From Polaribacter batillariae (GTDB taxonomy: Bacteria > Bacteroidota > Bacteroidia > Flavobacteriales > Flavobacteriaceae), in the NCBI RefSeq assembly GCF_017498485.1, contig NZ_CP071795.1:2542001-2606000 (forward strand): a stretch of 64,000 bases of DNA, read 5' to 3'. The notes beneath the pieces are model-generated. The model saw nothing but the letters and a program-made list of their open reading frames with translations, was not told the DNA's origin and made no database searches. This document shows, piece by piece, positions 1 through 64,000 of this stretch. Both the position numbers and the translations under genes were made by a program. Numbering within the stretch: the first letter of the stretch is position 1; the number at the start of each line of letters is the position of its first letter.

Positions 1-2
1 AA

Positions 3-24
3 AAATACGACAGATGCCGTATTT
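3..24. promoter_or_regulatory. Palindromic operator-like site, copy 1
   Basis: The site reads AAATACG, 8 bases, CGTATTT. It is one of four related sites in the first 3.6 kb. It lies beyond the 3' end of the minus-strand lipoprotein gene, so by analogy with the others it would be upstream of a minus-strand gene off the left edge. It could also act as a hairpin. Confidence 0.5.
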
Positions 25-46
25 TTTCGAATTAGGAATCTAAAAT

Positions 47-526
47 TTATTGTTTTGGAGCATTAAATGTGCCTTCTGTAACCTTTTTTATAGTTACTGC
101 AGAAGAAGAATTGTTTTCTCCTGTAAAAGAAAATGTTCCTTTTACAGCAGTGTCTGTATCTTCTGTAACTGTTATGGTGCCTTCACCAATTGTAAATGTA
201 GAGGCCCAAGCAACAACAGGGTTTACTGTTCCATAAATCATGCTACTTGCATTTGATGCACTGTCTCCAGTTTTGTAAGTACCTACACCATTGTAATTCA
301 TAATATTTATTCGAATATAAACTCCATTGGAATTAGATCCTTGAACAGCCAAAACATTATTGCTTGTAGATGATGCAACTGCACTAGACAAAGCTGTAAA
401 AGCTGTGCCATCTATTTTTGCAGACAAAGAACCTTCGCCAGAAATACCCAAATCTTCGTCACTTCCTCCACAAGAAACGAGTACTGATAAAAATAATAAT
501 AAACTGATTTTTTTTAATGTTTTCAT
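47..526 (-). CDS. Secreted lipoprotein, DUF6252-like
   Basis: The 159-residue product begins with a lipoprotein signal: MKTLKK, a hydrophobic stretch, then a lipobox ending SVLVSC near residue 19, followed by GGSDED. The mature part is rich in Ser, Thr, Gly and Val and has the alternating pattern of a small beta-sandwich (AKIDGTAF near the start, EGTFNAP at the end), resembling DUF6252 lipoproteins of Bacteroidota. No catalytic motif is visible. Its start is 60 bp from a palindrome (587-606), and it seems to be transcribed alone. Function unknown; the lipoprotein call is firm, the DUF name less so. Confidence 0.8.
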   Translation of the reverse strand: MKTLKKISLLLFLSVLVSCGGSDEDLGISGEGSLSAKIDGTAFTALSSAVASSTSNNVLAVQGSNSNGVYIRINIMNYNGVGTYKTGDSASNASSMIYGTVNPVVAWASTFTIGEGTITVTEDTDTAVKGTFSFTGENNSSSAVTIKKVTEGTFNAPKQ

Positions 527-586
527 TTTAGTTTGAAATTTTAAATTAATACGTATTCAAATTTTAAATTATTTAATTGGCAATGC

Positions 587-606
587 AATACGTCAAATGC
601 CTTATT
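587..606. promoter_or_regulatory. Palindromic operator-like site, copy 2
   Basis: AATACGTCAAATGCCTTATT lies 60 bp upstream of the start codon of the minus-strand lipoprotein gene and overlaps the stop of the next gene. A second short palindrome, AATACGTATT, lies at 548-557. The spacing to the start codon matches copies 3 and 4. Confidence 0.5.
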
Positions 607-1588
607 TTTTTATATTGCGTATAATTTTTCTCACTAAAAAAAACACAAAAATTAAAATAAGAAGTGGAATGCCATAAATAGATAGGTAATACACAAGTTT
701 AATTAAAAAATTACCAGTTCCAGAAACGTCATAAGGATTCTTAAATTCTGTTTTTTTATAGTTGAGGTTTTTAAAGTTTGTTGTTGAAAATTTATCAATA
801 GCACTAAAATAAGAATCGCTACTTTTTGTAATTTCTTTAAAATTGAAATTTTCTATTCGCCTTCCATAAGTAATTACAAAATTTTCATCTGGTTTTTTTC
901 CATAATCTTCCATAGAAAAATGCAAAATGTTTTTTGCAGAAAAAACCAAAGCAGGCGAAGCAACTTTGATGTTTTTTAATGAAATATTATCTTTTAATTC
1001 TGCATAAAAATTTCCTTTTTCTATGGGAGATTTCCATAAATAACCGGTTTCAATTAAATAGATAAAAGCATTTTTTTTATCGGAATTATACCCTTGAGTT
1101 ATTTTTGCATTGTTGGTGTTTACTAAAAAATAAACCGTAAATTTTGTAATTTCTTTGGGCGGAAAAACCACTTCCCACACATACCAATTTTCGTTTTTAA
1201 GATTGGGTTTTTCGAAAATTTTTAGTTCTTTTTCATTGGTAAGTCCTTTTATTTTATACAAACCATCTACTCGAACTTCATTTAAATGATTGTGAAATCG
1301 AACATTTTCGAAAACAGTATTTATTGGATAGCCCACCTTTATTTTTAAAGTATCTTTTGCTGTGTTTTTAAAATAGTAATCGCCTTTTACAGTGGCAAAA
1401 CCTTTATATAATTGCATGTAAATATTTTCAGATTTCATCTGAATTTTCTTATAGGCCATACTATCTTCTGGATATAGTAGCGTAAAACTTCCACTACCAC
1501 CAGCATTCCAAACTCCAGGTTGTGCAGAATTGGCTACTAAAAATAGAGCAACTATAAAAATGATAAAGAGGTGGCAGAATTTTTTCAT
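602..1588 (-). CDS. Exported protein with C-terminal membrane anchor (DUF4424-like)
   Basis: The 328-residue product has an N-terminal signal peptide (about residues 1-22), a large extracytoplasmic region, one membrane helix near residues 300-320 (LSIYGIPLLILIFVFFLV) and a short basic tail. The start of the mature part (GGSGSFTLLYPEDS, then FKNTAKDTLKIKVGYP) resembles DUF4424-type proteins. It follows the gene at 1607-2701 with an 18-bp gap and no palindrome of its own, so the two probably form an operon. No function can be assigned. Confidence 0.7.
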   Translation of the reverse strand: MKKFCHLFIIFIVALFLVANSAQPGVWNAGGSGSFTLLYPEDSMAYKKIQMKSENIYMQLYKGFATVKGDYYFKNTAKDTLKIKVGYPINTVFENVRFHNHLNEVRVDGLYKIKGLTNEKELKIFEKPNLKNENWYVWEVVFPPKEITKFTVYFLVNTNNAKITQGYNSDKKNAFIYLIETGYLWKSPIEKGNFYAELKDNISLKNIKVASPALVFSAKNILHFSMEDYGKKPDENFVITYGRRIENFNFKEITKSSDSYFSAIDKFSTTNFKNLNYKKTEFKNPYDVSGTGNFLIKLVYYLSIYGIPLLILIFVFFLVRKIIRNIKK

Positions 1589-1606
1589 CGTAAAAACTTA
1601 CAAGTT

Positions 1607-2701
1607 TTATTTTATTTTCTTAAAAAATGCATCTAAATTTTTAGTTAAAAAAGTATTACATGCATTGTAAAAGCCTTCTGCATATTTGTCTCCATCTACC
1701 TCAATCCATTTTGTAGTTGTAGAAAAACGATCTGCCTTGGCATCTAGGTAATTAGAAAACGTTGTAAAAGAAGTTGGCACAAAAGAGCCTTGTTTTTGAT
1801 AAGCAACAATTTTTTGTTTTTTTAAAATGTTGTTAATCTCTACGTCTTCCTTTAAGTTTCCATTAAATTGAGAAGTTGCTCCTAAGCCTATTTTTCCTTG
1901 TGTAAATTGTACACTAGAAATTGCAGGATATGTGTCTGTAGCTCCTTTAATTTTTACAGAACCAAATAATTTACCTAATGTAGATTTTTTCTTTTTAAAT
2001 TTTTGAGGAATTGATATTGCATGATTATTAACCAAACGTAAATTTGTTTTAATTTTTACTTTTGCAGCCTTACCTTTCATCCAATCGCTTCCAGGTTCAG
2101 AGAACATTACATATAAATTTACATCTGCAATAATGGCATCTCCTAGGGCTTTAGATAACTTTGGCTGTAAACCAATACCTCCTAAAAAACCTTTTTTAAT
2201 TTCTCCATCAGTAGTTTTTCTTTTGTAATAGAAACTATAATCTTGTGGAATACAATTTATAATACCTGTTAAGTTTTCTTGAATGATAGGGCCAGAAGCT
2301 TTTTGCCAATTTTTAAAAACATCTGTCTTGCCTGCTTCTTCTGCAGCAACAATTTCAAACCCTTCATTTTTAAGTCTATTTATAAAATTCTGATACAATT
2401 CATTGGTTTTGACTTGCATTTTATTGGCATCAATACCACCCAAACCTATTGCTGCTTTTGCAGTTGCATTGCTAGTGTTTCCACCAATTCTACCTCCATT
2501 TCCACCAGCTTTAAAATCGATGGCTTCTTTATAAATTTCGTAGTTTACATTAAAAGAGTTAATGTAAATTTTTTTAGGAGCTTTTTTCATTTTATTCGCT
2601 CCATAAAATTTACTTTTAATTTTTACTTCTTCTATGTCTTGTGCGAATGCACTTAAAGAAATAAAGAAAATTGCGGCGATTAGATAATTAATTTTTTTCA
2701 T
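1607..2701 (-). CDS. Secreted protein of unknown function
   Basis: I place the start at the ATG ending at 2701, which gives a clean signal peptide (MKKINYLIAAIFFISLSAFAQ). A more upstream in-frame ATG would bury that signal behind 20 odd residues. The mature protein is about 345 residues, glycine-rich near KAGGNGGRIGG, and contains no motif I recognise. It lies 58 bp downstream of the palindrome at 2760-2781 and is followed at 18 bp by the membrane-anchored gene. It is probably periplasmic or outer-membrane associated. Confidence 0.7.
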   Translation of the reverse strand: MKKINYLIAAIFFISLSAFAQDIEEVKIKSKFYGANKMKKAPKKIYINSFNVNYEIYKEAIDFKAGGNGGRIGGNTSNATAKAAIGLGGIDANKMQVKTNELYQNFINRLKNEGFEIVAAEEAGKTDVFKNWQKASGPIIQENLTGIINCIPQDYSFYYKRKTTDGEIKKGFLGGIGLQPKLSKALGDAIIADVNLYVMFSEPGSDWMKGKAAKVKIKTNLRLVNNHAISIPQKFKKKKSTLGKLFGSVKIKGATDTYPAISSVQFTQGKIGLGATSQFNGNLKEDVEINNILKKQKIVAYQKQGSFVPTSFTTFSNYLDAKADRFSTTTKWIEVDGDKYAEGFYNACNTFLTKNLDAFFKKIK

Positions 2702-2759
2702 TTTAGTATAGTTTTTAGGAATTAACCCTACAAAACTGATAAAAATTGAAACTAGGCAC

Positions 2760-2781
2760 AATACGTCATTTGACGTATATT
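2760..2781. promoter_or_regulatory. Palindromic operator-like site, copy 3
   Basis: The core TACGTCA-TT-TGACGTA is a perfect inverted repeat with 7-base arms. It lies 58 bp upstream of the start codon at 2701, in the short gap after the next gene's stop. It is the most symmetrical of the four copies. Confidence 0.55.
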
Positions 2782-2784
2782 GTA

Positions 2785-3495
2785 TTATTCCGTAAAAATT
2801 ACCAGTTGTTTTTTTATCTCTTCTTTGGTAGCTTTCTCGTTTTCTAGTTTTCGAGAGACATATTCTAAAGTTTTCGAATTCTCTTTTATAGATTCTAAAA
2901 CAAGATCTACAACAAGTCTAAAAAGAATTAATAAAATAGCGGCGATAATACCAGCTTTGCCAAAAACAATAAAAAAGAAAGAAAAAATAACTACAAATTG
3001 TTGTAAAAAAATTCGAACATAAGGTTTAAACATTAATTCTTTGGCTGTAAATTTTTGGTATTTTTTATGATGAATATAATCGGTAATAAATTTTCCTAAA
3101 TGTGTAAAAACAATGGCTGGTAAGGCGTATTTAATATCTTCTAAATTTAAAATGATGCTATAATTTTCTATAATATCAAAGGGTTCTTTTATAATTGAAG
3201 TACCATCAATACCAAAAAGTGTAAAACCAAACAACGATTGAATTGCCACAAAAAAACCATAATGAAACAAGAAAAATAAGATTAAACCAAAATCAGATTT
3301 TTTAGATTTTCCGAACAAAATACTCCACAACATTTTTAGAGCATTAAAAAATCCAATAACAATGGTTTCTAAAAAATAAGCAAATAAGATAGACATTGGT
3401 GAAGCTTTACCAATGTATAATAAAAATAAAAGGTAAATAGAACTTAGCCAAATAAATGCGTTTTGTTCGGTTGGATAAAAAATAGATTTTAACAT
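2785..3495 (-). CDS. DUF6498-type integral membrane protein
   Basis: The 236-residue protein has about five or six hydrophobic helices. The segment ILFAYFLETIVIGFFNALKM followed by FFLFHYGFFVAIQSLFGF is characteristic of DUF6498 membrane proteins. The C-terminus is charged and probably cytoplasmic. Nothing in the sequence shows a reaction. It is monocistronic and has a palindrome of the same family 47 bp upstream, which ties it to the two transcription units downstream. Confidence 0.7.
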   Translation of the reverse strand: MLKSIFYPTEQNAFIWLSSIYLLFLLYIGKASPMSILFAYFLETIVIGFFNALKMLWSILFGKSKKSDFGLILFFLFHYGFFVAIQSLFGFTLFGIDGTSIIKEPFDIIENYSIILNLEDIKYALPAIVFTHLGKFITDYIHHKKYQKFTAKELMFKPYVRIFLQQFVVIFSFFFIVFGKAGIIAAILLILFRLVVDLVLESIKENSKTLEYVSRKLENEKATKEEIKKQLVIFTE

Positions 3496-3542
3496 ATCGC
3501 TAGTTTTACAAGCGGTAAAAATCTGTATAATAAAAAAGAGAA

Positions 3543-3564
3543 AAAATACGACAAATGCCGTATT
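3543..3564. promoter_or_regulatory. Palindromic operator-like site, copy 4
   Basis: AAATACG, 8 bases, CGTATTT; this differs from copy 1 by one base in the spacer (CAAATG against CAGATG). It lies 47 bp upstream of the DUF6498 gene start. Confidence 0.5.
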
Positions 3565-3707
3565 TAATCGAAAAGAATTTCTTGAGGTTTTCGTTGAAAT
3601 GGTGATTTCCCTAGAAAGCGGGCATCTAAATACAGCATTGTGATTTTTGACCCTTTTTTGGTAAAAACAAAAACCAATTTCAAATTATAAATGAAATTAT
3701 TTGTTTT

Positions 3708-4661
3708 TTAAAAATTTATAGAAGGTATTTTGGTTTTAATTTGGTCGATTTTATGGTTTAAATTTTCTAAAAATTTTTGATGTTCTTCTGAATTTTTATG
3801 AAAAGGTTTGTGTAAAATTCCTTTTTGAATGGTTTCAATTTCTTGCATTAGAGCTTTAGAATCTTCAGAAATCCAAACAGTCATAAATTTTTCCCAAATG
3901 CAATTAATGGCGGTTTTATTAGGGTGAATCATGTCTTCTTTATAAAAACGATAGTCACGTAATTCGTCCATCATAATTTCATAAGAATAAAAGTAAGAAA
4001 TGTCTCTTCGAGCGCAGTCGAGAAGTTGGTGAATTCCCGAAATTAAATGCGATTTACTTCGCATATTTTCCACAAAACCATCTTTTAAATGTCTAACAGG
4101 AGAAACTGTAAATAAGATTGTAACTTCTTTATTAATGGTTTTTATAAGTTCGATAATTGCTTCTAAACTCTCGGAAATTTCATTTACAGTTAACAATTCT
4201 TTTAAGAATTTTTTCTGTGGAATTTTATGGCAGTTTGCCACAATTGCATCTGTTTCTATAAACCTGTAAACCCAAGACGTTCCTAGAGTAATTATTATGT
4301 GAGAAGCTTCTGTAAGTTTTTTTAGGGTTGAAGAAATTGCGGAGTTTAAGTTGTTTAACACCTCGTTTTTATCAGCAGAACTTAAACTAGAATGGGCATC
4401 TAAACAATGCCAACGTTCGTTTTGATATACCAAATCTTTCGTTGAATATACTTTTTCGTTTATTGCATTTGTAATAAGATTTTCAATCGCCTTTGGTTGA
4501 AATAAAATTCCAAAAGGGTTTTGTGTAGATTTAAATTTATAGAACGCTAATTTATCTCCAATATTTTCGGAGAAACAAGAACCTAATAATAGAATTTTAG
4601 AACTGTAATCTATTGGGTTTCTTACTTCTTTTTTTAACGGAATTTGGGTTTGGAGCTTCAT
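3708..4661 (-). CDS. GSCFA domain protein
   Basis: The 317-residue protein carries the family signature LLLGSCFSENIG near residue 30 and the block YEIMMDELRDYRFYKEDMIHPN near residue 230; the two suggest an SGNH-hydrolase-like fold with the Ser in GSC and the Asp/His in the DMIHPN block. The substrate is unknown. The stop is 3 bp from the alaS stop-side neighbour, so it is co-transcribed downstream of alaS. Residues encoded at 4006-4025 (LLDCARR) coincide with a palindromic repeat that also occurs intergenically, so this stretch is probably a repeat insertion read in frame. Confidence 0.85.
   Translation of the reverse strand: MKLQTQIPLKKEVRNPIDYSSKILLLGSCFSENIGDKLAFYKFKSTQNPFGILFQPKAIENLITNAINEKVYSTKDLVYQNERWHCLDAHSSLSSADKNEVLNNLNSAISSTLKKLTEASHIIITLGTSWVYRFIETDAIVANCHKIPQKKFLKELLTVNEISESLEAIIELIKTINKEVTILFTVSPVRHLKDGFVENMRSKSHLISGIHQLLDCARRDISYFYSYEIMMDELRDYRFYKEDMIHPNKTAINCIWEKFMTVWISEDSKALMQEIETIQKGILHKPFHKNSEEHQKFLENLNHKIDQIKTKIPSINF
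4006..4025. repeat. Dispersed palindromic repeat inside a coding region
   Basis: CTTCGAGCGCAGTCGAGAAG is an imperfect palindrome lying inside the GSCFA gene. Related copies occur between and at the ends of genes near 39403-39455, and a degenerate one near 60090-60105. This family is common between flavobacterial genes, so an in-frame coding copy is unusual. Confidence 0.6.
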
Positions 4662-4664
4662 TTT

Positions 4665-7283
4665 TTAAACCATATACTCTTTCGCTTTTTCAAGCGCTTT
4701 AGGTATTCCTCCAGGATTTCTACCACCAGCAGTGGCGAAAAAATTTTGCCCACCACCACCACCATGAATTAGTTTTCCTAATTCTCTTACTACTTTTCCT
4801 GCATTATAACCGCGTTCGTTGGCCAATTCTTTGGAAATATAACAAGTTAACATTGCCTTTTCTTTGCTGGGAGCTGTTGCAAATAATAAAAATAAATTTT
4901 TATGCTTTTTACCTAAAGAAAAAGCTAGGTTTTTAATTCCGTTTGCGTCTAAATCTACTTTTGTAGCCAAAAACTGTACGCCATTAATTTCTTGCAATTG
5001 GTTTTCTAATTCTCCAGATAAATTTTGGGCTTTATCTTTTAAAAGCTGCTCTACTTGTTTTTGTAAGTTAGCATTTTCTTCTTGCAATTTTTTAACCGCT
5101 TTTACAGGTTCTTTTGTGTTATTTAGCAAATCTTTTATTTCGAACAAAGTTCTATTGTTTTCAAAATAAAAATCTTTAACAGCTTCGTTTGTAATGGCTT
5201 CTATTCTGCGAATTCCTGCTGCAACTGCACTTTCTGACTTTATTTTAAAATGCCAAATATCTGCGGTGTTTTTTACATGTGTTCCGCCACAAAGTTCCAT
5301 CGATTTTCCGAATTTTATAGCTCTAACAGTATCGCCATATTTTTCGCCAAATAAAGCCAAAGCACCTTCGTCTAAAGCTTGTTGCATAGGTATATTTCTT
5401 TTTTCTATTAAAGGAAGTTTTCCTGCGATTCTTGCATTTACAAAATCTTCTACATCACGTAATTCATCGACCGTTAATTTAGAAAAATGAGAAAAATCGA
5501 AACGTAAATATTTAGAATGTACAGCAGAACCTTTTTGTGCTACATGTGTGCCTAAAACTTCTCTTAAAGCCTGATGTAAAAGGTGTGTTGCTGTGTGGTT
5601 GCATTCGGTTCTATAACGTTGTTTTTCATCTACAACTGCTTTAAAACTTTCGTTTAAATGCTTGGGAAGATTTTTGGTAAAATGAATAATTACGTTGTTT
5701 TCTTTTTTGGTATCTAAAATATACACAACATCTCCATGAATATCTTCTAAATAGCCTTTATCGCCAACTTGCCCACCACCTTCAGGATAAAAAGGAGTTA
5801 AATTAAACACTAATTGATACATTTCGCCATCTTTTTTAGAAGTAACTTTTCTGTATCTAGTGATTTTTACATTGGCTTCTAAAGAATCGTAACCAATAAA
5901 TTCTTCCTCTGCATCATCCATTAAAATGGTCCAATCGTCGGTAGATATTTCGCTGGCAGCTCTCGATCTATTTTTTTGTTTTTGAAGTTCTTCTTGAAAC
6001 CCTTTTTCATTTAAAGTAAACCCTTTTTCAGAAAGAATTAAGGCAGTTAAATCTACCGGAAAACCAAAAGTATCGTACAATTCGAATACTTTTTCTCCAG
6101 AAATTTCTTTAGATGTAGCGTTGTCGATAATTGCATCTAACAAGACCAAACCTTGGTCTAAAGTTCTTAAAAAAGAAGTTTCTTCTTCTTTAATAACATT
6201 CTCTATCAATTGTTTTTGAGCCTTTATTTCAGGAAAAGCTTCGCCCATTTTTTTGCTTAACACATTTACCAACCTATAAATAAATGGTTCTTTTTTGTTT
6301 AAAAAAGTAAATCCGTAACGAACGGCTCTTCGTAAAATTCTGCGAATTACATAACCTGCACCAGTATTGCTAGGCAATTGCCCATCTGCAATCGAAAAAG
6401 CAACCGCTCTTACATGATCGGAAATCACACGAATGGCAATATCTTGCTTTTTATTAGTTCTGTATTTTGTGTTGGTAATGGTTTCAATTTCTCTAATAAT
6501 AGGTGTAAAAACATCTGTATCGTAGTTCGATTGTACATTTTGTAAAACCATACACAAACGCTCGAAACCCATTCCTGTATCTATGTGTTTGTTGGGTAAA
6601 TTTTCTAGTGTACCATCTGCTTTTCTATTGTATTGCATAAAAACCAAGTTCCAGATTTCTACGACTTGTGGGTGATCTTGATTGATTAATGTTTGGCCAT
6701 CTACTTTGGCTTTTTCTTCAGCAGAACGAATATCTACATGAATTTCAGAACAGGGTCCACAAGGTCCTTGTTCGCCCATTTCCCAGAAATTATCTTTTTT
6801 ATTTCCTTTTAAAATTCGATCTTCGGCAATAAATTCTTTCCATAAATCATAGGCTTCAGTATCCATTTTTAGGTTGTCATGATCTTTAGTTCCTTCAAAA
6901 ACAGTTACATATAAAATGTCTTTGTCGATTTTATAAACTTTGGTTAACAACTCCCAAGCCCAAGCAATGGCCTCTTTTTTAAAATAATCTCCAAAAGACC
7001 AGTTTCCTAACATTTCGAATAAAGTATGGTGGTATGTATCGTAACCAACTTCTTCTAAATCGTTGTGTTTTCCAGAAACTCGTAAACATTTTTGCGAATC
7101 TGCAATTCTGTTGTTTTTTGGAGTTCCATTTCCTAAGAAATACTCTTTAAATGGGGCCATTCCAGAGTTTACAAACATTAATGTTGGGTCGTCTTTGGTT
7201 ACCATGGGTGCAGAAGGCACTATTAAATGCGATTTTTCTTTATAAAAGTTTAAAAAAGTAGTACGAACATCTTGAGATTTCAT
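4665..7283 (-). CDS. alaS: Alanine-tRNA ligase
   Basis: The 872-residue enzyme charges tRNA-Ala in the cytoplasm. The N-terminal class II aminoacylation domain is complete ([13 protein letters not shown] near residue 33, [10 protein letters not shown] near 175, DTGMGFERL near 240). The editing domain has the zinc-site motif HTATHLLHQ near residue 570 and CGGTH near 670. The C-terminal oligomerisation and DHHA1 domain ends with a GGGGGQ motif. Length is normal for the family. It is divergent from the M23 peptidase gene and is followed by the GSCFA gene. Confidence 0.98.
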
Positions 7284-7368
7284 AAAATAGAAGTTTCTGG
7301 TTTTATTGGATTTTTGTTAATTAATTTCTAAAAAAACCACTTCAAAAAAGCAGTTGTAAAACATTTTG

Positions 7369-7376
7369 TAAATTTG
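7369..7376 (+). promoter_or_regulatory. Putative -7 box for the M23 peptidase gene
   Basis: TAAATTTG matches the Bacteroidota -7 consensus TAnnTTTG and lies 70 bp upstream of the M23 gene in the alaS divergent region. No well-placed -33 element is seen. Confidence 0.4.
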
Positions 7377-7445
7377 TGAGTTATTAAAAAAGAGCTTCCA
7401 ATAAAAAAACGAATTTAAGAGTACAAAAATAGTACATTTACCAAT

Positions 7446-8414
7446 ATGGCAAAAGTAAAATATTATTACGATGCAGATACGCTTTCTTACAGAAAAATTG
7501 CTGTAAAGAAAAGTGCTTACTTTAAAAAATCTGTCTTTGGTATTTTTGCTGTTCTTCTAATTGCTTTTATTGGTTTTATTCTGTTTAGTCAGTTTATAAT
7601 GTCTCCAAATGAAAGAGCATTAAAAAGAGAAAACGAGAATTTAAAACTTAACTACGAACTTTTATCAAAAAGAATTGAAGAAAATGCAGAAATTTTAGCA
7701 CAAATTCAAGAACGAGACGATAATATTTACAGATCTTATTTTGAAGCAAACCCTATTCCAGAAGAACAACGAAAAGCAGGATTTGGTGGGGTGAATAGAT
7801 ACAAACATTTAGATGGTTTCGACAATTCGGAAATGATTAAAAAAATTACGAAAGATATAGATGTATTGTCGAAACAAATGGTAGTGCAGTCGAAATCTTT
7901 AGACGAAATTGTTGCATTAGCTAAAGAAAAGGAAGAAATGTTAGCATCGATACCAGCAATACAACCTGTTAAAAATGAAGATTTAAAAAGAATGGCTTCT
8001 GGTTATGGCATGCGAATTCATCCTATTTTAAAATATCGTAAAATGCATAAAGGTATGGATTTTACAGCGCCAGTTGGAACACCAGTTTATGCAACAGGTA
8101 ATGGAAAAGTAATTCGCGCACAAAGAAGTAGTTCTTTTGGAAACGTAGTTTATATCGATCATGGGTATGGCTACAAAACCATTTATGCGCACCTGAGTAT
8201 GATAAAAACTAGAAAAGGTAAAAAAGTAAAACGCGGCGATTTAATTGGTTATGTTGGAAACACAGGTTTATCTGCAGCTGCACATTTACATTACGAAGTA
8301 CATAAAAACGACAGAGCAGTAAATCCTATTTACTTTTATTATGGCGATTTAAATCCAGAGGAATTCGAAGCCATGCAAAAAGCAGCAGCCATAGAGGGGC
8401 AATCTTACGATTAA
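7446..8414 (+). CDS. M23 family metallopeptidase
   Basis: The 322-residue protein probably cleaves peptidoglycan cross-links on the periplasmic face. It has a short cytoplasmic N-terminus, one membrane helix (residues about 30-50), a coiled-coil region with many Glu and Lys (55-180), and a C-terminal LytM domain. The zinc and catalytic motifs are intact: HKGMDF (H..D) near residue 200 and HLHYEV (HxH) near 282. Long coiled coil plus LytM resembles regulators or hydrolases of cell division and elongation. Divergent from alaS; intact. Confidence 0.92.
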   Translation: MAKVKYYYDADTLSYRKIAVKKSAYFKKSVFGIFAVLLIAFIGFILFSQFIMSPNERALKRENENLKLNYELLSKRIEENAEILAQIQERDDNIYRSYFEANPIPEEQRKAGFGGVNRYKHLDGFDNSEMIKKITKDIDVLSKQMVVQSKSLDEIVALAKEKEEMLASIPAIQPVKNEDLKRMASGYGMRIHPILKYRKMHKGMDFTAPVGTPVYATGNGKVIRAQRSSSFGNVVYIDHGYGYKTIYAHLSMIKTRKGKKVKRGDLIGYVGNTGLSAAAHLHYEVHKNDRAVNPIYFYYGDLNPEEFEAMQKAAAIEGQSYD

Positions 8415-8503
8415 GTTGAGAGCTTGAAGTTTAAAGTTGGGAGTGATAATAAATGAATAACTTTTTCATAATAATATGTTTTTTTAAAACTTAATTATTT
8501 ACT

Positions 8504-8570
8504 TTGAATCTTGAATCTTGAATCTTGAATCTTGAATCTTGAATCTTGAATCTTGAATCTTGAATCTTGA
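8504..8570. repeat. Heptanucleotide tandem repeat (TTGAATC)x9
   Basis: Nine perfect copies of TTGAATC run from 8504 to 8566, followed by a partial copy. The array ends about 28 bp before the start of the MerR gene. The unit is not a multiple of three and the array is in a promoter position, where a change in copy number could alter spacing. No ORF runs through it. Confidence 0.95.
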
Positions 8571-8597
8571 ACCCAAAATAAACCTTGAACTCACAGA

Positions 8598-8927
8598 ATG
8601 CACATAGATTTACCAAAAAAAAGATACTATAAAATAGGTGAAGTTGCCAAAGCTTTTAACGTAAATGCCTCTTTAATTCGATTTTGGGAAAAAGAATTTG
8701 CTATTATTAAACCTAAAAAAAACGCAAAAGGAAACCGTCTTTTTACCCAAGATGATATTGCCAACTTTAAACTAATTTTTAATTTAGTAAAAGAGCGAGG
8801 TTTTACTTTAGAAGGCGCAAAGCAAAAGTTAAAGAAAAACCCAGAATCTACCTTTAATAAGCACGAAATAATTACAAGATTAGAATCTGTAAAAGCCGAA
8901 CTGAATAAAATTAAAAATCAACTGTAA
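8598..8927 (+). CDS. MerR family transcriptional regulator
   Basis: The 109-residue protein is almost entirely one winged helix domain: YYKIGEVAKAFNVNASLIRFWEKEF (residues about 9-33) is the MerR helix-turn-helix and wing entry, followed by RLFTQDDIANFKLI. A short coiled tail could form the dimer. There is no effector-binding domain and no cysteine set, so it is not a metal sensor of the classic kind. It lies between the M23 gene and the LemA operon, and its upstream region carries the 7-base repeat. Confidence 0.9.
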   Translation: MHIDLPKKRYYKIGEVAKAFNVNASLIRFWEKEFAIIKPKKNAKGNRLFTQDDIANFKLIFNLVKERGFTLEGAKQKLKKNPESTFNKHEIITRLESVKAELNKIKNQL

Positions 8928-8997
8928 CAGAATAGGTATTTCTGTGTCTAATAGTTACATTGGCTTTAATATTCTTTAAATTCTCACGAATATTAGG

Positions 8998-9005
8998 TAT
9001 TTTTG
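8998..9005 (+). promoter_or_regulatory. Putative -7 box of the lemA operon
   Basis: TATTTTTG matches TAnnTTTG and lies 43 bp upstream of the lemA start codon. The -33 region is not obvious. Confidence 0.4.
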
Positions 9006-9048
9006 AAGCAATAAAAAATCAACTAACAAATTTAAAAAGATAGAAATT

Positions 9049-9654
9049 ATGAAAAAATGGTTAATTCCAGTAATAGTAATTGTGTTAATTGTATTTGGAG
9101 TGTACAATTGGGCAAAAGGGTTTAATAACGAGGCAGTTGTGTTACAAGAAGATGCAAAAACAACGTGGTCTAATGTAGAAAGTGCTTACCAACGTAGAAA
9201 CGATTTAATCGGAAACTTAGTAAAAACAGTACAAGGCGCAGCAGATTTCGAAAAAGAAACCTTAACACAGGTTATAGAAGCGCGTGCAAAAGCTACATCA
9301 ACAACGATAAATGCAGGAGATTTATCACCAGAAAAAATGGCGCAATTTCAACAAGCACAATCTGGTTTAACAGGCGCATTGTCTAAGTTATTATTAGTGG
9401 TAGAACGTTATCCAGATTTAAAAGCAAATGCTAATTTCTTAGAATTGCAAAGCCAATTAGAAGGAACAGAAAACAGAATTAATGTCGCAAGAGATCGATT
9501 TAATGCAAATGTTAATAAATATAATAAGCATATTAAAATATTTCCAAACTCAGTTTTAGCAGGTATTTTTAATTTTGATGAAATGGCTCGTTACAAAGCA
9601 GATGCAGGTTCAGAAAATGCACCAGATGTAAATTTCGATTTTAAAAAGAAATAA
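9049..9654 (+). CDS. lemA: LemA family protein
   Basis: The 201-residue protein has one N-terminal membrane helix (residues 4-20) and the LemA helical domain. The typical block W.NVESAYQRRNDLIGNLV is present near residue 45, with SAY-R and P-L matches, and NRFN-like VARDRFNANVNKYN near 150. LemA proteins are anchored bundles of unknown reaction. It is the first gene of a three-gene operon with two TPM-domain genes, a common arrangement in this phylum. Confidence 0.95.
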   Translation: MKKWLIPVIVIVLIVFGVYNWAKGFNNEAVVLQEDAKTTWSNVESAYQRRNDLIGNLVKTVQGAADFEKETLTQVIEARAKATSTTINAGDLSPEKMAQFQQAQSGLTGALSKLLLVVERYPDLKANANFLELQSQLEGTENRINVARDRFNANVNKYNKHIKIFPNSVLAGIFNFDEMARYKADAGSENAPDVNFDFKKK

Positions 9655-9659
9655 ATAGA

Positions 9660-10097
9660 ATGTCTAAAGTAGAAGAATTTCTTAGCCCAGCAGAAGAAAA
9701 AGAAATTATTTCTGCGATTAGAATTGCAGAGAAAAATACTTCTGGCGAAATACGTGTGCATATGGAAGCTTCTTCCGAGAAAGACCATTATGAGCGTGCG
9801 TTAGAAGTATTTTATCTGTTAAAAATGGACAATACCAAAGATGCAAATGCCGTTTTAATTTATGTTGCTGTAAACGACAAAAAGTTTGTTATTTATGGCG
9901 ATAAAGGCATTAACAAAGTAGTTCCTAAAGATTTTTGGAATACTACCAAAAATGTTATGCAGCAAAACTTCAAAAAAGGAAATTTTAAACAAGGAATTGT
10001 TGAAGTAATTTTAAAAGCTGGCGAAGAATTACAAGAACACTTTCCTTGGCAAATAGACGATAAAGACGAACTTTCTAATGAAATTTCTAAAGGATGA
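9660..10097 (+). CDS. TPM domain protein, short form
   Basis: The 145-residue protein has a TPM (TLP18.3/Psb32/MOLO-1) domain without signal peptide or membrane anchor. Motifs: FLSPAEEKEIISAIRIAE, TSGEIRVHME, NAVLIYVAVNDKKFVIYGDKGI. It begins 6 bp after lemA and overlaps the next gene by 4 bp (ATGA), so translation is probably coupled. TPM domains in plants serve photosystem repair; the bacterial role is unknown, likely as a partner of LemA. Confidence 0.9.
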   Translation: MSKVEEFLSPAEEKEIISAIRIAEKNTSGEIRVHMEASSEKDHYERALEVFYLLKMDNTKDANAVLIYVAVNDKKFVIYGDKGINKVVPKDFWNTTKNVMQQNFKKGNFKQGIVEVILKAGEELQEHFPWQIDDKDELSNEISKG

Positions 10098-10954
10098 TGT
10101 ATTCTAGAAAGCAGTTTTCAGTAACTAGTCTTCAGTTATTCGCAACTTCTAAAAAATGGTTGTTTTTAGTAACCATTATTTTCTCTTTTAATCTTTACTC
10201 TCAAGGTTTTGAGGTTCCAAAAAAGCCAAAATTTCAAACAAGTGTATATGATTTTACAAAACCAGCACTACTTTCAGATTTTCAAAAAAAGAATTTAGAA
10301 AGTAAATTAGTTCGATATTCAGACACAACTTCTACTCAAATTGTAGTTGCAATTATTTCATCTACAGGAGGAGAAGAAATTAAGTATCTCGCAGCACAAT
10401 GGCTTGCTAAATGGGGTTTAGGCGTAAAAGGAAAAGATAATGGAGTGTTACTATTGTTGGCAAAAAATGATAGAAAAATTGCAATAAGTAGTGGTTATGG
10501 AGTTGAACATTTACTTACAGATTTTCAGTCTAAAAGAATTATAGAACGTGTGATTATTCCTGAATTTAAAAAAGGTAATTTTTATTCAGGATTAGACAAA
10601 GGTACAGATTATATTTTTAGAACTTTAAACGGAGAATTTAAAGGAACTCGCCAAAAAAATTCGAAAGGTTTCGATCCTGGAATCATTTTCTTTATCATCA
10701 TAATTATCATCTTTTTTATCTTAATTTCTAGAGGAAATAAAAACAATAGAGGTGGTGGCAAACGCTACAGAAGAGGGTCTTTAGCAGATACAATTTTTGA
10801 TACCATAATTTTAAGTAACGCTGGTAGAGGTGGAGGTAGTTTTGGTGGTGGCTTTGGAGGTTCATCTGGAGGTGGAAGCTTTGGCGGAGGTGGTTTTGGT
10901 GGCGGTTTTGGCGGCGGAATGGGTGGTGGAGGAGGAGCTTCTGGAGGCTGGTAA
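10094..10954 (+). CDS. TPM domain membrane protein with Gly-rich tail
   Basis: The 286-residue protein has a signal peptide or anchor (about residues 22-37), an exported TPM domain (residues about 50-180: STQIVVAIIS, DNGVLLLLAKNDRKIAISSGYGVE), one membrane helix of Ile and Phe residues (about 197-212), and a tail of Gly, Ser and Phe with GGGFGG repeats. This YgcG-like layout is usual for the long TPM partner of LemA. The tail is low complexity; in the other reading frames it creates spurious ORFs. Confidence 0.92.
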   Translation: MMYSRKQFSVTSLQLFATSKKWLFLVTIIFSFNLYSQGFEVPKKPKFQTSVYDFTKPALLSDFQKKNLESKLVRYSDTTSTQIVVAIISSTGGEEIKYLAAQWLAKWGLGVKGKDNGVLLLLAKNDRKIAISSGYGVEHLLTDFQSKRIIERVIIPEFKKGNFYSGLDKGTDYIFRTLNGEFKGTRQKNSKGFDPGIIFFIIIIIIFFILISRGNKNNRGGGKRYRRGSLADTIFDTIILSNAGRGGGSFGGGFGGSSGGGSFGGGGFGGGFGGGMGGGGGASGGW

Positions 10955-11007
10955 TCTAATTTTACAGAACGCTTTTTGGGAACTGTTCAAAAAAAATAAG
11001 TGTATTT

Positions 11008-11853
11008 ATGTTGAAGAAAATTTCGTTCGTTTTTAGTTTTTTATTGTTGATGAGTTGTCAGAATTTCGGACAATTAAAAATGTTAGCAGACTTACCCAAA
11101 GACCTAAAAGAAGTTTCTGGAACCGAAATTGTAGCAAATTCCCATTTAATTTGGATGATTAATGATGGTGGAAACAAACCAGAATTGTTTGGTTTAGACG
11201 AAAAAGGAAAAATTCAAAAAGAAATTTACATCAAAGCGAAAAACCACGATTGGGAAGATTTAACATCCGATGAAAATGGAAATATTTACATTGGCGATTT
11301 TGGTAACAATTTAAATAGAAGAAAAAATCTATCCATTATTATTGTTGAGCATAATAACCTGGACAAAAAAAATGCAGAAGTAAACGAAATCGAATTTAAA
11401 TATCCAAATCAACATAAATTTCCGCCCAAAAAGAAAGCCCTTTTTTTTGATACAGAGGCTTTCTTTTACTTTAACAGTTCTTTATATATTTTTACAAAAA
11501 GTAGGGTAAAACATCAATACGGAAAAACAACACTGTATAAAATTCCCGCAAAGAAAGGAAAATATACGGCTGAAATCGTTGGAGAATTCGAGAATTGTAA
11601 CGATTTAGAGTGTTGGATTACTTCTGCAGACATTTCTAACAATGGAAAAAAAGTAGCACTTCTTTCACAAAAAAATGTGCTAATTTTTACTGATTTTAAA
11701 GATGATAATTTTCTCTCTGGAAAGGTTAAAAAAATTGAATTAACACACCGTTCTCAAAAAGAAAGTATCACTTTTAAAGACAACAACACTTTATTAATTA
11801 CAGATGAACGTGCTCATGGAGCTGGAGGGTTTTTGTATGAGTTGAAGATTTAG
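11008..11853 (+). CDS. Secreted lipoprotein, predicted beta-propeller
   Basis: The 281-residue protein begins with a lipoprotein signal (LLLMSC lipobox near residue 17). The mature part has repeated strands of the kind DENGNIYIGDFGNN and KDNNTLLITDERAHG, suggestive of a six-bladed propeller (SdiA-regulated/NHL-like). Function unknown. Its stop at 11851-11853 directly abuts the convergent protease gene, whose stop is at 11854-11856; this is the left border of the peptide island. Confidence 0.7.
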   Translation: MLKKISFVFSFLLLMSCQNFGQLKMLADLPKDLKEVSGTEIVANSHLIWMINDGGNKPELFGLDEKGKIQKEIYIKAKNHDWEDLTSDENGNIYIGDFGNNLNRRKNLSIIIVEHNNLDKKNAEVNEIEFKYPNQHKFPPKKKALFFDTEAFFYFNSSLYIFTKSRVKHQYGKTTLYKIPAKKGKYTAEIVGEFENCNDLECWITSADISNNGKKVALLSQKNVLIFTDFKDDNFLSGKVKKIELTHRSQKESITFKDNNTLLITDERAHGAGGFLYELKI

Positions 11854-13517
11854 TTAATTACTTTTAGAAATACTATCTGCCATAATTAGTGCATTATAAG
11901 CATTTAAAACCTTACCAGATTTAGATAATTGATTAAAAGGTGTAGTTTTATTCTTATTATCTTCAGTGGGTGTATTTACTTCAATTTTATATTCTAAACC
12001 AGAATCCATTAAAATATGTTTTATTTGAGATGCTGTTAAATTTGGGTAGTAAGAATAAATTAATGCAGCTACCCAGAAGTTATCGCTGAGGAAGCAGATG
12101 TGCCACCATAAACGATATTATATTCGTTTTTAGGAAAAGTAGTATAAATGTATTCTCCTGGAGCAAAAATATCTACTTCATTATTCCCATAATTACTAAA
12201 AGAGGATCTTAATTTGTTATTAATGTATAGTCCATTAGAACCAACTTTCAAAAAGTTATCGGATATTTCTGTCTCATTTTCATATTCGTGGTCGTTAGGA
12301 AACCATGTTAAGTTTTTTAATTCTAAATTTCGATTATCGTTTCCTGCTCCATTTACTAATAAAACATTTTTTTCGTCAGCATATTTAATAGCATCCAAAA
12401 CCCATTTGGGATACAAAGAAAATTCTTTAGCAAAACTCATATTTATAACTTTAGCACCATTGTCAACTGCATACCTTATAGCTAAAGCTATGTCTTTATC
12501 ATGTTCATCTCCATATGCAGAAATAGCTAACGGCATAATTTTGAGTTCTTTCTTTTTGCCTATATTGACGATTACACCAGCCATCTTGGTTCCGTGGTCA
12601 AGTAACTCAAAGTTTACTTTAAAATTGGGACTTCCATAACTATTGTCGCTTATTAATTTTGGATTATCCCCTTGAATTTTTCTGTCATTATAAGTTAAAT
12701 TCAATAGTTTGCTGACTCTTTCTTCTGCTTTTAATTTATAATCCTTTATATAATCATCGGTAAACTCCCATTCAATAAAATTAGATTTTTGAGTTAAAGC
12801 ATCTTGTAACTCTTTATTCTTTGGATATAGTTTTTTTAAACTATCAAGTTCATTTATACCATAATTGTTTTTTCTAATAAATTTTGAAATTATATCTTCA
12901 GCTTCTTTTTTCCATTTTAACAAATTATTAATATACTCTACTTCTTCTTCTGCATATGTAAAACGCTGAGCATATTTTAATTCAGCTTTTTTGTAAATAT
13001 TAAATAAGGTTGAATCTTTTTGATTAATTTCTCTAATTGTTTTACCTCTGAATTTATTTGAATATTCTTTTATGATTCTAGTATATTCATAGTTTACAAA
13101 ATAGTTATTATCTCCATTATCATTACTCAAAAAATTCCAACCATTTTTATCGTCTATATAACCATTTTTATCATCATCAAAATTATTATTAGCAACTTCA
13201 TTTTTATTATCCCATATATTGTTTTTTAATCCTGAATGATTAATTTCAATTGGCATATCAATTACAGCAACAATTATTCTTTTAGGCTTTCTATTAATTA
13301 ATAGAGAATCATAAACTCTATTTAAACTAATTCCTACTAAAGTATCTATAAGAATATCTTTAAAATGCCAGTTTTTAAAATCTTCTAAAGAATTTAATTT
13401 ATATTTTTTTACAGGAATTTTGTTATTTACCTTGATGGCTTTATAATTTGTTTTGTTACAACTAAAAAAGATAAACACGATTAATAATAAAATAATAAAT
13501 TTATTAAAGTTTTTCAT
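11854..13517 (-). pseudogene. S8 family serine peptidase lipoprotein, frameshifted
   Basis: The start at 13517 gives a lipoprotein signal (FIFFSC lipobox). Subtilase motifs in order: catalytic Asp in VIDMPIEINHSGL, His in DHGTKMAGVI, Ser in YGGTSASSAITSG. The reading frame stops at 12069 directly after the Ser motif, but one base more in the GGG run at 12072-12074 restores the frame VAALIYSYYPNLTASQIKHI and runs to the stop at 11854. So it is a full-length protease with one base missing, either by mutation or sequencing error. The Ser motif lacks the usual Met-Ala-Pro. It lies downstream of the precursor peptide and may remove its leader. Confidence 0.85.
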
Positions 13518-13539
13518 AAAAATAAATTGTTTAGAGATA

Positions 13540-13547
13540 CAAAAATA
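13540..13547 (-). promoter_or_regulatory. Putative -7 box for the S8 protease gene
   Basis: On the minus strand TATTTTTG fits TAnnTTTG and lies 23 bp before the protease ATG, partly inside the hairpin at 13544-13585. This would allow a separate start of transcription after the hairpin. Confidence 0.35.
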
Positions 13548-13585
13548 CCTAAAAGACATTTAATAGTAATTTGCTTTTAGGTATT
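13544..13585 (-). terminator. Terminator-like hairpin between precursor and protease
   Basis: Arms AATACCTAAAAG and CTTTTAGGTATT are perfectly complementary (12 bp) with an 18-base loop; on the minus strand the stem ends in a T run. A partial terminator directly after a precursor gene would make the peptide more abundant than the protease, as is common in peptide clusters. Confidence 0.6.
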
Positions 13586-13625
13586 CTTAAAGTTTTTGGG
13601 TTATTTATTGGGAAATAACTCTAGT

Positions 13626-13784
13626 TTATCCTTTCTCCATTTCTAATTTTCTTGATCTATCGACACATTTTGGTCTGGTAGGTCTTTTTACTATAGTTCC
13701 ATCGTCACCCACGTTTCCACCAAAAATTGTAGAGGGGTTCGTTAATTTTGAAATTGAAAATTTTTCTAATTTTAGTTTACTCAT
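13626..13784 (-). CDS. RiPP precursor peptide candidate, 52 residues
   Basis: The ORF begins MSKLKLEKFSISKLTNPST and reaches IFGG at residues 20-23, a leader of the kind seen in Bacteroidota peptides modified by LanB dehydratases (basic start, I-x-K-L-x-N, Gly-Gly end). The core would be residues 24-52: it begins NVGDDGTIVKRP, has three Thr/Ser (Thr30, Thr36, Ser44) and a single Cys40, and ends KLEMEKG. Dehydration targets are therefore present, but at most one thioether ring could form. It lies downstream of the regulator gene and upstream of the S8 protease on the same strand. Start and stop are clear; function is inferred from leader and context. Confidence 0.7.
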   Translation of the reverse strand: MSKLKLEKFSISKLTNPSTIFGGNVGDDGTIVKRPTRPKCVDRSRKLEMEKG

Positions 13785-13844
13785 AATTATACGTTTTTCT
13801 TTAATTATAAAAGTACTATATAATTTATACTAAATTGAAATTGG

Positions 13845-13892
13845 ATTATTAAAATTAGTCGATATTTATGAATATCGACTAATTTTAATAAT
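13845..13892. terminator. Perfect 22-bp hairpin at the end of the regulator gene
   Basis: Two perfectly complementary 22-base arms (13845-13866 and 13871-13892) flank the loop TATG and overlap the regulator's stop codon (13885-13887). It is AT-rich with TTTTAAT tails and could terminate in either direction. The central 24 bases also occur near 20.09 kb with two changes, so it may double as a protein-binding site. Confidence 0.6.
13857..13880. promoter_or_regulatory. Shared operator-like block, site A
   Basis: The core ATATTTATGAATATCGA and its flanks match site B at 20080-20103 in 22 of 24 positions, including the loop of the local hairpin, which base pairing alone would not conserve. It lies 73 bp upstream of the precursor peptide's start. 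Confidence 0.5.
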
Positions 13893-14144
13893 TTTCTTCT
13901 AACTGCTTCATAAAAAAAGATGGTTTTACATTTGTAATTTTATAGAAAGCTTTAGAGAAAGATTCTGGATTATTAAATCCTGCTTCTTCAGCTATAGCTT
14001 TTATTGTGAATTTTCGATAAAGACTGTTTACTTTCAATTCACTTATTATAAAATTAATCCTTAAGGTATTTAAGTAATTTGAAAATGACAATCCCTTGTA
14101 ATGATTAATAATTTTAGAAAGATAATTTGTATTACTATTTAAAT

Positions 14145-14152
14145 CTTTTGCT
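14145..14152. repeat. Target site duplication, left copy
   Basis: CTTTTGCT directly left of the IS inverted repeat; the same 8 bases flank the right end at 15536-15543. Eight bp is the usual duplication length for IS256-family elements. Confidence 0.85.
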
Positions 14153-14201
14153 GACACTTTCCCGCAAAGTGTGTAAGTTAAAAATTACAGGATTAAATTT
14201 T

Positions 14202-15398
14202 TCATAGTTTAATCCTGTTTTCAAATATAGCCAAAAATTGGTTAAGAATGATACCCCAATTTCTAATAGGCAATGTCCATTTTTTTGTTGATTCTCTCAA
14301 AGCTAAAAATACGGATTTAATTACAGCATCATCTGTTGGATATGAGAGTTTGTTTTTAGTGTATTTTCTAATTTTCCCATTTAAGTTTTCAATTAAATTT
14401 GTGGTATAAATAATGGTTCTGATTTCTAATGGGAAATCGAAGAAAACAGTGAGTTCATCCCAATTGTTTTCCCATGATTTAATGGCATAAGAATATTTAG
14501 AGTTCCATTTATTTTTAAAGTCTTCTAAGGCTGCTTTTGCTGCTTCTTTTGTAGGAGCTGTATAGATTTGCTTCATATCTCTTGTAAAGGCTTTTTTATC
14601 TTTCCAGACTACATATTTACAAGAGTTTCTGATTTGATGAACCACACATATTTGTGTTACTGAATTGGGAAAAATAGTTTTAATGGTGTCTGTAAATCCG
14701 TTTAAATTATCAGTTGCTGTAATTAAAATGTCTTGTGTTCCTCTGGCTTTTATGTCGGTTAAAACGCTCATCCAAAAAGAGGAAGATTCGTTTTTTCCTA
14801 ACCAAAGTCCTAAAACTTCTTTTTTACCATCTACTCTAAGACCAACAGCAATGTAAATTGTTTTATTGATGACTTTGGAGTTTTCACGAACCTTAAAAAC
14901 GATGCCATCCATCCATACAATCAGATAAGTAGCTTCTAAAGGTCTATTTTTCCAAGCAATAATGTCAGCTGTAATTTTATCTGTGATTCTAGAAATGGCT
15001 GAACTAGAGATGTTAAAATTATACAATTCCCGTATTTGTTCTTCAATATCTGTAGTACTCATTCCTTTGGCATATAAAGAAATAATCAGGTTTTCAACTC
15101 CATCTGCAGTACTTTCTCGCTTTTTAATAAGCATTGGATTGAAAGTAGCATCGCGATCTCTTGGAACTTTTATTTTAGTTTCTCCTAAATGCGTCTTTAT
15201 TGTTTTGGTTCCATAGCCATTTCGTGAATTAGGATTGTTGCTTTTTTGATGCTTATCGTAATCTAAATGCGCATCTAATTCGCCTTCTAAAATCTTTTCT
15301 ACACCACGTTTGTGCAGTTGTTCTATAAAACTGGTTAGTTCTGAACCTGTTTTAAATTGTTTTAAAAATTCTTCGTTTAATAAATCTTCTGGTTTCAT
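14202..15398 (-). CDS. IS256-family transposase
   Basis: The 398-residue protein has the transposase-mutator fold. The catalytic residues of the DDE set are visible: Asp164 in WMDGI, Asp230 in ATDNLNGF and Glu337 in [10 protein letters not shown]. The N-terminal region has the usual SRNGYGTKT and [10 protein letters not shown] motifs. Length is normal and there is no frameshift, so the element should be able to move. It is transcribed in the same direction as the gene it interrupts. Confidence 0.97.
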
Positions 15399-15436
15399 AA
15401 TAAAAGTGTGTTTATAAATTTAGTGATTATTTAATC

Positions 15437-15511
15437 GTAAAGTTATTTCCGAAATTTTTCCTCATGGAGCAATTTAAATATTGCTCTAGAAAAATTTCAG
15501 AATAACTTTAC
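15437..15511. other. Long subterminal hairpin upstream of the transposase
   Basis: The arms 15437-15460 and 15489-15511 pair almost perfectly and an inner stem (GAGCAAT / ATTGCTC) extends them, giving one hairpin of about 75 bases between the IS right end and the transposase start. It could block read-through transcription from the host gene into the transposase, as inverted repeats do in IS10 and IS50. Confidence 0.55.
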
Positions 15512-15535
15512 TTACACACTTTTTGGTTTAGTACC

Positions 15536-15543
15536 CTTTTGCT
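15536..15543. repeat. Target site duplication, right copy
   Basis: CTTTTGCT directly right of the IS; identical to 14145-14152. It lies inside the codons for Leu-Ala-Lys of the interrupted regulator. Confidence 0.85.
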
Positions 15544-16908
15544 AAAGAATTAAGGGTTATCTTTTTTGAAAGATATTTTTGATTTAGTTCAAACTCTTCT
15601 AACTTAAGAAGAATTTCACCCACAATATCTTTAGGAATATTAATATCCTTAATATCCTTAATATCCTTAGTAGACATTATAACTTCTACTTTTTTCTTGT
15701 AAAATTTTCTTTTCTTATACTGATAACTTAAAATGATAGAAACTGACAATAGGATAATTCCTAAAGTAATTAAAACAATAAATAACTTTTGTTCTTTTAT
15801 TTGCATTGTTGCAATAATATTCTTTTTTTCTGCATTTAATTTAGGTATATCATATTCCTTATAAATTCTCTTATTTAGAAATAAATCATTAACATTAACT
15901 ATACTATCAAAAGTTATAAGTCTATTAACATATTTTAATTGGTTTTCTAGATTTCCCGATTTTTTATAATAATCGATTAAATATGAATATGCATCTTTTA
16001 CAAAAGGGGATATACTTTTTTCCAATTGGTATATAGAATCGACTTTTTTAAAATATTTTAAAGCTTCTTTTTCATCATCAATAATTATATTCGCATTCGC
16101 TAAGTAGAAATAAGGATAAAGCAGGTATTTACTTTCTTTTTTACTTTCAAAAAAAACTTTTTCTTTTTCTAACTTAATTATGGCTTCTTGAATATCTTCT
16201 TCATTGTAGCTTGAAATTGCTTCATTTGTTAAAAAATGATGATATGATATTGTATCTTTCAATATTAATGACAACTCTTTTCCTTGTTCAGAATAAATTT
16301 TTAAAGAATCTATATTTTTAGTTTCTGTATAAATATTTGAAATTTCAATAAGAGATAGTAATTTATGGGTCCTATTATTTTCTCTTAAAGCATAATTTAA
16401 ATTTTCTTTTAACAATTTTAATGCTCCATTATATTCTTTTATTTTTCTTTTTAAACATCCTATACTATAATTTGCTAATATTATTAATTCAGTGTTATTT
16501 GTTTTTTTTGCATACTCATTTACTATTATATAGTTATCAATGGCGTTTACGTAATCATATCTATCTTGAAAAAAGTAAGCTTTTGTTAAGTAATCATAAG
16601 CAGGGTGATAAGCACTTGGGTTCTTTGAAGTCAAACTTATTATGCTATCGCTATATTTTAACACATTTATATCGTTGTAAAGGCCAGCAAGCACATAATA
16701 CCCTGTAATTATATCATCTTTTGAATTATTAGTTTTGGCTTTTTTTACAAAGGTTTTAATGATAAGTATTTTGTCTTCTATTTTTTCAGTGTTTTCGTAT
16801 AGACTGAATAAATCATCTGTTGATTTGTGTTTTAAAGAATCTACATTTTGGCAATTATAAATTAAAGAATAAAAAAAACTTAAAAGAATAATTAAGTATT
16901 TTTTAAAG

Positions 16909-17745
16909 CTATTTATTTCCATATCTAATATATTCTGATTTATATTTCCTAAATAAAAAATCATAAAGCATCATTTCATATAAGCGCTGTTTTGATCTGA
17001 AACATCTATTAATACTCATGTGTATAAAACTTGCTAATAAATTATTTATTGAAACGTGTAATTTTTCTTCTTTTTCTAGCATCAAAAGCCTTTCCATAAT
17101 CTCTTTTAATTGAGTTTTTTCTGATAAGTTAAAATTATTTTCGACCAATAATAGGGATTCTAATCTTCTGTATTTAGAACTTAGCTCTTTTCTAATGGTT
17201 TTTTCAACATCAAATTCTTCTTTAAATTGTTTTTGCATTCTGTCTAAAAATAAAATGGCGTCATCATCCGTAAAATTAAAAGAATTTATTAGACATTCTA
17301 ACCACTTAAAGATATTTAAAAAACGATCTTCATCATTTTTAGCGTTTTTTATTACTTCAATAATTAGTTTACTGTCAAAATGAAAAAAAATCTCAGCATT
17401 TTCTATAGTATTATTTCCATATCTTTCTAATTCTCTTTGGTAGGTTCCTAGTTGAACGTCCCAAACTTGTTTATTCGTTAGAAATGGGTTCAAAATATTT
17501 TTTACAGTTATGAGTACTTTCCCCAAATAATTAATATCTAATAATTTAATTCGAAATCTTAAATGAGGTTCTGGGTCTGAATATCTTATAAAAAACCATT
17601 TATCAATTATTTTTTGTGCTATTAAATCTTCTGTTAAAGGTTTTATAACTTCTAATAGAATAATATCTGCAGTTTTTACACCACAATATATTTTGTAATA
17701 CAACCATTTATCTCCAACAACAAAAGTGCTTTGTATATTATTCAT
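16909..17745 (-). CDS. Thiopeptide-type dehydratase C-domain protein (SpaB_C-like)
   Basis: The 278-residue protein is the stand-alone glutamate-elimination half of a split class I (LanB-type) dehydratase. The diagnostic block WFFIRYSDPEPHLRFRI is near residue 51, and QLGTYQRELERYG near 100 matches the conserved R-E-RYG region. It would remove glutamate from glutamylated Ser/Thr of the precursor to leave dehydroamino acids. It overlaps the dehydratase N-domain gene by 8 bp upstream and the regulator gene by 14 bp downstream, so all three are one operon. Confidence 0.88.
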   Translation of the reverse strand: MNNIQSTFVVGDKWLYYKIYCGVKTADIILLEVIKPLTEDLIAQKIIDKWFFIRYSDPEPHLRFRIKLLDINYLGKVLITVKNILNPFLTNKQVWDVQLGTYQRELERYGNNTIENAEIFFHFDSKLIIEVIKNAKNDEDRFLNIFKWLECLINSFNFTDDDAILFLDRMQKQFKEEFDVEKTIRKELSSKYRRLESLLLVENNFNLSEKTQLKEIMERLLMLEKEEKLHVSINNLLASFIHMSINRCFRSKQRLYEMMLYDFLFRKYKSEYIRYGNK

Positions 17746-19961
17746 TATTGGCTTGTTTTAATTTTGCCTCATTATAGAAAGAAACTACAAATTGGTTGCA
17801 GTAAGAGGCATCTTTTTCATCTTTTATAAATTCATTGTCTAAAAATAAAAATTCTTCTAATATAAACTTTTTTCTATTTTTAATAGTATCTAATAACATT
17901 CTAATTGATATTTCACTTTTAAGATCAATCAACAACTTATTATCTCCTTCCACTAACTCCACAAAATCAGGAATTAAGTTTTCCTTTTGCCAAATTTTAA
18001 TTGATGCTAATAAATTTTTATTTGCAAATAATTTTTGAAATACAGCTACTTCTATATTCCATTTAGCTTTAGAGAAAATCATATTTTCAAATTCTATCCG
18101 AGGTAAAAAGGTGTGCTTTTTTAAGATTTCATTCCAACTGAAACCAACACTAGACCTTTTATTTTGTGTTTGTGTGTCACACAAAAATTGATAAATAGGT
18201 AAAAGGATTTCCACTATAATTATGGGCATTTCCCAAACGAGGTAAAATTTCTTTATCTAGCTTTTTAGAACGTAAAATAATTGTATCATTTTTTACAGAA
18301 ACTAAAATATCTTCAATAGATATTTGATATTCTGGTAATACACTAGATTTTCCTAAATATGGGATTTCATATTCTCTAAAACTAGGTCTTTGTAGGATGT
18401 TTCCTGTTCTTGCTTCTGGTAAATGTATAATTTCAGCAAGAATTTTATCTGAATTTATAGTCTCTTCTACTTTTGCTATTTTATGAATAGTTTCTGATAT
18501 TTCCTTATTACACTGTCCAAATCTACCTAATAAATAGGTAGCACTTGCACCACCTATATTCTTTATAAAAATGGTTTCTTTATTTTTTATTTTATAAATT
18601 TCAATAATAGAAGACAGAGTCTCTGGTAAATCATGCCAAGAAGTTGGTAATTCTTTAAAGTCTTTTTCTGTAAGTGATATTGTATACGCTCTGTTTTGAG
18701 TTACATTCACTAACTTCTTTTGTAAAATAGTATCAACATCTGTCCAAATAACGTGTTTGTATCTTTTATTGTTTCCAATAGAAACTAAACCCTCTAATAA
18801 GTTATTACTATCTTCTCTTTTATCTCCATAGCCAATACCTGTTTCTGTATCTAAAGCAAGGTTTAAAGAGACTTCAGATTGTTTAAAACGTTTTAAAAAG
18901 TCTCTTTTAAACTGCTCTATATTTTTATTAGCAGTTGGCAAGGTCATTTTATTGAAAAGAATAAATGCTTTTTTTAGTTGTTTCTTAATATCTTTATTTA
19001 AAGTATTACTTTTAAATGAAGTAAAAGTATCTGTCTGAAATAGGTATTTAATATCTAAATCTGGAACTAAACTTTTAGCATTAAAAATTATTTCTTTATA
19101 ATCATCTGTTTGATTCCCTATTTTTAAATCTAAATGATGTAATTGCTGTTGTAAATTAGATAGTTGTTTTTGTATTGTTGATGCTTCAGGTATTTGTTGA
19201 ATTCGAGTTATTAGACTTTTAAAATAATCTTCTCCAGTAACCGTAATTTCTAATTCTGAAACTAAAATCTGATTGTCAATTAAATCTTCAATAAAACCAA
19301 TAGCCTCTTCTTTTGTAATTTCATCATCAACTAAAAGATTAGACAATTCTAAAACGGTTTTACCATTCTTAGCTTCCTTTAAAATAGTTTCTAAATATTC
19401 TGAGTACACCAAACCTTCTAAAGAATAGCTCCTTCTCTTTTTCTCTAAACTATATTCTACATACCTGTAATGCTCTCCAATTTTGTAAATACTTGTATTA
19501 GAATAAAACAAAACGTTTTCTCTAATAATTTTATTTTTTAATAATTCTTGAAATAACTGATTCAAAAAAGTAGTATCAAAGCGAGTAGCTCTTTTATAAT
19601 TTTGTTTTTTATTTAATTGAATAGTTGTTTCCAAGCCAAATTCTCCTACTCCACAAGAAGCAAATAATCCAAAAGGTGTGCAACGTGCAGAAATGCGAAT
19701 AAGATATTTTAAGATAGCAAATTGTAATTTTTCAATCTTTTTATTCGCTTTAATTTTTCCTTTTTCCCACTTTACAATTTGATTAAATAATTCTGGGGAA
19801 GCAAGATACAATGCTTCTCTAAAAACAGGGTTTAAAACAACCCCTTTTAACTCTTTATCTGAAATTATTCTAAAATTATTCTGAAAACTAATTGGAAATA
19901 ATGGTGTTCTTACACAGTAATTATTAAATAATTGATATGTTTTTTGTTCTTTTTTTAGCAA
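17738..19961 (-). pseudogene. LanB-type dehydratase N-domain, frameshifted
   Basis: This large gene encodes the glutamylation half of a class I lanthipeptide or thiopeptide dehydratase, which uses glutamyl-tRNA to activate Ser/Thr. Family motifs: CVRTPLFP near the start and ARCTPFGLFASCGVGEFG near residue 95. The first frame runs 19961-18177 and ends after LPRLGNAHNYSGNP. The second frame (to 17738) continues with LPIYQFLCDTQTQ. One extra base in AATCCTTTTACC around 18201-18209 explains the break; the repaired protein would be about 740 residues, normal for a split enzyme. The start is TTG, 12 bp beyond which no better codon is seen. Real mutation and sequencing error cannot be told apart here. 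Confidence 0.88.
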
Positions 19962-19980
19962 TTTATCTGTTTTTCTTTAA

Positions 19981-19988
19981 CAAAGATA
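19981..19988 (-). promoter_or_regulatory. Putative -7 box of the dehydratase operon
   Basis: On the minus strand TATCTTTG matches TAnnTTTG and lies 19 bp upstream of the dehydratase TTG start. The site B block is about 92 bp further upstream. Confidence 0.55.
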
Positions 19989-20079
19989 CATAAACTCTAA
20001 AAAAAAGCATAATTTATTTTAAGTATTTGATTTAAAGGGTGTAAGGGCGGATTTTAGAAGGCGTTTTTCATAAATAACG

Positions 20080-20103
20080 AGTCTATATTTATGAATATCG
20101 ATT
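20080..20103. promoter_or_regulatory. Shared operator-like block, site B
   Basis: This block matches site A (13857-13880) in 22 of 24 positions. It lies in the region between the two divergent arms of the island. TTATGAAT-ATCG-ATTCATAA (20089-20108) is a perfect palindrome, and TTCATAAAT at 20067-20075 adds a third half-site. It is a plausible binding site for the cluster's AraC-type regulator. Confidence 0.55.
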
Positions 20104-20157
20104 CATAACATTTGTATAAGGTAGTTTTCTGTTGTTTGTTTGTAAAATAATTTATTT

Positions 20158-20280
20158 ATGGGAAAATTATTTATGAAAAGAAAAACAATATTAAAAATAT
20201 TTTTGCGCAAAAATGGTCATAAAACTTTGAGTGACCTAAAAGAAATCTTAGAAAACAATAATTATAATAAATGCATTTAA
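20158..20280 (+). CDS. Small ORF, 40 residues, unknown
   Basis: An ATG ORF of 40 residues, basic at the N-terminus (MGKLFMKRKTILKIF) and acidic later (LSDLKEILENNN), ending with Cys. It has no Gly-Gly leader and does not resemble the two peptides downstream. Being first in the plus-strand arm, it could be a small regulator, a leader ORF, or chance. Confidence 0.3.
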   Translation: MGKLFMKRKTILKIFLRKNGHKTLSDLKEILENNNYNKCI

Positions 20281-20333
20281 AATGATAATATTAATACTAT
20301 ATTTAATTGCATTTATTTTTAAACAAATTTAAA

Positions 20334-20507
20334 ATGAAAACATTAGAATTAAATCAAATGGAAACTATCTATGGAAATGGGCAAATGAGAGATTGCATGG
20401 TAGATGGTGCATTAGTAACAGCAGGATTATTAACATCATATTTTGGAGGGTGGACTATTGCTCTTATGGGGCTTTCATTTGCAGCAAAAGATGGCTGCTT
20501 TGATTAG
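20334..20507 (+). CDS. Double-glycine-type bacteriocin-like peptide 1
   Basis: The 57-residue peptide starts at the ATG at 20334; an upstream TTG-like extension is unlikely. Leader residues 1-15 (MKTLELNQMETIYGN) have Leu4, Met9, Ile12 and Gly14, matching the C39 leader pattern at -12, -7, -4 and -2. The core (42 residues) has Cys21 and Cys54 near its ends and a hydrophobic Gly/Ala-rich centre (GALVTAGLLTSYFGGW, ALMGLSFAA), as in pore-forming unmodified bacteriocins. Processing and export by the C39 ABC proteins downstream is likely. The Gly-Asn cleavage pair is not the standard Gly-Gly. Confidence 0.75.
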   Translation: MKTLELNQMETIYGNGQMRDCMVDGALVTAGLLTSYFGGWTIALMGLSFAAKDGCFD

Positions 20508-20537
20508 TAAATTTAATAATAAATAAACTTTAATAAC

Positions 20538-20711
20538 ATGAAAAAAATAAAAGGAATATCAATTATAACAATTTGTGCAACAATATTAATTCTTTATTTG
20601 TTTACTGATATAATTGAGGAAAATTTATTTTCTAAAATTTTGATATGTGTTTTACCCTTTTTTATGTTAATAGGTTACAAAAACTTTAAAAAAAATGAAA
20701 AACTTAAATAA
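20538..20711 (+). CDS. Small two-helix membrane protein, candidate immunity
   Basis: The 57-residue protein has two hydrophobic helices (about 7-23 and 33-46) separated by DIIEENLF and ends with a Lys-rich tail. It lies between the two bacteriocin-like peptides and its 3' end overlaps the second one by 17 bases in another frame. Size, location and topology fit a bacteriocin immunity protein, but no family match is visible, so that role is inference. Confidence 0.55.
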   Translation: MKKIKGISIITICATILILYLFTDIIEENLFSKILICVLPFFMLIGYKNFKKNEKLK

Positions 20712-20862
20712 CACAAAAATGCAGTCTGTAATAGCAGGCTACTCAGCTTGGGCTTGTTTTACGTCTGTACCTAAACTTATTTTAGATGGAGCTTCTGGCC
20801 CATCAGGTGCAGCCTGGATTGGTTACGATATAGCATTAATTAAATGGTGTTGGAACAATTAA
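20695..20862 (+). CDS. Double-glycine-type bacteriocin-like peptide 2
   Basis: The 55-residue peptide starts inside the end of the previous gene. The leader (MKNLNNTKMQSVIAG, 15 residues) matches peptide 1 in length and in Leu4, Met9 and Val/Ile12; it ends Ala-Gly. The 40-residue core has Cys21 and Cys52, three Trp outside that pair or near it, a GASGPSGAAW turn region and ends KWCWNN. Two Cys near the ends, as in peptide 1, suggest one disulfide each. Together they look like a two-peptide system. Confidence 0.75.
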   Translation: MKNLNNTKMQSVIAGYSAWACFTSVPKLILDGASGPSGAAWIGYDIALIKWCWNN

Positions 20863-20870
20863 TTTTTTTT

Positions 20871-20902
20871 GAAGCCGTAATAAGTTAAACCTTTACGGCT
20901 TC
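20871..20902 (+). terminator. Hairpin after peptide 2 (attenuator-like)
   Basis: GAAGCCGTAA and TTACGGCTTC pair perfectly over 10 bp with a 12-base loop, 8 bp after the peptide 2 stop. A T run precedes rather than follows it, so it may be a weak terminator or an RNA-stabilising hairpin that makes the peptides more abundant than the export genes. Confidence 0.65.
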
Positions 20903-20918
20903 AATTAATTATACAATT

Positions 20919-21560
20919 ATGCTTAAATTTAAAAATTATATATTGTTTGCTATAATCATTTTTATTATTGCCTTCATATTGTTTTTGTCTGAGAACATTA
21001 TCAATACAGATGAGTTTTTTTATAATTCTTATGCCGAAGACTACACCAGAGATCAACTGAATAATTACATTGCTAGAAGAGAGAAATGGTCATGGGTTAT
21101 TTACGCTATTGTTCCAATAGTTGTTTTAATAAGAACGAGCCTAGTATCAATATGTCTAAATATTGGTGTCTTTATCTACAATACAGAAAATAAAATAAAG
21201 TTTAAACATTTTTTTAAAATAGCATTGTTGGGTGAGTTTATTTTAGCTTCAGTTAGTTATTCTAAATTTTTTTATTTCTACTTAATAAAAACTGAATATA
21301 CTTTATCAGATATAAAGCAATTTTATCCTTTAAGTTATACAAACTTTTTAGATTTAAAGAATATAGAACCTTGGTTAGTTTATCCTTTGCAAACTATTAA
21401 TTTATTTGAGATAGCCTATTTTTTTGTATTAGTTTACGGTTTGCATAAAATTTTGAAAAATAAATATGCTAAAAGTTTTGAGATTGTTGCAGTAAGTTAT
21501 GGGTCTGGTTTAGCAATTTGGTTAGGTCTAGTTATGTTTTTAACTTTAAATATGTCTTAA
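20919..21560 (+). CDS. Five-helix membrane protein of bacteriocin operon
   Basis: The 213-residue protein has about five membrane helices (near residues 7-24, 60-85, 98-118, 155-178, 190-210) and a periplasmic or cytoplasmic loop with TRDQLNNYIARREKW after the first. I do not recognise a family with certainty; it looks somewhat like Yip1-type proteins. It starts 16 bp after the hairpin and ends 1 bp before the redoxin gene, so the pair is surely co-translated. It might aid immunity or hold the redoxin or exporter. Confidence 0.6.
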   Translation: MLKFKNYILFAIIIFIIAFILFLSENIINTDEFFYNSYAEDYTRDQLNNYIARREKWSWVIYAIVPIVVLIRTSLVSICLNIGVFIYNTENKIKFKHFFKIALLGEFILASVSYSKFFYFYLIKTEYTLSDIKQFYPLSYTNFLDLKNIEPWLVYPLQTINLFEIAYFFVLVYGLHKILKNKYAKSFEIVAVSYGSGLAIWLGLVMFLTLNMS

Positions 21561-21561
21561 A

Positions 21562-22074
21562 ATGAAAAAGAAGATAAGAATTTTTGTTCTAATACTAATT
21601 GCAAGCATTTTTGGGTTTTTAGGTTTTAAGATAAATAGTAAACTAAGCCATAAAAAAGAGGTTACAGCTCGTACTAAAACAATACCAAGTTTTTCTTTTT
21701 CAGATACAAAAGGCAATATTTATTCAAATAAAAATTTACCTAATAAATCTGTAATTTTTATTTATTTTAATTCAGGTTGTGATTATTGCCAATCAGAAGC
21801 AATAAAAATACAAGAACGGTTAAAAGATTTTAAAGAAGTACAGTTGGTATTTGTTTCTTTTGAAGAACAAGAAGGTATCATTGCATTTGCAAAACAATAC
21901 AATTTGCATAACAAAGAAAATGTAGTTTTTCTAGAAGATAAACAAGGAGTTTTTTCACAAATATTTGATGTAAATTCTATACCATATATTGTTGTTTATG
22001 ATAAAGACAAAAACTTTCTTCAAAAATTTAAAGGAGCTACTAAAATAGACAGCATTTTAGCTGTTTTAAAATAG
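21562..22074 (+). CDS. Thioredoxin-like redoxin, membrane-anchored
   Basis: The 170-residue protein has an N-terminal signal anchor (residues 5-23) and a periplasmic thioredoxin fold of the AhpC/TSA-TlpA kind. The redox motif is CDYC in FNSGCDYCQSEA near residue 72; the cis-Pro is in DVNSIPYIVVYD near 146. It follows the five-helix gene by 1 bp. Both bacteriocin-like peptides have two cysteines, so forming or correcting their disulfides is a reasonable role (inference). Confidence 0.85.
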   Translation: MKKKIRIFVLILIASIFGFLGFKINSKLSHKKEVTARTKTIPSFSFSDTKGNIYSNKNLPNKSVIFIYFNSGCDYCQSEAIKIQERLKDFKEVQLVFVSFEEQEGIIAFAKQYNLHNKENVVFLEDKQGVFSQIFDVNSIPYIVVYDKDKNFLQKFKGATKIDSILAVLK

Positions 22075-22165
22075 ACTTCAGAATATCTTTCAACACTTTA
22101 CAAGTTAAAGAAACCTTTATATTGAAAAAAGATTGCTTAATTTTTTATGCAATTACGAAAAAAAT

Positions 22166-24319
22166 ATGAATCAAAAACTAATAACAAAAACACATATTCT
22201 ACAGCATGATCAATCAGATTGTGGTGTAGCTTGTTTACTTTCTTTAATACAATATTATGGAGGTAGTAGTTCTTTAGAAAAATTAAGAGAATTAAGTGGT
22301 ACAACTAAACAAGGTACTACTTTGTTAGGTCTATACCAAACTGCAAATAGCATAGGCTTTACAGCTGAGGGTAATGAAGCAGATATTCAAGCTATAATAG
22401 ACCATGGAGCTCCAGTAATTTTGCACGTAGTAATAGAAGAAAAACTACAACATTATGTAGTTTGTTATGGTTTTGAAAATGATACATTTATTATTGGAGA
22501 TCCTGGAAAAGGAATTGTCTATTATTCAAAAGAGGAATTAGATAAAGTTTGGGTATCTAAAAGTTGTTTAACGTTAACGCCTAATAACAACTTTATAAAA
22601 GCGACTGAAACTAAAAAATCTAAAAAAGAGTGGTTCCTAAAATTATTAAAAGAAGACAAACAACTTTTAATAATTAGTATTGTTTTAGGTATTGGTATCG
22701 CAGTTTTAGGAATGGCAATGTCTGTTTTTTCTCAGAAATTAATAGATGACATTTTACCATCACAAAACACTACAAAATTAGTTTTTGGTATTGGTTTACT
22801 TACTTTTTTATTATTAATTAGAGTTGGTTTTTCTACTTTACGTGAGTTAATGTTAATTAGGCAATCTAAAGATTTTAATAATAGAATTATAGATTCTTTT
22901 TACTCTTCATTATTACATTTACCAAAACCTTTTTTTGATACTCGTAAAATAGGAGAATTGGTAGCAAGATTAAATGATACTAATAGAGTACAAAAAGTTA
23001 TAAAACACATTGCTAGCAACTTTATAATAGACATTTTAGTGGTATTGGTTTCATTTGGTTTTTTATTCTTTTATTCTTGGCAAGTTGGTGTAATTGTGTT
23101 GGTAAGTTTACCTATTTATTTTTTAATTATTTATCGTTTTAATAGTAAAATTATAAAATCTCAAAAAGAGGTAATGCAGAGTTACGCTTTAAATGAGAGT
23201 AATTATATAAGTTCTATGCAAGGTATTGCAACTATTAAAAATTATAATAGGCAATCTTTTTTTCAAAAAGTAAATCAATTAGTTTTTGGAAACTTGCAAA
23301 ACAAAATTGTAGATCTTGGTAAGATAAATGTTCGTTTATCTCTGTTTGCAGGTATTGCAGGTGTATTATTTTTAATGGCAATTTTGTCATACACTTCTTT
23401 GCAAGTGTATAATCAACAAATGCAATTGGGAGAATTAATGGCTATTTTAGGTATCGCAGGCTCTTTGTTACCTTCAATAACCAACTTAGCTTTAATATCG
23501 ATACCTATTAACGAAGCAAAAATTGCTTTTAATAGAATGTTTGAGTTTACTTCCATAGAAAAAGAAAAACAAGGCGAATTTGTGCTAACATCTTTTGAAT
23601 CTTTAGAAATTGAAAATCTTTCATTTCGTTTTGCTGGTAGAAGTCAATTATTAAAAGATGTAAATTTATCTATTAAAAAGGGAGAAATTTCGGCTGTAGT
23701 TGGGGAAAGTGGAAGTGGAAAAAGTACACTTGGACAAATTTTTCAAAAGTTTTACAATTTTGAAAATGGAAATGTAATTGTTAATAAAAAAACCAATCTT
23801 GATGATGTAAAACTAAGTAATTGGAGAAATTTAGTTGGTGTTGTACCACAAGATATTACCATTTTTAATGGTAATGTATTAGATAATATTTTATTAGGAC
23901 AAGAAGATAAACCCGAAAATGTTGTTGCTTTTTGTCAAGAATATGGCTTTGAAGAATTTATAAAAGATTTTCCACAAGGGTATGCAACTATTTTAGGAGA
24001 AGAAGGCGTAAACTTATCTGGTGGTCAAAAACAAATTATTGCGTTAGCTAGAGTTTTATACAAAAAGCCTGAACTTTTAATTTTAGATGAAGCTACTGCA
24101 GCAATGGACAGGAAAACTGAAAAATTTAGTATAGAATTAATTTCTAAATTAAAAGAAAACATGGGAGTGCTGTTTATTTCTCATCGTTTAGAAACCTTAA
24201 AAAAATACGCAGATAATATCTATGTTTTAGAAGGTGGTAAAACGGTTGTACAAGGAAGCCATAAAGAATTGTTAGAAACTTCTAATTTTTATAGTGATTA
24301 TTGGAAAGAACTGGTTTAG
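22166..24319 (+). CDS. C39 peptidase-containing ABC exporter 1
   Basis: I choose the ATG at 22166 over the TTG at 22133 because the C39 domain then starts normally. Domains: C39 peptidase (Cys19 in DQSDCGVACLL, His in LQHYVVCYG near 92, Asp in IGDPGKG), six-helix ABC membrane domain (about 170-440), and ATPase with Walker A GESGSGKST, signature LSGGQKQ and Walker B LLILDEAT. It would cut the leader of the double-glycine peptides and export the cores. All catalytic residues are present. Confidence 0.93.
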   Translation: MNQKLITKTHILQHDQSDCGVACLLSLIQYYGGSSSLEKLRELSGTTKQGTTLLGLYQTANSIGFTAEGNEADIQAIIDHGAPVILHVVIEEKLQHYVVCYGFENDTFIIGDPGKGIVYYSKEELDKVWVSKSCLTLTPNNNFIKATETKKSKKEWFLKLLKEDKQLLIISIVLGIGIAVLGMAMSVFSQKLIDDILPSQNTTKLVFGIGLLTFLLLIRVGFSTLRELMLIRQSKDFNNRIIDSFYSSLLHLPKPFFDTRKIGELVARLNDTNRVQKVIKHIASNFIIDILVVLVSFGFLFFYSWQVGVIVLVSLPIYFLIIYRFNSKIIKSQKEVMQSYALNESNYISSMQGIATIKNYNRQSFFQKVNQLVFGNLQNKIVDLGKINVRLSLFAGIAGVLFLMAILSYTSLQVYNQQMQLGELMAILGIAGSLLPSITNLALISIPINEAKIAFNRMFEFTSIEKEKQGEFVLTSFESLEIENLSFRFAGRSQLLKDVNLSIKKGEISAVVGESGSGKSTLGQIFQKFYNFENGNVIVNKKTNLDDVKLSNWRNLVGVVPQDITIFNGNVLDNILLGQEDKPENVVAFCQEYGFEEFIKDFPQGYATILGEEGVNLSGGQKQIIALARVLYKKPELLILDEATAAMDRKTEKFSIELISKLKENMGVLFISHRLETLKKYADNIYVLEGGKTVVQGSHKELLETSNFYSDYWKELV

Positions 24320-24349
24320 ATGATTTTTAAATAACAATATTTAGTTTTC

Positions 24350-24357
24350 TATCTTTG
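24350..24357 (+). promoter_or_regulatory. Putative internal -7 box before exporter 2
   Basis: TATCTTTG matches TAnnTTTG and lies 39 bp before the TTG start of the second exporter, in a 77-bp gap. It could give a second transcript for exporter 2 and the HlyD gene. Confidence 0.5.
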
Positions 24358-24396
24358 TCCAAAAACTAATTATTGCTAATCTATCTTTAAATTCAT

Positions 24397-26586
24397 TTGA
24401 AAAAATTTCCACATTATAAACAGTTAGACAGAAAAGATTGTGGTTCAACTTGTTTAAAAATAATAGCTAAACATTTTGGTAAAGTTATTTCTATTCAAGA
24501 ATTAAGAAAACTTACAGAAACCACAAGAGCTGGTAGTAGTTTGTTAGGTTTAAGTGAAGCTTCAGAAAAAATAGGTTTTAGAAGCTTAGGAATAAAAATA
24601 TCTGTAGAAAAATTAGAAAAAGCACCTTTACCATGTGTTTTACATTGGAATAAAAACCATTATGTTGTTCTATATAATATTAGAAAAGGTATTTTTTATA
24701 TTTCAGATCCAGCTCATGGTTTATTACAATATAATAAAGTAGATTTTATAAAAAATTGGATCGGTAACAATGCGAATGAAACAACAGAAGAGGGAGTTGC
24801 TTTACTGTTAGAACCCACACCAAAATTTTACAATTCAGAATTTGACACCAAAGAAAAATCTTTAGGTTTTTCTTTCTTGTTTAAATATCTTTTCACCTAC
24901 AAAAAATTTCTTATTCAGTTAGTAGTAGGTTTATTAGCAGGTAGTTTACTACAACTTATTTTTCCATTTTTAACACAGAGTATTGTAGATGTAGGTATTA
25001 ATAACCAAGACATTCATTTTATTTATTTAATTCTTTTTGCTCAATTAGCTTTATTTTTAGGAAAAACAGCAATAGAGGTTGTAAGAGGTTGGATATTATT
25101 ACATTTAAGTACTCGTATTAATATTTCATTGGTTTCAGATTTTTTTATCAAACTAATGAATCTTCCTATTGCTTTTTTTGACACCAGAATGACAGGAGAT
25201 ATTTTACAACGTATTAATGATCATAAGCGTATTGAAAGAATTTTAACCACTTCTTCACTAAACGTATTGTTTTCTATGGTAAATTTAATTGTATTTAGTT
25301 TTGTACTTGCCTATTATAATTGGCAAATATTTACCATCTTTTTAGTTGGTAGTATTTTCTATTTTCTTTGGATAACGCTTTTCTTAAAAAAACGAAGAGA
25401 TTTAGATTACAAACAATTTTCTCAAGTAAGTCAAGAACAATCTAAAGTAATTGAGCTAATAAATGGAATGCAAGAAATTAAGTTGCACAATGCAGAAAAA
25501 CAAAAACGTTGGTCTTGGGAATATTTGCAAGCAAGGCTATTTAAAATTTCTATAGAAGGTTTGGCTTTAGAGCAATACCAAAATGTAGGATCTGGTTTTA
25601 TTAACGAACTTAAAAATATTTTAATTACAGTACTATCTGCTAAATTAGTAATTAATGGGGATATTACTTTAGGAATGATGTTAGCAATTACTTACATAGT
25701 TGGTCAATTAAATTCTCCTATTGCTCAATTGATAAGCTTTGTAAGAGAGCTACAAGATGCAAAAATTTCTTTAGAGCGTTTGTCTGAAATTCATGAAAAA
25801 GAAGATGAAGAACCCATAAATGAAGAACGAATTTCTGAAATTCCTGTAAACTCAAATATTGATCTAAATAAGGTTTCTTTTAGATATATTGGTTCAGATC
25901 AATTGGTGTTAAAAGATTTAGATGTAGTAATTCCTTCAAATAAAATTACAGCAATTGTTGGTGTAAGTGGAAGTGGAAAAACAACGCTAATGAAATTGCT
26001 ATTAAAGTTCTATGAACCCAATTCTGGAGAAATTGAAATAGGCAATTATAATCTAAAATCTATTTCACAAAAAACTTGGAGAAATGAATGTGGTGTTGTA
26101 ATGCAAGAAGGTTATATTTTTAGTGATACCATTGCGAATAATATTGCAGTTGGTGAAGATTATGTAGATAAGAAAAAATTAGCACACGCTGTTGATGTTG
26201 CCAATATTCAAGAATTTATTGAGAGTTTGCCACTTTCTTATAATACTAAAATTGGTATGGAGGGTGTTGGTTTAAGTACAGGGCAAAAACAACGTTTATT
26301 GATTGCAAGAGCTGTTTATAAGAATCCTAATTATTTATTTTTTGATGAAGCTACCAGTACTTTAGATGCAAATAACGAAAAAGTAATTATGGAAAAACTA
26401 CATACTTTTTTTGAAAATAAAACGGTTTTAGTGATTGCACATAGATTAAGTACTGTAAAAAATGCGCATCAAATTGTAGTCTTAGATAAAGGGAAAATAG
26501 TAGAAGTCGGTAACCATAAATCACTAATTGAGAAAAAAGGAAATTATTATCATTTAGTAAAAAATCAGCTAGAATTAGGGAAGTAA
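24397..26586 (+). CDS. C39 peptidase-containing ABC exporter 2
   Basis: The 729-residue protein begins with TTG and has the same order of domains as its neighbour: C39 peptidase (Cys in DRKDCGSTCLK near residue 14, His in NHYVVLYN near 88, Asp in SDPAHGL), membrane domain, ATPase with Walker A GVSGSGKTT, Walker B YLFFDEAT and a variant signature LSTGQKQ. It is clearly diverged from exporter 1, so this is not a recent duplication. The pair may work as a heterodimer or serve different peptides. Confidence 0.93.
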   Translation: MKKFPHYKQLDRKDCGSTCLKIIAKHFGKVISIQELRKLTETTRAGSSLLGLSEASEKIGFRSLGIKISVEKLEKAPLPCVLHWNKNHYVVLYNIRKGIFYISDPAHGLLQYNKVDFIKNWIGNNANETTEEGVALLLEPTPKFYNSEFDTKEKSLGFSFLFKYLFTYKKFLIQLVVGLLAGSLLQLIFPFLTQSIVDVGINNQDIHFIYLILFAQLALFLGKTAIEVVRGWILLHLSTRINISLVSDFFIKLMNLPIAFFDTRMTGDILQRINDHKRIERILTTSSLNVLFSMVNLIVFSFVLAYYNWQIFTIFLVGSIFYFLWITLFLKKRRDLDYKQFSQVSQEQSKVIELINGMQEIKLHNAEKQKRWSWEYLQARLFKISIEGLALEQYQNVGSGFINELKNILITVLSAKLVINGDITLGMMLAITYIVGQLNSPIAQLISFVRELQDAKISLERLSEIHEKEDEEPINEERISEIPVNSNIDLNKVSFRYIGSDQLVLKDLDVVIPSNKITAIVGVSGSGKTTLMKLLLKFYEPNSGEIEIGNYNLKSISQKTWRNECGVVMQEGYIFSDTIANNIAVGEDYVDKKKLAHAVDVANIQEFIESLPLSYNTKIGMEGVGLSTGQKQRLLIARAVYKNPNYLFFDEATSTLDANNEKVIMEKLHTFFENKTVLVIAHRLSTVKNAHQIVVLDKGKIVEVGNHKSLIEKKGNYYHLVKNQLELGK

Positions 26587-26587
26587 A

Positions 26588-27880
26588 ATGTCAAACAAAA
26601 TTAAAGATATAGAATTAAGAAGTGAAGAGGTGCAAGAAATTCTAACAAGAACTCCTGTTTGGATGATTCGTTGGGGAAACACACTTTTTCTTCTATTAAT
26701 TGTAATACTTTTGCTTTTATCTTGGTTTGTAAAATATCCAGATATTGTTTCTTCTGAAGCTATTATAACCACCATAATACCTCCTCAAAAAGAATTTGCT
26801 AGAGCTACAGGTAAAATTGATACTTTATTTGTAAAAAATGCTGAAAATGTATTAGATGGAAAGCCTTTAGCAATTATAGAAAATACTGCTAATTACAAAG
26901 ATGTATTCTTATTAAAATCAATAACAGATACAATTACTATTTCAAAAGATGCCTTTAATTTTCCAATTAATAAGTTGCCTATATTATTTTTGGGAGATAT
27001 TGAGACTAGTTTTGATCTATTTGAAATTAATTACATTCAATACACTTTAAATAAAAAGTTAAATCCGTTTTCTTATGAGACTATTGCAAATAAAAACTCT
27101 ATTGCAGAACTAAAAAGAAGGTTAGTTAATTTACAATCTCAAAAATTATTAAATAAAAAAGAGTTAGAGTTTAATCAAAAAGATTTAAAAAGAAGTAAAT
27201 CATTGTTTGATAAGGGGGTAATTTCTGAAAAAGAATTTGAAACCAAACAACTAGAATTTTTACAATCAGAGAGAAATTATAAAAATATGGCTTCCTCTAT
27301 TTCTCAATTAAGAGAAGCTATTTCTAATACCAATAAAACCTCTAAAGGAACAGAAATTTCTCAAATTAGAGAAGAAATGACATTATTTAAAAATGTTATT
27401 CAATCCTTTAACCAATTAAAAAAATCTATTAAAGATTGGGAAATGTTATATGTGTTAAGTTCTAAAATGGAAGGCAAGGTTTCATTTTTAAATTATTGGA
27501 GTCAAAATCAAACAGTAAATCAAGGAGATTTAGTTTTTACAATAATTCCAAAAGAGAACTCTTCTTTTATTTCTAAATTGAAAACTCCTGCACAAAATTT
27601 GGGTAAAGTTAAAATAGGGCAAACAGTAAACATTAAACTCCAAAACTATCCTGATTATGAATTTGGAGTTTTAACAGGAAAAGTAAATCATATATCTGAA
27701 ATTTCAGATAAAGAAGGCTTTTATACCATTGATGTTTCTTTGCCTAAAAAATTAATTACTTCGTACAAGAAAGAAATAGAATTCAAACAAGAAATGCGAG
27801 GAACTGCTGAAATTATTACAGAAGATTTACGTTTAATACAACGTTTCTTTTATCAATTTAATAAAATGGTAGATAGGTAG
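26588..27880 (+). CDS. HlyD family secretion adaptor
   Basis: The 430-residue protein has one N-terminal membrane helix (about residues 32-50), an N-terminal half-barrel, a long coiled coil (about 170-290, rich in Lys, Glu, Leu) and a C-terminal beta-barrel region (GKVKIGQTVNIKLQNYPDYEFG). It is the periplasmic adaptor connecting the ABC exporters to an outer-membrane channel of the TolC type, which is not encoded here. It starts 1 bp after exporter 2. It is the last gene of the island. Confidence 0.92.
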   Translation: MSNKIKDIELRSEEVQEILTRTPVWMIRWGNTLFLLLIVILLLLSWFVKYPDIVSSEAIITTIIPPQKEFARATGKIDTLFVKNAENVLDGKPLAIIENTANYKDVFLLKSITDTITISKDAFNFPINKLPILFLGDIETSFDLFEINYIQYTLNKKLNPFSYETIANKNSIAELKRRLVNLQSQKLLNKKELEFNQKDLKRSKSLFDKGVISEKEFETKQLEFLQSERNYKNMASSISQLREAISNTNKTSKGTEISQIREEMTLFKNVIQSFNQLKKSIKDWEMLYVLSSKMEGKVSFLNYWSQNQTVNQGDLVFTIIPKENSSFISKLKTPAQNLGKVKIGQTVNIKLQNYPDYEFGVLTGKVNHISEISDKEGFYTIDVSLPKKLITSYKKEIEFKQEMRGTAEIITEDLRLIQRFFYQFNKMVDR

Positions 27881-27885
27881 TTAGT

Positions 27886-28269
27886 TTAAAAAAGCACCAC
27901 AAACTTATAGAATAACAATGCCCAGCCAGCCACTAAAAACAAACCTCCTAAAGGAGTAATTGGCCCTAAAAAGCGTAGTTTTTTGTTGTTTGCAGAAGAA
28001 ATTACCAATCCATAAATAGAAAAAGAGAACAAAATAACACCAATTACAAATGCATTAATAATGTAACTGTCAATTGGAGTTTCCGAGTTTAATTGAAATC
28101 CCAAAATTAGTAACACAATTGCGTGATACATTTGATATTTTACACCCGTTTCAAAACTTTGTAACTGATCTATAGTTAGTTTTTTCTTTAATAAATGTGC
28201 GCCAAAAGCGCCTAAAATAATTGCTAAGCATCCAAAAAATGCTCCAAAAAGTAAAGCTTGCTGACTCAT
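27886..28269 (-). CDS. DUF423 membrane protein
   Basis: The 127-residue protein has four membrane helices and the family's GAFGAHLLKKKLT motif near residue 21, followed by FETGVKYQMYHAIVLL. DUF423 (YgdD-like) proteins are small inner-membrane proteins of unknown role. It is convergent with the HlyD gene (5-bp gap) and marks the right border of the peptide island. Confidence 0.92.
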   Translation of the reverse strand: MSQQALLFGAFFGCLAIILGAFGAHLLKKKLTIDQLQSFETGVKYQMYHAIVLLILGFQLNSETPIDSYIINAFVIGVILFSFSIYGLVISSANNKKLRFLGPITPLGGLFLVAGWALLFYKFVVLF

Positions 28270-28275
28270 ATTTTT

Positions 28276-31200
28276 CTAAAAATCGAAACCTAAATTAAAC
28301 GTTATTCTTACTCCATCATTGCTATTAAAGGCACCAATACTAGTAGTTAACATATTGGCAGCATTTAAGAAAATTCCACCTCCATAAGAAGTATTTGGTG
28401 TTGGAGATTTTAATGGAACAACTATAGTGTTGTTTGGCACACCCCATACTTTTCCGTAATCGAAACCACCATAAATACCTATATTAACAGGAAGAATAGC
28501 AGTTCTTAAATTGCTAATGTTGTAACGAATGTCTGTGGTATGATAAAATGCATTTTTTCCTGTAAAACGTTCGTTTCTATAACCACGTAAACCTTCATTT
28601 CCTCCAATAGTAGCAGCTTGGTAAAATTCAAAATCATTTCCAAAATTAAAATGCCCATCTACTTTAGAAGCTAACACTAATTTTCCATTAGGTATTAATT
28701 TATGAGTAACTCCTAAAGATGTGGTGGCATAAGAAAAATTACGCTTGCTATTTAAACTTCTTGTATGCCCCAGTAAAGCATTAAATTCCATACCCAAAGT
28801 TGGAAAAGCAGAATTATCTGAATGTTGATAATAATAACTTGCTTCTGTATTCAAGAAATTTTGAGCTTTAAAAATTCTGTTGGTTGCCAAATATTGTGTT
28901 TCTAAAAAACGCCCAGGAGTTCTCTCTACATCAAAATTTTGAAAATTAGCCGCTAACTTAATTTCAGCACCTAAATCTCCTCGATATTTTAAAAAAGACC
29001 CTGCTTGAAGTTTTCTAATTTTAACTCGGTTGTAATTTCTATTTTCGAAATCGTCTGCCTCTGGATTGTAAGAATTATTACCATACCCGAAGAAGTTTTT
29101 AGCATAATTAGGGCTATTAAATTCTAGATTAAAACCTAAATTTAAGCGGTCTAAAATATTGGCATACTCTCCATTGTATTTTAATTCGTAGCCTTTTGTG
29201 GCAAAGAAATAATACGCTTCTATAATGTGTTTTCTTGTAAATGGATTTCTCTCGAAACTATTTACCAAAAGCGTGTTTTTTAAACCAACTTTAACACCAT
29301 CATCTGGGTTGTAACCAATTACAGGAGAAATTAAATTGTTTTTACTTTTTAGCTTTTTGTAATTGTAAGTGTTTGTTTTGTAGTCGTCTGTTATTTTTTT
29401 ATGGATATTTGCTGTTTTAAAGGTGTTTTTCTTCGATTTTTGGTCGTACACTTTTACGTTTTTCTTGTTGTTAATTTCGTAAATATCGTTATTTAAACCG
29501 CCAATAATTTTTAGCTTAATCGTTTTATTTCCATTTTTTCCATTTAAAACAAAAACATCATCATCATCTAAACCATAGATCCAAATTTCTTTGGTAATCT
29601 TTTGTTTGTAAGTTCTTTGATGAACAACGTCTGCTTTTTTTCCATCTTTAATTCTGTAAACAGCAATTTTTGTATCTCCATTTGAGAAACGTTTAATTTC
29701 GAACCAGTCGTCTTTATTGGTTCCAGTGATTACTTGAAACTTATTTAAGTACTTAAAATATTTATCGGATATTTTTTGAAGATTTTTTCTTCTTCCTTTT
29801 AATTTTCTTTTAATATCGTTTATACTTTTATCACGAACTTCTTTCGGAAATTTAGAGAAAGCACTTTCTATCACTTCGTCTGTTATTTGATTTTGAATAA
29901 TGGTTACTTGTTGGTCCCAAATTTCTTTGTTAGCTTCTCTAATTAGTCTCATATCTAATGGATATGCAGACATGCTAAAATGATGTGGGTTTTTAAGATC
30001 CTCTCCATAAGAACGCATGCCTTTTAAAGCGGGAATAGAGCTTGTTAAAAGATTCATTAAAAAACCGTCACTAAATATAGAAAAAGCTTGGTCTCTATCT
30101 CTTGGAACGGGCCTGTAAACAATCTTTTTTGCTTCTTTAAATGCAGCCCATCTCCATTGGTCTTGGTGCCTGTCCCAATCTCCAATTAACATGTCAAATA
30201 ATCTTGCTCTTATGTAAGATGCTTCATCTAAAACATACTTTTCGTCTTTCGCTAAATTTTTTCTTAAATCGTCTGTACTTATAATTTCATCAGAAAATCC
30301 AAAATGTTTTTTATCTCCATGGCCATCTGCAGTTCTTGCTTCAATCATGTACAATTCGTCGCCAAATTCTTCATTAAATTTTTGCAATCCTTTTTGTTTT
30401 GGTACATAAAATAAAATTGGTTTTGTGTGATAAACATCAATGGCTTCCGCTAATTTATCAATCGTAAAAGGCGCATACGGATGAGATCCTGTAAAAATAT
30501 CTAGCAACAAACTTTCTGTATAAGTTTTTTTAAATTGCCCTTCTACATATTGGTCTTTAAAAGCAACTGCTTGTAAATATTGCACCGCATTTTTTCGCAA
30601 AGCTCTCATTACGTATTCTTTACCATTTTTATCTTTTAGTCTTAAAGATTTAGATTGGTGGCCACCACCTTTTCTTACAGGTTGTAAACCTCCATATAAA
30701 GTATCTAAATTAACAGTAGGTGCTAGTATTTTTTGCCCAAAATATTTACGATATCTTTTTCCCCAGAGAAATTGATAAAACTTTCCTTTTTCCGTTTCGG
30801 AATCTTTGTAAATTTTTGCTTCTTTTTCCGTGAGTTTTGCGTTCGGGAAATTCGTAAATTGCAGAATACTATCTTTTTTAAAAACATTGGCTTCGAAAAC
30901 TACTTTACGGTCTTTTGCCGTATAAAAATGAACAGTAGAAGCACCATCTTCATACACATCTAATCGTGCAAAACCCTGTGTTCCGTAAGAAAAAACACCT
31001 CCATTTACGTTTTTTGTGGCAGTTACTTTAGAGCCAGAACCACTAACAATTTGGGGTATGTTGTCTTGCACAATGTATTGAATGCTGTGTTCGTGCCCAG
31101 AAACAAAAATTATTTTTTCGTTTTGTTGTGCCAAACTAATAATGCGTTTTCTTAAATGATTGTATTTGTCGTTTTGCTGATCTGTATTGGTAATTCCAGA

Positions 31201-31971
31201 AGTTTTTCTAAGAATATTTAAAGCAGAACCAACAATTGGCAAAGGTTTTATATGACTTTTAAAAGAATAATAACCTCCATGTGGTCCATTGGTAAACATT
31301 GGATGGTGCAAAGCAATAATGGTTGTTTTACCTTGAGATTTTTTAATCATTCCTTCAAGTTCTTCGAAGAATTTTTCTCTTGTTTTTATTTCGCACTTAT
31401 CATTTATTCCTGGATGGTTATCCCAATTTGTAACATACCAATGGGTGTCCACGACAATTATGTTAATATCTTTATTTACTTCGATCTTTTCTAGTGGGCA
31501 ACCGTTTTCTGGCTGAAAAGTATTTTTTCCTAAGGCTTTTTCAACTAGTTTTTCTTGTCTTTTTAATCCTTTTAAACCACTATACCAATCGTGATTTCCT
31601 GGAATAAATAATGTTTTGCCAGGGAAGTTTTTACCAATAGTTGTTTGCACTTTTAAACGATGTTTTGCTAGCTTGTAATTTTTTGAATTTTCTGGCGGAA
31701 TTCCTTTTTGATATACATTGTCACCTAAAAAAATAAGAGTAGAATTCTTTTTTGCCGATTTTATTTCTTGAGCTAAATACGATAGTGCAGAATCTCTTTT
31801 GTATAAATCGGAATTACCAGCATCTCCAATTAGGTAAAAAGAGTGAATTACTTTCGAAGCATCTTTTTTGGGAACGTATTTATAACCATCTGAAACTTGC
31901 ATTTTTAAGGTAGCACAAGCAGAAATTAGAAGAACTATAATTGTAAAAAAAGTGTATTTATAGAGTTTCAT
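28276..31971 (-). CDS. Metallophosphoesterase fused to Omp85-type barrel
   Basis: The 1231-residue protein has a lipoprotein signal (LLISAC lipobox near residue 19). Residues about 45-350 form a calcineurin-like phosphoesterase with all metal motifs: IGDAGNSD, LGDNVYQKG, GNHDWYSG, LHHPMF, SGHEH. The middle part is of unknown fold. The C-terminal third (from about 900) is a beta-rich barrel of the bacterial surface antigen/BamA type (GGNEGLRGYRNERF, GGFDYGKVWG). So an outer-membrane phosphatase is likely. Substrate unknown. It is 6 bp from the DUF423 gene. Confidence 0.88.
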   Translation of the reverse strand: MKLYKYTFFTIIVLLISACATLKMQVSDGYKYVPKKDASKVIHSFYLIGDAGNSDLYKRDSALSYLAQEIKSAKKNSTLIFLGDNVYQKGIPPENSKNYKLAKHRLKVQTTIGKNFPGKTLFIPGNHDWYSGLKGLKRQEKLVEKALGKNTFQPENGCPLEKIEVNKDINIIVVDTHWYVTNWDNHPGINDKCEIKTREKFFEELEGMIKKSQGKTTIIALHHPMFTNGPHGGYYSFKSHIKPLPIVGSALNILRKTSGITNTDQQNDKYNHLRKRIISLAQQNEKIIFVSGHEHSIQYIVQDNIPQIVSGSGSKVTATKNVNGGVFSYGTQGFARLDVYEDGASTVHFYTAKDRKVVFEANVFKKDSILQFTNFPNAKLTEKEAKIYKDSETEKGKFYQFLWGKRYRKYFGQKILAPTVNLDTLYGGLQPVRKGGGHQSKSLRLKDKNGKEYVMRALRKNAVQYLQAVAFKDQYVEGQFKKTYTESLLLDIFTGSHPYAPFTIDKLAEAIDVYHTKPILFYVPKQKGLQKFNEEFGDELYMIEARTADGHGDKKHFGFSDEIISTDDLRKNLAKDEKYVLDEASYIRARLFDMLIGDWDRHQDQWRWAAFKEAKKIVYRPVPRDRDQAFSIFSDGFLMNLLTSSIPALKGMRSYGEDLKNPHHFSMSAYPLDMRLIREANKEIWDQQVTIIQNQITDEVIESAFSKFPKEVRDKSINDIKRKLKGRRKNLQKISDKYFKYLNKFQVITGTNKDDWFEIKRFSNGDTKIAVYRIKDGKKADVVHQRTYKQKITKEIWIYGLDDDDVFVLNGKNGNKTIKLKIIGGLNNDIYEINNKKNVKVYDQKSKKNTFKTANIHKKITDDYKTNTYNYKKLKSKNNLISPVIGYNPDDGVKVGLKNTLLVNSFERNPFTRKHIIEAYYFFATKGYELKYNGEYANILDRLNLGFNLEFNSPNYAKNFFGYGNNSYNPEADDFENRNYNRVKIRKLQAGSFLKYRGDLGAEIKLAANFQNFDVERTPGRFLETQYLATNRIFKAQNFLNTEASYYYQHSDNSAFPTLGMEFNALLGHTRSLNSKRNFSYATTSLGVTHKLIPNGKLVLASKVDGHFNFGNDFEFYQAATIGGNEGLRGYRNERFTGKNAFYHTTDIRYNISNLRTAILPVNIGIYGGFDYGKVWGVPNNTIVVPLKSPTPNTSYGGGIFLNAANMLTTSIGAFNSNDGVRITFNLGFDF

Positions 31972-31984
31972 AAATTTTAGAAAA

Positions 31985-32583
31985 TTATTGTTGAATTGAT
32001 TTTTTATAAATATCGAAATCTTCTTTGGTATCGATATCTATAAAATTTGTGCTCCATTGAGGGCAAAGAACACTATTTTTTTTGGCATTTATAAATTCTT
32101 TTGCACCTTTATCTCCCCTAATTAATAATAATTGAGAAAAATATGTTTTTGGAATTATTGCAGGAACGCCCAACGAATTTCCATAATTCGAAGCTATTAT
32201 TTTTAATTTATTTCTTTTAAATAATAAATACATAGTTTCTATATAAGATGTTTCTATTGCTGGTTGATCTGCTAAAAGCATGCAAATACCCTCGAAATTT
32301 AATTTGTTTTCTTGCATGTATTTTATGCCAGAAATAATGCTAGAACTTAACCCTTTTTCTGGATTTTTATTCACAATAACTGTAGTGTTTTTAAAGGGTA
32401 TTTCTTTAAAATCTCTCTAGAGTTATTTCCTAAAACACAAAAAATATTTTTTTCTTGGACTAAAAACGCTTTTTCTAAAACAAGTTCAAGCAAGTATTTC
32501 TCTTTTATTTTAAGAAGTTGTTTCGGTGTTTTCATACGAGAAGAACCACCACCAGCCAATATTAAAATTGCGATTTTATCCAT
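31985..32583 (-). pseudogene. MobA/MocA-like nucleotidyltransferase, frameshifted
   Basis: The N-terminal frame (32583-32371) has the nucleotide-binding motif ILAGGGSSRMKTPKQLL, typical of the molybdenum-cofactor nucleotidyltransferase family. The second frame (to 31985) continues with NKNPEKGLSSSIISGI and MLLADQP. Adding one A to the AAA run near 32409 joins them as KKIPFKNTTVIVNKNPEKG. The whole protein would be about 199 residues, normal for the family. It likely attaches CMP or GMP to molybdopterin. It follows xdhC at 2 bp. Confidence 0.82.
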
Positions 32584-32585
32584 TT

Positions 32586-33603
32586 TTATTGATGAATTTT
32601 TCCTGATAAATTTCGCAACGAAAAAGGTTCTTTTTTTCTGATAATAGATAATATTTCTGCAACAATAGAAACGGCAATTTCTTCTGGAGTTTGCGCGCCA
32701 ATATGCAAACCTGCAGGAGTGTAAATAATGTCTAAAAATTCTTCGGGAGTTTCTGGTGCGAAGTCAAAAAGTTCGTTAAATAAACGTTCTCTTCTGTTAG
32801 GAGCTCCTAAAATACCAATATATTTTGGCTTAAACTTAGTAAGTTTTACCAAATATTTTAAATCTTGCACATAACTATGATTCATAATTACAATGGCAGT
32901 ATTTGTATTGATGTTTTTAAATTGTATGGTTTCTGGACTTTCTGCAATTACAGCATTAGCTCCAGGAAAATCTATTGCCTGTTTGTACTCTTTTGCGGAG
33001 GTAATTACGTCTATTTCCCAACCTAAATTCGAAGCGATTTTGCACAATTTTACGGCATCGTGTTCGCCTCCAATAAGAATTAATTTAAAGGCGGCTTCTA
33101 AAGTTTGAGTAAAAACAAGTGCTTCATTTTTATTTTGAAGAGTAAAAAATTCAGAAAATAAAAATTGTTTATTATTTGCAAAAGTAATTGCAGAACCAAA
33201 ATTTCCGTAAGCTTCATCTTCTTTGATGTAAAAAGAAGTTATTTTTAAAGATTCTCTATTTTTTGAAGCTTCAGAAAAAGCGAATAAAAAATCATCTGAA
33301 ATAAAAAAAGGTTCTAATAAAATGTATAAAGTTCCTTCGCAACCTAACCGATATCTACCATCGTATGCAATTATTTTTGGTTGATTGTCTTTAAAAACCG
33401 TTTTGGCTCTTTGTACAATTTCCTTTTCTACACAACCCCACTTACAGCTCCTACATAAGAATTATTTTCTGAAATTAACATTCTAACTCCTGGTTTTCGG
33501 TAAGAAGACCCGTCTAAATCCACAACAGTTGCCAAGACATTTTTAAACCCTTTTTTTTGATTGATAATGCCTTGTTCTATAATTTCTTTGAGTTCGTGAA
33601 TCA
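32586..33603 (-). pseudogene. xdhC: XdhC family protein, frameshifted
   Basis: The N-terminal XdhC domain starts at the ATG ending at 33603 (MIHELKEIIEQG, then VDLDGSSYRKPGVRML). The frame breaks after VGAVSG; adding one G to the run at 33436-33439 gives SGGCVEKEIVQRAK, the usual family motif with Cys. The other frame is open to 32586 and contains the Rossmann domain (LILIGGEHDAVKL, IGILGAPNRRERLF, HIGAQTPEEIAVSI). XdhC proteins insert sulfurated molybdenum cofactor into xanthine dehydrogenase-type enzymes. No such enzyme gene lies in this window. Confidence 0.85.
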
Positions 33604-34025
33604 TTAAATCTTATTCTTTTTTAGTATAATAATCTACAGATTTATTTTTATACCATTTACCATTTTAAAATCCTGTAATAAATCGCCTTTTTTTCCTTTC
33701 TATTTCAGAATAAAAAAAACCGTATCTAAGGCTATGCTTTCGTTTTCTTCTTTATATACAGAAAAAAAATCATCCATTTCTTTTCCAGTAATTTCAAACA
33801 ATAACGGGTATTATAAACGCGAGTTTGATGTAAATCGCCTTCTACACCACTCATTATAAAATATCAAATCGAGTACAATCGAAATTTATTTTTAAATTCT
33901 AATTTAATGCTTGTTCTTTAAACGAACGAACAAATGTTTGATTTTAAAATAATTATGTGTTTTACAAGTAATTTTTATACCGAACTCAGGTTAAAAATAA
34001 ATATTTTAAATTTATAAATAAATTT
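33604..34025. other. Gene-poor region with repeat and ORF remnants
   Basis: This 422-bp gap upstream of xdhC holds the 161-bp duplicated segment (copy A) and short open stretches that change frame. No intact gene of convincing composition is seen. It lies between the xdhC-mobA pair and the redox cluster and may be the scar of a deletion. Confidence 0.5.
33651..33811. repeat. 161-bp duplicated segment, copy A
   Basis: The segment matches 52931-53092 with about eight substitutions and one 1-base difference. Both copies lie about 45 bp upstream of a minus-strand gene (xdhC here, yifB there). On the minus strand it contains an open stretch (EENESIALDTVFFILK, then stop), which may be the remnant of a gene end. 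Confidence 0.85.
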
Positions 34026-35243
34026 TTAGACCACTTCCGTTTCTATAATAATATTGCTTTGCAATGTTTTATGAACTGGGCATTTAGACGCAATTTCTTT
34101 CAAACGAGCAATTTGAGTATCGTCTAAATTACCAACAAATTTTAGTTTTTTATTTAAAAAATCGAAACGAGTAGGTTTTTCTACATCGATATTTAAATCG
34201 TCGCTATGTTTTTTAGAATATGTAATATAAACAAAAACCTCTTGCAAATCCCAGTTTTTACGTTCTGCATACATTTTTAAAGTCATAGCTGTGCAAGAAG
34301 CCAAACCAGCGCTTAAAAAATCGTAAGGCGAAGGGCCAAAATTATTACCGCCAACACTTTCTGGCTCATCTGCAATAAAAGCATGTTTACTGGTTTGTAT
34401 AGACGTGGTAAAATTATCTTCTAACAAATTTAAATGGGCAACCAATTGTTCTCCTTCTGTAGAAAGCATTTCGTTTTTTTCTTTCTTAAAATAACGCTGT
34501 ACCCAAGTACCAATTATATTGCCAACATATTGGCTGTCTTCTTGTTTGCTTAATAAATGGTCTGCACCATCTAAACTTACAAAACTTTTTGGGTGGTGTG
34601 CATTGTGGTAAATTTCGTGTGCGTTTTCTATGCCAACAATTGTATCTAATGGAGCGTGTAAAATTAAAATGGGTTTTCGTAATTTTTTTGTAATTTCTGG
34701 TAAATCGGTTTTACTAAAGTCGGCTACAAAATCTTTATTTATTTTAAACGGACGACCTCCAATATTTACTTCTACTTCTCCCTTTTTGGCAACTTCTTCT
34801 AAAGCATGAGAAAACAAATGTGTTACATGATCTACATTTGCAGGAGCACCAACTGTAGCAACTGCTTTTATATTTTTTAATTTAGAGGCCGCTACAATTA
34901 CTGCAGCACCACCTAAAGAATGACCAATTAACAAAGAAGGTGCCTCGAAATAATTTTGTACATATTCGTTTACTGCCAACAAATCGTTTACATTGGCAGA
35001 AAAGTGACTTTCAGCAAATTCACCTTCGCTTTTTCCAAGACCAGTAAAATCAAAACGAACCACACCAAAACCATGATTTGTAAGCGATCTGGTTATATTT
35101 TTAACGGCATTAAAATTACTATTGCACGAAAAACAGTGTGCAAAAATTGCAAAATAACTTGGTTTTTCGTTGGCTGGGAGTTCTAAATATGCTTGTAATT
35201 TTAACCCTTTTTTATTAGGAATTTCTAATTTGCTAGTTTTCAT
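34026..35243 (-). CDS. Alpha/beta hydrolase-OsmC fusion
   Basis: The 405-residue protein joins a serine hydrolase (nucleophile in IGHSLGG near residue 108, Asp in HAPLDTIVG near 208, His in DGADHLL near 236) to an OsmC domain (about 265-405; resolving Cys in GLASCTAMTL and CPVHKTL). OsmC proteins reduce organic hydroperoxides with paired cysteines, both present. The fusion is known in many bacteria. It starts 1 bp from the MsrA-like gene, fitting the redox theme of this cluster. Confidence 0.93.
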   Translation of the reverse strand: MKTSKLEIPNKKGLKLQAYLELPANEKPSYFAIFAHCFSCNSNFNAVKNITRSLTNHGFGVVRFDFTGLGKSEGEFAESHFSANVNDLLAVNEYVQNYFEAPSLLIGHSLGGAAVIVAASKLKNIKAVATVGAPANVDHVTHLFSHALEEVAKKGEVEVNIGGRPFKINKDFVADFSKTDLPEITKKLRKPILILHAPLDTIVGIENAHEIYHNAHHPKSFVSLDGADHLLSKQEDSQYVGNIIGTWVQRYFKKEKNEMLSTEGEQLVAHLNLLEDNFTTSIQTSKHAFIADEPESVGGNNFGPSPYDFLSAGLASCTAMTLKMYAERKNWDLQEVFVYITYSKKHSDDLNIDVEKPTRFDFLNKKLKFVGNLDDTQIARLKEIASKCPVHKTLQSNIIIETEVV

Positions 35244-35773
35244 TATCTTTTATTTTGTAAAATAGTCGCATCTAAATGAGATACTTTACTTTTAGAAACC
35301 ACATTCGAAAATTTTGCCATAATTAATTGTAATTTTGGAGAAATATAATTTTCGCAAAAAGGTTTTTTAGGGTTTGTATAATAATAGTTTTTAAATTCGT
35401 CTATTGAAGATTTAAATGCACTAAATTTTAAAGTTTTAGTAATTATTTTTTCTTTAAAATTTGGCTGTAATTTTTCGATGATTCTTAAACTTTCGTCTTT
35501 TTGAAATTTAGAGAAATAATAAATAGCAGACCTATATTTTTCTCTCATAGAATGTTGGCTAGTGCTTTTATGTGTAAGTAAATGAATTTCTATAAGTGTT
35601 TCTAATGTTATTTTAGATGCCCAAAAAGAAACAACAACTGCTTCAGAAAAGGAAGTATGGTTGTGAATTGAAGAAACCCAACCTTGCTCTACTTTTTCAA
35701 CACCAATTAACGATTGAAAAACAGCCTCTGTACACCAGTGACAACCACCACCAAAAGCAATTTTTTGTAACAT
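35243..35773 (-). CDS. Diverged MsrA-like protein
   Basis: The 176-residue protein is an MsrA homologue with the catalytic Cys and Glu kept in GGGCHWCTEAVF, but other hallmark sites are changed: GHAE is SFSE, the D-x-G-x-QYRS block is SMREKYRS, and SGYAGG is QGWVSS. Standard peptide methionine sulfoxide reductase activity is doubtful; it may act on another substrate. A regular msrA lies 4 kb away. It overlaps the hydrolase-OsmC gene by 1 base. Confidence 0.8.
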   Translation of the reverse strand: MLQKIAFGGGCHWCTEAVFQSLIGVEKVEQGWVSSIHNHTSFSEAVVVSFWASKITLETLIEIHLLTHKSTSQHSMREKYRSAIYYFSKFQKDESLRIIEKLQPNFKEKIITKTLKFSAFKSSIDEFKNYYYTNPKKPFCENYISPKLQLIMAKFSNVVSKSKVSHLDATILQNKR

Positions 35774-35784
35774 AAAGATTAAAA

Positions 35785-36180
35785 TTAAGAATGCAAATTT
35801 TGATTGTTTAAGAATTGGTCTTTTCTAATTTTTACGGCTCTAAAAGCATAGGTAATTAAAAAAGAAATTGCAATAAATATAAAAAAAGTACCAATGTAAA
35901 GCGTAATACTTGGAACACTAAGGGTTGAAGAGCTATCGAAAATTACCCCTAAAATACCAGACAATACGTAGCTGCCTGTAGCTAAATACAACAAAGCATT
36001 TGCACGTGTTAACAAACCCAATTGTTTTATTTTTCGTACAGAAATTTCATGCTGAAAAGCAGAACATTTTTTATTGACTAAACCATTAATTTCTGAACTT
36101 AAATTTAATAATAAAGTTACTGTAGATAAGATTAACATTCCTAAACCCGGAATAATTGTAATAGGCAAATACCAATTCAT
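35785..36180 (-). CDS. DUF2721-like membrane protein
   Basis: The 131-residue protein has three membrane helices (about 5-27, 55-80, 90-115) and the amphipathic stretch HEISVRKIKQLGLLTRANALL between the first two, as in DUF2721 proteins. No reaction is known. It sits between the MsrA-like and aldo/keto reductase genes with short gaps and so belongs to the same transcription unit. Confidence 0.7.
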   Translation of the reverse strand: MNWYLPITIIPGLGMLILSTVTLLLNLSSEINGLVNKKCSAFQHEISVRKIKQLGLLTRANALLYLATGSYVLSGILGVIFDSSSTLSVPSITLYIGTFFIFIAISFLITYAFRAVKIRKDQFLNNQNLHS

Positions 36181-36193
36181 GTTTTTTAATTAT

Positions 36194-37138
36194 TTAATTC
36201 CACTGTAATTGTTTTCTTTCTGTCCAATAAAATTTCGGAGCTATTTTAAAAGAATTTAACATTTCTATTTCTTTAAAAGAGAGTTTAAAAGTATTTAATT
36301 TTAAGTTTTCTTTTAATTGTTTAGAGTTACTTGCACCACTTAAAACGATAGAATTGGAAATGGTTTGGTTAGCATATTTTAAAGAAATAGCATCTACACC
36401 AACATTGTATTTTTTTGCCAAATTTTCTAAAACAGTATATATTTTTGAATAGTGTGGGTACTCTTTATTCCTAAAAATGCGTCCGTTTGCCAAAGCTTCT
36501 TTAATAACAATCGATTTATTTTGATTGATTAATGCTTCCGAAATTTCTCGTAAATTTTGGTCTAAAAAATTATAGGTAACTTGAAATAAATCAAATAACT
36601 GAGTTTCATCAACTAAAACATCTAACGCTTTTTTAATCACTTCTACTTGATTTGTACCAGTAGTCGTTAAACCAATTTTTAAGCTGTGTTTTTTCTTTAA
36701 AAAAGCCAATTGTTCTACAACTTCAGTATTTTTTAAAACCCCCGTTTTTAAAGTTGCAGAATGAATTTGATATACCTTTAAATAAGGCAACAATTGTTTA
36801 GAAAATTGCCATTGTTCGTTTAGCTTTGCCAAACTGTGTTCTTTTACTTCGTGAACTTTCGCATTTGCATCGAAATTTGCAGTGTATGTATATCCCCATT
36901 TTGTAGCAACTTCAATAGAATTGTCGTTTTTAGTTTGCAACCATTTTAACAATAATTCTTCTGCCAAACCATAACCTGGAGCCGTATCAAAATATCTGAT
37001 TCCTAAATTATAGGCTTCTTCTAAAACAGCAAAACTTTGTTTTCTAAAAGCCTCTAAATTAGAATTATCGTAACTTTTTTGACGCACATTTATGTATTGT
37101 GGTCTTCCTAAAGCTGCTGTTCCAAGTCCTAAATTCAT
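36194..37138 (-). CDS. Aldo/keto reductase
   Basis: The 314-residue protein is a TIM-barrel NAD(P)H-dependent reductase. Motifs: YFDTAPGYGLAEELL near residue 50 (Asp and Tyr of the catalytic set), VATKWGY with the Lys, and YQIHSA with the His. The C-terminal cofactor loop has VLSGASN. The substrate is unknown; a carbonyl formed under oxidative stress would fit its neighbours. It starts 1 bp from the small gene upstream. Confidence 0.9.
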   Translation of the reverse strand: MNLGLGTAALGRPQYINVRQKSYDNSNLEAFRKQSFAVLEEAYNLGIRYFDTAPGYGLAEELLLKWLQTKNDNSIEVATKWGYTYTANFDANAKVHEVKEHSLAKLNEQWQFSKQLLPYLKVYQIHSATLKTGVLKNTEVVEQLAFLKKKHSLKIGLTTTGTNQVEVIKKALDVLVDETQLFDLFQVTYNFLDQNLREISEALINQNKSIVIKEALANGRIFRNKEYPHYSKIYTVLENLAKKYNVGVDAISLKYANQTISNSIVLSGASNSKQLKENLKLNTFKLSFKEIEMLNSFKIAPKFYWTERKQLQWN

Positions 37139-37139
37139 A

Positions 37140-37391
37140 TTATATAATTTTAACGTTTTCTAAAAAATGAATTACTTTTTGTGCTGGCATTTCACAGGGT
37201 TTTAGCATTTCTTTTTTAGAAGTGATGTAATAATTTAAGCTAATAAAATGGGTTCCTTGCAATTGCTTGCCATAAATTTTAAAAGATTTTCCATTGTTAA
37301 AAACCTGTTTGGTAATGCTGTACTTTTCGTTTTTATAAATTCCTTCGGAATATCCTTCAGGTAATTTTTGTATGTTTTTTAGAACTTCCAT
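37140..37391 (-). CDS. Small conserved protein of unknown function
   Basis: The 83-residue cytoplasmic protein is beta-rich at the start (EGIYKNEKYSITKQVFNNGKSFKIYGKQL) and ends with a helix (PAQKVIHFLENVKII). No known motif is visible; the single Cys is in KPCEMP. It is tightly linked to the aldo/keto reductase gene. Good codon structure and operon position support a real gene. Confidence 0.7.
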   Translation of the reverse strand: MEVLKNIQKLPEGYSEGIYKNEKYSITKQVFNNGKSFKIYGKQLQGTHFISLNYYITSKKEMLKPCEMPAQKVIHFLENVKII

Positions 37392-37416
37392 GGTTGTTTT
37401 CGTTAAAATTTTTATA

Positions 37417-37495
37417 CCTACAAGGTTGTTAAAACCTTGCAGGAGAGTTTTTAAAATGTTGCATTATACCTACAAGATTTTTAAGACCTTGCAGG
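37417..37495. repeat. Pair of dispersed hairpin repeats (CCTACAAGG type)
   Basis: Two palindromic units, at 37417-37443 and 37469-37495, each read CCTACAAG, spacer, CTTGCAGG and are preceded by TATA. They are of the kind often found between flavobacterial genes. The second is followed by a T run and may terminate plus-strand transcription. The following stretch to 37580 resembles another dispersed family (TTTCTCCACAAGGTCGAAAT). Confidence 0.65.
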
Positions 37496-37590
37496 TTTTT
37501 TTTATTTAAAACTGTTATTTTTAGCGAAATGTAATGAAGTCAAAAAACCTTAAATTTCTCCACAAGGTCGAAATAACAGTTTGTTACATT

Positions 37591-39147
37591 TTAAGAACTA
37601 CAAGATAGCATAGAGCAACCCACTTTATTTCTTGCCCATTCTGGTCTTTTGGCGAACCATTTTTCGTTTTGGGGTTGTTCTTCGTATGGTTTTTTTAACA
37701 ATTGAAAAAACTCATCAATTAAAGAATAATCGCCTTCATTTGCTTTGTTAATTGCCAATTGTGCCATATAGTTTCGCAACACATATTTCGGATTTACAGC
37801 ATCCATTTTTTCTTTTCTTTGTTGATATGAAAGTGTTTCTTTTTTTAATCTTTCGGAATAATTTTGAAACCACAAATTCCACCTACTTTTTATTTCACCT
37901 GAAAGATCTTCAAGATGGTAAAAAGCATCTTTAATCACATTTAAAGTTAATAAAGCTTCATTCGAATTACTTAAACTTCTAAAGAAAATGGTCATGTCTG
38001 TTTCTGTCAAGTGTAAATTATCTTCTAAATCTTGTATCAATTTTAAATCCTCTTTATCATCAGTATATAAACCTAATTTAAACTGCATCATTTGTAAAGA
38101 TTTTTTCTCAAAATCTACTTTATACTGGTTGAGAATTTCTTCCAGAGGTTTTGTCTCTTTAATTAGCGGATACAAGGCATTTGCCAATTGATACAAATTC
38201 CATAAGCCAATATTTGGTTGATGTCCATATCTGTAGCGTTTATTTTGACGATCTGTGGTGTTTGGTGTCCAACCAAAATCGAAACCTTCTAACCAACCAT
38301 AAGGTCCATAATCGATAGTTAATCCTAAGATAGACATGTTATCGGTATTCATAACTCCATGTACAAAACCCACTCTTTGCCAATCGATTATCATCTGTAA
38401 CGTTCGTTCGGAAACTTCTTTAAAAAAGTCGATGTACGTTTCTTTAGAAGGGTTTCCTAAATACGAAAAATGATATTTTATGGTATAATCTGTTAGTATT
38501 TTTAAATTTTTTACATCATTTCTTGCCGCAAAGATTTCAAAATTGCCAAAACGTAAAAAACTGGGGGCAGTTCTTGCAACAATTGCCCCTTTTTCATAGG
38601 CAGGATTTCCATCGTACAAAACATCTCGTAAAACTTGGTCTCCAGATAAACTTAAAGACAAAGCACGTGTTGTTGGTATGCCTAAATAAAACATGGCTTC
38701 GCTACATAAATATTCTCTAATAGAAGAACGCAAAACCGCCAAACCATCTGCAGTTCTAGAATAAGGAGTTTCGCCAGCACCTTTTAACTGAACCTTCCAG
38801 TTTTTATTTTCGTGTTCAATTTCAAATAGATTAATGGCTCTTCCATCACCTAGCTGTCCTGCCCAATTGCCAAATTGATGGCCTGCATAACACATGGCAT
38901 AAGGTTTTGTTTCTGGATAAATTTTGTTTCCGGTAACGATATTTTTAAAAAAGTTAGTTTTAGTTTCTTCTTCGCAAATTCCTAATTCAGCTGCCATTTC
39001 TTTAGAAACATGCAACACTTTTGGGTTGGATGTTTTCTTTGGAAAAACATAAGAAAAAACAGCATTTTCTACCTGTCTTCTTGAGTTTTCTAAGTTTTTA
39101 TCGGCAGGTAAATTCTCGGTAAAGGTATGTTTTATGTTTAATTTCAT
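37591..39147 (-). CDS. selO: SelO protein AMPylase
   Basis: The 518-residue protein is a SelO/YdiU pseudokinase that transfers AMP to Ser, Thr or Tyr of target proteins. Motifs: GHQFGNWAGQLGDGRAI near residue 90, KGAGETPYSR near 120, HGVMNTDNMSI near 265 (metal site) and FDFGW. The C-terminus has the family cysteine tail CSMLSCSS, a position where mammals use selenocysteine. Its start overlaps the glutaredoxin-like gene by 4 bases. Known targets of SelO are redox proteins including glutaredoxin, which matches the neighbours. Confidence 0.96.
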   Translation of the reverse strand: MKLNIKHTFTENLPADKNLENSRRQVENAVFSYVFPKKTSNPKVLHVSKEMAAELGICEEETKTNFFKNIVTGNKIYPETKPYAMCYAGHQFGNWAGQLGDGRAINLFEIEHENKNWKVQLKGAGETPYSRTADGLAVLRSSIREYLCSEAMFYLGIPTTRALSLSLSGDQVLRDVLYDGNPAYEKGAIVARTAPSFLRFGNFEIFAARNDVKNLKILTDYTIKYHFSYLGNPSKETYIDFFKEVSERTLQMIIDWQRVGFVHGVMNTDNMSILGLTIDYGPYGWLEGFDFGWTPNTTDRQNKRYRYGHQPNIGLWNLYQLANALYPLIKETKPLEEILNQYKVDFEKKSLQMMQFKLGLYTDDKEDLKLIQDLEDNLHLTETDMTIFFRSLSNSNEALLTLNVIKDAFYHLEDLSGEIKSRWNLWFQNYSERLKKETLSYQQRKEKMDAVNPKYVLRNYMAQLAINKANEGDYSLIDEFFQLLKKPYEEQPQNEKWFAKRPEWARNKVGCSMLSCSS

Positions 39148-39392
39148 GTGTTTTTATCAATCCATTTTAGAAGCTCCTTATCAGAAGGATTTCTCAACTT
39201 TTTTTTGCCAATTGTAATTGTTGGAAAGTTTAATTTTCCATTTGCATACAATTTACGCAATTCTTTGGCATTTTCTAAATTTTGTTCTACATCTAAAAAC
39301 GCGTAATCTAAATTACGCGTTTCTAAAAATGTTTTATAATATTGGGTTTTATGGCATCTTTCTGCGCCATAAAGTTTAATGATAGTTTTCAT
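39144..39392 (-). CDS. Glutaredoxin-like protein
   Basis: I choose the ATG ending at 39392 (MKTIIKLYGAERCHKTQYYK); the longer reading would translate the upstream repeat. The 82-residue protein has a glutaredoxin/thioredoxin fold with a monothiol-like C-H-K-T motif instead of CxxC, the TFP-like FPTITIG near residue 60, and a C-terminal helix. It overlaps selO by 4 bases. A monothiol motif suggests a role in glutathione-type or low-molecular-weight thiol mixed disulfides. Confidence 0.85.
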   Translation of the reverse strand: MKTIIKLYGAERCHKTQYYKTFLETRNLDYAFLDVEQNLENAKELRKLYANGKLNFPTITIGKKKLRNPSDKELLKWIDKNT

Positions 39393-39402
39393 ATTTTGTC
39401 TC

Positions 39403-39455
39403 CTTGAGCGCAGTCGAAAGGTTTTATGAGTTCTCGACTGCGCTCGAACTAACAT
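39403..39455. repeat. Dispersed TCGAGCGCAGTCGA repeat, inverted pair
   Basis: TTGAGCGCAGTCGAAAG and TTCTCGACTGCGCTCGAA face each other across a short spacer and can form a strong hairpin. The right arm supplies the last codons of msrA. A related copy lies inside the GSCFA gene at 4006-4025. Confidence 0.75.
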
Positions 39456-39990
39456 CAACTAATTTATTTGCATGTAAATTTCTTAGTTTTGCCAATTTGG
39501 GTTCAATTACAAAACTACAATAACCTTGTTGTGTATTTTCTCTGTAGTAATTTTGATGCGCTTTTTCTGCTTCATAAAAAACGGGCAGTGGACTAATTTC
39601 TGTTACAATTTTATTAGAATAATAAGGCTGTATTTGTTTTACAACCTGTTTTGCAATTTTATGTTGCGTTTCGTTTTCGTAATAAATTACAGAGCGATAT
39701 TGTGTACCTCTATCTGCACCTTGTTGGTTTAAGGTTGTTGGATCGTGTGTGGTCATAAAAATAACTAAAATGTCTTCAAAAGAAATTATATTTGAGTCGA
39801 ATGTAATTTGAACGACTTCTGCATGACCCGTTAACCCCGAGCAAACTTCTCTATAAGTTGGTTTGCCTGGCGCATTTCCGCCTGCATAACCAGAAACTAC
39901 TTTTTCTACACCTTTAACTTCTTGAAATACAGCTTCTGTACACCAAAAACAACCACCTCCTAAGGTGGCAATTTGTATATTTTTATTCAT
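39424..39990 (-). CDS. msrA: Peptide-methionine (S)-S-oxide reductase
   Basis: The 188-residue enzyme reduces the S epimer of methionine sulfoxide. All motifs are standard: GGGCFWCTEAVF near residue 10, GHAEVVQ near 52, DRGTQYRSVIYY near 90. The last residues (DVSSSAVENS) are encoded by a dispersed palindromic repeat that has become the gene's 3' end; the catalytic core is unaffected. Part of the redox cluster with msrB upstream. Confidence 0.96.
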   Translation of the reverse strand: MNKNIQIATLGGGCFWCTEAVFQEVKGVEKVVSGYAGGNAPGKPTYREVCSGLTGHAEVVQITFDSNIISFEDILVIFMTTHDPTTLNQQGADRGTQYRSVIYYENETQHKIAKQVVKQIQPYYSNKIVTEISPLPVFYEAEKAHQNYYRENTQQGYCSFVIEPKLAKLRNLHANKLVDVSSSAVENS

Positions 39991-40019
39991 TTTTATATTA
40001 ACTTTTTACAGCAAGGGGT

Positions 40020-40466
40020 TTAAACCCCTTGTAAAATCATAGATTCTGAATTGATACAATAACGCAATCCACTTGGTTCTGGACCATCAGGAAAAACGTG
40101 TCCCAAATGCGCGTCGCAAGTATTGCACATTACTTCTACTCGAATCATACCAAAAGAAGTGTCTTTATGATATTTAATGGCATTTTCTTTAATAGGCTGT
40201 GTAAAACTTGGCCATCCAGAACTCGAGTTGAATTTTATAGTAGAGTCGAATAATGGCGTATGACAACAAATACAATTGTATTGGCCTTCGTCGTAAATAC
40301 TACATAATGCCCCACTATGTGGTCTTTCTGTTCCTTTTTGTCTTGTGATTCTAAACTGTTCTGGAGTTAGAATTTCTTTCCATTCTGCATCGGTTTTTTC
40401 TACTCTTTTGTCTGGTTTTAGATTTCCTTTTGTAGAAAATCGAATCACTTCTTTCCATGTTAGCAT
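40020..40466 (-). CDS. msrB: Peptide-methionine (R)-S-oxide reductase
   Basis: The ATG ending at 40466 (MLTWKEVIRFSTKG) is preferred; the longer frame adds 37 residues without family likeness. The 148-residue enzyme reduces the R epimer of methionine sulfoxide. It has both zinc pairs (CICC in YNCICCHTPLF, CNTC in VMCNTCDAHLGHVF), SSGWPSF, and the catalytic Cys in GLRYCINS. Its stop codon lies inside a palindrome (CAAGGGG-TTTAA-CCCCTTG) at about 40013-40032 that may terminate the transcript. Confidence 0.95.
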   Translation of the reverse strand: MLTWKEVIRFSTKGNLKPDKRVEKTDAEWKEILTPEQFRITRQKGTERPHSGALCSIYDEGQYNCICCHTPLFDSTIKFNSSSGWPSFTQPIKENAIKYHKDTSFGMIRVEVMCNTCDAHLGHVFPDGPEPSGLRYCINSESMILQGV

Positions 40467-40626
40467 AAAATAATTCCTTTCTTTTTTTATTAATAATATA
40501 TGCTTTGTACATAATTGTAGTCGAAAATATAGTTGTTTTCTTACAAAGAGTATTTTGTTTTGAAATACCAATAGCATTACTTAAATTTACAATATAATAT
40601 ACAAACCAAAGGCAATTTATTTTGAC

Positions 40627-40634
40627 TATTTTTG
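40627..40634 (+). promoter_or_regulatory. Putative -7 box for the HD-PycTM gene
   Basis: TATTTTTG matches TAnnTTTG and lies 18 bp upstream of the ATG, giving a leader of about ten bases. Confidence 0.5.
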
Positions 40635-40652
40635 TATGAAAATTAAATAATT

Positions 40653-41846
40653 ATGACTGCATTAATTGCTGAAGTAGAAAAATTCGTCTATACTTTGTTA
40701 AGTAATGATTTACACGCAAACTATGTGTATCATAATTTGGCACACACACAAAGAGTGGTTGAAAAAACGAAAGAATTAGCAGAAAGTTTAGAAATTGTAA
40801 AGGTAGATGCAGATAATCTTGAAATTGCAGCTTGGTTTCATGATGTTGGTTATGTAAAAGGTTCTGAAAATCACGAAGAAAAAAGTGTCGAAATTGCAAA
40901 AGAGTTTTTAAAAACAAAGAATTTTTCGGAAAATAGAATGGTTGCGATTTGCGATTTAATTTTAGCAACAAAAATGAGCTATCTTCCACAAAACAGTTTG
41001 GAAAAAATTATAAAAGATGCAGATTCTTCTCACTTAGCTTCTGGAAATTTTCTCGATTATACTTCTTTGCTAAGAAGAGAATGGGAGCTTGTCTTAGGAA
41101 AAAAATACACAAATATAGAGTGGATTGAGTTAAACATTTCTTTTTTAACAAACAAACATCGGTATTATTCGGGTTTTGCTTTAAAAAACTGGAGCAAAAA
41201 CAAAGAAAAAAACTTGGCCAAATTGCTAAAAAACCAAAAGAAACTTAAAAAAGAAAATAAGAAATTTAAACAGAAAAAAGTTGCTTTAGATATCAAAAAA
41301 AATAAAAGCATTGTTCCAGAACGTGGTGTAGAAACTATGTTTAGAGTTGCTCTAAGAAACCACATTACGTTAAGTGACATTGCAGATACGAAAGCCAATA
41401 TTTTACTTTCTGTAAATGCCATTATTGTTTCTTTAGCCTTGTCTAATTTATTACCTAAGTTAGACAATCCTTCGAATTCTCATTTGCTAATTCCAACCAC
41501 TATATTTGTTGCGTTTACGGTAATTTCTATAGTTTTATCGATAATTGCAACAAGACCTAATGTTACTGAAGGTAAATTTACTAAAGAAGATGTTTCTAAT
41601 CGAAAAGTAAACCTGTTGTTTTTTGGAAATTTTCATAAAATGAAATTAGAAGACTTCGAATGGGGAATTTCAGAAATGATGACAGACAGAGAATATTTAT
41701 ACGGTTCTTTAACAAAAGATTTGTACTTTTTAGGATTGGTTTTAAATAGAAAGTATAAAATATTACGACTTACTTACACCGTTTTTATGATTGGAATTAT
41801 TGTAAGCGTAATTGCTTTTGGAATTTCATTTAAGTTTAAGGGATAG
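40653..41846 (+). CDS. HD-domain protein fused to PycTM-like membrane domain
   Basis: The 397-residue protein has an N-terminal HD phosphohydrolase domain (about 1-190: YHNLAHTQRV with His, WFHDVGYVKG with His-Asp, KDADSSH), a Lys-rich linker (195-225) and a C-terminal membrane module beginning NHITLSDIADTKANILLSVNAIIVSLAL with helices near 250-270, 285-305 and 370-390. That module matches the DUF5706/PycTM effector domain of Pycsar systems. No cyclase gene is adjacent. A nucleotide-regulated or nucleotide-degrading membrane protein is likely; fusion in core chromosome context is not a typical defence locus. Confidence 0.85.
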   Translation: MTALIAEVEKFVYTLLSNDLHANYVYHNLAHTQRVVEKTKELAESLEIVKVDADNLEIAAWFHDVGYVKGSENHEEKSVEIAKEFLKTKNFSENRMVAICDLILATKMSYLPQNSLEKIIKDADSSHLASGNFLDYTSLLRREWELVLGKKYTNIEWIELNISFLTNKHRYYSGFALKNWSKNKEKNLAKLLKNQKKLKKENKKFKQKKVALDIKKNKSIVPERGVETMFRVALRNHITLSDIADTKANILLSVNAIIVSLALSNLLPKLDNPSNSHLLIPTTIFVAFTVISIVLSIIATRPNVTEGKFTKEDVSNRKVNLLFFGNFHKMKLEDFEWGISEMMTDREYLYGSLTKDLYFLGLVLNRKYKILRLTYTVFMIGIIVSVIAFGISFKFKG

Positions 41847-41851
41847 GTTGT

Positions 41852-44239
41852 TTAAGCTTCAATTTGTTTTAACAAGTCGTTTAAGGTAATTGTTTTCTTT
41901 TCGTCAAAATCTTTTTGATAAATAACCTCTACTCTTAACGCTTTTAAGCCAGAAACACCTTGTAAGTCTTCTAATTCTAAAAACTCAATTTTACCCAATT
42001 GATTTTTCGACTGTAAAAAATTAATGTATTTAATATACTCTAGTGCGTCTTTGTCTTGAGAGTAAATTATGGCAATTTTTCCAGGTTGCGTAATGCGTTC
42101 TTGCGAGTTTCTAATGTGTGCTTTATCGATACGTTTTTTAATAATTTCGTAACGAATGTTGTAGGCTCCATCTACATCGAACTGTTTTTCGTCCATTCGA
42201 AATTTAATCGCCATAGAGTTGCTATGCACCAAAACCAAAGAAGCAACTCTTAAATTGTGTTGCATTTTATCTAATAAAGAAAAAGCAATATTTTCCATTT
42301 CGCACATGGTTTGCAACTGCCATAAGCGAAGGTTGTATAAATAAATTTCGTCGAATTGTTTGTCATGCGCAATCGATTGACCAATGTACATGTTAAATTC
42401 GACCCCATCTGTTTTGTACCTTTCGAAGTAATGAGGAAACATTTTTTGTGCATCTTTTTGCTTCTTATCGATAAAACTAGATAGTTTATGGTTGATAAGA
42501 TTTACACTTTTTTCGTATTCTTTCCGTTTTTCGTACACAACGTTTAAATCTTCATCTAAACGATTCATGTAAATATTTACTTTTTTAGCAAGTGTTTTGT
42601 TAATGTTTTTGATGTGTTTAAAAACAGGATAAATTTCTCGCTGTAAAAAATCAAGAATGTTAATTTCGTCGCCTGCATTTAATTCGTCTTTTACATCTTT
42701 TAAATATGTAGAAACTCGAAACATTAATTCGTTATAAATGGGTAGTTTTTCTATTTTGCAAGCGTCTTTTAGAACAGAAATGGCTAAAGTAAGTTGTGTA
42801 ATTAAATCTTCTCTAATGGCTTTATTTCTTGCTTCAGAAGAGCCCTTAATATCGCTTTGCCCATACAAAGGAAAAACATCGTTAAAAACAATTTCATCTA
42901 ATTTTGCGTTTTCATTTGTTTGAGATTCTAAATGATATTTTTGCGCAGCTTGGTAAAAACGCCATTTTACAGAAGGGTGTATAGAGGTGTAATTTTCTTG
43001 AATGGTTGCTTCTAAAATATTTTGTCTTTCTTCTGAAGTTCTTTTTACAGCAGCTTCAAAAACAGGTACGATGTCTTTTAATTTGTTAATGTTTACAGAG
43101 TTTAAATCGTAAGCCCTTGGAGAAGCAATTTCTAATAAAGCTAAGCCTCCATTATCGTTTGCTTTAATAGGAATTAAAATAATACTTTGTATGCCTGAAT
43201 TGTACAAGTTTTTATAAAACGGATTTTTATTTGTGCTTTTTCCATATTCTTCTAAATCGGAAATTACAAATGTTTCGTGGTTTATAAATACTTTTTGAAT
43301 AACGTTTTGGCAAAAATAATTTGGCGAACAAATAATATGATCTTGATTATTTAAGATAATACTATTCGATTTATTTTCGACGGTTTCACATAATTTTCCA
43401 TTGAATTTGTCGAAAATAGAAAAGCCTAATTTTAAGTCTCTAATACTATAAAAATCGCGCAAATTATTTTGAAGTCGAAAGATTAAATGATCTCCACCAC
43501 CTAATAAATTTGCCTTTATAGAAGACAACATTTCTTCGGAGGTAACGTCAAATAAATTAATAATTCCGAAACCTTTAAAAATGTAACTACTTGGAGGAAA
43601 TTTTTCTTTCCAAATATCAATATTATCAAAATTATTTAAAAGTTCTTTAAAATCTTCTTGTGTTAATTTTGGTGCGTTTTCTGTTGGGGTAATTTCTGAA
43701 AAATCGGCATTAAAGGTGGCTCTGTAGTATTTCATGGTTCCAGTTGTTTTGTCTGGAATGTCGAAATAAAAAGGCCTTTTAATATCGATATTATAACCAT
43801 AAACAAACCCTAAAATAAAGGTACATGCCATTATATACATGCTTTCGTTTTCGAAATTTCTTACCGTAAATTCGTAGTCTTCTCCTGCATTTTTAATAAT
43901 ATTTTTAAACCGAGTTGTAAACTTAAACGAAGTAAAAGAAAAGGGAACACTTGCGGCTTTAATTTCGTTATTTAATAGCGCTTCTGGAAAAAGAGAATCT
44001 AACAATAAATTTATAGGTTCTTGATGTTTTTCTAATAAAGTGCAATCTGAAAAACCATTAATAAGTGCAGGATATTGTTTTAATACCTGAACGATTTCTT
44101 TTGCTGAAGTATGAAAAGGATGGTTTTTATTTTCGGTAAGAGCATACTTTTCAATCATTACAAAAACTTTCTTAAATGAAATGTTTAATTGTAATGGTAA
44201 CTCAACATCAGAAACGAATTTTGGTCCTATAATTTTCAT
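41852..44239 (-). CDS. GAF domain-containing protein, Bacteroidota type
   Basis: The 795-residue protein is soluble, without signal or membrane helix. A GAF-like domain appears near residues 270-410 (CSPNYFCQNVIQKVFI, GIQSIILIPIKANDNGGLALLEIAS), flanked by a long N-terminal domain and a helical C-terminal half with coiled-coil character (FIDKKQKDAQKMFPHYFERYKTDG). No output enzyme domain is visible. It is convergent with the HD-PycTM gene (5-bp gap) and stands alone. Ligand and partner unknown. Confidence 0.8.
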   Translation of the reverse strand: MKIIGPKFVSDVELPLQLNISFKKVFVMIEKYALTENKNHPFHTSAKEIVQVLKQYPALINGFSDCTLLEKHQEPINLLLDSLFPEALLNNEIKAASVPFSFTSFKFTTRFKNIIKNAGEDYEFTVRNFENESMYIMACTFILGFVYGYNIDIKRPFYFDIPDKTTGTMKYYRATFNADFSEITPTENAPKLTQEDFKELLNNFDNIDIWKEKFPPSSYIFKGFGIINLFDVTSEEMLSSIKANLLGGGDHLIFRLQNNLRDFYSIRDLKLGFSIFDKFNGKLCETVENKSNSIILNNQDHIICSPNYFCQNVIQKVFINHETFVISDLEEYGKSTNKNPFYKNLYNSGIQSIILIPIKANDNGGLALLEIASPRAYDLNSVNINKLKDIVPVFEAAVKRTSEERQNILEATIQENYTSIHPSVKWRFYQAAQKYHLESQTNENAKLDEIVFNDVFPLYGQSDIKGSSEARNKAIREDLITQLTLAISVLKDACKIEKLPIYNELMFRVSTYLKDVKDELNAGDEINILDFLQREIYPVFKHIKNINKTLAKKVNIYMNRLDEDLNVVYEKRKEYEKSVNLINHKLSSFIDKKQKDAQKMFPHYFERYKTDGVEFNMYIGQSIAHDKQFDEIYLYNLRLWQLQTMCEMENIAFSLLDKMQHNLRVASLVLVHSNSMAIKFRMDEKQFDVDGAYNIRYEIIKKRIDKAHIRNSQERITQPGKIAIIYSQDKDALEYIKYINFLQSKNQLGKIEFLELEDLQGVSGLKALRVEVIYQKDFDEKKTITLNDLLKQIEA

Positions 44240-44353
44240 ATTATATCTTTCTTAATCCTCTAATCTACAAAATTGTTTATAAATGGTCGTAATTTAAAGT
44301 GAATACTTTCTTATAAGTGATGGTTTTTAAAAGGAAATGGATTAATGGTATAA

Positions 44354-44470
44354 GCGCGTTAGGGATTGAAATGGCATCCTTTTTAGTTGTCAGTTCGAGT
44401 AAATTTGTGAAGAATGAACAAATTTGTATCGAGAACAAAACTAAAAAGATATAATGGAAAGCCCGCTCGA
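44354..44470 (+). ncRNA. Dispersed structured element (Flavo-1-like)
   Basis: GCGCGTTAGGGATTGAAATGG, CATCC, a long hairpin (CTTTTTAGTT at 44379-44388 with AACTAAAAAG at 44439-44448, and an inner stem), then ATATAATGGAAAGCCCGC. This pattern recurs between genes in many flavobacterial genomes and I believe it is the Flavo-1 type motif; the name is from memory. Role unknown. Confidence 0.45.
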
Positions 44471-44505
44471 ACGCCCAAAATAGTATAAAAAATAGTTGTT
44501 AAAAT

Positions 44506-45816
44506 TTATTTCTGCCTAAAATAAATGGTAATTGGAACGCCCGAAAAATTGTAGATTTCTCTTAGTTTATTTTCGACAAAACGCTTGTAAGGGTCTCTAA
44601 CATATTGTGGTAAATTGCAGAAAAACGCAAACTGAGGTGTTTGTGTTGGCAACTGCATGCAATATTTAATTTTTACGTATTTTCCTTTAATTGCTGGTGG
44701 TGGGTAACTTTTTACAATGTCTAACATGGCATCGTTAAACTTACTTGTAGGAATTTTATTTTTTCTGTTTTCGAAAACTTCAACAGCGGTTTCGATGGCT
44801 TTAAAAATGCGTTGTTTTGTTAAAGCAGAAATAAATACAATTGGCACGTCTGTAAAAGGCTCGATTTGCTTGCGAACCATTGCTTCGAAATCGCGCATGG
44901 TATTGGTTTCTTTTTCTACCAAATCCCACTTATTAATTAAAATAACGATTCCTTTTCTGTTTTTTTCTGCCAACCAAAATATATTTTGGTCTTGTCCTTC
45001 GAAACCACGTGTGGCATCGACCACCAAAATAATAACATCTGCATATTCGATAGAACGCACAGCTCGCATTACAGAGTAGAATTCTAAATCTTCTTTTACT
45101 TTCGATTTTTTTCTGATTCCTGCTGTGTCTATCAAATTAAAATCGAAGCCAAACCTGTTGTATTTGGTATCTATAGAATCTCTTGTGGTGCCAGCAATGT
45201 TGGTTACGATGTTTCTGTCTTCGCCAATTAATGCGTTTATAAAAGAAGATTTTCCTGCATTTGGTCGCCCAACAACAGCAAATCTTGGTAATTCTTTTTT
45301 TTCTAAATCTACTTCTTCTGGTGCTGGCATTTTTTCTGCCAAAGCATCTAATAAATCTCCAGTTCCACTTCCGTTAATGGAAGAAATGGTATGATAATCT
45401 CCTAAGCCAAGATTGTAAAATTCTACAGCATCTGCATCTCGCATGGCATTATCTACTTTATTAACGGTAAGAAAAATGGGTTTTTTTACTTTGCGAAGTA
45501 GTTTTGCAACTTCGGCATCCATAGGCGTTATACCTTCTTCTACATCGACTACAAAAACAATTACATCGGCTTCTTCTATGGCCAGTTTTACTTGTTTTCT
45601 AATTTCTTCTTCGAAAATATCATCAGAACCAATTGCATAACCACCAGTGTCTATTACAGAAAATTCTTTTCCATTCCAGTCAGATTTTCCATAATGCCTA
45701 TCTCTTGTTACTCCACTTACAGAATCTACAATTGCTTCTCTACGCTGTACTAATCTATTAAAAAGTGTTGATTTTCCTACATTTGGTCTTCCTACAATGG
45801 CAACAATGCTATTCAT
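44506..45816 (-). CDS. der: Ribosome biogenesis GTPase Der
   Basis: The 436-residue protein has two tandem GTPase domains: G1 GRPNVGKST and G3 DTGG in the first (residues about 8-60), G1 GRPNAGKSS and G3 DTAG in the second (about 180-230), NKVD and NKWD as G4 motifs, and a C-terminal KH-like domain. It assists 50S subunit assembly. Intact and of normal length. A TATCTTTG box lies 18 bp upstream. Confidence 0.98.
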
Positions 45817-45833
45817 TTGAATTTAATTTTTTG

Positions 45834-45841
45834 CAAAGATA
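45834..45841 (-). promoter_or_regulatory. Putative -7 box of der
   Basis: On the minus strand TATCTTTG matches TAnnTTTG, 18 bp from the der start codon, giving a leader of about ten bases. Confidence 0.55.
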
Positions 45842-45897
45842 CAATTTACTGTATGATAATTAATTGTAATTTTAGGGAGTTGTAAAATCAGTTTTTT

Positions 45898-46428
45898 ATG
45901 AGTGATAAAAAAACACTTCTTATTGAAAAAAGAAATAGCGAATTATTTCTTAGACCACGATTTTCTATTAATTTGGAAGAAAATGCCGAGGTTATATTAA
46001 GTAGATTTTCGGAAGCATTTCAAAAAGGCAATCACTTGTTTAGAGGAAGCATTGTAGATGGGCATATTTTTATAAGTGTTCCTAAAAAAGAAGAGCATTT
46101 TTGGTCGCCACAATTGCATTTAGAAATTATAGAAAAAGAGAATAACAACTGCGAATTAAAGGGTTTATTTGGGCCAAAACCACAAGTTTGGACGCTTTTT
46201 ATGTTCGTACATTTTGTATTAGGAATTTCTTTTTTAGGTTTTTGTGTGTTGTTATACACGAGACTTTCGTTAGACGAATCGCTTCTTTTACCTATTATAA
46301 TGTTGATTGCTTTGCCGCTAATTTGGGTATTACTCTATTTTTTAGGACAAATAGGAAAAGATACTGGAAAGTCTCAAATGAAAAATTTACACGATTTTAT
46401 GTTGCGTACCATTTATCATTTGAAATAA
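45898..46428 (+). CDS. Two-helix membrane protein of unknown function
   Basis: The 176-residue protein has a cytoplasmic N-terminal domain of about 100 residues (EENAEVILSRFSEAFQKG, HIFISVPKKEEHFWSPQLHLEI), two membrane helices (about 100-122 and 130-150) and a short C-terminal tail. I do not recognise a family. It lies between the divergent der gene and the convergent era gene. Good codon use and length support it as real. Confidence 0.7.
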   Translation: MSDKKTLLIEKRNSELFLRPRFSINLEENAEVILSRFSEAFQKGNHLFRGSIVDGHIFISVPKKEEHFWSPQLHLEIIEKENNNCELKGLFGPKPQVWTLFMFVHFVLGISFLGFCVLLYTRLSLDESLLLPIIMLIALPLIWVLLYFLGQIGKDTGKSQMKNLHDFMLRTIYHLK

Positions 46429-46490
46429 GCATAATAAAACGCTTTTTTAATGGTTATTTTTTGCAATAATTTTAAAACAGGGAATGGTAT

Positions 46491-46513
46491 AAACAACTTT
46501 AAAAAAGTTGTTT
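46491..46513. terminator. Bidirectional terminator between convergent genes
   Basis: AAACAACTTT and AAAGTTGTTT pair perfectly over 10 bp with a 3-base loop. It lies between the plus-strand membrane protein gene and the minus-strand era gene and can serve both. Confidence 0.6.
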
Positions 46514-46562
46514 AACATGTACAAAACTACTTGTAGAACGCAGTAGAAATGCCATTAAACAG

Positions 46563-47447
46563 CTATTTTTGATTGTACCCAAAGCGTTTTAACTGATTTT
46601 TATCGCTTCTCCAGTTTTTATTTACTTTTACATAGAGTTCTATAAACACCTTTTTCTCGAAAAATTTTTCTAAATCTTTTCGTGCTTCTGCACCCACTCT
46701 TTTAATTGCAGCACCTTTGTGGCCTATAATAATTCCTTTTTGTGTTTCGCGTTCTACCATAATTACAGAGCGAATACGAACAATATGTTCTTTTTCGATA
46801 AATTCTTCGGTTTCTACTTCTACCGAATACGGAATTTCTTTTTTGTAATGCATTAGAATTTTTTCTCTAATTTTTTCATTCACAAAAAAACGTTCTGGTT
46901 TGTCTGTTAATTGGTCTTTAGGATAAAAAGCAGGTCCTTCTGGCAACAATTCTTTTATTTTTTCGAAAACGAAAGTAATGTTAAAGCCTTCTAAGGCAGA
47001 TATTACAAAAACACTTGCATTGGGTACTTTGTTTTTCCAGTATTCAATTTTTTCTTCTACTGCATCTTGCGAAGAGGTGTCTATTTTATTCAATAATAAA
47101 ATCACAGGAATTTTACTATGAACAATTTTATTAAAAAAGGCTTCGTTTTTTAATTCTTTTTCGCCCACTTCTACCATGTAAATTAAAATATCTGCATCTT
47201 CAAAGGCAGATTTTACGAAATCCATCATAGAAGATTGCAGTTCGTATGCTGGTTTTATGATTCCTGGAGTGTCTGAAAATACAATTTGATAATTTTCGTC
47301 ATTTACAATTCCTAAAATTCGATGTCTTGTTGTTTGCGCTTTTGGGGTAATAATAGAGAGTTTTTCGCCTACTAACGCGTTCATTAATGTAGATTTACCA
47401 ACATTAGGATTTCCAATAATATTTACAAAACCAGCTTTATGTGTCAT
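46563..47447 (-). CDS. era: GTPase Era
   Basis: The 294-residue protein has the GTPase domain (G1 GNPNVGKST, G3 DTPG, G4 NKID) and a C-terminal KH domain with the GXXG-like IIGHKGAAIKRVG near residue 235. It binds 16S rRNA in 30S subunit maturation. Normal length. A -7 box lies only 4 bases from the start codon. Confidence 0.98.
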   Translation of the reverse strand: MTHKAGFVNIIGNPNVGKSTLMNALVGEKLSIITPKAQTTRHRILGIVNDENYQIVFSDTPGIIKPAYELQSSMMDFVKSAFEDADILIYMVEVGEKELKNEAFFNKIVHSKIPVILLLNKIDTSSQDAVEEKIEYWKNKVPNASVFVISALEGFNITFVFEKIKELLPEGPAFYPKDQLTDKPERFFVNEKIREKILMHYKKEIPYSVEVETEEFIEKEHIVRIRSVIMVERETQKGIIIGHKGAAIKRVGAEARKDLEKFFEKKVFIELYVKVNKNWRSDKNQLKRFGYNQK

Positions 47448-47451
47448 ACTG

Positions 47452-47459
47452 CAAAGATA
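47452..47459 (-). promoter_or_regulatory. Putative -7 box of era, very close to the start codon
   Basis: On the minus strand TATCTTTG is followed by CAGT and then the ATG. Transcription would begin at or beside the A of the start codon, so the mRNA would have almost no leader. Confidence 0.5.
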
Positions 47460-47539
47460 AATTCTTTTTATGCTTGATTCAATTTTAGTTGATTAAAAAA
47501 TAATTAAGATAAAATTTGGTAATTACTTACTTTGTGTTG

Positions 47540-47547
47540 TATATTTG
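47540..47547 (+). promoter_or_regulatory. Putative -7 box of the tRNA-fMet gene
   Basis: TATATTTG fits TAnnTTTG and lies 10 bp upstream of the mature tRNA 5' end. A TTTG at 47515-47518 may be the -33 element (21-bp spacing). Confidence 0.55.
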
Positions 47548-47557
47548 CAATCCAAAT

Positions 47558-47630
<73 letters not shown>

Positions 47631-47637
47631 CTAAATA

Positions 47638-47685
47638 AAGCCATTGATTATCAGTATAAAAACTGTAAATTAATGGCTTTTTTAC
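47638..47685 (+). terminator. Terminator after tRNA-fMet
   Basis: AAGCCATT and AATGGCTT pair across a 26-base loop and are followed by a run of T. It directly follows the tRNA gene. Confidence 0.7.
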
Positions 47686-47846
47686 TTGATAAAATAAACA
47701 GTAGCAATAAATTTTTTTAAAGATTGATGAATCTTTTTTGCACAGAACTGAAGATTAATACTGTTACTGTTTAACCCAAAAAAGGTTTAAAATCCTTTTT
47801 TGGGCTGTTCAGTTTCTTTAATAATTGATTACTTTTAAAACCGAAA

Positions 47847-49163
47847 ATGCTTCAAAAATTCAAAGAACATATTAATAAAAAGTTTCCTTTTTTAAAGAAA
47901 CAAAAAATATTAATCGCCATTTCTGGGGGAGTAGATTCTGTGGTTTTAACACATCTTTTAAAGCAATTAAATTTCGATATTTCTTTGGCGCATTGTAACT
48001 TTAACCTACGAGAAAAAGAAAGCGATTTAGATGAAGAGTTTGTAAAGAATTTATCAAAAAAAATAAGTATTGATTGTTTTACGACTTCGTTCGAAACCAA
48101 AGAGATTTCAAAAAAAAACAAAGAATCTGTTCAAATAACGGCAAGAAATTTACGCTATAAATGGTTTCAAAAATTAATAAAAGAAAATAACTTCGATGTT
48201 GTTTTAACAGCCCATCATTTAGACGATTATTTAGAAACTTTTTTAATCAACTTAACACGCGGAACAGGTTTAGAAGGTTTTACTGGAATCCCAGAAATTA
48301 ATGGAAATATTGTACGTCCGCTTTTGGTATTTTCTCGTGAAGAAATTATCGATTTTGCTATTAAAAATAATATCGATTGGCGAGAAGATAAAAGCAATGC
48401 TTCTACAAAATATATTCGGAATAAAATTAGGCATCAAATAATTCCGGTTTTAAAGGAAATAAACCCTAGTTTGCTAGAAACATTTTCTAAAACAGTTGAA
48501 AATTTAAAAGAGAGTCAGCAAATTATCGACGATAAGATTGCTGCTGTTTCTAAAGAAATTATTTTAAAAAAAGAGAACCTTTTAAAGTTTAATGTTTCTA
48601 AAATACGACAATTATCAAATCCGAAGGCGTACTTATATCAACTTTTAAAAAAATATAATTTTACAGAATGGAACGATGTTTCTCAGTTACTTATCGCACA
48701 AACTGGTAAACAATTGTTTTCTAAAACACATGTTTTATTAAAAGATAGAGATTTTTTAATTCTTTCTAAAATTGATAAAAAAACTACGAAAACAACTTAT
48801 TTTATTGAGAAAAACATTTCTAAAATTACACAACCACTTTGTCTTACCATCGAAAAAGCAACAGAAACTTCCGAAGAAACTAAGAATATTATTTTCGTAG
48901 AGGAAGAAGGTTTAGAATTTCCATTAATTGTACGAAAATGGCAAAATGGCGATTATTTTTATCCAAAAGGAATGCAAGGCAAAAAGAAACTGAGTAAATA
49001 TTTTAAAGACGAAAAAATGTCGCTTCTAGAAAAAGAACAAACGTGGTTACTTTGCAATAACAACAACGATATTATTTGGGTTATTGGCAAAAGACAAGAT
49101 CGCAGGTTCTCTGTTAAAAATATGCCAAAAACTATTAAAATTAGTCTTCTAAATTCTTTGTAA
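47847..49163 (+). CDS. tilS: tRNA(Ile)-lysidine synthase
   Basis: The 438-residue enzyme converts the wobble cytidine of tRNA-Ile(CAT) to lysidine. The PP-loop SGGVDSVVLTHLL is near residue 25, with AHCNFNLR and TAHHLDDYLETFL further on, the REDKSNAS motif near 185 and the C-terminal substrate-binding domain (VRKWQNGDYFYPKGMQGKKK). Length is normal and the frame intact. Confidence 0.96.
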   Translation: MLQKFKEHINKKFPFLKKQKILIAISGGVDSVVLTHLLKQLNFDISLAHCNFNLREKESDLDEEFVKNLSKKISIDCFTTSFETKEISKKNKESVQITARNLRYKWFQKLIKENNFDVVLTAHHLDDYLETFLINLTRGTGLEGFTGIPEINGNIVRPLLVFSREEIIDFAIKNNIDWREDKSNASTKYIRNKIRHQIIPVLKEINPSLLETFSKTVENLKESQQIIDDKIAAVSKEIILKKENLLKFNVSKIRQLSNPKAYLYQLLKKYNFTEWNDVSQLLIAQTGKQLFSKTHVLLKDRDFLILSKIDKKTTKTTYFIEKNISKITQPLCLTIEKATETSEETKNIIFVEEEGLEFPLIVRKWQNGDYFYPKGMQGKKKLSKYFKDEKMSLLEKEQTWLLCNNNNDIIWVIGKRQDRRFSVKNMPKTIKISLLNSL

Positions 49164-49208
49164 AGAAGGTTTTTGTATCTTTATGGCTTTACAAAACACT
49201 AAATACTC

Positions 49209-49286
49209 ATAAAAAAAAATTGGCCTTTTTATTAGCAATTATAACAATGGTTTCTTGTGAAGCCGAAAACCTTGAAACAAAAAGGT
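49209..49286 (+). pseudogene. Remnant of a small lipoprotein gene
   Basis: Reading from an ATA codon, the sequence gives KKKLAFLLAIITMVSCEAENLETK and then a stop, which is the profile of a lipoprotein signal with a lipobox (MVSC) and a very short mature part. No ATG, GTG or TTG start precedes it in frame. It may be a decayed gene or a tiny lipoprotein with a damaged start. Confidence 0.35.
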
Positions 49287-49339
49287 AGAAGATATTTTAA
49301 ATGAACTAAATCTTTAATATTTTACATATTAAGTTACTT

Positions 49340-51315
49340 ATGAAAAAAGTTTTTTCTTTTTTTTTATTCTTTCTTACACTTTCTATTTTTCTCAAACAGA
49401 AGAAAATCCAGTGGTTTGGAAATCGTCCATTAATAAAGTTTCAGAAACCGAATACGATGTTATTTTTGAAGCAACTATTCTAAAAGAATGGCATTTATAC
49501 TCTCAATACAATCCAGAAGATGCCTCTTTACCTTTAGAAATTAACTGTTACTCAGATAAAAATGTAGGTTATAAGTTAATTGGTAAAGCCAAAGAAAGTG
49601 AAACATTTAAAGAATATACAGAAATTTGGGAAAAAGAAGAAGTTTTCTTTAAAGGTAGCGCTACATTAACACAAAGGGTTTTAATTACAGATCCTTTAAT
49701 TACCACAATAAAACTAAATGTAGTGGGGCAAGTTTGTAAAGAAGCCTGCATTCAAATAGATGAAGTGTTTACTTTTTCTCTTAAAGAAAATAAAGAGGTA
49801 ATAGAAACGGTTTCTTTAGATGAAAAAAGCAAACTTTTATCTAAAAAATTAAAGTTAAATTTAAAAAATACAGCACTTTTAAAACCAACTTCTAAAGAAG
49901 AATCAGAATCTAATAGTTCTTTATTTAATATCTTTTTACTAGGTTTTGCAGGTGGTTTATTAGCCCTTTTAACACCTTGTGTTTTTCCAATGATTCCTTT
50001 AACAGTCTCATTTTTTACAAAGCAATCTCAAAGTAAAAACAAAGGAATATCCAATGCTATTTTATACGGAGTTTTTATTGTAGTTATTTATATTTTACTA
50101 AGTTTACCTTTTCATTTTTTAGATAGTTTAGACCCAGAAATTCTAAATACCATCTCTACAAATATTTGGTTAAATATTTTCTTTTTTGCAATATTGGTGT
50201 TTTTTGCAGGTTCTTTTTTTGGTTATTACGAAATTACATTGCCAAGTTCTTGGGGAAATAAAATAGATGCTGCTTCGAGTATAGGAGGTATTATAGGTAT
50301 TTTCTTTATGGCAGTAACATTGGCTATTGTATCTTTTTCTTGTACGGGGCCCATTTTAGGTTCTTTATTGGCAGGTTCTTTAACTTCAGATGGTGGCGCC
50401 ATGCAACTTACTGCAGGAATGGCTGGTTTTGGTGTAGCCTTAGCCTTGCCTTTTGCCTTATTTGCACTGTTTCCTAGTTGGTTAAATTCGTTACCAAAAT
50501 CTGGCGGATGGTTAAACACAACCAAAGTAGTTCTAGGGTTCTTAGAATTGGCATTGGCATTTAAGTTTTTATCAAACTCCGATTTAGTAGGGCATTGGAA
50601 CCTTTTAAAACGTGAAATTTTTATTGGAATTTGGATTGTTATTTTCTTTGGTCTTGGATTGTATCTTTTAGGTAAAATTAAATTCCCTCATGATTCTCCT
50701 AGTAAAAAATTCTCTTTTTCTAGAATTTCATTTGGTATTCTGGTAATGGCTTTTGTGGTGTATTTAATTCCAGGAACTTTTAAAAACCCAACTTGGAATT
50801 TAAATGCGTTAAGTGGTTTTCCTCCTCCGCAATTTTATAGCATTTACGAACAAGCAAGCGAATGTCCTTTAGGTTTAAATTGTTATAAAGATTTTGATGA
50901 AGGTCTCGCTGTTGCAAAACAAGTTAACAAACCTATTTTATTAGATTTTACAGGTTGGGCTTGTGTAAATTGTCGTAAAATGGAAGAAAATGTTTGGAGC
51001 AATCCAGAAATATACAGCATTCTTAAAAACGAGTATATTTTAATTTCTTTATATGTAGATGATAACGAAAAGAAACTGCCAGAAGACGCCCAATTCGATT
51101 TTAAAAAAGCAAATGGTAAAATTAAGAAGATACGAACTTATGGAGATAAATGGTCCACTTTTCAGGTAGTTAATTTTAAAAATGCTTCTCAACCTTACTA
51201 CGTGTTAATGAATGCCAATTTAGAAATTCTAAACACACCTCAACAATACACAGATATCGAGACTTACAAAGATTGGTTACAAAAAGGAATTGAAAACTAT
51301 AGAAAATCTCAATAA
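49340..51315 (+). CDS. dsbD: DsbD-type thiol:disulfide interchange protein, start frameshifted
   Basis: The protein carries electrons across the membrane to periplasmic thiol proteins. The main frame (from GTG 49411) has an N-terminal periplasmic domain with VGQVCKEACIQ, eight membrane helices with TPCVFPMIPL and SFSCTGPILG cysteines, and a C-terminal thioredoxin domain with GWACVNCRKME. The signal peptide (MKKVFSFF...) starts at 49340 in another frame; one T more in the run 49386-49390 joins them as IFSQTEENPVVW. So the true start is probably 49340 and a base is missing, by mutation or sequencing error. Confidence 0.88.
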
Positions 51316-51346
51316 TTTATCTCAAACAATAAATGGTATAAGTTTT

Positions 51347-52886
51347 TTATCCCAGCCAACCATCTCTGTCTAAACTTCTATATTGAATTGCCTCTGCAAT
51401 ATGGTCTGGAGAAATTGCTTTTGAGTTTGCCAAATCTGCAATAGTTCTAGCAACTTTTAAAATGCGGTCGTAAGCTCTTGCAGAAAGATTTAATTTTTCC
51501 ATCGCAGTTTTTAAAAGAGTTAAACTTTCGTCAGATAATTTACAGAATTTTCTTATCTGCTTTACATTCATTTGAGCATTGTAATGTATGTTTTCAAATT
51601 CTTCGAAACGTTTAGATTGTATTTCTCTAGATGCTATAACACGTTTTCTAATTTCAACAGAAGATTCTCCTTTTCTTTCTTCAGATAGTTTTTCGAAAGG
51701 AACAGGAGTTACTTCTATATGAATGTCGATTCTATCTAAAAGCGGGCCAGAAATTTTACTTAAATAGCGTTGCATTTCTTGTGGAGTAGAGGTCATTGGA
51801 GAGTTTGGGTCATTAAAAAAACCACTAGGACTTGGATTCATGCTAGCAACCAACATAAAACTACATGGATAAGTTACTGTAAACTTTGCCCTAGAAATGG
51901 TAACGTCTCTATCTTCTAAAGGTTGGCGCATTACTTCTAAAACCTCTCTCTTAAATTCTGGCAATTCATCTAAAAATAAGACTCCATTGTGAGAAAGCGA
52001 AATTTCTCCAGGTTTTGGATATTGACCACCACCAACTAAAGCTACATTCGATATGGTATGATGTGGGCTTCTAAAAGGTCGTTGGTACATTAAGCCTTCG
52101 TTTTTAGTTAGTTTTGCCAACCACAGAATGAATTTTTGTGGTTTCTAAAGCTTCATGCAAAGTCATGGGGGGTAAAATAGAAGGTAATCGTTTTGCTAAC
52201 ATGGTTTTTCCAGATCCTGGAGGACCAATTAAAATAATATTATGCCCACCAGCCGCCGCAATTTCCATACAACGTTTTATAGATTCTTGCCCTTTTACGT
52301 CAGAAAAATCGAATTCTGGAAAATCTATTTTTTTATAAAACTCTGCTCTTGTATCTACAATGGTGGGTTCAATTTTTTTATGATTATTAAAATGATCAAT
52401 CACTTCCATAGTATTCTCTACGCCTAAAACCTCTAAATCGCTTACAATGGCAGCTTCTTTTGCATTTTCTTTTGGAAGAATAAAGTGTTTAAAACCTTCT
52501 TCACGCGCTTTTATTGCCATTGGCAAAACACCTCTTATGGGTTGCAAACTTCCATCTAAAGAAAGCTCACCCATAATAATATATTCGTTAATATTCGTAG
52601 ATTGTATTTGGTTGGAAGCTGCTAAAATACCAATAGCTAAAGTTAAATCATAAGCAGCACCTTCTTTACGAATGTCTGCAGGTGCCATATTTATAATTAT
52701 TTTTTTACCTGGAAGTTTGTAGTTGTTATTATTTAAAGCCGCAGAAATTCGAAAAGAACTTTCGCGAACAGCATTGTCTGGTAAACCTACTAAATGATAA
52801 CCAACACCTTTATCGATATTTACTTCCACCGTAATTGTGGTTGCTTCTATGCCAAAAACAGCAGAACCAAAAACTTTAATGAGCAT
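51347..52886 (-). pseudogene. YifB/ComM family Mg-chelatase-like ATPase, frameshifted
   Basis: The start is the ATG ending at 52886 (MLIKVFGSAVFGIEA). The first frame has the N-terminal Lon-protease-like domain and the Walker A motif IGPPGSGKTMLAKRLP, and ends after TKIHSVVGKTN. The second frame (from about 52120) continues with LTKNEGLMYQRPFRSPHHT, Walker B LFLDELPEF and the C-terminal domain. One A too many in the AAAA run near 52117 explains the break. The repaired protein has about 512 residues, the family's usual length. ComM-type helicases aid branch migration in transformation. Confidence 0.88.
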
Positions 52887-52930
52887 ATTTTTTTCTTTTG
52901 GTTTAAAGATAGAGAAAAAATGACTATTGA

Positions 52931-53092
52931 TACCATTTACCATTTGAAAATCCTGTAATAAATCGCCTTTTTTTTCTTTCTATTTCAGAATAAAAAAAAC
53001 CGTAGTTAAGGCTATGCTTTCGTTTTCTTCTTTATATAAAGAAAAAAAAATCATCAATTTCTTTTCCAGTAATTTTAAACAATAACAGGTAT
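52931..53092. repeat. 161-bp duplicated segment, copy B
   Basis: Matches 33651-33811 with about eight substitutions and one extra A. It lies 45 bp upstream of the yifB start, as copy A lies 48 bp upstream of xdhC. The remaining sequence to 53160 shows no gene. Confidence 0.85.
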
Positions 53093-53160
53093 GAATTAAA
53101 ATATCAATATATAATTGTGAATCAAATTTTAATATTTGGTAGAAGTGTTATCATTCGATT

Positions 53161-55740
53161 TTAGGCCGAATTTCTACTCGCATTAATATTTCCAAAAAGC
53201 GAACGCATTACCATTTTTTCGAAAATTTCTAATTGTTCTAAGTTTGCTTCACTTTTTTGCAATTCTTGAATTTTCTTTAAAGCATATTGCTGTATCGTTA
53301 ATAAAGGCAAAACAATTTGTTCTCTAATTTCAATAGAAGCTTTTCCTACTGGAAAATTTTCCATCAATTCTTTATGTCCGGCCAACTTTAGTAACAACCT
53401 TTTTGTGGTTTTATATTCTTCGTGAATTAGTTTCCAGAATTCGCCAAACTCTTTGTCGTCAGCCATGTATGCTGTTAATTCGAAGAAAGATTTTGTTAAA
53501 CTCATCATACTATTTTCAAGCAAGGTTTTAAAGAAATCTGAGGCATTGTAAAAATCTACAATTTCATCAAAACGATTGGCGTCTTCATACTTTTTTAATG
53601 CAGTTCCAACTCCAAAAAAACCAGGAACGTTTTGCTTTAACTGGCTCCAACTTCCTACAAAAGGTATTGCTCTTAGTGCAGAAAAATCTAAAGTATCGGA
53701 ATTAGAACGTTTACTTGGCCTGCTTCCAATATTGGTTTTCGCATAGTATTTTAACGTACTCATTTTCTCTAAATACGGTAAAAACTTCGGATGTTTTTTA
53801 AAATCTACATAAGCTTTGTAACTTGTTGTTGCTAAATCGTCTATTAATTCTCTATGCTTATTATTTAACTGATCTTTGGTAAAAACTTCGTTTTTAATTC
53901 CAGAACTTACTAATTGTTCTAGGTTGTATTGTGCAGAATCTTTAGTACCAAAATTAGAACTAATTGTTTGGCCTTGTATTGTTAATTGAATTTCTTTGTC
54001 TTCGATTGTTGGTCCTAAAGATGCGTAAAATTGATGTGTTTTTCCACCTCCACGTGCAGGTGGTCCTCCACGTCCGTCAAAGAAAATTACTTCGATATCA
54101 AACTCTCTAGAAACTTTTGTAAGCGCTTCTTTGGCTTTAAAAATCCCCCAGTTTGCCATTAAATAACCACCATCTTTGGTCCCGTCAGAAAAACCTAACA
54201 TAATGGTTTGTTTGTTTTTTCTTTTCGATAAATGGTGTCTGTAAACTCTATTCGAATATAAGGTTCGCATTACAGTTTCTGCATTAATTAAATCTTCTAC
54301 AGTTTCAAAAAGCGGAATTACATCTACTGGCAATTCGTTTTCGAAACCACATAAGTTTAACATGGCAAAAGTTTCCATTACGTTTAAAGCTGTTTGGTTA
54401 TTGCTAATAATGTAACGATTTGCACCACGTTCTCCGTTTCTAGATTGAATTTCTTTTAATGCATACATCGATTCGATTGTTTTTACTGAAATCTCGTCTG
54501 TTAAATTGGCAGGATCTATATTTCCTTTTACCAAAGAAAGAATTTCTATTTGCTCTTCTTCGGAAAGATGTAAGTAGTTTTTTGGAAATGTAGTGTCGCC
54601 CATTTGCTGCATGTCTTTTACAATTTGTGTAAATGCTGTATGGTGCACTCGACTGTCTTGTCTAATATCTAAAGTTGCAAAATGGAAACCGAATATTCTA
54701 ACTTTATTTATAAAATCATTCAGCTCATCAATAAATAAAGATTGATGTTTCGTTTCTATAATTTCTCTCGCTTTTTCTAATTCTTCTAATAATATTTTTT
54801 GATTAAAGTTTACTTTCGTGTAACTTCTAACAACGTGTTTATAGAGTCTTTTTTCAATTTTTAATAAAATTTCTTGAACCCCATCAAACGTAAAACGTCT
54901 TTTTAATCTTCTTACATCTCTATAGTAATTTCTTAAAATAGTTTGGCGCAATCGCTCTGCAACATCTAATGTAATTTTTGTGGTTACAAATGGGTTGCCA
55001 TCTCTATCTCCTCCAGGCCAAAAACCTAAATCTATAATTTCGTTATCGATTGGTTTTCCATCGTAAACATTGTTTTGAATGTAGTTATAGATTTTAGATA
55101 CAGAATCGTAAAATACATTTTCTAAGTACCAAATTAAACTTACAGCTTCATCAAAAGGAGAAGGTTTTGTTTTTTTATAAAAAGGTGTTTTTCCTAATTG
55201 TGCTAGTAAGTTTTTAATTAAAAGTAAATCGTCGTTTTGTATGGCTTTGTCTAAATCTGTAATAATTCCTAAAACAGATCCAGGGTAAAATTGTGTTGGA
55301 TGCGCTGTTAAAACTACGCGTACTTTAAATTCTTCTAAATAGGCTTTTAATTCTTCTTTTTTATCTCCTAAAATAGCGATTTCTTTAGAATTTCTTAGAG
55401 TTCCAATTCCATCCATATTATTTACAATAGGAAATGCAGCGTCTTCAATAGCATCAAATAAAACAACTTGACGTTCTATATACTGTATAAAGCGAAATAA
55501 TAAATCGGTTTTTTCTTTTTCGGTAGGATTTTCTTGATATTTCCTAAAAAATGTTTCTACAATTTCGGTAGGGTTTTTACCTTCTTGAAAGCCTTTTTTA
55601 CATACTTTGTGAAATAATGGTAAGAAAACACCAGTATTACTTATCGTATCGAAAGGTAAAGTCATAAAAATACTGTTGTAAATTTGGTATTTAGACAACA
55701 CATTTTCATTAAAGCGCGAAAGTTTTGGTAATGCAGACAT
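53161..55740 (-). CDS. ppc: Phosphoenolpyruvate carboxylase
   Basis: The 859-residue enzyme adds bicarbonate to phosphoenolpyruvate to make oxaloacetate. Conserved blocks: VLTAHPTQFYPGSV near residue 140 with the catalytic His, FWPGGDRDGNPFVT near 245, GFSDGTKDGGYLMAN near 520, and the mobile loop FFDGRGGPPARGGG near 555 with the essential Arg. The C-terminal tail is shortened (RNSA instead of the common QNTG), as in related Bacteroidota. It forms a single-gene unit. Confidence 0.95.
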   Translation of the reverse strand: MSALPKLSRFNENVLSKYQIYNSIFMTLPFDTISNTGVFLPLFHKVCKKGFQEGKNPTEIVETFFRKYQENPTEKEKTDLLFRFIQYIERQVVLFDAIEDAAFPIVNNMDGIGTLRNSKEIAILGDKKEELKAYLEEFKVRVVLTAHPTQFYPGSVLGIITDLDKAIQNDDLLLIKNLLAQLGKTPFYKKTKPSPFDEAVSLIWYLENVFYDSVSKIYNYIQNNVYDGKPIDNEIIDLGFWPGGDRDGNPFVTTKITLDVAERLRQTILRNYYRDVRRLKRRFTFDGVQEILLKIEKRLYKHVVRSYTKVNFNQKILLEELEKAREIIETKHQSLFIDELNDFINKVRIFGFHFATLDIRQDSRVHHTAFTQIVKDMQQMGDTTFPKNYLHLSEEEQIEILSLVKGNIDPANLTDEISVKTIESMYALKEIQSRNGERGANRYIISNNQTALNVMETFAMLNLCGFENELPVDVIPLFETVEDLINAETVMRTLYSNRVYRHHLSKRKNKQTIMLGFSDGTKDGGYLMANWGIFKAKEALTKVSREFDIEVIFFDGRGGPPARGGGKTHQFYASLGPTIEDKEIQLTIQGQTISSNFGTKDSAQYNLEQLVSSGIKNEVFTKDQLNNKHRELIDDLATTSYKAYVDFKKHPKFLPYLEKMSTLKYYAKTNIGSRPSKRSNSDTLDFSALRAIPFVGSWSQLKQNVPGFFGVGTALKKYEDANRFDEIVDFYNASDFFKTLLENSMMSLTKSFFELTAYMADDKEFGEFWKLIHEEYKTTKRLLLKLAGHKELMENFPVGKASIEIREQIVLPLLTIQQYALKKIQELQKSEANLEQLEIFEKMVMRSLFGNINASRNSA

Positions 55741-56002
55741 TTTTTATAAATTTTATAAGGTAAAGCTACAAAAAAGGACGGTTACAAAACTTAGGTTTAT
55801 CGTAATAATTAGCTATTTAATTACGAAAACAATATAAATTTAGGCTGTATTTTTATAAAATAATAAAATCTAGAATTGTTACTTATTTTAAAGTAAGGCT
55901 ACTTTTTATTTTAAAATGAAGTTTCTATCTCTTTGTTAATATTATTGATAACTTGAATTTACCGAAAAAAAATGATAATTCAATTGTAAAAATAGTACAG
56001 TT

Positions 56003-58377
56003 TTACTTTTTTAAATCATCATCTTTTGTAGGAAAAATCTTCATAGCTGGTTCTTTAAATACCTTTTTATTGGCAATTTTCTTTTCAAAAGTTAGCAGTA
56101 ACGAAGGCAATAGTAACAAGTTAGAAACCATTGCTAATAAAAGGGTTACAGAAACCAAGCCGCCCAAAGCAATTGTGCCTCCAAAACTAGATAAGGTAAA
56201 TACCAAAAAACCGAAAAACAATACAATAGAAGTGTAAAACATACTTACTCCTGTTTCACGTAAGGCTGCATATACAGAAGGTTTAATTTTCCATTTGTTG
56301 GCGATTAATTCTTGCCTGTATTTTGCCAAAAAATGAATGGTATCATCTACAGAAATACCAAATGCAATACTAAATACTAAAATGGTAGATGGTTTTATAG
56401 GAATGTTTAAAAAACCCATTAATCCTGCTGTAATTAGTAGTGGAAGCATATTCGGAATTAGGGAAATTAAAATCATTTGTGGAGATCGAAACATCCAAGC
56501 CATAAAAATGGCAATTAATAAAATGGCTAATGATAAAGAAATTACTAAATTTTTAATTAAATAATTGGTTCCTTTGATAAACACTAATGCTTTTCCTGTT
56601 AAAGAAACCGAATATTTATTGGAAGGAAATTCTTTTGCAATTACCGCTTTTAACCGTTCTTGAATAACGTCCATTTTATCGGTACCAATGTCTTTCATAA
56701 ACGTGGTAATTCTTGCATAACGTCCTGTAGAATCTACAAAGGTTTTTAGCATTCCAGCATCGTTATTAGAATTTTTGGTATAGGCAAAAATACTAGATTG
56801 TTCTTGGTTTGTAGGTAATTGATAGTATTTTGGGTTTCCTAAATAAAAGGCTTGTTTTGAGTATTTTACTAAGTTTACAATAGAAATGGGTTTCGATAAT
56901 TCTGGAAAAGTTTCTATGGCTTCGTTTAGTTTTTCCATCTTTTTTAGGGTGGAAAGTTTCATAACGCCTTTGTCTTTTTTCGTATCAATTAAAATTTCTA
57001 AAGGCATAATGCCACCAAATTCTTTTTCGAAAAATTTAATGTCTTTATAGAAGTCCATTTTTTAGGCATATCTTCAATAAGACTTCCAGACACACGAATC
57101 ATATACACACCAATAATTCCTAAAACAATGGCAACAACTGTTGTAAAATAAATGGTAATTCTTTGGTTGCGTACCATTTTTTCCATCCAATCTACTACAT
57201 TTTCAATCCATCTTTTTTCAAGGTGGTTTAAATGTTTTTTCTTTGGAAGTGGCATAAAGCTGTAAATAATCGGAATAATTAGCAAAGCCAAAATAAAAAT
57301 ACTAATAATGTTTACGGAAGCTAAAATTCCGAATTCGCGTAGTAAATTACTTTTTACAAAAACAAAGGTGGCAAAACCAGATGCAGTTGTAATATTGGTC
57401 ATTAATGTGGCATTCCCAATTTTCGCAATTACACGTTGTAATGCTTTTGCTTGCTGACCGTGTTTTTTTATTTCTTGCTGATATTTATTGATTAGAAAAA
57501 CGGCATTGGGAACTCCGATTACAATAATTAAAGGTGGTATTAAGGCCGATAAAACTGTAATTTCGTATCGAAACAAACCAATAAAGCCAAATGCCCAAAT
57601 AACACCAATTAAAACAACCAATAAAGTAATAAATGTTGCTCTGTAAGAACGAAAAAAGAAAAAGAAAATAAGTGCGGTAATACCTAAAGCACCAACAACA
57701 AAGAGAATAATTTCATCTTGAATGTTTTGTGCATTTAGTGTTCTAATGTAAGGCATTCCAGAAACACGAACATGCAAGTTGTTTTCTTTTTCGAATTTTT
57801 TTATGGAAGGAATTAAAACATCAAAAATAAAATCTCTACGTTTTGGCGTATTTATAATTTCTTTTTTTATATAAATAGCGGTTTGTAAAGTTCCTGTTTT
57901 TTTGTTGTATAAAAGATTGTCGTAAAAAGGAAGCTTTTCGAAAAGTTGTTTTTTTATTGCATTTACTTCTTTAGAAGTTGTAGGGTCTTTCTCGTATAAA
58001 GGTTCTAAAACAAATTTTCGTTTTTTTCTATCGGCTTTTAGTTTTTGAACATCGGCAATAGAAATGGTAAAATCTATTTCGTTTCTTTCGTCGAATTGTT
58101 CTACTAATTTATTCCAAGCATTAAATTTTTGGGGTGTAAAAACGGTAGTATCTTTAACTCCAAGAATTACTAAGTTTCCTTCTTCGCCAAAAATTTCGAG
58201 GAATTTATTGTACTCTACATTGGCGATATGATCTTCTGGTAATAGGTTTGCTTCTGTATATGAAAACTTCATATACTTCATTTGAGATGCTAATAAACCT
58301 GTTATTATGGCAATTATTAATAAAACTAAATAGCGGTTTCTTAAGATGAGACCCGCTGCTTTTGTCCAAAAATTCAT
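56003..58377 (-). pseudogene. RND/MMPL family exporter, frameshifted
   Basis: The two frames (58377-56998 and 57058-56003) together make an about 791-residue protein of the RND superfamily with two repeats, each one helix, a large periplasmic loop and five helices. Conserved stretches: VLIGVIWAFGFIGLF and TNITTASGFATFVF in the first half, FSIAFGISVDDTIHFLAKYRQEL in the second. The first frame ends after EDMPKKWTS; one A more in the run near 57056-57064 gives EDMPKKMDFYKDIKFF and restores the whole. Substrate unknown; lipid or hopanoid transport is common in the family. Confidence 0.87.
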
Positions 58378-58393
58378 TAAAAAGTATTTGTAA

Positions 58394-58401
58394 CAAAGGT
58401 A
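58394..58401 (-). promoter_or_regulatory. Putative -7 box of the MMPL gene
   Basis: On the minus strand TACCTTTG matches TAnnTTTG, 16 bp upstream of the start codon ending at 58377. Confidence 0.5.
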
Positions 58402-58883
58402 AGTAAATTAGAAAGGTAAGAAGAAAAAAAAATAAGGGTTTTAAAAAACACTCTTTTCTATTTTGTTTGCTAAAAGTTGGTAAATAAGTTTAGTGCAGGT
58501 TGAAACGGTATATTTTTTTCTTTTTCCAACAAAATATTTCCGTTTTTATTTCTGTCATATTTAATTTTTTTAACTTCAAGTTAGCGAAAATTATTTCGTC
58601 TTTCTTACAAGCATCATTATAACCTATTTTAATTCGGTTTGCATTGCACATATTCTTTGTTCTTTTCCTACCTCCAAATAATAAAAGAAATAAACATAAA
58701 AAATAGCAATATAGTTGTTTTATTTACTTCATTTTAAATTAACACCAGCATATTTTTGTATGCCTTGTTGTGTTTGTTTCGCATAAATTTAGCAAATAAT
58801 TAAGGGATGGAAAATCTGTATGAATTTTTATAAGTTGGCTAAAAGCAATCGATAAAATGTACCTACTTTTCGGCAATTATTTG

Positions 58884-58891
58884 TAATTTTG
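58884..58891 (+). promoter_or_regulatory. Putative -7 box of trhO
   Basis: TAATTTTG matches TAnnTTTG and lies 89 bp upstream of the trhO start, giving a leader of about 80 bases that includes the motif AAATGGTATAA at 58956. Confidence 0.4.
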
Positions 58892-58980
58892 CAGCTCATA
58901 GAAATTAATCATTAACACCAATTGTTGTTTAAAATTACGGTAATTTTAAATAGTAAATGGTATAACTAAAAAAGTATAGC

Positions 58981-60012
58981 ATGCAACTGTACAATAAGTT
59001 AAGCGCGAAAGAGCGCGCAGCATTAATTGATGAAGCTGGTAAAGATCGCCTCACAATTTCTTTTTATCAATATCATAAGATAGAAAACCCACAATTACTT
59101 AGAAATAAATTGTTTTTAGAATGGAACGCTTTAGATGTTTTAGGAAGAATTTATGTTTCCTACGAAGGTATAAATGCGCAATTATCTGTTCCGTCAGAGA
59201 ATTTATATGCCTTAAAAGACCAGTTAGATAGCATTTCTTTTTTGAAAGATATTCGTTTAAATATTGCTATCGAACAAGACAATAAGTCTTTTTTAAAGCT
59301 AAAAGTAAAAGTAAGAGACAAAATTGTAGCAGATGGTTTAAATGACGAAACGTTTGATGTTACCAATAAAGGAGTGCATTTAAACGCAAAGGAATTTAAC
59401 GAAATGCTGGCAAATCCAGATACAATTTGCGTAGATATGCGAAATCATTACGAGAGTGAGATTGGGCATTTCGATGGCGCAATAACTCCAGATGTAGATA
59501 CGTTTAGAGATTCTTTAGACATTATCGAAGAAGATTTAAAAGACAATAAAGAAGATAAAAATTTATTGATGTATTGTACTGGCGGAATTCGTTGCGAAAA
59601 AGCATCTGCCTATTACAAACACAAAGGTTTTAAAAATGTTTTTCAGCTCGAAGGAGGTATTATAGAATACACGCGCCAGGTAAAAGCAGAAGGAATAGAG
59701 AATAAGTTTATTGGTAAAAATTTTGTGTTCGACCATCGAAGAGCAGAAAAAATAACCGACGACGTTATTTCTAACTGCCACCAATGTGGCAAACCATGCA
59801 ACACACATACAAATTGCGCAAACGAAGGTTGTCATTTATTATTTATACAATGCGACGAATGTTCGGAAGCGATGGAAAATACCTGTTCTACAGATTGCCA
59901 AGAAATAATTCATTTGTCTTATGAAGCACAAAAAGAACTTCGAAAAGGAAAGAGAAATAGCAATAAAATTTTTAAAAAAGGACGTTCGGAAGTTCTAAAA
60001 TTTAAAAAATAA
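58981..60012 (+). CDS. trhO: tRNA uridine(34) hydroxylase, rhodanese fold
   Basis: The 343-residue protein has an N-terminal acylphosphatase-like domain (FYQYHKIENP, GRIYVSYEGINAQLS), a rhodanese domain with the active Cys in MYCTGGIRCEK near residue 198, and a C-terminal zinc-binding region with many Cys (CHQCGKPCNTHTNCANEGC, CDECSEAMENTC). TrhO makes 5-hydroxyuridine at the wobble position of tRNA using oxygen. Length is normal for the longer, zinc-tailed form. Monocistronic. Confidence 0.94.
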   Translation: MQLYNKLSAKERAALIDEAGKDRLTISFYQYHKIENPQLLRNKLFLEWNALDVLGRIYVSYEGINAQLSVPSENLYALKDQLDSISFLKDIRLNIAIEQDNKSFLKLKVKVRDKIVADGLNDETFDVTNKGVHLNAKEFNEMLANPDTICVDMRNHYESEIGHFDGAITPDVDTFRDSLDIIEEDLKDNKEDKNLLMYCTGGIRCEKASAYYKHKGFKNVFQLEGGIIEYTRQVKAEGIENKFIGKNFVFDHRRAEKITDDVISNCHQCGKPCNTHTNCANEGCHLLFIQCDECSEAMENTCSTDCQEIIHLSYEAQKELRKGKRNSNKIFKKGRSEVLKFKK

Positions 60013-60305
60013 AACATACGAAAAATAGCACTAATGAGGCTTCGTTTGATATCTTTAGCCCACAATAAGTTCGGATTGATATTGTAAATTGAACGTAGTC
60101 GAGAAATATTATTTTTCCCAAAAATAGTTATTTGCTAAGTACAAGTCTCTCTAAATATTAGGGTTTGTAACGAATACATTAGCTGCATAATTATCTATAA
60201 GTAAATATAAACTGAATAGAAAATCTACAGCAATTTTGGCAAGCAGCCGCGATAGCAATTAATTTTAACAGCTTGCGTTTGTTTTTTAATTAATATCGTG
60301 CTTTG

Positions 60306-61762
60306 TTATTTATTTTCAGTTAACCATTTTTTGGACTCATCAATATACCAATTTTCAGAAAAATTCTTAGCATTTACGATACTTTCAAAATGGTATTTTG
60401 CTTTTTCTTTGTTTCCTTTTCGAGAATAAAATGTTCCAAGATAAGAGTGGATGTAAGGGTTATTGGGTTCTTGTTCTAATAGCTTTTTTCCAATAGTTTC
60501 TATTTGAGTGTCAAAATCATTAAACTCGCTATGTGCTGCATCTTTTAAGAGTAAAAGCGTATGTAAAAGATTTAAGTCGGCATATTCCAAATAGTTTAGA
60601 TTCTTTGTAAAGACGTGTTTTAATAGTTTTACACTTGATTGCAATTTTTCAGGGTTAAATCTTGCCATATACGATTCTGCAAGTGCTTGTCCTAAAATTT
60701 TTTTTCTGAAAAACTCATTATTTGAAAAACCTTCGGATATCGCATCTTGTTTTTCGAATAAAGGCATATCTGTTAATCCAAGCATATAATTTTTTAGAAA
60801 ACTAAGAACAAACAAAGAAGAAGTAGCATCTCCGTTAATAAGCCTTGCAGGGTTGCTTAAAAGATTGTTGTTAGCCAGTAAGGTTAAAGTAATATTTTCT
60901 GAAGGAATTTTTAGTAATAGACTAGAATAACAACCATATTGCCCATAAGACCATACCAATTTTAAGTTCTTAAATTGCTGATTGAAAATTCCATATCCGT
61001 ATGGCAAATCTTTTTTAAAAGAAGAAAACATTAAATCTTTCGATTTTTTATGAATTAATGTGTTATTATCCAGCGCATCATTAAAAGGGCTAAATCTTTT
61101 AAATTCGAAACGAGTCCTGCCGAAGATGAATAGCCATAATCAATAAAACCACTTTTAAGTCCATTATTTAAAATATATGGTTTTGCAATTCTTGCAATTT
61201 GAGTGGAATCTTTTAGTAAAAAAGTGTTTTTAAGTTTCAATGGAATTAAAATTTCTTTTTTCATTATTTCTGAAAAAGATTTTCCTGAGACTTGTTCGAT
61301 AACATGGGTTAAAAGTCCAAACCTCGAACTGTAATAAAATGTCTCTCCAACATTTCCTTGCGAGGTGTGCGATAAAATGTGTTTTACTAGAATTGAATCT
61401 CCAAGTACAGGGTTTGGAAAGAATTTATTAATTGGTTCGTTAAGAGATAGTTTTTCTTGCTCAACGAGTTTCATTATAATCACTCCAGAAAATACTTTTG
61501 TTATAGAAGCTATGGGAAACAATACCAAAGAATCTAATTTGGTAGCCTTTTCTATATCTGCCACTCCAAAATGTTCTTTATAAATATTGCCTCCATTTTT
61601 AGTAATGGAAACAGCAAGCCCTGGAATTTGAAAATACTCCTTTAGCTCTAAGAGTTCAGAAGTAAATTGTTTGTTTTGGTTGTCGATTTTAGTTTGTTCA
61701 TTCTTTTTAGCACAAGATAAAAATAAGACTAGAAAAAATAAAATGTTAAAAAATGGCTTCAT
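60306..61762 (-). pseudogene. Beta-lactamase-family serine hydrolase, frameshifted
   Basis: The first frame (61762-61055) starts with a lipoprotein signal (FLVLFLSC lipobox), then the class C-like motifs: FPIASITKVFSG with the S-x-x-K pair near residue 85 and YYSSRFGLL with the Y-x-S-like motif. It ends after LALLMMRW. The second frame (61031-60306) continues with MFSSFKKDLPYGYG and a TPR-like C-terminus. One G more in ATGATGGCGCTGG near 61073 joins them as LLMMALDNNTLIHKK. The repaired protein of about 485 residues is probably an exported esterase or peptidase, not a resistance enzyme. Confidence 0.82.
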
Positions 61763-62086
61763 TTGTTTTGCGTATAGAATATTTTTTAGTTACAAAAACG
61801 GTATTCGTTTATTGATTTTTGCTCAAAAATATTTTTGCTAACAAAATTAAACAATTCATTAAACAATCGGAAGTACTAATGCATCAGCCTAAACCTTTCA
61901 AAGCGAAAATTAAAGAATATAAATTACAGTTTAGAGGCGTTAGCAATATCGATTTTTTTCTTAAGCTTACTAATGTTTTTATTTTTATCTGAATAAAAAA
62001 CTGCAATTTTTGTCTTAACTCGATATAAAACGTATTCTTAAAAACAAAAAAACACTCAAAAATCAAATGATTAAGAGTGTTTTTAG
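61763..62086. other. Intergenic region before tRNA-Gln
   Basis: This 324-bp region between the serine hydrolase and tRNA-Gln shows no convincing gene. It contains the tRNA terminator at its right end; the open frame overlapping the tRNA is not credible because it translates the tRNA itself. Confidence 0.6.
62051..62084 (-). terminator. Terminator of tRNA-Gln
   Basis: On the minus strand AACACTC and GAGTGTT pair across a 20-base loop and a T run follows. It starts 3 bp after the tRNA 3' end. Confidence 0.7.
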
Positions 62087-62158
62087 TTGGCCTACAAGGA
62101 CTCGAACCTTGAATGTCGGTACCAAAAACCGGTGTGTTGCCAATTACACCATAGGCCA
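62087..62158 (-). tRNA. tRNA-Gln (TTG)
   Basis: A 72-base cloverleaf on the minus strand: acceptor TGGCCTA / TAGGCCA, D arm GTGT..ACAC, anticodon loop TTTTGGT with anticodon TTG, T arm AAGGTTCGAGTCCTT, discriminator A. The CCA end is not encoded. Confidence 0.95.
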
Positions 62159-62326
62159 ATGCTTTAACGCGGGTGCAAATTTAATGCATTCTTTTAAATC
62201 TACAAACATTTTTTTATAATTTTTGACTTTAACAAAGTTTTAAGAACATTAAAGCTTGCAATAAAACACTTAAATAACTATTTAAAAATAATTATTATTA
62301 AATTCGCCACATATTATTTGTTCGTT

Positions 62327-64000
62327 ATGACATCAAAAAAATTTAAGAAGTGGAACATCATTTTAGGGTGGGTTACATTCGCTATTGCCTTAATAACCTA
62401 TACATTAACTATAGAACCAACAGTTAGTGCTTGGGATGTTGGAGAGTATATCTCTACTGCTGTAAAGCTAGAAGTTGGGCATCCACCTGGAGCACCATTA
62501 TTTCAAATGTTAGGGGCGTTTTTTGCTATGTTTACTTCAGATGTTTCCGAAATTGCAAAAATGGTAAACTTTATGTCTGCTATCGCAAGTGCATTTACCA
62601 TTCTTTTTATGTTTTGGACCATCACAAACTTAGGAAAAAAACTAGCTTTAAAATCAGGAAAACTTACAGATGGCACTTACATCGCAATTTTAGGAAGTAG
62701 TGTTGTTGGTTCTTTGGCTTACACTTTTTCAGATAGTTTTTGGTTTAGTGCAGTAGAAGGCGAGGTGTATGCAATGTCTTCTTTTTTAATGGCACTTCTA
62801 TTTTGGTTAGGTTTAAAATGGGAAAAAGAACTTACTACCCCAAGAGGAAATAAATGGCTAATTTTAATCAGTTTTGTAGTTGGCTTATCTTTTGGTGTTC
62901 ACATACTTTCTTTGTTGGTAATTCCAGCAATTGTAATGTTGTATTTCTTTAAAACCTATAAAAACATCAACTTAAAAACCACAGCAATTGCAACCATTTT
63001 ATCGGTTGTTGTTTTGGCTTTCGTTTTTAAATTTCTATTTCCTTTTACATTAAAATTCTTTAGTGCATCCGAACTGTTTTTTATAAACACAATAGGTTTA
63101 CCATATAATTCAGGAACAATTATTGCAGGAATTATTTTAATTGCACTGTTTTTCTTTGGTTTAAAATATACACGCAAAAAAAACAAAATACATACAAACA
63201 CCTTAATTTTATCTGTATTATTTATTATGATTGGTTTTTCTTCTTGGTTAATGTTGCCAATTAGAGCCAATGCCAATACAACTATTAACGAGAACAACCC
63301 TTCAAGCGCCCGTGAATTATTAGCTTATTACGAACGTGAACAATATGGCGATGCCAACATTTTTTATGACACGTATTATTCCAATACATACAATAACGAG
63401 CAAGATGCATCTCAACCATTTAAAGACGATAAACCAAAGTACGAAAAAAAAGACGGTAAATATGTTATCGTAAATCAATACAAAAACGTTAATAGAAATT
63501 GGTCCGATAAACACAAAGGTTTTATTCCTAGAATGGTAGATCCTGCATCAGAAAAAATGTACAAAGCAATAGCAGGAATTCCAAAAAACAGCAAACGCAG
63601 ACCTACATTTGCCGAAAACATCAAGTTTATGTTTAGTTATCAATTTGGATATATGTATGGGCGTTATTTTATGTGGAATTTTGTAGGAAGACAAAACGAT
63701 ATCCAAGGAAGGTTAGATATTTTTAATGGAAATTGGCTTAGTGGTATCGATTTTATTGATGAAGCCAGGTTAGGTTCTCAGAAGAAATTACCTACCCAAG
63801 TATTAGAAAATAAAGGGCGAAATACATATTACTTCTTGCCACTAATTTTAGGACTTATTGGACTGTTTTTTCAAATTAAATGGGATAAGAAAAATTTCTT
63901 TACCCTCTTTTTATTTTTTGCTTTTACCGGTTTTGCCATTATTTTTTACACAAACCCAAAACCTTTTGAGCCAAGAGAAAGAGACTATGCAGTGGTGGGT
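62327..64000 (+). CDS. DUF2723 membrane protein, runs off the window
   Basis: From the ATG at 62327 the frame stays open to the window end (558 codons seen). The start MTSKKFKKWNIILGWVTFAIA leads into a membrane helix, then TIEPTVSAWDVGEYISTAVKLEVGHPPGAP, the signature region of DUF2723 with the Asp-Glu pair typical of GT-C glycosyltransferases. Ten or more helices follow, with a periplasmic region about 320-470. DUF2723 proteins are thought to be protein O-mannosyltransferase-like enzymes of Bacteroidota. The C-terminal part lies outside the window. Confidence 0.9.
   Translation, partial: MTSKKFKKWNIILGWVTFAIALITYTLTIEPTVSAWDVGEYISTAVKLEVGHPPGAPLFQMLGAFFAMFTSDVSEIAKMVNFMSAIASAFTILFMFWTITNLGKKLALKSGKLTDGTYIAILGSSVVGSLAYTFSDSFWFSAVEGEVYAMSSFLMALLFWLGLKWEKELTTPRGNKWLILISFVVGLSFGVHILSLLVIPAIVMLYFFKTYKNINLKTTAIATILSVVVLAFVFKFLFPFTLKFFSASELFFINTIGLPYNSGTIIAGIILIALFFFGLKYTRKKNKIHTNTLILSVLFIMIGFSSWLMLPIRANANTTINENNPSSARELLAYYEREQYGDANIFYDTYYSNTYNNEQDASQPFKDDKPKYEKKDGKYVIVNQYKNVNRNWSDKHKGFIPRMVDPASEKMYKAIAGIPKNSKRRPTFAENIKFMFSYQFGYMYGRYFMWNFVGRQNDIQGRLDIFNGNWLSGIDFIDEARLGSQKKLPTQVLENKGRNTYYFLPLILGLIGLFFQIKWDKKNFFTLFLFFAFTGFAIIFYTNPKPFEPRERDYAVVG

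Follow-up and report, generated by a model that had tools for sequence, protein, structure and literature searches.

The peptide genes and their surroundings

The window, a 64,000-nucleotide stretch of the Polaribacter batillariae contig NZ_CP071795.1 (positions 2,542,001 to 2,606,000), carries two small genes for predicted bacteriocin precursors, P1 and P2, followed on the same strand by genes for a membrane protein, a thiol oxidoreductase and a C39 exporter. The features, by position in the window, are these.

16909-19961, minus strand: LanB-type lanthipeptide dehydratase in three ORFs; the N-terminal domain shifts frame near 18180-18230, with a separate ORF for the C-terminal domain
20200-20235, plus strand: upstream element TTTTTGCGCAAAAATGGTCATAAAACTTTGAGTGAC, 36 bp, a 14-bp perfect palindrome TTTTTGCGCAAAAA plus an imperfect inverted repeat, ~100 bp before P1
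20334-20507, plus strand: P1, first bacteriocin precursor, 57 aa (leader 15 aa, core 42 aa)
20538-20711, plus strand: 57-aa protein with two hydrophobic segments, candidate immunity protein; no family above cut-off in Pfam or NCBIfam
20695-20862, plus strand: P2, second bacteriocin precursor, 55 aa (leader 15 aa, core 40 aa)
20919-21560, plus strand: 213-aa membrane protein with five predicted transmembrane (TM) helices, counterpart of the five-TM protein of bacteroidetocin loci
21562-22074, plus strand: thioredoxin/AhpC-TSA-type thiol oxidoreductase with a CDYC motif (Pfam AhpC-TSA 4e-12, NCBIfam ResA 2e-12)
22166-24319, plus strand: C39-peptidase ABC exporter of bacteroidetocin type (Pfam Peptidase_C39 2e-32, ABC_tran 3e-28)
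24397-26586, plus strand: second C39 ABC exporter (Pfam, NCBIfam)
26588-27880, plus strand: HlyD-type adaptor (Pfam, NCBIfam)

The ORFs, leaders and cysteines of the two precursors can be read directly from the DNA. In P1 the leader MKTLELNQMETIYGN is followed by the core GQMRDC...KDGCFD, with cysteines at core positions 6 and 40 and the type R-x-C...GCF(D). In P2 the leader MKNLNNTKMQSVIAG precedes YSAWAC...IKWCWNN, with cysteines at 6 and 37 and the end type ...CWN. The earlier note on this DNA had described two ORFs with matched 15-residue leaders and cores of about 40 residues with a Cys near either end, and that description stands. The leaders fit the bacteroidetocin leader length of 15-16 aa. 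The P1 core lies within the bacteroidetocin range of ~42-53 aa and the P2 core falls slightly short of it; two cysteines in each core reach the bacteroidetocin minimum of at least two per peptide. The proposed cleavage pairs, Gly-Asn (P1) and Ala-Gly (P2), are present, and neither is GG. In P1 a further Gly follows Gly-Asn, so that a cut after residue 15 is indistinguishable from one after residue 16. Neither peptide has an above-cut-off family in Pfam or NCBIfam, and an AF2 model of P1 is a two-helix hairpin of low confidence (pLDDT 62).

A leader profile was trained on 32 other peptides, with both P1 and P2 kept out of training. Among 249 candidate starts in the window it ranks P1 first (25.6 bits) and P2 second (8.3), the next start scoring 3.0; the top score among opposite-strand decoy ORFs (n=1678) is 7.2. 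The P1 leader is far beyond chance. The P2 leader by itself is marginally above chance, and P2 is backed mainly by its position and by related pairs. Its narrow lead over the top decoy is the point in favour of chance ORFs or decayed genes, an explanation made extremely improbable by the first and second ranks of the two starts and by relatives in several families that keep the cysteines and end motifs.

The ORF between P1 and P2 (20538-20711) was absent from the earlier note; its last 17 nt overlap the start of P2. By analogy it is likely to be the immunity protein. Gram-positive class IIb two-peptide bacteriocins as a rule have a single small membrane immunity protein for each pair (PMC6957408).

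Downstream, the AF2 model of the 213-aa protein has five long helices able to span a membrane (pLDDT 87.6). Foldseek against the PDB gave no fold match for it (best E 0.67), and Pfam and NCBIfam gave no family above cut-off. Judged by its domain, the oxidoreductase is a probable disulfide-forming enzyme, and the adjoining exporter probably cleaves the leaders of P1 and P2 and exports both. The second exporter and the HlyD adaptor (24397-27880) are probably a separate export unit; HlyD relatives occur in 0 of 105 related loci (described below). This exporter/HlyD pair may belong with the lanthipeptide-side genes.

Upstream, the 20200-20235 element is single-copy in the 3.89-Mb genome and recurs ~100 bp ahead of the first peptide gene in five loci of Tenacibaculum type (L029, L030, L032, L033, L040). 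Possible roles are those of an operator, a promoter or part of a mini-ORF; the L032 copy has an in-frame stop if read as a mini-ORF. Beyond it lie the LanB ORFs, a split due either to gene decay or to an error in the assembly. Their N- and C-domain frames, close by on the opposite strand, raise the alternative that P1 and P2 are lanthipeptide precursors modified by this dehydratase. LanB relatives, however, lie near only 1 of the 105 related loci and the copy in the window is split over two frames, and lanthipeptide modification of P1 and P2 was rejected on these grounds. The LanB side also has its own precursor-like ORF, and a thiol oxidoreductase suits disulfides; the alternative is very improbable. 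The sole related locus with LanB alongside is L033. The precursor-like ORF (13626-13784, minus strand) encodes 52 aa with a leader-like stretch ending FGG and is a possible lanthipeptide precursor. Between it and LanB lie a Mutator-type (IS256-like) transposase (14202-15398) and an AraC-type HTH ORF.

Bacteroidetocins and other known systems

In the bacteroidetocin region described by Coyne et al. 2019 (PMC6671954), a small peptide with its 15-aa leader is encoded together with a five-TM protein, a C39 ABC exporter and a thiol oxidoreductase, and the four genes sufficed to give activity in E. coli. Clusters of this type are known from gut Bacteroides. The window has all three of the non-peptide genes of that set. 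Because the gene set agrees with that of Coyne et al., the locus is assigned to the bacteroidetocin type (class IIf); the assignment is well supported at the level of sequence, the likeness to Bd-A and Bd-B being one of gene set and of leader and core description. The earlier proposal of bacteriocin precursors from a Gram-negative marine-type bacterium is likewise well supported, and gains a class that had not been named. Shared with bacteroidetocins are the 15-aa leader, a core of ~42 aa, the TM/oxidoreductase/C39 set in one locus and a Bacteroidota host.

The differences are several. Bacteroidetocins have one peptide, whereas the window has two unlike ones. Bd-A and Bd-B carry four cysteines per core, the window peptides two. 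Bacteroidetocins are basic, and the window cores are nearly uncharged or acidic. The window peptide genes lie upstream of the TM gene, unlike those of bacteroidetocins. Finally, the Bd-A and Bd-B loci are without an immunity gene, and tested bacteroidetocins were without an immunity protein (PMC6671954); the window has a candidate immunity ORF. The target of bacteroidetocins is BamA (PMC8546649). The same genome has a second bacteroidetocin-type locus (L005/L089, G000:C1:326500-342500) with one 61-aa peptide containing four cysteines, in which a 93-aa ORF replaces the two-helix ORF (L089).

Gram-positive class IIb bacteriocins resemble the window in having two unlike, adjacent leader peptides served by a single exporter, a candidate immunity factor in the form of a small membrane protein, and enrichment of GxxxG in the first peptide. 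In contrast to them, the window has a Gram-negative host, a five-TM protein, a thiol oxidoreductase and, in each of its peptides, a disulfide-type Cys pair; no sequence relationship to them was found. A Gram-negative precedent for a two-protein system is CdzC/CdzD of Caulobacter, a Gly-rich glycine-zipper bacteriocin with an inner-membrane immunity protein. Its proteins differ from those of the window in being larger (86 and 84 aa), secreted by a type I system and retained on the cell surface, and the description consulted mentions no thiol oxidoreductase or five-TM protein (PMC5380434). Class IIa pediocin-like bacteriocins share a double-glycine-type leader, two cysteines, a length of ~40 aa and, in P1, the letters YGNG. 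P1 was rejected as pediocin-like: its YGNG straddles the cleavage site rather than lying at the mature N-terminus, and is missing in other P1-type peptides.

Paired and single peptides in related loci

Used as direct queries against 249 family genomes, P1 and P2 returned weak matches only, and the membrane protein was therefore taken as the anchor. Its relatives lie on 61 contigs of named genomes and in further loci; one record only is on a plasmid. The TM protein, oxidoreductase and exporter occur together in 75 of 105 related loci. In related loci the exporter, 40-85% identical, comes after the oxidoreductase. A peptide with a scoring leader lies just upstream in 52 loci, as two peptides in 20 and as a single one in 32, although some of these 'single' loci hold a second peptide with a weak leader. 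Paired loci are about as common as single-peptide loci, and the pair is a variant rather than the rule.

The small two-helix ORF was seen in 36 of these 52 loci, mostly as a single copy with one or two peptides. The 20 two-peptide loci contain one such ORF in 15 cases, two in three and none in two. No significant covariation between the small ORF and the peptides emerged among the related loci.

These counts bear on the alternative that P1 and P2 are two independent single-peptide bacteroidetocins sharing one exporter, each active alone and perhaps on different targets. Bacteroidetocins A, B and D each act as a single peptide (PMC6671954). About half of the related loci are single-peptide, so one peptide can suffice elsewhere, and the two peptides of one locus (L161) have identical Cys spacing, as a tandem duplicate would give. 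Two independent toxins are nevertheless rather unlikely: most two-peptide loci have one two-helix ORF, not two, and the first and second peptides are position-specific families matched across loci, where free reassortment would otherwise be expected.

Adjacent leader-peptide pairs recur in many Bacteroidota families, and 38 pairs were collected. Pairs were picked by adjacency, not by core similarity, with A denoting the first core and B the second. Two loci with large arrays of another peptide type (L050, L052) were excluded from the pair tests; in three others (L031, L035, L057) one peptide with a low leader score or missed start was added by hand. In L149 and in L153 one membrane protein gene is accompanied by two A-B pairs in tandem, which in L149 lie downstream of that gene.

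In P1-like peptides R-x-C lies close to the N-terminus, and the C-terminal CF is followed by 0-2 residues. The strict form of this motif occurs in 10 pairs. In seven, B has CW within its last nine residues (the window itself, L057, L058, L064, L098, L151, G1211); in the other three, all from one genus (L153, G1159, G1101), B is of another, mutually similar form. Association of R-x-C in A with CW in B gives Fisher P=0.003, a value uncorrected for kinship and for motifs picked after inspection. The earlier note would have been undermined by homologous loci that regularly encode one peptide, and this turned out to depend on how homology is drawn: about half of the machinery-defined loci do, whereas strict P1-type peptides have an adjacent partner in 10 of 10 cases. 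Loss of the cysteines, its other point of vulnerability, did not materialise, since each core has exactly two in 35 of the 38 pairs. A looser relative, G1153 (RQC...DCW), has no adjacent partner.

The seven CW-type pairs range over Flavobacteriales and one Dysgonamonadaceae bacterium (Bacteroidales). Membrane proteins of these loci are ~35-43% identical to that of the window, and the loci with the closest backbones (~60% identity to the window's membrane protein) have other pair types. Distant backbones that share the pair type, together with close backbones that carry others, fit cassette exchange of the peptide pair.

Matched inheritance and a two-component reading

Similarity among A cores follows similarity among B cores. 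For 20 pairs the correlation is r=0.32 (P=0.0002); neither core shows a significant correlation with the export backbone (P=0.12), and the partial correlation is r=0.31 (P=0.0008). For 30 pairs the partial correlation is r=0.37 (P=0.0002), and there is a weak correlation between the membrane protein and the second core alone (r=0.17, P=0.02). For the 29 pairs that remain without near-duplicates, r=0.24 (P=0.001), with a partial r=0.24 (P=0.0006). The full set of 38 gives r=0.62 (P=0.0002), but it adds one more genus through a first-peptide profile and contains near-identical pairs, so that the non-redundant figure is the conservative one. Co-inheritance of the pair is a property of the compared sequences themselves, and the A-B match is not accounted for by relatedness of the membrane proteins. 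Linkage alone can make neighbouring genes co-inherited, so matched inheritance is no proof of joint action.

Across the 38 pairs, A and B are distinct families (label swapping P=0.0002; leave-one-out assignment correct for 35). Tryptophan makes up 1.3% of A cores and 4.7% of B cores. GxxxG is enriched in A (94 against 58.5 expected, sd 6.0; +5.9 sd) and weakly in B (50 against 40 expected, sd 5.3; +1.9 sd). These A/B pairs show the class IIb trait of two unlike, neighbouring peptides that are inherited in matched combination.

The difference in tryptophan content also suits the idea that only one peptide is the toxin, its partner being secreted as a helper or signal, such as an induction peptide or a protector, with a common leader and exporter. 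C39 exporters of Gram-positive bacteria also secrete peptide signals, which lends this idea some plausibility. Against it, A and B are alike in length class and in their two-cysteine pattern, and neither a receptor nor a two-component regulator could be recognised next to P1 and P2. A division into toxin and helper is improbable.

The reading preferred here, moderately probable in our judgement, is that the locus is a two-component variant of the bacteroidetocin type (class IIf). The earlier note had suggested a two-component bacteriocin on the basis of two unlike cores with a common leader. That suggestion gains on the side of evolution, from 38 pairs, position-specific families and co-inheritance independent of the backbone; joint function is what we infer from them, and the pairing suggests that P1 and P2 may depend on each other. 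Whether the locus represents a wider branch is evenly poised: a widespread, undescribed two-component bacteroidetocin group in which matched A/B pairs are swapped as units independently of the backbone, usually with one two-helix immunity protein. A literature search for paired bacteroidetocin-like peptides found none.

The proposed pathway is as follows. (i) P1 and P2 would be made as precursors. (ii) The C39 domain of the 22166-24319 exporter would remove both leaders, and the exporter would secrete the cores. (iii) The thioredoxin-like protein probably helps to form one disulfide per core, between the cysteines near each end. (iv) The five-helix membrane protein may assist export or maturation. 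(v) Mature P1 and P2, nearly uncharged, Gly/Ala-rich and probably helical, would jointly hit the envelope of related Bacteroidota cells. (vi) The two-helix protein encoded between them would be the likely source of immunity. Leader cleavage, the disulfide and killing of Bacteroidota are proposed by analogy with the bacteroidetocin literature.

Bacteroidetocins have been published as lone peptides whose loci lack immunity genes. Should many of them operate in matched pairs alongside a candidate immunity protein, the search for and testing of these Bacteroidota toxins would change, and one synthetic peptide by itself might seem inactive. The natural set of cognate and non-cognate pairs offers a way to ask how two-peptide toxins recognize each other, and the two-helix ORF is a testable candidate for the missing self-protection.

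Small HTH-like proteins are encoded upstream of the peptides in three loci (L041:315-683, L042:3073-3502, L034:403-681). At the C-terminus of these proteins a GG-leader-like motif precedes the conserved stretch F-x-x-S-(P/F)-F-M-R-R-N; this may be a regulator joined to, or lying beside, an exported signal peptide.
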